A stretch of 25,980 nucleotides of DNA from a virus: positions 1 through 25,980 of the IMG/VR virus record IMGVR_UViG_3300009076_000040, one strand, 5' to 3'. Below, one piece after another: positions 1 to 25,980 of this stretch. Position 1 is the first letter of the stretch, and each line of letters begins with the position of its first letter. Below the pieces are notes generated by a model. It did not search any database, had not been told where the DNA came from, and worked only from the letters and a program-made list of their open reading frames with translations. The position numbers and the translations under genes are program-made.

Positions 1-236
<236 letters not shown>

Positions 237-249
237 CTTATAGTCGACA

Positions 250-284
250 TTTGTCAGGATTTGCCAATACTAATTGGCAAATCC
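250..284 (+). promoter_or_regulatory. TTTGTCAGG motif and 12-bp perfect inverted repeat before integrase 1
   Basis: TTTGTCAGG lies at 250-258 and recurs twice beside the other integrase (23221-23229, 23231-23239). Overlapping it is a perfect 12-bp palindrome, GGATTTGCCAAT (257-268), ACTA, ATTGGCAAATCC (273-284), ending nine bases before the integrase ATG. No T-run follows it. It could be an operator, a recombinase or excisionase site, a hairpin hiding the start region, or the tmRNA terminator. The function is inferred; the symmetry is direct. Confidence 0.55.
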
Positions 285-293
285 TAGATAGAC

Positions 294-1562
294 ATGGCAA
301 ATAATCGATTCAAAATAACTAAGTTCACAAACCCAAGCGGCCAGGATGTCTGGCGGCTTTCTGGAACGCTTAATGGTAAGCGTATCCGTAAAAATTTCTC
401 GACTCGTGAGGATGCTGTTGATGAACGTCAGCATCTCGATATCGAGCACCTTAACAATGAGTCAGACGGCCAGACCGTCTGGACGACTTTGACACATGAC
501 CAGAACCGCGACGCGATTGCGGCCACGTCTCTCTTGAAGCATTCGAAGTCGTCGAAATCGCTCTCCTTTGCGGTCGATTACTTCCTGCAACATTACAAGG
601 AAGCGGCGGAATCGATGACCTTAGAGGCGGCGATCCGAGAATACACTGACGAGAGATCCAAGGACGCCGAGCGCGGCCTACTCTCTCACCGCCAGGAACG
701 GGCGATCAAGATCGAGATGAAGAAGCTTCAGGGTTACTTCGCCGAACGAGTTGTGGGCGAAATCCGTCCTGATGAAATCCGCGAATATCTGGACAAGCCT
801 CTTGGCCGATCGAAGGCGGTACCGACTCTCAAGACCTGGAACAACCGCCGGGGCTACTTGAGCACCTTCTTCAAATACTGCCTCTCGAAAAAGTATGTGG
901 CCGAGAATGTCATCCTCGAAGTGCCGAAGTTCAAAGTGAAGAAGGCGCGTGGCACGGCGGATACGCTGAGCGCAGAAGAAACGGCTGACTTCATGAAGTG
1001 GCTTGAGAACTACAAAGGACCGGAGAACAAAGACGGCACGTTCTGGGGGAAGCCTGGCTGCATGGTGCCCTACTACGCGCTGACCTTGTTCGCGGGGATC
1101 CGCCCCGACTGGAAAGATGGCGAAATCAAAAAGCTACAAGAAAAGGATTTTCGTTTTGATACGGATGTGATCTTGATCGAGCCCGAGGCCTCGAAGGTGA
1201 ACGAAAAACGCACGGTGAAGATTCAGCCCAACCTAAAGAAGTGGCTGGAGAAATACCCGATGGATGAGTTTCCGATCATTCCGCCCCGCCGCTTTCGCGA
1301 TCTGTGGGTGGACGTGCGCAAGGAACGCAAGCTCACGCATGATGTGATGCGCCACACGTTCATTTCAATGACCGTGGGTGCCTTCCGCTCGGTGGGTGAT
1401 GCTTCGCTGCAAGCGGGCAATTCTGAGGCCGTGATCCGCAAACATTACCTCGACCTGAAAAGCGTCGAGGAAGCGGACACGTTTTGGGCGATCGTGCCTA
1501 AAGGTAAGAAGCTGCCTGATATGGAAAAGAAGGATGGGCGGTATGTGCTTGTCGAAAGCTGA
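294..1562 (+). CDS. Tyrosine recombinase / site-specific integrase (left end)
   Basis: This 422-aa phage-type integrase probably catalyses integration at the tmRNA 3' end, 58 bp upstream. An N-terminal arm-binding-like segment (about 1-85, starting NNRFKITKF) is followed by a SAM-like core-binding domain (about 105-215) and the catalytic domain (about 225-400). Catalytic residues visible are R270 in FAGIRPD, K301 in EASKVNEKR, R353 in DVMRHTFIS and nucleophile Y385 in IRKHYLD. The first histidine of the HxxR motif is replaced by D350 and the usual His/Trp before Tyr by N376 (AGNSEAVI). That pattern is, from memory, common in verrucomicrobial integrases. The ATG at 294 lies right after the palindrome. 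The family call is firm; activity is inferred. Confidence 0.93.
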   Translation: MANNRFKITKFTNPSGQDVWRLSGTLNGKRIRKNFSTREDAVDERQHLDIEHLNNESDGQTVWTTLTHDQNRDAIAATSLLKHSKSSKSLSFAVDYFLQHYKEAAESMTLEAAIREYTDERSKDAERGLLSHRQERAIKIEMKKLQGYFAERVVGEIRPDEIREYLDKPLGRSKAVPTLKTWNNRRGYLSTFFKYCLSKKYVAENVILEVPKFKVKKARGTADTLSAEETADFMKWLENYKGPENKDGTFWGKPGCMVPYYALTLFAGIRPDWKDGEIKKLQEKDFRFDTDVILIEPEASKVNEKRTVKIQPNLKKWLEKYPMDEFPIIPPRRFRDLWVDVRKERKLTHDVMRHTFISMTVGAFRSVGDASLQAGNSEAVIRKHYLDLKSVEEADTFWAIVPKGKKLPDMEKKDGRYVLVES

Positions 1563-1583
1563 ACAGCAAAATACTGTTTGAGA

Positions 1584-3515
1584 ATGAAAGCACTGCGAAT
1601 CTCATTAGCGATAGCCATATCGCTTTACAGCTGCGCATACGGATTCAATGATCAAGATGCGGACGGACTTTCCGACGAATTAGAGATCGAATATGGCTTA
1701 GACCCTACAAAGAGCAGCTACTTCCCCGACAGCGACGGAGATGGCTTTGCAGACCACATTGAACTCTTTTACAAAAGCGACCCCAGTAATAGGATTAGCC
1801 ATCCTCCGTTTGGGACGCCATTTGGAATAACTGGCATCAACCCTTCAGATTATTGGAACACAGTTGACATGTGGGCGCAGGGAGGGAACAGCGGCTCATG
1901 GATTCTACTTTTGGGAGATGGGAGTGTTGTTACAGATATTACCCACTATACTCCAATTCGGCCTATCGTTAAAGTAGCTGGTCCAGATCCATGGGTCTCC
2001 CCGAATGCTTATTTTGGAATTCAGGCTGACGGTAAGTTATTTCCACTGGGTGCATCTCGTGATTCTATGCTCGAATCGATAACCCGACTTCCATATCGAT
2101 TGCCAATAGAACCAGATGATCAAGTTATTTCACTAGGGCATCGCTATGGATTTGCTCTTGCAAATCGCTATACCAATAAAATTCAGGTTTTTTCTTTTGA
2201 TAGCAATCCTGGTAATATCGACCTCTTACATATATTTAGTGCACCAGAAACAACGGTTCTTCAAGCTGACGAACAGTGGCTTCTCGCCAGAAATAGCGAT
2301 GGTAACGTCTTCCTACTCGACAATGGCGGACAACTTAAACGATTCGATATAGACATGTCTTGGGCTACGCATGTTTATATAAGCCGTAGCGACCTAATCG
2401 CCATTTCAGGTTCAGGTAGAGTTTTGCGCCTACCAGCCTGGGAGGACTTTTTAAATGACAATCTAGAACAAGATTACCCCGAGAAAAACGAATTGGAGAC
2501 AACACCTTTTTCTACAATTCCTGACTACAATTTCGAGTTTGCTGCAGTCCGAACTTACGGCGACGACATTATCGCCGTGCTCATAGAGGGGGCATGGATA
2601 TTCCGCCTACAGCCAGGCTCAGACTGGCAGAATATAGGACGTTTTAACTTCACCGGAATACTAGACGCCGCGACGACAGAGATTAATTTCACCGATTCGC
2701 AAGCGATCCTAAGCTACTTCGATCCTAATTCAGGAAATAACGGATCAATGAAATTTAGAACTGTGTCTTTGGTGAGCATTGGGCTCGTTGATAATTCATC
2801 ACCGGCAACGTCCGTCCCCTCAGAGTTTGTGGAGCTAAGTCAACTCTCCCAGGCAAGACGCCTTGTGGGTAATCATGATGACATAATTTTTGAAAATTAT
2901 GAGTGGCAGAATGACGCCGAGTATCAAAGCGTCTTTGGTGGAAATGGCGACATACCTTACTCACCAAACGGGTTGATTTTATACTCCCCTTCTGGCTGGG
3001 GACTATCCATTGGCAATGATTATGACGATACAGGCATATCTGATGCATGGGAAGCTGTGTATAGTAGCCACCCATTAGGGTATGGCATTCAGGGCACTGA
3101 TCTCGATTCAGACGGCGATGGAATTGAAGATGCTATTGAGAGCATTATAGGGTTAGACTTCGAATCAACTGATTCAAACGGCGACGGGATTCCTGACAAG
3201 GTTGATTTCTTCCAAAATTTCCCAAGATACTTCGGTTCGCCAGAACAGCTTAACCCCTACCTACGGGCATCGTTGCTGAGCGACACTTTTTTGACATCCG
3301 AAACAGCCGAAATAGCCGGCTTCATTAATGAATCTGAAGCCATTACTACCACTATTATTCAGCCAGATATTAGTCTAGGAGCTAATACGATTTTCATGGA
3401 ATGGTCGGTCATGGAAAGTGATGACCTCATGAATTGGGAACAAACTGACAGTTTTATCATCGAGAAAGAGCTTTCCAATGGAAAACAGTTTTTTCGCGTC
3501 TTGATGAGCGAGTAG
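1584..3515 (+). CDS. Secreted protein with Ca-binding TSP3/DxDxDG repeats, function unknown
   Basis: This predicted exported protein of about 643 aa starts only 21 bp after the integrase. A signal peptide is clear (MKALRISLAIAISLYSCAYG). Calcium-binding type repeats follow (DQDADGLSDE, DSDGDGFADH) and recur near the C terminus (DSDGDGIEDA, DSNGDGIPDK). The middle (about 80-470) has short repeated units of the kind 'LLLGDGSVV', 'GIQADGKLFPLG', 'LLARNSDGNVFLLDNG', suggesting a beta-propeller or RCC1-like fold (inference). It ends in a 'DLMNWEQ...FFRVLM' segment typical of verrucomicrobial secreted proteins. I chose ATG 1584 over the in-frame TTG at 1578 because the signal peptide begins there. 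The gene is visibly more AT-rich than the phage genes and is probably cargo. Confidence 0.85.
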   Translation: MKALRISLAIAISLYSCAYGFNDQDADGLSDELEIEYGLDPTKSSYFPDSDGDGFADHIELFYKSDPSNRISHPPFGTPFGITGINPSDYWNTVDMWAQGGNSGSWILLLGDGSVVTDITHYTPIRPIVKVAGPDPWVSPNAYFGIQADGKLFPLGASRDSMLESITRLPYRLPIEPDDQVISLGHRYGFALANRYTNKIQVFSFDSNPGNIDLLHIFSAPETTVLQADEQWLLARNSDGNVFLLDNGGQLKRFDIDMSWATHVYISRSDLIAISGSGRVLRLPAWEDFLNDNLEQDYPEKNELETTPFSTIPDYNFEFAAVRTYGDDIIAVLIEGAWIFRLQPGSDWQNIGRFNFTGILDAATTEINFTDSQAILSYFDPNSGNNGSMKFRTVSLVSIGLVDNSSPATSVPSEFVELSQLSQARRLVGNHDDIIFENYEWQNDAEYQSVFGGNGDIPYSPNGLILYSPSGWGLSIGNDYDDTGISDAWEAVYSSHPLGYGIQGTDLDSDGDGIEDAIESIIGLDFESTDSNGDGIPDKVDFFQNFPRYFGSPEQLNPYLRASLLSDTFLTSETAEIAGFINESEAITTTIIQPDISLGANTIFMEWSVMESDDLMNWEQTDSFIIEKELSNGKQFFRVLMSE

Positions 3516-3517
3516 TT

Positions 3518-3733
3518 CTACTTCGTAAGCTCTTTCCGGATCCGCACGATCAAATAGACCAGTGTTGCCAACCCGACGAGAATCCCGACTGCCGCGTTGA
3601 CACCGTCCAGGATGGCGGTGGCACCGGTTCCGGCGGTGCCTAGAATCGCGGGGCGTAGATCGATGATTTGTTCGTAGATGCGGCGCATGGCTTGGATGAC
3701 TGATGATTGATTAATGATGACTGATAGGCTCAT
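3518..3733 (-). CDS. Small membrane protein (holin-like candidate)
   Basis: A 71-aa protein with a hydrophobic segment (AAVGILVGLATLVYLIV, about residues 47-63) and a basic tail (RIRKELTK), preceded by a Gly/Ala-rich stretch. Size, topology and position downstream of capsid and lipoprotein genes fit a phage holin or other small membrane protein, but no holin family is recognised. The first 15 residues are encoded by a TCATCA-rich repetitive stretch similar to the non-coding spacer at 5861-5889. The true start may therefore be the internal ATG at 3688 (MRRIYEQIID), giving 56 aa. It converges tail to tail with the secreted protein gene, two bases apart. Confidence 0.6.
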   Translation of the reverse strand: MSLSVIINQSSVIQAMRRIYEQIIDLRPAILGTAGTGATAILDGVNAAVGILVGLATLVYLIVRIRKELTK

Positions 3734-3887
3734 CGCGGCCTGAGCGATCTAGGCCGGAGGCCGTAGCCCCGTAGAGGGTGTTTGAGCTTGGAAGTGAAAG
3801 GTTTGAATTGTCTGAAGGTTGTTGGCTCAACCCCACATCCCACTTCTTAGCAAAAACTGAAATTTGGAAATTTTGAAAAGCTGGAAT

Positions 3888-4394
3888 CTAGGTTTCCAGA
3901 TTGATGGGTTCTTTGGTCGGCGTGGCGTAGCGCTGTAGTAGTTTGTGGATTTCCTGCTCCACTCTGAGGGCGTGCTGCTGATCTTTGAGGGTCTTCGTCA
4001 AGCTGGCATCGATCTTAGAACCATGGGGCGTTTGATCGAGGATGTCGCGGAAGGTGTCGATGCCCTGCACCAGGCTGGCACTGACTTTCTCGGCGGTCCG
4101 CTTACGCTTGCCCAACCAGACGGCACCAATGGCTAGAGCACCATTAAGGGCAAGACTGGCGATTGGTGCGGTGCCGGGCACTGGGCTGAAGGAAGTGGCG
4201 GCTTGGATAAGCGGTTCAAGCGAAGTCTTGGGACGCATGATCCCAAGGGCCTCGGCTTCCTCGAGAGTGATGCCTTGAGTGGCGGCGACCTCGTCGAAGG
4301 GCACAGGTTCGTAGAGGGTGGACTTTACGGTTTCGCAGCCGGTGAAGAGGCTGAGGGCGAGGAGCAGGGGGCAGAGGGCGAGGATGGATTTCAT
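3888..4394 (-). CDS. Predicted lipoprotein, last part of head operon
   Basis: A 168-aa protein beginning MKSILALCPLLLALSLFTGC, a signal peptide with lipobox (LFTGC) that predicts lipidation of Cys20. Residues about 75-95 are Gly/Ala-rich and hydrophobic (APIASLALNGALAIGAVWLG), followed by a basic stretch (KRKRTAEK) and a helical, charged C terminus. I chose ATG 4394 because the lipoprotein signal starts there; the open frame extends 23 codons upstream through a palindromic repeat that is probably not coding. The gene lies between capsid and the small membrane protein, where some phages keep lysis genes. A spanin-like or envelope role is possible but not shown by any motif. Confidence 0.7.
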   Translation of the reverse strand: MKSILALCPLLLALSLFTGCETVKSTLYEPVPFDEVAATQGITLEEAEALGIMRPKTSLEPLIQAATSFSPVPGTAPIASLALNGALAIGAVWLGKRKRTAEKVSASLVQGIDTFRDILDQTPHGSKIDASLTKTLKDQQHALRVEQEIHKLLQRYATPTKEPINLET

Positions 4395-4423
4395 TATAAG
4401 AAGTTTGTAGCTAGAAGTTAGAA

Positions 4424-4475
4424 GGAACCACCCCGTCACGCGGAGCGTGCCACCCCTCCTCAAACGAGGAGGGGA
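4424..4475. repeat. REP-like double palindrome
   Basis: Two adjacent hairpins occupy the spacer between capsid and lipoprotein genes. CACGC (4437-4441), GGA, GCGTG (4445-4449) is followed by CCCCTCCTC (4453-4461), AAAC, GAGGAGGGG (4466-4474). The outer words 'ACCACCCCG' and 'GCCACCCCTCC' resemble REP-type elements mobilised by RAYT transposases, as I remember them from other bacteria. There is no T-run on the minus strand, so it is a poor intrinsic terminator for the capsid gene. Confidence 0.6.
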
Positions 4476-4490
4476 GCTTTAATAGTGTGG

Positions 4491-5397
4491 TTAGCTGACG
4501 GTGATACGCTTCGCGCTGATGGCGGAGGTGAGCTTGATGTCTTCGGTCCAGTCGACGGCGAGGACGTCGGAGCGGCTGGATTCTTCGCGGTAGGTGCGGA
4601 CAACGTCCACTCCGCCGCGACGGGTGCGGAAGGTCTTCATGAAGCAGGGATCATACAGCGTGGGCGCGTTGTTGCCGTGGAAGAGATACATCTCGGAGCC
4701 GACGATGTTCTTGGCGCTCTTGGTTTTGCCCCACTTGTTCTCGTCGTAGGAGAGCACGCCGACTCGGATATCGAGATCGGGATTGAGCAGGAGCGAAGCG
4801 AACTGGTTACGGGTGACGCCGACGGAAGCGGGCGATCACCTGCGGGTTGTGGCGGATCGCCGCCCATGCGGGCAGGCCGATGACGATGCGGTTGGGCATC
4901 ATGCCGGTATCGGTGGCTAGTGTTTCAATCTGAGCATCGATTTCGGCGATGGGATCGTTGGTGTTGGCGGCTCCGCTCCATGCTCCGATGCCGCCGGTGG
5001 CGGCAATGGAACCGGCGACGGCGTTGAAGACTTTGCGCTCGTGCGAGGCGACGGCCGAGGACACTAGCGTGCGGGTCTTGGCCTGCTCCAAGTGGAGCGG
5101 GTCGCCCTGCCCTGCTTCGTCGCGCTCGTGGTCGTCGATGGGGATTTCGAGCGCTTGGGGCAAGCAGTTGTAAGTCGGATCGGTGGCCGCGAATTCCAGA
5201 CGACGCGCGGGACCGCCGACGGCCCGCGAGGTGTCGAGGATCTGGAAGGCGTTCTTATCGGAGAAGTCTTTGTATTGGCCGGTAGCGGCGGGCACGATGA
5301 CTTCGGGGGCGATGAAATCGGCCAAGGTGGAGCGCAGGTCTTGGGAAAGACCGCGGGCGTAGTTGGTTAAGGTGACATGAAATTTTGAACTGCTCAT
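4491..5397 (-). pseudogene. Major capsid protein (HK97-fold type), one-base frameshift
   Basis: The head shell subunit is split over two frames. The first frame (5397-4807) starts MSSSKFHVTLTNYARGL and includes APEVIVPA, LEIPIDDHERDEAG, RTLVSSAVASHERKVFNAV and NRIVIGLPAWAAIRHNPQVIA, then runs into a stop. The second frame continues ASVGVTRNQFASLLNPD, then VGVLSYDENKWGK, and ends at 4491 with SAKRITVS. The upstream stop in the second frame places the shift within 4809-4836. Removing one C from the CCC run there gives NPQVIAASVGVTR, a smooth join. The combined protein would be about 301 aa, normal for this family. It follows the decoration gene, as expected. Whether the shift is real decay or a sequencing error cannot be told from one sequence. 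Confidence 0.82.
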
Positions 5398-5430
5398 AAT
5401 TGAATGGGATCGGTTGGGTGATTGTTAGGA

Positions 5431-5467
5431 TTTTTTTAACCGCTAATGGGCGCTAAACTTACGCTAA
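5431..5467. repeat. Intergenic poly-T / CGCTAAT repeat, copy 1
   Basis: TTTTTTTAACCGCTAAT (5431-5447) is followed by GGGCGCTAA and ACGCTAAT. The same 17-mer and following units occur at 13264-13301. On the coding strand this reads as ATTAGCG units leading into an A-run. It lies between the decoration gene, whose last codons it supplies, and the capsid gene. Confidence 0.55.
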
Positions 5468-5860
5468 TGTAATTGGGCGGAAGAGGATGGCTTCGATCAG
5501 CTCATCTTCGACGCCTTCTTCGAGCGCTTGGCCGACAAGGATTCGACTACCTGAGCCTGAGTCGGGAGAAACGGTGCCTCCGTTATCGACTTGCAGATCC
5601 TCACCCGCTTTGACGGCAGCTGATAGTTTAAGTTTAACCGTGCCCGCGAGCCCACCCGAGCAGATGGCCACGGAGGTTTTTTCACCGCCTGTGCTGCCGA
5701 CGAGAACGACACCGAAAGGTGGCAGTGATCCAGTCGTAGAATAGACTTCGACCGCACCTACATAACCGTTAGTCTGAATACAAACAATGTATCCTTCCTT
5801 TCCAGAAAGGTCACTATTTGGAGGGAATGGGAGAATGGCGTTTTCGCGTGTGAGTTTCAT
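5459..5860 (-). CDS. Capsid decoration / DUF2190-like head protein
   Basis: A 133-aa protein with a Gly- and Val-rich beta pattern: AGTVKLKLSAAVKAGEDLQV, then GSRILVGQALEEG, then ELIEAILFRPITLA at the end. This matches small head-decoration proteins (DUF2190/head-fibre class), which trim the outside of capsids and typically read 'G.V.V.....I.AGD.v......G...G.ALE......G..veV.l'. It lies between protease/scaffold and major capsid genes, the usual place in Mu-like and DUF935-type head modules. The start ATG 5860 follows a TCATCAATAATCAGTCAT-type spacer. No signal peptide or membrane segment is present. The assignment rests on pattern and position; no catalytic residue applies. Confidence 0.72.
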   Translation of the reverse strand: MKLTRENAILPFPPNSDLSGKEGYIVCIQTNGYVGAVEVYSTTGSLPPFGVVLVGSTGGEKTSVAICSGGLAGTVKLKLSAAVKAGEDLQVDNGGTVSPDSGSGSRILVGQALEEGVEDELIEAILFRPITLA

Positions 5861-5891
5861 GATAAATGACTGATTATTGATGAGTGATGGG

Positions 5892-6929
5892 TTAGCGGAA
5901 GATGTCAGGTGCCTCGGTTTGGGCTTTGGCGAAGATGGTTTGGAAGTCGGCGCCGGGATGAGCTGCTTGCACTTCGGCGAGCTTCTTTTGTTGAAGGCTC
6001 ATCTTATCGAGGAGGCCGTTCTTGGGGTCGTCGCCGTCGGTGACTTTCGCTAGGACGGGATTGATCGGCAGGGCTTCGAGGGCTTTGAGCGCAGCGGGCT
6101 CGTCGCGGATGAGGGACTCTTGCCAGAAGGTTTTGGTGTCGGCGTTGGGCGCGATACGGCCAGCGGTGACAGCGGCTTCGACGTGGGCGGCGGCGCGAGC
6201 TTTGACGGCCTCGGCCTGCTCGGTTTCGAGCTCGGCGATACGGGTCGTCAGCTGGGTGAATTTAGCATCGATGGCCTGAGCGGCGGACTCGTCAGAGGCT
6301 TCGACGGAGTCGATGATTTTGAGGGAGTGTAACTTTGCTTTGATCATGTGTTGGAGGGATGAAGGCTGAGACTTGAGACCTGAAGTAGCCGAGCTGGAGC
6401 TCGGCTTTCCCGGGTTTTCGCCTTTGGCGAAAAGAGGTTGAATCGTTTTGAAGGCGGCGCGGTTGACGAGGCCACCCATGTTCGTTTCGGAGCCGATGAC
6501 ATGGCCGGCCTCGTCGGGAATGAAGGTCGGGGAAAAGCGGCGAAAGGTCTTTTCCTTCACTGCGGTCTCCCCTGCTCCGCTCCATTCAATCTTGGCGCGG
6601 ACGCCTCCGGTTATGGGATCGTCGCCAGCCCAATAGAATTCGGTCGGCCAGGCGGCGGCTTCGCGGTCTTCGTGATTGAAGTCGAAGAATGGACGGTCGT
6701 CGTTGCCTTCGGTGGCCTTGGTCATCTGGGCCTGCAGAAAGCCGTTGAGCGTTTCGGCGGTCGAAGCATTCACCTTTATGTCTAGTGTGACGGGCTTGCC
6801 GTTGCGGGAGGCGTTAATTCGATGCGTGCCGGGGGGCATATACTGAAGTTCTACAGGAACTTCAGTGTTCGAGTTGGCAGTTGCGAGTTCGAGTGCGGTG
6901 GATAGGGCCGCTTTAATGGCATCGGGCAT
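5892..6929 (-). CDS. Mu gpI-like capsid maturation protease with C-terminal scaffold
   Basis: A 345-aa head protein. Residues about 78-165 carry the Mu gpI-type signature: FFDFNHEDREAAAWPTEFYW (81-100, with conserved His86), then TGGVRAKIEWSGAGETAV and the FRRFSPTFIPDE segment (129-140). The second half (about 195-345) is charged and helical (LTTRIAELETEQAEAVKARA), as expected for a scaffold removed by the protease. In phage Mu the scaffold is also made separately from an internal start. Here Met195 (ATG at 6347) sits at the matching boundary but has no clear ribosome-binding site. The gene is upstream of decoration and capsid on the same strand. The length is typical of gpI (about 350 aa). 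Confidence 0.85.
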   Translation of the reverse strand: MPDAIKAALSTALELATANSNTEVPVELQYMPPGTHRINASRNGKPVTLDIKVNASTAETLNGFLQAQMTKATEGNDDRPFFDFNHEDREAAAWPTEFYWAGDDPITGGVRAKIEWSGAGETAVKEKTFRRFSPTFIPDEAGHVIGSETNMGGLVNRAAFKTIQPLFAKGENPGKPSSSSATSGLKSQPSSLQHMIKAKLHSLKIIDSVEASDESAAQAIDAKFTQLTTRIAELETEQAEAVKARAAAHVEAAVTAGRIAPNADTKTFWQESLIRDEPAALKALEALPINPVLAKVTDGDDPKNGLLDKMSLQQKKLAEVQAAHPGADFQTIFAKAQTEAPDIFR

Positions 6930-7065
6930 AGTCCGAGATTCGGGGCTCGGGATGCGCGATGCGAGCGGCGGAATTCACCGCCTTTAACGGAGTTTCACCA
7001 TTTGCCACACGGAACCGAAGATTTTAGGCTGGAGTAACATGATGTAGTCCCTAACAAAAGAAGGC

Positions 7066-7557
7066 ATGAATGGAATCTCGGAAACGTGGCTCATACCTAT
7101 CTGCATTGGACTCGTAACGGGGTGGTTGTCGCAGCCGGTATGGTTGATTCTGTCGGGTTTTGTGCTTCAAATTATAGATGCGTTACCGCTAAATGGAAAT
7201 TTCATCCCATCAATTAAAGGCAGCTGGAGAAACGAGTTTCGAGAGCCTGACGAAAATGGTAATGTTGTGACGTCATACGAAAATCTTGATTTAAAACAAG
7301 TTGGTCGCCTCGTTTGGGGCGTAGGACAACGAGAAGACGGACGAGGCGGACCGTTTCACTACCGCGGAAAGCTTGTCAGAAATACTTTAATTGGACGGTA
7401 TAGCGTTCCTAAGAGGAAGAGCCCTGTCGGCCTCGGGGCATTTGAATTAAAGGTTAAAGCGAATGAGAAGGAGATGAAGGGATATTGTGTATGGCATGAT
7501 ACTGATTCGGATGAGATTGAAGGCTCTGATTTCACCATGCGCAAAGTATCTCAGTGA
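7066..7557 (+). CDS. Membrane-anchored beta-strand-rich protein, Cap15/S-2TMbeta-like candidate
   Basis: This 163-aa protein is encoded opposite to the head genes around it. The N terminus has one or two hydrophobic segments (WLIPICIGLVTGWL and PVWLILSGFVLQII, residues about 8-36). The rest is a beta-rich domain: IKGSWRNEF, LDLKQVGRLVWGV, FHYRGKLVRNTLIGRYSV, LGAFELKVKANEKEMKGYCV. 'GxW...Q.G....G....y...G......L.G.Y......G.GxFxL......l.G' is the pattern I associate with the eight-stranded barrel of CBASS effector Cap15 (SMODS-associated 2TM beta domain). No nucleotide cyclase gene is present, so a CBASS role is not supported here. It is probably a cargo gene; the resemblance is from memory and moderate. 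Confidence 0.55.
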   Translation: MNGISETWLIPICIGLVTGWLSQPVWLILSGFVLQIIDALPLNGNFIPSIKGSWRNEFREPDENGNVVTSYENLDLKQVGRLVWGVGQREDGRGGPFHYRGKLVRNTLIGRYSVPKRKSPVGLGAFELKVKANEKEMKGYCVWHDTDSDEIEGSDFTMRKVSQ

Positions 7558-7574
7558 AAGGTTACCTGCCCAAG

Positions 7575-9184
7575 CTATGATTCTGACTTTGCCTCCACCG
7601 CAATCTCACAATCACAATTGTGATGGAGCGGTGGCGGGGCCGTCCATCCATCGGGATAGGTGGTGCCGTTGAGCGGGGAACACACGGGGCAATCTCCGGA
7701 GGTCCAGACTAGATCGTGGGTTTGGAGGTCGGTAGTGCTTAGGAGATCGGCGAAGTCTTCGCGGGCCTGAGCTTGGCGATCGAGCAAGCTTGCAGTTGAT
7801 TCGGAAGCCGAATCAATACAGCAAGCTGAGTTGTGAGGAGTTAGTTTTGACTGGTGAGTGGCTGACTCTGACAAAGCGGACGCCTGGGGGCAGGCGTCCC
7901 TACCATGCGGATCGAAGAGATCCTCCGAGGGTCCAGGGGCTGGGACTTTGTGGCGGTCGTAGAGCCATTGCTTGGACACTGGCAGGCCCATTTCTTTGAA
8001 GAGGAGTTTATCGCGTTCGGCGATTTGGCGGTCTTTTTCGGGGCGGTTGAGTTCGACTTCTAGGAATGGAAGCTCCTCGGAGTTGCCCCAGTTGAGTTCA
8101 ATGATGCTGGGATGAGTTGGTTGTTGATCACATCGATCACATAGGCGGCGTAGTTCTCGTAGAGGTCGAGTTCAACTTCGCGGTGGACGTTGCCGAGGGC
8201 GTAGCTGCCGGAGTTTCCCTCCTCGCTGGTTAGGGTCTGGCCGAGGAAGAGCAAGTCGCAGGCGCGGTCGGCAAGATACATCAATCGTTCGGTGGGTTCG
8301 GACTTTCCGGCCACGCCGGGGGTGTTGCCATTGAGGATCTGCAAGTCGGTGCCTTGGGGGAATGCGCCCCATGCGGCGGTGCCCATGTTGCGGAGCATGT
8401 CGGAGATCTGGTCGATCTGCGTTTGCGGAGCGCTGGGGTCGTAGGTGGCCCAGCGTAAGGGAATGCCAAAGAGTTCAGCCTTCTGCGCCATCCACTCCCA
8501 TCCGAGCATGCGGCCGAGCCAGAGGTGAGCGAGAGAGCGGAGCTGGGCGGTCTCCGCGATGTGACCGGACTTGGCGCGGTAAACGCCGACAAGGAATTTG
8601 TGGGGGTATTTTTCAAACTGCCTTGGATTGTTCGGGTCCCTATCTGGGAACAAGCGCAAGGCGTTTGAGTTTGAATATGGGAAAGTGGAAAGGTGGGAAG
8701 GTGTTTCAAAACCGAGACAAGTCCATGGAACACGGCGTGTTCCAGCTGGGACGTATTTGCCGTCTTCGAGGGTCCAATCGATTTCGAGGACGGAGACGCC
8801 TCGGGCGACGGCGTCGAGGAGTTCGTAAATGGTGGCGTGGAAGTTATGCTGCCCTTCCCAAGTGGCCGCTTTCTGGTTGTGGAGAACGTGCTCCACGAAG
8901 GACGCTTTTTCCAATGCGGACGGCGAAGGCTCTTTTCCTTTCTCTGTCCATGGCTGGAGGTTGAACGGTAGTTTACAGACGGCTTTCTTGAGCTTGTTGA
9001 GGTTGCCCCGGAGGCGCTCCCAAGTGTCCTCCATCGTGTTGAACAACTCGTTCTGGAGCATGAGGTTGCCCCGGCCTCCTTCGTCGAGGATCCAGCCGAG
9101 GGTTTCCGGATCGAAGTCGACGGGAATGGGGGAAAGTTGGAGATCTTTAACGTGAGGCCGTATGACCATGCGAGTCGGTTGCAT
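7575..9184 (-). pseudogene. DUF935-type portal protein fused to gpF-like C terminus, one-base frameshift
   Basis: The portal forms the DNA entry channel of the head. The main frame starts MQPTRMVIRPHVKDLQLSP and carries DFDPETLGWILDEGGRG, VSVLEIDWTLEDG, PHKFLVGVYRAKSGHIAETA and LFLGQTLTSEEGNSGSYALG, all DUF935/Mu gp29 hallmarks, then stops at 8060. The correct continuation is in another frame: IELNWGNSEELPFLEVELNR up to MGLPVSKQWLYDRHKVPAPG. Adding one C to the CCC run at about 8107-8109 restores LIPSIIELNW. The C terminus (SGDCPVCSPLNG...HHNCDCEI) is the Cys/His motif of gpF/SPP1 gp7 head-morphogenesis proteins, joined through a palindrome-rich linker. ATG 9184 is preferred over GTG 9199 because the fragment at 15946 starts at the same point. 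Confidence 0.82.
7787..7899. repeat. Two REP-like hairpins inside the portal reading frame
   Basis: Hairpin one nests AGCTTGC (7787-7793)/GCAAGCT (7821-7827) around TTGATTCGG (7796-7804), AAG, CCGAATCAA (7808-7816). Hairpin two is GGACGCCTG (7878-7886), GGGG, CAGGCGTCC (7891-7899). Both lie in the linker between the portal domain and its Cys/His C terminus. They are translated in frame as low-complexity sequence (GRDACPQASALSE). Confidence 0.65.
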
Positions 9185-9226
9185 ACGCAGTAGTCTCACG
9201 CAAAGGCGCGGTGGCGCAGAGTGCTT

Positions 9227-9245
9227 AGTTTAACTGGGTTTCACT
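9227..9245. repeat. 19-bp repeat AGTTTAACTGGGTTTCACT, copy 1
   Basis: The 19-mer lies between the portal start and the LRR cargo gene and is identical to 16211-16229, which sits at the equivalent place before the broken second portal copy. It marks the cargo/portal junction in both modules. Confidence 0.7.
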
Positions 9246-9286
9246 CTAACAGTAAGGCGAATATTCTCCATAGCGAAGAACCTATA

Positions 9287-11848
9287 TTATTGCACAATTT
9301 CAATTTTGAAGAAAGCACTTCCAGCTCCAGTAGCGAGAACCTCATTCATCTCGTATAACCCAGCGCTCTCATCGACCAGGCTAAGATTACCATCACCTAT
9401 GATTTCATAATTGGATTCAGAATTGACAGAGCGTAGGAATCCGCTGGTCGTCCCATTTGGTGCATATGTCGCTACGGTCTCCCAGTAATATGGCCAGGGG
9501 TCGAGTCCGCCCGAAGCCTTGAGGGCGTAAGTAATATCGGTTGCATCCTCTCTGAGATGAAAACCCACTTGAATTCCTCCTGAAGCATCTTCGGCTGATG
9601 AAGCCGAAAGCGATGCGACCGATCCATTCGAAGTCGGATCAGCCATAAAAGCGTATTCTAAAAGGTTGTCTGCCCCATCACCGTCAGCGTCACGATTTGG
9701 TAACCTCTGATGCAGGCTCCACGTGCCTGGAGTGAAGGCAGTATCCATCCATGCAGAATACTGGGCGCTTAGCATTGTATAACTCTCCTCCCACCAATAC
9801 GGACTAGGCTCAGGAAATCCAGTGGCACCTTCAAAATAATAAGCCCTTGAAGGCGAGATCCCAGGATACTCAAGAGTGGGCGCATCACCCATGAAAATAA
9901 TCACAACCTGACTGCATCCGTCGAAAGCTTGTGGTCCGATCATACTGACGCTTGCAGGGATGACAACCTCCTCAAGACCTCGACAGAAGTAAAACACCTC
10001 CCTTTCGATTGTAGTAACTCCCTCAGGGAGCACTACGCTAGTAAGATTCTGACTAAGTGAAAAAGAATGTATTCCCAAGGTCACAACACCTGAAGGAACG
10101 GCGTAAGCTCCGGATCGCCCCTTAGGAAAAATCAAAAGCGTTGTTTCACTTTTATTGAATACGACCCCAGAAATACTTGCATAAGTAGTATTTGAAGGAT
10201 GCACAAATATGTTTTGTAACTCATTGCAGTATCTAAACGAATAATAGTAATCAATCGTCGAAACGGCGGCAGGGATGGTATAATCTCCAACCTTTCTCGC
10301 AGGACACATTATCAATTCCGTATGATCCTTGTTAAATAGAACACCGTCCACGCTAGTGTAATTCGGGTTACCCGAATTGACTGAAAAAGAAGTTATCCCC
10401 GTGCATCCCTGGAAGCTGCTGGCACCGTAGATATCGACAACACTTGCCGCTATTGATATAGTCTCAAGAGCAGTGCAACCATAGAATGACCAGTGCCCGA
10501 TACGGGTGACACTGTTCGGAATATCTACATTTACCAAGCTTTCACACCCTGAAAACAGAGAATCGCTTATTTCAGTAATACCGAATGGGATCGTAATTTC
10601 GGTCAGACCTTTACAGCCAGCAAATGACGCTTCAGGAAGATTGGAAATACCATCTGGGATTACATATGCGCCAGACCTCGCAGTAGGATACTTAAGTAGC
10701 ATAGTCTGATTCTTATTAAAAAGAACCCCATTTACACTAGAGAATCCGGAATTCGCTGGACTTACATCAATCGATTGAAGCTGCTTGCAGTTCCAAAAAG
10801 CTTCATTTGCAATTTCTAGGACTGTTGAAGGAATATAGATCGACGTAAGGCCAGAACCACCAAATACGTCACCACCTGAAACCCCGATGCTCTCAAGCCC
10901 CTCGGGTAAGGAAATTTCCTCAAGCAATGTGCAGTCACCAAATGCAGACGTCCCAATGGCGCGAACAGTTGACGCAATATTAACCTCTGAAAGCTTCCGA
11001 CAATAATCAAACGCATAGCTGGGTATCGCCGTTATTCCCGAGGCGAAGGTAGCGCTGACTAAATTGTCACAGCTAGAAAATACTCGACTACCCAAACTCT
11101 CCACACTGCCCGGGATAGTAATATCCGTAAGCGAGTCGCAATCTGAAAAAGCATTGTTTTTAATCACGCGAATCCCAGAGCTCAGAGTCAGATTGCCTAG
11201 GTTCTTACAGCCAGAGAATGCAGCTTCTTTAATCGTATCGACATTCCCGGGGACGATAATGTTATCTAATAAATCGCATCCGTAGAATGCGTATCGCCCA
11301 ATAGTATTAAGACTTGCGGGCATCGTCACGCGGGTCAGAAGGTCGCTATCAGAAAAAGCGAAATATTCAATTACTTGAACCGAACTCGGTATCACGTATT
11401 CACCCGCCTTACCATGAGGATACTCTATTAGAATTGTTTTACCCTTATCAAACAAGACTCCATCCTCGCTGGCATACTGCTGGTTACCTCCAGCCACATT
11501 GATAGCCAGCAGTTCAGCACAGTCTTCAAATGGCGCGACACCGATCGAGGATACAGACGCAGGTATATCGACCGAATCGATATACTTACATGCAAAGAAT
11601 GCGTTCACCTTTATCCCAGCAACTGGCATTCCTTCTATACTTGAAGGAATGATCACACTGCCGTCGGCATCAGTGTTGCAGTCACTGATAGTCACCTCCC
11701 CTCCAGCCACTGTATAGCTGAGCGTTATATTAGTTCCAGAAATACTGAATGTCGCCGCATTCAAAGCATTGATGCCAGTGAATGCAAAAAGCAGACACAA
11801 GAGAAAGCACCTACGAATCCAATTATTTGAAGTATTTTTGTATTCCAT
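9287..11848 (-). CDS. Secreted BspA-type leucine-rich repeat protein (LRR_5)
   Basis: A large exported protein of about 853 aa. The start chosen (ATG 11848, preceded by GGCAGG) gives MEYKNTSNNWIRRCFLLCLL, with a signal peptide ending near NALNAA. An upstream TTG at 11881 is less likely. Residues about 50-670 are tandem BspA/TpLRR repeats of the form 'IPxSVxxIGxxAFxxCxxLxxIxIP', interrupted several times by the standard YTSVDGVLFNKDHTELIMCP-type unit. After these come a DRDADGDGADNLLEYAFMADP calcium-binding/linker motif and a C-terminal beta domain ending FFKIEIVQ. BspA proteins mediate surface adhesion in other bacteria; that role here is inference. It lies between terminase and portal on the same strand, an unusual place, and looks like cargo. 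Confidence 0.9.
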   Translation of the reverse strand: MEYKNTSNNWIRRCFLLCLLFAFTGINALNAATFSISGTNITLSYTVAGGEVTISDCNTDADGSVIIPSSIEGMPVAGIKVNAFFACKYIDSVDIPASVSSIGVAPFEDCAELLAINVAGGNQQYASEDGVLFDKGKTILIEYPHGKAGEYVIPSSVQVIEYFAFSDSDLLTRVTMPASLNTIGRYAFYGCDLLDNIIVPGNVDTIKEAAFSGCKNLGNLTLSSGIRVIKNNAFSDCDSLTDITIPGSVESLGSRVFSSCDNLVSATFASGITAIPSYAFDYCRKLSEVNIASTVRAIGTSAFGDCTLLEEISLPEGLESIGVSGGDVFGGSGLTSIYIPSTVLEIANEAFWNCKQLQSIDVSPANSGFSSVNGVLFNKNQTMLLKYPTARSGAYVIPDGISNLPEASFAGCKGLTEITIPFGITEISDSLFSGCESLVNVDIPNSVTRIGHWSFYGCTALETISIAASVVDIYGASSFQGCTGITSFSVNSGNPNYTSVDGVLFNKDHTELIMCPARKVGDYTIPAAVSTIDYYYSFRYCNELQNIFVHPSNTTYASISGVVFNKSETTLLIFPKGRSGAYAVPSGVVTLGIHSFSLSQNLTSVVLPEGVTTIEREVFYFCRGLEEVVIPASVSMIGPQAFDGCSQVVIIFMGDAPTLEYPGISPSRAYYFEGATGFPEPSPYWWEESYTMLSAQYSAWMDTAFTPGTWSLHQRLPNRDADGDGADNLLEYAFMADPTSNGSVASLSASSAEDASGGIQVGFHLREDATDITYALKASGGLDPWPYYWETVATYAPNGTTSGFLRSVNSESNYEIIGDGNLSLVDESAGLYEMNEVLATGAGSAFFKIEIVQ

Positions 11849-11920
11849 GAATACCTGCCTAAAGTTATCGGACGTGAGCAAAGCACACTGGAAATTAATT
11901 TACAAACTTAATCTAAGTGT

Positions 11921-13264
11921 TTAACTCCAAGCCCTCGAAAACCGCGTCCGCATTGGGCGGTGCCTCCTCCTATTCTCCCCTACTCTGGCCGGAGCTTGCT
12001 CGGAAATACCCAATCCCTCGGGGCATTTCTCTGCTGCGTGCATCGCTAGTGCTAAAGCAGTCGCTCTGTCTGCGTGACCGTCCTTGGTTCGTGCGGCGAT
12101 GAATTTGACTAAGCCCTGCGGGGTGACGATGCGCTGGATACTGGCGAGATCGTCGCGGAGTTTGGCATCATTGGGGATGCGGACTTTCTGTGACTGAAAG
12201 GCTTTCTTGGCGCGGCTGAATAGCTCGCGCTTGCGCTCGTTGGTGAAGTTGACGGCTTCTAGCTTGTAATCGCCTAGCCTGCGGGCGAGGTGTTCGGAGA
12301 TGGGGCCGCCCATACCGGTTGAGTCGATTGCGATGTATCGGGCGCGGGCGACGCGTTCGGCGAGGATGGCTTCTTGCTCGGGGAATGGGGTGTTTTCGAG
12401 GACGAGGATTTCGCGGGTCCAGAGGATGCCGTTGACGCGTTCGAGCGTCCAAGCGACGGTGAGGTCTTTGCGACGGCCGATGTCGATGCCAACGAATAGC
12501 GGGTTGGGTGTTCTTGTTTCCCATGGGCCGAAGGATGCAGCGGGGTCTTCGACGGTGCGGATCAGATCCATCGGGAAGACTTGGGCGGCGTGTTCCATGA
12601 ACTGACACTCGAACTCTTGGGCCCAGCCGTCGGGATCGGCGAGGTTGCTCTTGAGCTCCTCGATGTCGAGGCCAAGGCCTTGGTCAACGGCGTCGTAAAC
12701 GCTGGTCTTGTGTCGTTTGAAATCGGATGCTTCGTTCCACAACTCGTAGAACTTGTTGTTCATCCCTGCCGGTGTGGAGATGACACGCAGCTTCAACTGT
12801 CCTCGCAGTGGGTTGGTGATGATGGGATAGACGGCTCTCCATATCTCCTCGGGGTTTTCATGGAAGGCGAACTCGTCGAGCACTAGGTTGGCCGAGTAAC
12901 CGCGGGCGGTCGAAGCATTGGCTGGGAGTGCTAGGATGCGGGCACCATTAGGAAAGCGAATCTGTGAAGCTTTGGTTTCGGGGCGGTAAGGTTTGCCGGT
13001 CTTTTGTTCGATACCGTCGCAGAATATTTGCCCTACCCGATGGACTTTTTCCATGAACTCGAGGGCTTGGCGCTCACCGGCAGAGAGAATGATCCAGTCG
13101 GAGCCGGTAGCGATGGCGTCGGCGACGACTTCGAAGGCGGCGGCAAGGGAGCCGCCGATTTGGCGGGACTTGAGCCAGATCTTGAAGCGCGAGCTATCCA
13201 ATACCCAGTCACGTTGATACGGGAGTAACAAATCGAATGGGGATGGTGGCTGACTCTGACGCAT
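11921..13264 (-). CDS. Phage terminase large subunit (Mu gp28/Terminase_6 type)
   Basis: The DNA-packaging motor, 447 aa. The ATPase half shows a Walker A-like KSRQIGGS (32-39), Walker B NLVLDEF (126-132) and coupling motif STPAG (163-167). The RNase H-like nuclease half shows FVGIDIG with D261, IAIDSTGMGG with D314 and KDGHAD with D395/D399. The length is slightly shorter than Mu gp28 but all motifs are present and the frame is unbroken, unlike the portal and capsid. It starts right at a poly-A/ATTAGCG repeat with no recognisable Shine-Dalgarno sequence. The small terminase lies upstream and the LRR cargo gene downstream. A diverged copy of its last 78 codons is at 17980-18217. Confidence 0.93.
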   Translation of the reverse strand: MRQSQPPSPFDLLLPYQRDWVLDSSRFKIWLKSRQIGGSLAAAFEVVADAIATGSDWIILSAGERQALEFMEKVHRVGQIFCDGIEQKTGKPYRPETKASQIRFPNGARILALPANASTARGYSANLVLDEFAFHENPEEIWRAVYPIITNPLRGQLKLRVISTPAGMNNKFYELWNEASDFKRHKTSVYDAVDQGLGLDIEELKSNLADPDGWAQEFECQFMEHAAQVFPMDLIRTVEDPAASFGPWETRTPNPLFVGIDIGRRKDLTVAWTLERVNGILWTREILVLENTPFPEQEAILAERVARARYIAIDSTGMGGPISEHLARRLGDYKLEAVNFTNERKRELFSRAKKAFQSQKVRIPNDAKLRDDLASIQRIVTPQGLVKFIAARTKDGHADRATALALAMHAAEKCPEGLGISEQAPARVGENRRRHRPMRTRFSRAWS

Positions 13265-13301
13265 TTTTTTAACCGCTAATTTCCGCTAATGGGACGCTAA
13301 T
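13264..13301. repeat. Intergenic poly-T / CGCTAAT repeat, copy 2
   Basis: TTTTTTTAACCGCTAAT (13264-13280) is followed by TTCCGCTAATGGGACGCTAA, giving three GCTAAT units. The first 17 bp match 5431-5447 exactly. It forms the immediate upstream region of the large terminase, as its twin does for the capsid gene. Confidence 0.55.
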
Positions 13302-13325
13302 TTTTCTGTGACACTGAGGGGCCGA

Positions 13326-13883
13326 TCAGGAGATCGGCGTTCCCGGGGGATCGGGAGCTGCGCCTAGGCGTTGTCTCCATTCGGCGAGGACTTCTTTTTC
13401 CTCCTTATTGGAGACGCTGACGTTGTTCTGAATTAAGGTCTGGGGCTTCTCGGCGAAGACCTCGGGCTTGAGGGACTTGAGCATGAAGATCAGGCAGGCG
13501 TCGGAATAGCGGCGCTTGTTGCCGCAGTGGTTGCCTTTGATGTCGAAAACGGGCTCCTCCCAGCCTTCGATGCCTCGGCGGGCGAGTTCGGCCTCGGCCT
13601 CTTCGATACGCTTGGCGTTGCGAACTTTGTCACGCTGGAGTTGGGCTTCTTTGAATCGTGTGGCAAGTTCGGGGCGGCGCTGGAGCTCGACGTAGAAATG
13701 AGTTTTACTGATACCCTCTTTCTCGATGGCGGGATGAGTGTCGCTGCCTTGTATTAGGTTTTTAACTACGCGTTCGAAGAGCGCGCTGGAAAACTTGCGA
13801 CGAGCGAGGGGCTTGGCTTTTGACGGAGTGGACACGTTCAAGACTCGTGCCAGCTGTGACGCTGAACAAGGTGTGGAGTTCAC
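13326..13883 (-). CDS. Phage terminase small subunit
   Basis: Probable DNA-recognition subunit of the packaging complex, about 185 aa from the start chosen. An N-terminal HTH-like stretch (SASQLARVLNVST) precedes LFERVVKNLIQGSDTHPAIE and a THFYVELQRRPELATRFKEA segment, typical of small terminases of this class. A helical region (RNAKRIEEAEAELARRGIEG) and the family-typical RYSDACLIFMLKSLKPEVFA follow. The start is uncertain: GTG 13883 keeps the HTH; GTG 13835 is possible. The open frame continues to an ATG at 14039 that has a strong GGAGG ten bases upstream, but that extension runs through the structured repeat element and is Arg/Pro-rich, so I doubt it. The gene is 61 bp upstream of the large terminase. 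Confidence 0.78.
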   Translation of the reverse strand: MNSTPCSASQLARVLNVSTPSKAKPLARRKFSSALFERVVKNLIQGSDTHPAIEKEGISKTHFYVELQRRPELATRFKEAQLQRDKVRNAKRIEEAEAELARRGIEGWEEPVFDIKGNHCGNKRRYSDACLIFMLKSLKPEVFAEKPQTLIQNNVSVSNKEEKEVLAEWRQRLGAAPDPPGTPIS

Positions 13884-13954
13884 TTCGATTAACCGTGTTT
13901 CACGATATAGGCGCGGGCGCGGACGGATCGGACGGATAAAAAACGCGCGTAAGG

Positions 13955-14141
13955 CTTGCGGGGCGATGAACGGTGGAAGGTTGGTTTGATTGGAAAAGTG
14001 CCTTCGGCCGGATGGGAACCTTCCACCTCGGGCCGACATGCCGTGTGTGCCTCCTTTCCGGCGGCGGTCACGTAGCGGACTACGCTCGCTTGCCGGGCAG
14101 TCGTTAAGCACGACACCTCGACTCCGTCAGCACCCCGCAAG
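13955..14141. ncRNA. Structured repeat element, copy 1 (candidate ncRNA or folding-dependent repeat)
   Basis: This 187-bp element is closed by CTTGCGGGG (13955-13963)/CCCCGCAAG (14133-14141). Inside are an 11-bp helix GGTGGAAGGTT (13972-13982)/AACCTTCCACC (14017-14027), a hairpin CGTAG-CGGA-CTACG (14071-14084) and GTCGT/ACGAC (14100-14114). The second copy (15949-16142) keeps the architecture. The conserved words are ATGCCGnGTGTGCCTCCTT, exactly 10 nt after the 11-bp helix, and GTCGTTAAGC. The two long helices have different sequences but stay paired. On the minus strand it contains GGAGG ten bases before an ATG in both copies. The function and the transcribed strand are unknown. Confidence 0.55.
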
Positions 14142-15822
14142 GGAGCGCGGGGGCTAGGCCCGCTTATGGGTGGCTCGTGGAGCGAGCCATAGGCTCTTAA
14201 TAAATCGGCGCTGGGCGCGCCGCTCTGCTAGGGCACTCTAGTGCCCGCGATGAGCTACGCGGAGCGAGCGAAAGCGCGGGGCACCGCGCCGCCGGGAGGC
14301 GGGGGGAAGGCCCCCCTTCTACTCAAATGGGGGGCCGCCTGGAGAATCGGAGACGGCGCAGGCGCGAAGCGACGGAAGCGGGCTGCGGTGCTTCACCGCC
14401 ACGGGCATGGTTCGATTCCACGGGCATCCCGGGAGGGGGCCGGGGGACACACTGTAGCCCCCGAGCGCAAGGAGCCTAAGCGACTGGAGTGAGATGAGCG
14501 TGAGCGAATGCAGGGGCGTTTGCGGTGGACTGGTGCCCGAGGCGATCCCGGGGGCTGGAGCGTCACAATCTCTCTTATGTCCAATGAGCGTGAGCGTCTG
14601 CTAGGAATACGACGCAGTGTTGGACATAAGGCGAGATTGTGCGCATAAGCCGTGGGCCCCGGGTCGCCTCGGGCTTTGGGGTGTTGACGAGGATCCGAAC
14701 AGGATCCGAAGCTGGCTTTGCGTAGCGACCGCAGCTCTGTGGGAGCGGAGGACGGGCTGTGTAGCGCGTCGGGGGCGCGAGTGAAAGTGAGGGTGGAAGT
14801 TAAAGTGGGCTGAGAATGTTAGAACGGCTTGGATATGAGCGCGTAGCAGAACGGAGGGAGCGAGCTCTGTGCGAAGGGAGCGGAGCGTGGTGGGTTGGTG
14901 AGCGTGTGCCGGCGCTGGATTGAAAGGATGTGTAGCGCGGGGCGGTCGCAGTGAGCGAGGCACGAGAGAGCGGAGGCCGGCTGGCGCGGGTGGCGTTCGT
15001 TGCGGGAGCCGTGCGCCCCGAAGTGAGGAACGAACGCAGCAGGCGCTCGGCGGTTGGTTGGCGCTCTGGCGAGTTGGATTGTCAACCGAATGTAGCCCTC
15101 GGTGGCGATCGGTCGGAGTGGAGACGAAGTGCAGCGATGGGCACGGAGTCCAGGCGGGAGCGAAGGCGGCATCCATCGGAGGAAGCGAAACAGCCGGAAC
15201 GCGATCAGCGGAGGCGGTGGAGCCACTGGCGCGGTATGGGCTTTGCCGATAGCGTGACAGGGGCTCGTCCGCCGGAGCCGCGTGGAGGGTGTTGAGCGCC
15301 GATGGTGGCCGCCGCAGCGGGAGCCGGGACGGAGGGCGCTCGCGGAACGGCGACGGAGCGGAGAACGGGCGACAGCGTGGGCGGATGGCGTTCGTTGCGG
15401 TAGCGATCGGAACGGTGCTGCCGTCGGGAGCTTTGGCGACTAGAGGCAGGTGCGTGGAGGGAGCGGGGCTGCGATGGCCGGGCGGGTCGATTGGAAGCTG
15501 TGGGAGTGCTCGGTGAGGACCGACGAAGGAGACCGCAAGCGTGCACGGCAGGAGACCGAGCGGCCACGCCCTACCCCTTAACTGACTGAGTTGTCCTAAT
15601 CCGTGGCAATGTCGGAGAGCCCTGCTCAGCTCGTAGACATTGTGAGCAGGTGCACGGCACGGGCAGCTGTTCAAACGGATTGGAAACAACTGGCTAGCTT
15701 ACTCGAAAAAGTCCGACCTGGGGGGCATGGGGGAAGTTTGCTTCCCAGCACTGAGGGGGACCCATCGTCGACACACTCATTTTTGATTTTGAAAACGAGT
15801 GGCAGGGAGAGGCAGCTAGGTG
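14142..15822. other. G-rich, gene-free tract with many palindromes
   Basis: I see no credible gene in about 1.7 kb. The plus strand is strongly G over C, with recurring GAGCG/GGAGCG words. Open frames here are Arg/Pro/Ser-rich and composition-driven. Perfect hairpins include TGGCTCG/CGAGCCA (14171-14189), GGGCAC-TCTA-GTGCCC (14231-14246), GGCCCCCC/GGGGGGCC (14309-14336), GCGGTG-CTT-CACCGC (14385-14399), CGGGGG/CCCCCG (14441-14463), GCGTTCGTT/AACGAACGC (14993-15037), CTGCTCA/TGAGCAG (15622-15649) and GGGAAG-TTTG-CTTCCC (15731-15746). A GC-GAAA-GC tetraloop lies near 14268 and a tandem AGGATCCGAA repeat at 14690-14710. It may be a large structured RNA or decayed DNA. Confidence 0.5.
14536..14673. 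repeat. 138-nt nested hairpin
   Basis: Four stacked helices share one axis. CCCGAGGCGATCCCGGGG (14536-14553) pairs with CCCCGGGTCGCCTCGGG (14657-14673) with one bulged base. CACAATCTC (14564-14572) pairs with GAGATTGTG (14633-14641). TTATGTCCAA (14575-14584) pairs with TTGGACATAA (14620-14629). GCGTC (14594-14598) pairs with GACGC (14611-14615) around a 12-nt loop. About 41 base pairs in total; no reading frame explains it. Confidence 0.75.
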
Positions 15823-15946
15823 CATGAGATCCCCGGCCTCCTTCGTCGAGGATCCAGCCGAGGGTCTCGGGATCGAAGTCGATCGGGATCGGCGACAGTT
15901 GGTTGTCGCGGGGGTGTGGGTGGATGATGGTGCGTTGGACTCCCAT
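15823..15946 (-). pseudogene. Portal gene fragment (5' end only), second module
   Basis: Reads MGVQRTIIHPHPRDNQLSP and then DFDPETLGWILDEGGRG, matching the first ~40 codons of the portal at 9184 with clear divergence. Similarity ends near 15823, close to a CATGAG word that both copies share, with a 2-base gap just before the break. It is a remnant of a related but not identical head module. The structured repeat element begins three bases upstream of its ATG. Confidence 0.85.
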
Positions 15947-15948
15947 AG

Positions 15949-16142
15949 TGGAAACGGCCTCAGCGGATAGAGGCGAAAAGATTGAAGGATTCGTATCTTG
16001 GCTATCGCCAGCGAAGGACGCCTCTATCCTCGGAGCTCCATGCCGAGTGTGCCTCCTTCCGGCCTGCAGTCACGTATGCCAATACGCTCCCTTGGCTATC
16101 AGTCGTTAAGCTCGACAGCATCACCCCGTGAGACCGTTTCCA
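15949..16142. ncRNA. Structured repeat element, copy 2 (candidate ncRNA or folding-dependent repeat)
   Basis: This 194-bp element is closed by TGGAAACGGCCTC (15949-15961)/GAGACCGTTTCCA (16130-16142), 12 of 13 paired. The inner helix GGATAGAGGCG (15965-15975)/CGCCTCTATCC (16019-16029) is perfect over 11 bp yet shares no sequence with the matching helix of copy 1. Ten bases later ATGCCGAGTGTGCCTCCTT begins, as in copy 1. The hairpin CGTAT-GCCA-ATACG (16073-16086) has its closing pair changed from G-C to T-A relative to copy 1. GTCG/CGAC (16102-16116) is kept. Confidence 0.55.
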
Positions 16143-16173
16143 AAAGAAAAGCCACGCGGATTAGACGTGGCTT
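16141..16173 (-). terminator. Intrinsic terminator, minus strand
   Basis: On the minus strand AAGCCACG, a 9-nt loop and CGTGGCTT (16173-16149 on plus coordinates) form a perfect 8-bp stem followed by TTCTTTTGG. It would stop transcripts arriving from the secreted-protein gene at 16678-17931 before they reach the structured element and the portal fragment. Confidence 0.6.
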
Positions 16174-16210
16174 GATTTGTAGCGCAGAGAAGCTGAGGCG
16201 CAAAGGAGGG

Positions 16211-16229
16211 AGTTTAACTGGGTTTCACT
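16211..16229. repeat. 19-bp repeat AGTTTAACTGGGTTTCACT, copy 2
   Basis: Identical to 9227-9245. It marks the cargo/portal junction of the second, broken module; a nearby GCGCAAAGG word is also shared. Between this repeat and the portal start the first module has 42 bp, while this one has 264 bp because of the structured element and the terminator. Confidence 0.7.
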
Positions 16230-16287
16230 ATTCAGGCATTCTGATTAACTTGATTCCTATTCAAGAATCTTATCCAATCGAGGTTGG

Positions 16288-16657
16288 ATGAATAACAAAG
16301 ATATCGAGCAGCGAGGTATTGCGGCCGTCGAACAATACGAAACCACGGCGGGGCGCGCAAAAATAGAACGAGTTCATGGATGCGGATACGATCTTGAATG
16401 TAAAAACCCTAATACTGGAGATGTCCGACACATCGAAGTAAAGTCCACCCAAAAAAAAATTCTTCACCTCACGCTGGCTTGAAAAAATGGAGCAGGAAGC
16501 TTTAGAGTGCGATCCGTTTTTCTTTTTGTATTTAGTGACTAATGCGCTGACGACACCAAAGGTCTGGGTATATAGCAGAGATAATCTTCCTAAATACAAA
16601 GAGGTCACTAAATATCTTTACTCATTTAGAAAAAAAGAATTTCAGCAAAACTCATAA
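16288..16657 (+). pseudogene. DUF3883-like PD-(D/E)XK nuclease-domain protein, frameshift at A9 run
   Basis: ATG 16288 has GAGG just upstream. The first frame reads MNNKDIEQRG, then CGYDLECKNPNTGDVRHIEV ending KSTQKK, with D35 and E50-V-K52 matching the D...ExK core of DUF3883/restriction-nuclease-like folds. It then fails after a run of nine A's (16451-16459). With eight A's it continues FFTSRWLEKMEQEALECDPF, then FLYLVTNALTTPKVWVYSRD, and ends at 16657, about 122 aa in all. DUF3883 domains occur in restriction and phage-defence proteins; a defence role here is inference. It is the only plus-strand gene in this cargo slot and is AT-rich. The cause may be sequencing error, slippage or decay. 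Confidence 0.7.
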
Positions 16658-16677
16658 TAGAGCTCACCCAAAACGAA

Positions 16678-17931
16678 CTAAGGTAACACTAAGCGGTAAA
16701 AAACTGAATCACCTTCGAAAGGTTCCGCCCACTGCATTTCAACGCCATTACCCGTGACAGGCATCCCTATATTCTCCCATGAGGAAAGGTCAGTAGATTT
16801 TTGAATCTGATACTGAACACTTGGATCAGATGACCAACGGATCAAAAAGTTTTCTCCGTTAATTCCGTATGATGCCTCGCCTGTGAAAATATCTATTTCT
16901 GAAGTTACCGTGTAATAATAAACCTGAGTGTTTATTGAAGTGCATAAAACTCGAGAAACGGAGGACACTCCTGTAAATGTGGAATCAGATTGGTTGAACA
17001 ATGTATCTGGTGTATTGTTCTCCGAGTCCTCAAACGGTATCAATTCATAGGTTTCTTGTCCAGTGACTGAATATAAATAAGCACCATAACCTGTAACATT
17101 AACAAGGTATACACTTTCAGCAATAGCGTTTCTAACCCAAATTTCGCCCTCAATCTTACCAGAACTATGCTTTAAGTTTCCGTATTTGTCGTAGATAAGT
17201 ATATCCCTATATTGCACTCCACTCCAATCGCCATCCCAGTCTTTCACTTTTACCAAAACATCCAAGTTACGTGGATTTACTGTAAATTCTATACCATTGA
17301 ACCCACTAACCAGCGTGACTTGAGTCGATAAATCAACAACCCAATCGAGTTGATATGGTCCAAAGTTTTTGTTTATTGGAGAGGTGCCAACTAAAATTTC
17401 TTCATCATCATCGCGCCCATCACCGTCCGTATCTCTGACTTGTGGATTTGTCCCCGCAATAGCTTCTTGGGCCAAAGATAATCCATCGCCGTCGGTATCG
17501 CTACTCATATCAATCTTATGAGAGTAAGCAGGCAAATTGCCCGCATCGATTTGCTCACCATCGGGTGTGCCGTCGTAGTCGAGGTCCCATGAGGCATCGT
17601 AAGTAACAAATTCTCCCGTGCCCCCTTCACTGAAGACGAATGTGCCGCTATCCGTGTCAGTGTAGGTATAATCAAAATGCTCGCCGAATGTGCTGTCGGT
17701 TAGTCGCCCCGTTCCACTGTTCCATGTATAGTTATTAAGAGATCGCTCGGTAGAGTCTAAAAAAACAAGCTGTGAGCTGGTTTTGTAATAGTGGTATTCA
17801 ACGCCATAGTTAGGTGCCGGATCTCCATCGCGATAAGAAACCCTAATCTTACCTGCAAGGTCTGCTGGTTGGGCCCATGTAGCGGTTAGTGATACTAAGA
17901 ATAGCGAGGCGAGAAAACAGACTCTAATCAT
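16678..17931 (-). CDS. Secreted protein with TSP3/DxDxDG repeats, function unknown
   Basis: An exported protein of about 417 aa. ATG 17931 is preferred because the signal peptide (MIRVCFLASLFLVSLTATWA) starts there; ATG 17970 would add 13 polar residues in front. The N-terminal part has beta-rich sequence (VEYHYYKTSSQLVFLDS). A calcium-binding block follows: DLDYDGTPDGE, DTDGDGLSLAQE, DTDGDGRDDDEE. The C terminus has the verrucomicrobial motif IQKSTDLSSWENIG ending FYRLVLP. It sits between the terminase fragment and the DUF3883 gene, which is the same slot that holds the LRR gene in the intact module. No enzymatic motif is recognised. Lower GC than the head genes points to separate acquisition. 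Confidence 0.85.
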   Translation of the reverse strand: MIRVCFLASLFLVSLTATWAQPADLAGKIRVSYRDGDPAPNYGVEYHYYKTSSQLVFLDSTERSLNNYTWNSGTGRLTDSTFGEHFDYTYTDTDSGTFVFSEGGTGEFVTYDASWDLDYDGTPDGEQIDAGNLPAYSHKIDMSSDTDGDGLSLAQEAIAGTNPQVRDTDGDGRDDDEEILVGTSPINKNFGPYQLDWVVDLSTQVTLVSGFNGIEFTVNPRNLDVLVKVKDWDGDWSGVQYRDILIYDKYGNLKHSSGKIEGEIWVRNAIAESVYLVNVTGYGAYLYSVTGQETYELIPFEDSENNTPDTLFNQSDSTFTGVSSVSRVLCTSINTQVYYYTVTSEIDIFTGEASYGINGENFLIRWSSDPSVQYQIQKSTDLSSWENIGMPVTGNGVEMQWAEPFEGDSVFYRLVLP

Positions 17932-17979
17932 GTGGCACTCGTAATTGCGAGGCGTTGATTTGACAAGCATTTAAGAACT

Positions 17980-18217
17980 CTATCTCCAAACCCCCGCAAA
18001 CCGTGTCCGCATAGGCCGGTGCCTCCTACGGTTCACGCCCGTCAATGCAGGCGACCGTTCACTAATCCCCTGCCCCTCCGGATGCTTCTCAGCAGCGTGC
18101 AGAGCCAGAGCCAAAGCCGTCGCTCGGTCGGCGTGGCCGTCGCGGGTGCGGGCGGCGATGAATTTGACTAAGCCCTGCGGGGTGACGATGCGCTGGATGC
18201 TGGCGAGGTCGTCGCGG
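17980..18217 (-). pseudogene. Large terminase gene fragment (3' end only), second module
   Basis: The fragment encodes the last ~78 residues of a large terminase: DDLASIQRIVTPQGLVKFIA, then RTRDGHADRATALALALHAA, ending RPMRTRFAGVWR and a TAG stop at 17980. It aligns without gaps to residues 370-447 of the intact terminase (12152-11921), with about 13 residue differences by eye (roughly 83% identity). Similarity ends abruptly at about 18217 (GTCGCGG). It is too diverged to be a recent duplication. Confidence 0.88.
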
Positions 18218-18514
18218 CTGAAATATGCAGACTAAACGGTAAAACTTGGACCTGTTAATCCCCTGCCACATATCTAAAATCATGTCCTTTGGAGCGGAGT
18301 TAAGTAGAATACTTAATTCCCTAAATAACTGAGCTCTAGGCGAGTCTAGCAGTGCTAAAGAGTCTAAGTAGGACTGGCAACTACGACGCTACAACTGTGA
18401 CTTGGTTAATATAAGCGTTTCTGCGAACGTTAAAGCGGCTTGGGGCGTAACAGCCTTACACATAACTATGTTCAAAGCACAGAACATACTCATTCACTCA
18501 TGCTTCACATTACC
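18218..18514. other. Spacer between terminase fragment and primase, nothing recognised
   Basis: About 300 bp of AT-rich sequence holding no credible gene, repeat or strong hairpin. It follows the abrupt breakpoint of the terminase fragment and probably marks a deletion or recombination junction. Confidence 0.5.
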
Positions 18515-19552
18515 TTACTCTTTTTTATGCGATATGCATGAGGGATTAAAATATAGCAATGCCTGTAGCCGTTTCGTTTCTTGGCGCAAGTGCCCAGCTA
18601 GGCGGAAGCCTTGAGATGGGACTCGACCAGCAGGATCCGCCTTAAGAATACCGAAGAAGCCTCCCTGCTTGTCGAGCAGACGATCGGTTACGGCTTTCCA
18701 CTGCGTGTGGTTTGTGGCTTTTACGGGAAGCCACGCATGGAGTGATTTGTTGCCGCTATGCAGAACGGCGACGACGGGGAGCTCACCGCGAAGAAGGACG
18801 CCTGCCCAGAACTGCTGCTGCCGTTCTAGCGGCCAAGCGTCTGGGTCATCAAATTCGATAACGCAGTGGCGGTAGGTCTTGATGGATTCATTGCAACGGT
18901 AGGAGTCTTTGCCGTCTTTAGTCTTGGCTGAATTACCAGTGAACGGTTGCGGCCAGATCAGGGGCGCGGAGTTACCCTCAAGCAGCCACTCGATGTATGC
19001 ATCGCGACTGGCTACTCCTAATCCCAGCGATGAACGACCGTTCGGTGTGACTAAGCCGCGTGGGGTGCCGTTGCTGAATTTATCCCCCAGCAAAATCATA
19101 TCGTCCTGCTGATAGACCTGACGGACAAAATCTGCGGAGGACAACTCTGCGACATTTACTGGTGAGAGTTCGGCAAGGTTATGCCCTACCCCAGCTTTGA
19201 TGATTTCGTGTGCAGTTAGGTAGACCTTCTTCTGATCGAGTGCGGGAAGTGATTTTTGATACGGCGACTTTCGCTGCCGTTTATTTCTTTTTACTGAGCC
19301 GATGACCACAGTCTCCTCATTACGGGCAGTGCGAACGGTGTTACGCAATTCACTGTCTGCGACGCGACGGTCTCCTTGTGGGATATGTGCACGTAAGTCA
19401 GCCAGGATCCGATCATCTGAGAGACCTAAACGGACACCCTTGCGAGCGGGTTGGATGAGTGAGGGATGGCAGCCGCGACCAGGTGTTTCGATGCGACTTA
19501 GGAGGGTTTGATACTCCTGATGGATTTTAATTTCTAGTGGAGATAAGGACAT
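18515..19552 (-). CDS. Archaeo-eukaryotic-type primase (PrimPol-like)
   Basis: A 345-aa protein expected to prime replication of the element. The N-terminal part (about 25-85: CHPSLIQPARKGVRLGLSDD, then ELRNTVRTARNE) resembles the small helical PriCT-type domain found with such primases. The catalytic AEP-like signatures come later: VIEFDDPDAW with acidic E233/D235/D236, the S-x-H motif HSGNKSLHAWLPV (S270, H272), then KADPAGR with D306 and FRLAGHLR with R317. The protein ends soon after, so the helicase is separate, encoded just upstream on the same strand (358-bp spacer). Primase plus SF3-type helicase is a common replication module of phage satellites and plasmids. The assignment rests on motifs only. 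Confidence 0.75.
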   Translation of the reverse strand: MSLSPLEIKIHQEYQTLLSRIETPGRGCHPSLIQPARKGVRLGLSDDRILADLRAHIPQGDRRVADSELRNTVRTARNEETVVIGSVKRNKRQRKSPYQKSLPALDQKKVYLTAHEIIKAGVGHNLAELSPVNVAELSSADFVRQVYQQDDMILLGDKFSNGTPRGLVTPNGRSSLGLGVASRDAYIEWLLEGNSAPLIWPQPFTGNSAKTKDGKDSYRCNESIKTYRHCVIEFDDPDAWPLERQQQFWAGVLLRGELPVVAVLHSGNKSLHAWLPVKATNHTQWKAVTDRLLDKQGGFFGILKADPAGRVPSQGFRLAGHLRQETKRLQALLYFNPSCISHKKE

Positions 19553-19910
19553 AGCTAGGTGGTAGGGTAAGGATGTGAAATAGAGTGCTGTATTTAGGAA
19601 TCCCCCAGTTCTTCCCCTTTTACGGCGAAAAAGAGGGGAGCGCGCAGAGCCTTTAAACAGTGGCTTGAAAAGGGAATCCCCCTAAAAAACCACCACCACT
19701 ATGCGAAAGTCCTAATTGCTAAAACTCCGCAATAGAGTAATACCGAAAATCTATTGGGGTATTGGGGAGAAAACTCATTTCGAAGTAAATCCCACCAAAC
19801 CCCTTCGCAGAGTGGACGCTCTCGCTGAGGGCAGTAAACATGCGGGCTGTCGGCTCCCCTCTTTTTGGAAAAAGAAGGGGACAAAGAGGGGGGAATCGGT
19901 TGCAGGGACA
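19553..19910. other. Primase-helicase spacer with hairpins; possible coupled small ORF
   Basis: The spacer has imperfect hairpins such as CCCCTCTTTTTGG/AAAAAGAAGGGG near 19857-19880 and a similar CCCCTTTT/AAAAAGAGGGG near 19613-19638. A 70-codon open frame (19911-19699, minus; starts MSLQPIPPSLSPSFSKK) begins at an ATG that overlaps the helicase stop as TAATG, which would allow coupled translation. Its Pro/Ser-rich start and overlap with palindromic sequence make it doubtful, so I do not call it a gene. Confidence 0.35.
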
Positions 19911-21521
19911 TTAGAAATGCTCCTTTCCTTCGAACATGTCTGTTGTTGGTTCGCCCCCTGGCTCGGGTTCGTCTAAGCCTCGTTCTGCGTCGATGAAACA
20001 CTTATGAAACTGCTTCTCATCGGCAGGATAGTTGCGATGGATATAGCACATACCCTTCGTTCGTTTTTTCCCCTCATCGTATCGACAATCAAACTTCTCA
20101 GGCGTAGATCGAAAACCGAGTGCTGACAATGCGTGCCCCACCGCTTTGCGCTGTGGTAGAGCTATGAAGTCGCTGCCGCTATTTGTTTCGCTGTTACTTT
20201 GAGCGACCAGCTTCTTGAGCCGTGTCATGTTAATAACGGAATCCAGGGTGATGTCTGGCCCCGCATGTTTCTCGATAGCTTCGAGCATGACGAAGGTGTC
20301 ATCCGAGCGACTCGCGTGCGCCATACGCGTCTTGGCCGAAGTCATCGGCGGTTGATTTGAATCGAAGACTTCGCTGTTGATTTGATAGTTCTGGAAAAAT
20401 TCCAGAACTGCACCGCCCCACTCTTCTTCTTTTAAATTCGCGAGGTCTGCGTAATGCTTTGCTCCTTCGGAAGTTTTTTTGAATGCGTTGACCGCCTCGG
20501 TTGTTTCAAATCCGTAGGTCTGCAACACACACCAACGACGATCCGCCTCTGTAACCGGTAATGCGTCTGCATAATTGCTCGTAGCCACGATTCGTGCGTA
20601 TCGCTCCTGGTCGAATGCATCCTGATACATCTGCCGAACTTTGACCGTAGAATTAGTGATCCTTGGCTTGAGGTCATTCATCAATGTCCAGCGACTGGTG
20701 CCGTCCAGATGGATCTCTTCGATGACGTGTAGAAGTCCAAATGCACCAAGGACGGTGAAGGTCTCCTTCAGTGCGTTACCGTCGAAGTTCTTGAAGTTCG
20801 ACCCCCCGATGGCATTGCGTATGATCTCCATCATCAGAGTCTTACCTGAGCCCAGAGCCTCACCGTAAAGAAGAATCGCCCACAAAGCAGGCTTAGCGGG
20901 GCACTGGATGATGTGCGCGAGGTAGGACAAGAGGATCTTTCCGCTGTGGTCCGCGTCATCCTTACCGAACAGAATAACCATGTGTGCGGACAATATCCGC
21001 CCTACTTCTGCCACCATATCTTCCGTGTGCTCTGGATGCTTTGGACGGCGGTAGGTGTTGGCGTAGGTGATTTGCTCCGAGTCTGTATAGACTGGCAGGT
21101 CTGCAACCGGCCGATAGCCTACGCCATCGACGGTTTCACAGATACCTAGATCCCGATCAGTGGTGATGGGATCCATCGGCTTGCCATTGTCTTTCAGCGG
21201 CATCGAACTCGTCAGCTCCCTGGAAAATGCGTCCCGGTTGATCATCTTAGCTGTCGATTTCTCAAAGTAGAAGGGCTTTGACAGTGCGTTCCTCACATAA
21301 ACGAAGTCGGACAGGACTTCCTCTACCTGCTCGATGATGTCGGTGTGTCGAACTGCTGGCGGCTCTGACACTATTTCGAGTTCAGAGATGTCAGCGCCCG
21401 GATCGAGGAAGCCAGCAAGAGATGATGGCTTAGGGGCTTGCAAGTCAGCCTGCTCCTCTGGCGAAGCTAGAGGAGCAGGAGTTGTATCAGTAGTTAGGAT
21501 GAGTGGCTCTTCCAATTGCAT
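19911..21521 (-). CDS. SF3-type helicase (DUF5906/phage primase-associated helicase)
   Basis: A 536-aa replicative helicase candidate. Walker A is GEALGSGKT (220-228), the Walker B-like segment is HVIEEI (265-270), and a sensor/arginine-finger region reads VATSNYADALPV then DRRW (312-330). This layout matches the virus-type helicases linked to AEP primases (DUF5906 class). The N-terminal ~175 residues are acidic and variable. ATG 21521 is chosen because AAGGA lies six bases upstream; an in-frame GTG at 21557 would overlap the HTH gene. Primase lies downstream and the HTH protein 25 bp upstream, so the three genes probably form one operon. Expected role: unwinding island DNA during excision-linked replication. 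Confidence 0.85.
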   Translation of the reverse strand: MQLEEPLILTTDTTPAPLASPEEQADLQAPKPSSLAGFLDPGADISELEIVSEPPAVRHTDIIEQVEEVLSDFVYVRNALSKPFYFEKSTAKMINRDAFSRELTSSMPLKDNGKPMDPITTDRDLGICETVDGVGYRPVADLPVYTDSEQITYANTYRRPKHPEHTEDMVAEVGRILSAHMVILFGKDDADHSGKILLSYLAHIIQCPAKPALWAILLYGEALGSGKTLMMEIIRNAIGGSNFKNFDGNALKETFTVLGAFGLLHVIEEIHLDGTSRWTLMNDLKPRITNSTVKVRQMYQDAFDQERYARIVATSNYADALPVTEADRRWCVLQTYGFETTEAVNAFKKTSEGAKHYADLANLKEEEWGGAVLEFFQNYQINSEVFDSNQPPMTSAKTRMAHASRSDDTFVMLEAIEKHAGPDITLDSVINMTRLKKLVAQSNSETNSGSDFIALPQRKAVGHALSALGFRSTPEKFDCRYDEGKKRTKGMCYIHRNYPADEKQFHKCFIDAERGLDEPEPGGEPTTDMFEGKEHF

Positions 21522-21546
21522 AAGTTTCCTTTTGTTATTGGAGGCA

Positions 21547-21861
21547 CTAACAACCACCTACGTCACGACGACGGAGGTAACGTAAGACGGAGTCGGTCTT
21601 ATAAAAAGTCCGACCATGACGGCCACGGCCTGATCTAATCAGGCCATAGCGGGTCCACTGTTTGCGAACAGTGGCCGGTTGCACTCCAATCAGCTCTGCG
21701 ACCTTTAGGACGGAGATACGTTCTGGCAGGTCTGCCAGCGTGGGTCTGATGGGTGAAGTAGTATCAATGAATCGGCTAAGCGATTCAGTGGTTTCGGCTA
21801 ACTCCCTTTGGAGTTTTTGAATAGTGGCGCAGCATTCGGCTACGCTGAAGAACTCGGACAT
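21547..21861 (-). CDS. Small HTH protein, excisionase/AlpA-like regulator
   Basis: A 104-aa protein. The N-terminal half is helical and probably a coiled coil (ATIQKLQRELAETTESLSRF). The C-terminal half is a MerR/excisionase-type winged helix-turn-helix: RISVLKVAELIGVQPATVRK, then WTRYGLIRSGRGRHGRTFYK and VLRYLRR. Such proteins act in mobile elements as excisionase or as activators of integrase genes. Its place between integrase 2 and the helicase fits either role. ATG 21861 has no good Shine-Dalgarno sequence; an AT-rich stretch (TATGATATATTC) directly upstream could be a -10 region. The final residues overlap the alternative helicase GTG. The HTH call is secure, the precise role is inference. 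Confidence 0.78.
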   Translation of the reverse strand: MSEFFSVAECCATIQKLQRELAETTESLSRFIDTTSPIRPTLADLPERISVLKVAELIGVQPATVRKQWTRYGLIRSGRGRHGRTFYKTDSVLRYLRRRDVGGC

Positions 21862-22063
21862 TAGAATATATCATAACAATATTGCGGCGCCAGTCATTCG
21901 TGTAGCAACGCGCTAGACGAACCTTACCGCTTAAATGGGCCTTTTGATTCTAACTCCGGGATGATACATCTGTGGGGACAATCTGGATACTACTCCGCTC
22001 TCCACACGGTCATAAGAGTTAGTGGTGATGTAAAGTCGTAACAGGTGACCGTCAAACCCCAAT

Positions 22064-23215
22064 TCACGTTTGGTTCACGATTTTGAAATATGACTTAGCT
22101 ACCTTAACAAAAGAAGGCACTCGGTAGTGCGCTTCGAAGGTTCTCATAGAGCGATCTGCAAGGATATCAGCTGCCTGCTCTTTTCCGTAAACTGCAGCGA
22201 GATAGGAGGCAGCGGATCGGCGGTGAAGGTTGGGTGTCCATTCGATTTTCGCTTTCTTACACAGCTCCTGCTTGCGAAGGTTGAATACATTCTGCGCGAT
22301 CCCGAAATCCTCCTTTTTGATCTCAGTGAGCCAAGACCAGAGACAAGGCGGTGCTTGGTCGATAATGTGCTGCGTGTTCATCTTCATCACGTGCGCAGGG
22401 ATGACGATGGTCTTATGCTTTCGATCAATCATATCCAAGGTGACAAACTCACTATTCTTGAGCTTACGGGGCGGTGGAGCTAAGACCGACATTCTAAGAC
22501 CGGTGAAGAAAGCCAGAGCTAGAAGACCTGCCATCGGACGGTCGTGCTCCCAGGCTTCTTTCAGAAGCGCTTCCAGCTGCTTAGGAAGTATAAGAGAAAG
22601 GCGTTTATTATTCCGCGAGGTAGGAAGCTTTATATTCGTGACGGGGCTGCGCTGAATTAGACCCTCACTGTAACATAAGTTGAAGGCTGTCCTGACCTGT
22701 CCGAGGTGTCCCACAATCGTGGCTCTAGCGTGCTTCTTTTTAACCAAGGAATCAACCCATGCCTGAATATCGTCTCGGGTATATCCAGTGACCTTACGGT
22801 CCCCTACCGCGTCCTTAAAACGATCCAGATAAAGCTCGGCGTGCTTACGCTGGGCTCCGTTAATCCGATCCAGATCTTCAAGCCGTCGCTTAGTGACTTC
22901 CGAAAACATCGGAACCGGAGCGCCGGTGTGATGCAGCAAATAGAAATCAACTGCCTCCGCTAGAGTTCCCCTACCCTCGATCTTTGATTTCAGTGCAATA
23001 TACTCACGCCACTCGTGATGGTCGAACGTGAGCAGCGAGTCTCTGTCAGCCTGCCACTTATCTTTATATTCTCTCGTCCAGTCCGACTTCTCTTTTTTGG
23101 TTTTGAAAGTCATTCTCTGGCGCTCTTTGCCGTGTCCGAAATCGACTCCGTAGGGCATCTTTCTTTTGGAATTATCCCAGTCGCGAATGGAGGGTGCTGC
23201 TGCTCTTTTAGCCAT
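22064..23215 (-). CDS. Tyrosine recombinase / integrase (right end)
   Basis: A 383-aa integrase reading inward from attR. It has an N-terminal arm-type region (about 1-80, KRKMPYGVDFGHGKERQRMT), a core-binding domain (about 85-200, HTGAPVPMFSEV...DDIQAWVDSLVKKKHARATI) and a catalytic domain. Catalytic residues visible are R241 in FFTGLRMSVL, K278 in HVMKMNTQH, R332 in NLHRRSAASY and nucleophile Y364 in EAHYRVP. The usual histidines are replaced by N329 and D354 (ADRSM). It is clearly different from the left-end integrase, so it is not a duplicate. Tandem TTTGTCAGGT units sit directly upstream of its ATG. Which of the two enzymes moves this island is not decided by the sequence. Confidence 0.92.
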   Translation of the reverse strand: MAKRAAAPSIRDWDNSKRKMPYGVDFGHGKERQRMTFKTKKEKSDWTREYKDKWQADRDSLLTFDHHEWREYIALKSKIEGRGTLAEAVDFYLLHHTGAPVPMFSEVTKRRLEDLDRINGAQRKHAELYLDRFKDAVGDRKVTGYTRDDIQAWVDSLVKKKHARATIVGHLGQVRTAFNLCYSEGLIQRSPVTNIKLPTSRNNKRLSLILPKQLEALLKEAWEHDRPMAGLLALAFFTGLRMSVLAPPPRKLKNSEFVTLDMIDRKHKTIVIPAHVMKMNTQHIIDQAPPCLWSWLTEIKKEDFGIAQNVFNLRKQELCKKAKIEWTPNLHRRSAASYLAAVYGKEQAADILADRSMRTFEAHYRVPSFVKVAKSYFKIVNQT

Positions 23216-23220
23216 GATTT

Positions 23221-23341
23221 TTTGTCAGGTTTTGTCAGGTTTATATGTATTTCTGGTTCCCAGGCTATGCTAAACTGACTCACGCCTAGAGAACTTTAAA
23301 CAGATTCTAAACCAGTATTTAAGCTACTTTAGCAGTATTTA
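23221..23341. promoter_or_regulatory. Candidate recombinase arm sites near attR
   Basis: TTTGTCAGGT is repeated in tandem at 23221-23230 and 23231-23240; its first nine bases also lie at 250-258 near attL in the same orientation. CAGTATTTA is repeated at 23313-23321 and 23333-23341, exactly 20 bp apart, just inside attR. The AT-rich 160-bp stretch has no gene. Such iterated motifs between int and att usually bind integrase or excisionase; this is inferred. Confidence 0.5.
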
Positions 23342-23375
23342 CGAGGGTAAATAACGTAAAATCTAAAAATAGTCT

Positions 23376-23398
23376 TTCGACTCCCGCCACCTCCACCA
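23376..23398 (+). repeat. attR core (right copy of 23-bp direct repeat)
   Basis: Exact copy of 214-236, the T-loop-to-CCA end of tmRNA, with no tRNA-like sequence before it. This is the original chromosomal tmRNA 3' end pushed 23 kb away by the insertion. Chromosomal sequence resumes at 23399. Confidence 0.92.
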
Positions 23399-23444
23399 TT
23401 TTAAGTCTATGAATTACAACAACTCAATTTTCTCGGCTTAATAT

Positions 23445-24320
23445 ATGAATTTTAAACATATGGATCTTAGAATGTCCTTAAATGTACAACACCTCATATT
23501 CTTACTAATTTTTTGCCTTCCACCCATCTTAACAAATGGCAAACCTCCAATGCCTACGGAGGGCTATCAATGGGTCATTCAAGAAGATTACACCGATGAA
23601 TTTAATGGTGATCGTCTAAATTCCAAAAAATGGTACGATCACCATCCAAGATGGCGCGGTCGTCCACCGGCTCGATTTATGCCTGAAAATGTTTCAGTCA
23701 AGGATGGTATGCTTCGGCTTACTAATGAAATTCTCGAGCAACCTATCATTGAGAAGGGGCATACTTTTACGATCGGTGGTGCAGCAGTTGTATCGAAGCA
23801 AACGGGCGCGCATTATGGTTATTATGAATGTCGATTGAAAGCATCCAGTATCTCCATGTCCTCAACTTTTTGGATGAGTAACTCCGGACAACACTACCCT
23901 AACATTGGAAAGGTTTCTCAGGAATTGGATATCCTTGAAACAGTTGGAGGCGCTAAAAGAAATCCCTCATTCGCAAAATATATGCATTCCAATACCCACG
24001 TCTGGCATAATGGAAGCAGTGATGCCTCCGGTAATAAAGCTCAGCTCAATGGTAAATCTGACGAGGCTTTCAATATTTATGGTTGCTGGTGGGAGGATGC
24101 CAATACTGTGCATTTTTATTTAAATGATGCACATGTTGGTACAGTCAAAGTAGACACCACTCTGCTTCCGCACCCATTTGCATTCCCAATGCATATTAAT
24201 ATGGTTACGGAAACATATAATTGGGAACAGCCTCCAACAGCTGAGGAGCTTAATGATAAAGACCTTAATACCACTAAGATCGATTGGGTTCGAAGTTATT
24301 CGCTAAAGCCCATTAATTAA
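23445..24320 (+). CDS. Secreted glycoside hydrolase family 16 (polysaccharidase)
   Basis: A 291-aa exported enzyme of the laminarinase/agarase/carrageenase/porphyranase superfamily, outside the island. The hydrophobic N terminus (LIFLLIFCLPPILTNG) is a signal peptide; the start could be ATG 23445 or ATG 23472, ten residues apart in frame. DEFNGDRLNSKKWYDHHPRW is the typical GH16 opening strand and GYYECRLKAS the following sheet. The catalytic motif ELDILE gives nucleophile E160, D162 and acid/base E165. Later VHFYLNDAHVGTV and PFAFPMHINMVTETYNW complete the jelly roll. Overall style suggests an algal-galactan enzyme rather than laminarinase, but the substrate cannot be fixed by eye. A sulfatase lies across the spacer, consistent with sulfated algal polysaccharide use. 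Confidence 0.9.
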   Translation: MNFKHMDLRMSLNVQHLIFLLIFCLPPILTNGKPPMPTEGYQWVIQEDYTDEFNGDRLNSKKWYDHHPRWRGRPPARFMPENVSVKDGMLRLTNEILEQPIIEKGHTFTIGGAAVVSKQTGAHYGYYECRLKASSISMSSTFWMSNSGQHYPNIGKVSQELDILETVGGAKRNPSFAKYMHSNTHVWHNGSSDASGNKAQLNGKSDEAFNIYGCWWEDANTVHFYLNDAHVGTVKVDTTLLPHPFAFPMHINMVTETYNWEQPPTAEELNDKDLNTTKIDWVRSYSLKPIN

Positions 24321-24654
24321 GTTAATCGAGTATTCTTAGTTGTCGGCTCAATCTTAATGGGGAAAGGCTATGCTAGGTCTTAAACAATACAGAATTCTTG
24401 GCAGGCCATATTAGAAATTATTTTCAAAAGGCACTTGATGTATATATACATCAGCAAGAGGGCTGCCAAGCGAACCCCCGCCCCCTACTCTAAATTCCTA
24501 TCGGATGCACTTTAGTAGACGCTGAACTTCCGAACCGAGTGCAGGTAATCAGAGGCAGCCAGGTAGTCCCGTAGCAGTGGCTAGGTCGAGAGACCCGTAA
24601 CGCCATGCGCCCGCGCTGACTAAACCTGCACGCCCGTAAACCGCTTAGAGTAGC
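24321..24654. other. Convergent spacer with palindromes
   Basis: The 334-bp spacer between GH16 and sulfatase contains an 18-bp perfect palindrome TGATGTATATATACATCA (24436-24453), enclosed by CTTGGCAG (24397-24404)/CTGCCAAG (24463-24470). A second folded unit is closed by GTGCAGGT (24539-24546)/ACCTGCAC (24624-24631), with an inner hairpin GGTC-GAGA-GACC (24584-24595) that has a GNRA-type loop. These may be terminators, a small RNA or a REP-like element; no reading frame is credible. Confidence 0.5.
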
Positions 24655-25980
24655 TTAAGGCGCCACAATGACATCCACCAGAAAGAATTCTTTGTCGCTG
24701 GACCCAATCGGCACTAAGGACCGTTCCACGACGTTTTCAATGTCTGATAGTGTGTCGTCATCGGTCACAGAGACCATTTGAGTCGCTCCTAGCTCCCAGC
24801 TAGGATTGCTTAAATCGGTAGTTCGCCAAACGCGCAGCGCAGAGTATTGGTTAGCGCTTTTGCGCCGACTGTAGTGCACTTCCATATATTGATTGCCGTT
24901 GTTTTCGGAAATTTGTGCCGCCAGATTGTTAGCGGAACCGCTATCAGAGGGATCAGATCCAAAGGCATATTCTAAACCATTTGAAAGTGAATCGTTATCG
25001 TCATCACCACTTAATCCACTGGTAAGCGAATAGTATTCCTTAAACTTATCATATCCGGCGTTGGCGCTGCTCACACTGCTAACGGTGAGTTTGATGTTAT
25101 CCAGTTGCATAACGTCTAGTTCAGTTCCGTCGCCATTTGGCCCCTCAGTATCAAAGTTACTCGCAATTCCCTCAATTGGAATCCAGATGTAAATATCACT
25201 TGCGTTGGCAATGTCTGAATCAACACCTACGGTCCATAAAAAAGAAACCGTGTCGCCTACTGTTGCATTTGTGTATTCTGTAAAAGTACGACTGACATTA
25301 TTAGCACCTGTCATCCGGAGTTCGACCGTAACGGAGTTTGCAGTCGCTGGAACCGCTTGGACGAGCATATCAAATGTGAGGTTTATTTCCTCACCAACGT
25401 TCAGTGAGACTGCGTATGGATTTGACTGATTAGAAAGAGCCCCAAAACCACCATTTGGATTAGTCCCTGTGGTAAGCTGCAACACATTCCCGCTACCGAA
25501 TTGTTCATTGGTCGTAATCTCACAGATCGCGTTGTTATTTAAACGCAACCCAGTGTCGTAACTCCCATCGGTGATTGGTTGATTTGTAATAGTAATATCC
25601 CCATTCAGAATACTGGAGAAATCTTCATCCAACAAGCTAGTGGTAGTCGAGTTAGTATTAGGAGACTCGCCATACTCAGGCGCAGTTCGAGCGCTGGCCT
25701 CGCGTATCGCCCAGTAGCGATCATACATTGAAGTCACACGGCTCGCATAGGCGGGGTTATTAATTAAATTAGACGATTCAGTCTCTGTGGGATTGTCATC
25801 TAAATTGAAAAGGGCCACTGCGGTTGTGTTTGCTTGAACGAGAAAATTGTGACCGATGCTCGATTCAATAATCAATTTCCAGGGGCCATCACGGAACATA
25901 ATTTCAGGGACGCTGCCTCCCTGCTGCATCATCTCCGTCCGCGGTTCATGGTCGGTATCACCCAAGAATATAGGAAACAA
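24655..25980 (-). CDS. Sulfatase (S1 type) with C-terminal accessory domains, 3' part only
   Basis: At least 441 codons; the 5' part, with the catalytic formylglycine motif, lies beyond the window edge. The first ~105 residues here are the C-terminal end of a type I sulfatase: MFRDGPWKLIIESS, then VALFNLDDNPTETESSNLIN, the standard 'LYDLxxDPxExxNLA' region. A serine/threonine linker leads to a beta-sandwich domain starting DEDFSSILNGDITITNQPIT (about 118-290), possibly carbohydrate-binding. The protein ends with the verrucomicrobial C-terminal module: DDDNDSLSNGLEYAFGSDPS, then LRVWRTTDLSNPSWELG. It would desulfate algal polysaccharides outside the cytoplasm, working with the GH16 enzyme; this is inference from family and context. 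Confidence 0.88.
   Translation of the reverse strand: MFPIFLGDTDHEPRTEMMQQGGSVPEIMFRDGPWKLIIESSIGHNFLVQANTTAVALFNLDDNPTETESSNLINNPAYASRVTSMYDRYWAIREASARTAPEYGESPNTNSTTTSLLDEDFSSILNGDITITNQPITDGSYDTGLRLNNNAICEITTNEQFGSGNVLQLTTGTNPNGGFGALSNQSNPYAVSLNVGEEINLTFDMLVQAVPATANSVTVELRMTGANNVSRTFTEYTNATVGDTVSFLWTVGVDSDIANASDIYIWIPIEGIASNFDTEGPNGDGTELDVMQLDNIKLTVSSVSSANAGYDKFKEYYSLTSGLSGDDDNDSLSNGLEYAFGSDPSDSGSANNLAAQISENNGNQYMEVHYSRRKSANQYSALRVWRTTDLSNPSWELGATQMVSVTDDDTLSDIENVVERSLVPIGSSDKEFFLVDVIVAP

What the first reader, a model, noticed from the sequence alone, without database searches (positions are those of the whole stretch)
13955..16142. Two copies of a ~190-bp element with compensatory changes in long helices
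Seen directly: copies at 13955-14141 and 15949-16142 share ATGCCGnGTGTGCCTCCTT, GTCAcgta...tacgCTC and GTCGTTAAGC in the same order. The closing stem (9 bp versus 13 bp) and the inner 11-bp stem have unrelated sequences in the two copies yet each is paired, with 12/13 as the worst case. A short hairpin swaps its closing pair from G-C to T-A. The gap from the 11-bp stem to ATGCCG is exactly 10 nt in both. Two copies cannot prove it, but this is how conserved RNA structures evolve. On the minus strand both copies place GGAGG ten bases before an ATG. I cannot match it to a known RNA family. It could be a regulatory or packaging RNA, or a mobile element whose transposition needs folding.
Basis: partly seen in the sequence, partly recalled or inferred. 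Interest (0 to 1): 0.82.

Follow-up and report, generated by a model that had tools for sequence, protein, structure and literature searches.

The report
Folded repeat sitting at gene ends
Two look-alike stretches in a bacterial virus integrated in its host belong to a previously uncatalogued family of about 220-letter folded repeats, scattered dozens of times through some Verrucomicrobiota genomes and usually placed exactly where a gene ends, whose paired shape is kept by evolution although its letters change.

Summary
The 13955-14141 and 15949-16142 elements fold best on the window's MINUS strand. A covariance model of the ~104-nt core finds the family in 18 of 177 genomes of the order of an Opitutales MAG and, with a wider model, in 21 of 388 Verrucomicrobiota genomes, at 20-41 copies in the richest. 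On 97 distinct cores, 26 of 28 pairs show double compensatory changes and 90% of cells pair (shuffled 67%, slid 22-46%). Rfam has no match.

Anatomy: closing helix P1, a core arm (P2-P4) with conserved internal loops and a GA/GA-flanked tip hairpin, and a long hairpin P5. In the window's nearest relatives, 30 of 40 copies end within -15..+8 nt of the stop codon of an ordinary convergent gene (guaB, lpxA, priA, mlaA...). P1 differs at every locus and usually includes the host stop codon, yet is 90% conserved between orthologous copies.

Copies come and go between close relatives. No reverse transcriptase, TnpB, IS110 or Y1 transposase tracks with the family. Best reading: a non-autonomous, trans-mobilised structured element that seats at gene ends and is then kept folded. 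What mobilises it and what it does are unknown.

The parts
13955..14141 (-). Element copy 1, 187 nt, about 115 nt upstream of the likely small-terminase start
   Evidence: core matches the family model R1 at 111 bits (it is one of the model's four seeds); fold z = -4.1 on the minus strand
14133..14141 (-). Copy 1, P1 5' arm CTTGCGGGG
   Evidence: Pairs with 13955-13963
13955..13963 (-). Copy 1, P1 3' arm CCCCGCAAG
14109..14116 (-). Copy 1, P2 5' strand GTGTCGTG, followed by the conserved loop CTTAACGACTG
14070..14085 (-). Copy 1, tip hairpin GCGTAG-TCCG-CTACGT, the most conserved part of the family
14038..14045 (-). Copy 1, P2 3' strand CACGGCAT
13972..14027 (-). Copy 1, long hairpin P5 (11-bp stem GGTGGAAGGTT/AACCTTCCACC)
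15949..16142 (-). Element copy 2, 194 nt, just upstream of a duplicated portal-gene fragment
   Evidence: core 104.6 bits (also a model seed); fold z = -2.7 on the minus strand
16129..16142 (-). Copy 2, P1 5' arm TGGAAACGGTCTCA
   Evidence: Pairs with 15949-15962, one G.U
15949..15962 (-). Copy 2, P1 3' arm TGAGGCCGTTTCCA
16072..16087 (-). Copy 2, tip hairpin GCGTAT-TGGC-ATACGT
15965..16029 (-). Copy 2, long hairpin P5 (11-bp stem GGATAGAGGCG/CGCCTCTATCC)
16142..16172 (-). Intrinsic-terminator-like hairpin AGCCACG...CGTGGCT with T-run, abutting the 5' end of copy 2; a neighbour, probably not part of the element
   Evidence: Read directly
15831..15902 (-). Duplicated portal N-terminal fragment next to copy 2; its counterpart 9069-9140 has no element (58 bp instead of 280 bp to the shared upstream repeat 9199-9245 / 16183-16229)

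Best explanation
The two copies belong to a family of non-coding, non-autonomous interspersed elements of Verrucomicrobiota, about 190-225 nt long. Shown: the functional fold is on one strand (window minus strand): a closing helix P1, a core arm P2-P4 with conserved internal loops and an almost invariant GA/GA-flanked tip hairpin, and a long hairpin P5. Shown: copies are gained and lost between close relatives. Shown: in the lineage nearest the window the element's 3' end lies at the stop codon of an ordinary convergent gene, and P1 is built partly from that gene's end. Inferred: the folded single strand (RNA more likely than DNA) is recognised through the tip hairpin by an unidentified trans-acting protein that copies the element to gene 3' ends. 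Inferred: resident copies are then kept folded because the structure does something at the gene end, for example blocks converging transcription or shields 3' ends. The two window copies are host-family elements that inserted into a prophage.
For: Covariation: 26/28 pairs with double changes, 90.3% of cells paired, no shuffle of 500 as high, slid controls 22-46%. Strand: G.U is the commonest pair at one core position and U.G at another; in P1+P5 of 81 copies G.T 73 versus A.C 30 (p = 2.7e-5, strand-symmetric). Position: 30/40 copies end within -15..+8 nt of a convergent gene's stop codon, against 3/41 at the other end; P1 reaches into the stop codon or coding sequence in 22/30. Constraint: orthologous copies keep P1 arms 90% and P5 arms 86% but the P5 loop only 67% identical; changed stem pairs are 13 double-kept, 6 single-kept, 5 broken. 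Mobility: 3-10 nt between mnhB and mnhC in four relatives, an element there in G033 and G049, a 17-nt possible scar in G001; of 20 G001 copies fetched only six match one of 30 G033 loci; near-identical copies at different sites, several 3' of tRNAs. No recurring neighbour protein.
Against: No mobilising protein was identified, so transposition itself is inferred. Stem conservation in resident copies is unexpected for purely selfish DNA. In G031, 32 of 34 copies crowd into 66 kb in nearly one orientation, which simple dispersal does not explain, and there the 3' end often abuts a start codon instead. No transcript data. Strand-biased C deamination could add to the G.T excess, though not to the fixed G.U pairs of the core. 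Within-locus P1 conservation together with between-locus P1 randomness needs a step (templating from the target, or long selection) that is not shown.
Confidence: 0.55

Rival explanations
1. A host-serving RNA at gene ends: each copy is a transcribed, chromosomally inherited structured RNA or 3'-end element that regulates or insulates its convergent neighbour, and spread is only occasional duplication.
For: Stems far more conserved than loops in orthologous copies; one-strand wobble bias; same sites kept in G033 and G001 after guaB and lpxA; exact seating at stop codons.
Against: Most fetched G001 copies do not sit at fetched G033 sites (both sets are incomplete); neighbours share no function and the same gene in other relatives has none; two copies sit in a prophage; recent near-identical copies in G257 and G407.
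Confidence: 0.27
2. A DNA-level palindromic element (protein-binding or cruciform site, or a recombination site like an integron attC), with arms kept complementary by template-switch correction rather than by selection on a folded strand.
For: Near-perfect P1 arms of unrelated sequence at each locus; template switching can change both arms at once; same-orientation cluster in G031.
Against: Fixed G.U pairs and the G.T over A.C excess on one strand; conserved asymmetric internal loops; no attC boxes in most copies (L013 has CATCAAG where GTTRRRY would be); ordinary genes between the G031 copies.
Confidence: 0.13
3. The RNA component of a known RNA-dependent mobile system (retron msr-msd, HEARO/omega RNA of IscB or TnpB, IS110 bridge RNA) that has lost its protein.
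For: Overall plan (closing stem, conserved arm, long hairpin) recalls a retron RNA; dispersed copies without a protein recall HEARO.
Against: No RVT_1 in the single-contig genome G033 or in G001, G049, G031, G029; no TnpB zinc-ribbon domain in 24 genomes, with the control ringing; IS110 absent from many carriers and abundant in a genome without hits; no Rfam match to HEARO or any other family. The IscB search had no ringing control.
Confidence: 0.04
4. A phage packaging or regulatory RNA specific to this virus.
For: Copy 1 lies just upstream of the terminase genes, copy 2 upstream of a portal fragment.
Against: The family is chromosomal, next to housekeeping genes; no copies in phage or plasmid collections and, beyond a near-identical copy of this contig, none found in IMG/VR.
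Confidence: 0.01

Closest known systems
REP/BIME repeats mobilised by RAYT (REP-associated Y1 transposases)
   Same: Dispersed, non-coding, hairpin-forming, extragenic, many copies per genome, non-autonomous
   Different: REPs are 20-40 bp with a GTAG or CGTC tag at one end (PMC3733652); this is 190-225 nt with a multi-helix junction and conserved internal loops, and carriers such as G049, G031, G257 and G407 have no Y1_Tnp match
HEARO / omega RNAs of IscB
   Same: Structured RNA of similar length, dispersed, many copies without a protein gene (recalled, not tested)
   Different: No match to any Rfam family at E<=10; no IscB found, though the control did not ring
Retron msr-msd RNA
   Same: Closing stem of variable sequence (like a1/a2), conserved inner arm, long variable hairpin
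   Different: No reverse transcriptase in carriers such as G033
Integron attC sites
   Same: Variable but paired stems, conserved small boxes, seated right after the stop codon, same-orientation arrays in one genome
   Different: GTTRRRY is kept only in part of the family; three-way junction; the neighbours are chromosomal housekeeping genes on both strands
MITEs of DNA transposons
   Same: Short, non-autonomous, recent near-identical copies
   Different: No constant terminal inverted repeats (P1 differs at every locus in the Opitutales group) and no target-site duplication seen by eye in aligned G257 copies

Membership tests
REP/RAYT elements | 20-40 bp palindrome with GTAG or CGTC tag at one end | tested here: not met
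   Element 190-225 nt with several helices; no constant tag at either end
REP/RAYT elements | RAYT/Y1 transposase in carrier genomes | tested here: not met
   PF01797 absent from G049, G031, G013, G257, G407, G305 and others, present in genomes without hits
HEARO/omega RNA | Match to the Rfam covariance model | tested here: not met
   Only a weak snoRNA-like chance hit at E<=10 in the window; only tRNAs above gathering score in 19 family loci
HEARO/omega RNA | IscB (RRXRR) or TnpB gene | tested here: inconclusive
   TnpB domain absent with ringing control; RRXRR absent but the control did not ring
Retron | Reverse transcriptase gene in the genome | tested here: not met
   No PF00078 in G033, G001, G049, G031, G029
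Integron attC | R''/R' boxes RYYYAAC ... GTTRRRY at the outer ends | tested here: not met
   GTTAAGC occurs inside the core of some copies only; the outer ends vary at every locus
Integron attC | Integron integrase next to the array | not tested
   No integrase search was made; genes between the G031 copies are ordinary
IS110 bridge RNA | IS110 transposase next to the RNA | tested here: not met
   PF01548 absent from G001, G031, G407, G191, G331 and other carriers; 30 copies in G182, which has no element hit
Known Rfam family | Score at or above the gathering threshold | tested here: not met
MITE | Constant terminal inverted repeats and target-site duplication | tested here: not met
   P1 arms all different in G033; no obvious TSD in G257 copies, judged by eye

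The most novel reading that the evidence does not exclude
A new class of mobile structured RNA (or folded single-strand DNA) that recognises gene 3' ends and, at each insertion, makes its closing helix by copying the host sequence at the stop codon, with an unknown protein partner. That would be a target-templated insertion chemistry unlike the transposition mechanisms considered here.
Probability: 0.2. Interest if true: 0.9.

Novelty: new variant of a known kind. Interest (0 to 1): 0.74.

Why it matters
Interspersed structured elements with this strength of covariation, spread over a phylum and absent from Rfam, are rare finds. Its seating at stop codons and its locus-specific yet conserved closing helix bear directly on how non-autonomous bacterial repeats choose safe sites and why they persist. 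The invariant tip hairpin gives a concrete bait for finding the protein that binds it, and the presence/absence sites between close relatives make both mobility and function testable.

Tried and rejected
GGAGG-ATG as a start signal: not conserved, no frame. Known Rfam family: none. Reverse transcriptase dependence: no RT in G033. Y1/RAYT dependence: no correlation. TnpB and IS110: no correlation. Cis partner protein: no protein recurs near copies; only sulfatases, probably because abundant, and frames inside the element. Insertion into lagging-strand DNA: GC skew puts the origin near 4.5 Mb and the terminus near 2.15 Mb in G033; with those limits about 24 copies lie on the lagging and 16 on the leading strand, no clear bias (my count). 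Insertion into pre-existing terminators: no run of A upstream of P1 in the copies, no such palindrome in relatives without the element. Integron cassettes in G031: the genes are nrfA-, argH-, esterase- and GT87-like on both strands. Orthologue alignments by local folding alone overcount broken pairs and were replaced by strand-symmetric stem calls. Literature: no description found in three searches. Phage, plasmid and IMG/VR searches: nothing beyond a near-identical copy of this contig.

Full report
Check of the observation. The two copies are exactly where reported and appear as a 105-nt, 74% direct repeat, 14026-14130 / 16028-16132. The core string recurs nowhere else in the window. The window is a whole IMG/VR virus record, so no host genome was held. 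A near-identical contig (99.99% over 13.9 kb) from another sample carries the same two copies. Folding each strand alone favours the minus strand (z -4.1 and -2.7 versus -0.2 and -1.3). From here 'forward' means the strand that is minus in the window.

More copies. A gapped pattern found two copies in an Opitutales MAG. In all four the closing and long stems pair although their sequences are unrelated (for example CTGTGCGTCTG/CAGACGCACAG in L007). I built a model R1 of only the 104-nt core from these four, so that P1 and P5 stayed outside the model and could be tested independently. R1 finds copies in 18 of 177 genomes of that order: 41 in G033, a single 4.8-Mb contig, and 34 in G031. A second model R2, from 100 matches, finds 21 of 388 genomes of the phylum at E <= 0.001 per genome, where about 0.4 would be expected by chance. 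Only a limited number of candidates per genome were scored in those wide searches, so copy numbers are lower bounds.

Structure. On 97 distinct cores, 90.3% of cells form standard pairs (shuffled 67.5%; partners slid by 1-3 columns 22-46%) and 26 of 28 pairs show changes on both sides. These rows were aligned to the model, which leans towards the structure, but the size of the effect and the P1/P5 test outside the model make an artefact unlikely. P1 scored above the 99th percentile of shuffled partners in 18 of 30 copies. One core position is G.U in 78% and another U.G in 67% of sequences, which on the other strand would be A.C. A strand-symmetric count in P1 and P5 of 81 copies gives G.T 73 and A.C 30 (p = 2.7e-5). 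The tip hairpin is flanked by a 2x2 GA/GA internal loop that switches to GC/AA in many copies (read). In some lineages P5 is missing and the outer stem is long and perfect (L021, L039, L024).

Where it sits. In G033 and its relatives the neighbours are ordinary genes: IMP dehydrogenase, LpxA, PriA, MlaA, MnhB and sulfatases, named from my reading of the sequences. Thirty of 40 copies end within -15..+8 nt of a convergent gene's stop codon; at the other end only 3 of 41 lie that close to a gene. P1 reaches into the stop codon or coding sequence in 22 of 30. In G407 several copies lie directly 3' of tRNA genes, again convergent, and L181 and L183 look to lie next to 5S rRNA (by eye). In G031 the 3' end also lies at gene boundaries, but at stop or start codons, with nearly all copies in one orientation.

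History. Between G033 and G001 (about 91-99% protein identity in the query set), copies after guaB and lpxA are shared. Stems are kept (P1 arms 90%, P5 arms 86%) while P5 loops are 67%, cores 77% and the 5' flank 75% identical; the stem-loop contrast has Fisher p = 5e-11, and changed pairs are 13 double-kept, 6 single-kept and 5 broken. These are only six loci, and one of them (L061/L226) may be two independent insertions. mnhB and mnhC are 3 nt apart in G100, G090, G065 and G008; an element lies there in G033 and G049 with different but paired P1 arms, and G001 has 17 nt, perhaps a scar of loss. Of 20 further G001 copies six match a fetched G033 site, a lower bound on sharing because both sets are incomplete. 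In G257 and G407 near-identical copies sit at different places. In the window, the duplicated portal fragment next to copy 2 has 280 bp where its counterpart has 58 bp to the shared upstream repeat (from; alignment).

P1 puzzle. In G033 the P1 arms of different loci show little or no common sequence, while P5 and core do, yet within a locus P1 is the best conserved part. So P1 is specific to its locus from early on. Either it is made from the target at insertion, or it was tuned to the neighbouring gene end long ago. In G031 and G257 P1 is instead shared among many copies. This is unexplained.

What moves or uses it. No protein recurs beside copies. G033 has no reverse transcriptase. Y1 transposase, TnpB and IS110 do not track with the family; IscB could not be judged. 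In G033 the copies show no clear bias to leading or lagging strand. Best explanation: a trans-mobilised, structured, non-autonomous element that seats at gene ends and is then kept folded, 0.55. A host-serving 3'-end RNA is the main rival, 0.27. These are not exclusive: a mobile element can be kept for an effect at the gene end.

Comparison. It works most like REP/BIME or SINE-type dispersed repeats, but fails the REP tests (size, tag, RAYT) and those of retrons, omega RNA, IS110 bridge RNA and attC where tested. Rfam has no match and three literature searches found no description; the library is partial. Verdict: real, uncatalogued in the resources searched, mechanism open.

Noticed in passing
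window 1-236, 214-245, 294-1562, 23376-23407: tmRNA gene end at the left border, a tyrosine-recombinase-like integrase next to it, and the tmRNA 3' end repeated at 23376-23407: a prophage integrated in the tmRNA gene.
   Followed up: partly
window 9069-9140 / 15831-15902; 11922-12158 / 17981-18217: Fragments of the portal and large-terminase genes are duplicated in the same record, as if a second, decayed related prophage lay beside the intact one.
   Followed up: partly
window 14160-15560: About 1.4 kb without a convincing gene, purine-rich on the plus strand and full of degenerate short repeats, between the two elements.
   Followed up: no
L096-L099 (G031 contig 11, 56-123 kb): About 32 copies of the element crowd into 66 kb, almost all on one strand whatever the gene direction, some as tandem doubles that share one closing stem; only two others were found in this 4.3-Mb genome.
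   Followed up: partly
L215-L218 (G305) and L209-L214 (G407), upstream of the elements: Other dispersed hairpin repeats (a roughly 75-bp tandem unit with GCCGTCAGGCGG in G305; GGCGCGGCTTCGCCGCGCC blocks in G407) accompany the element upstream of P1.
   Followed up: no
A3 columns 52-57 and 135-140: The loop under the tip hairpin switches between GA/GA and GC/AA, and the first two tip pairs between GC/GU and GU/UC, in a correlated way: non-canonical covariation worth a structural look.
   Followed up: no
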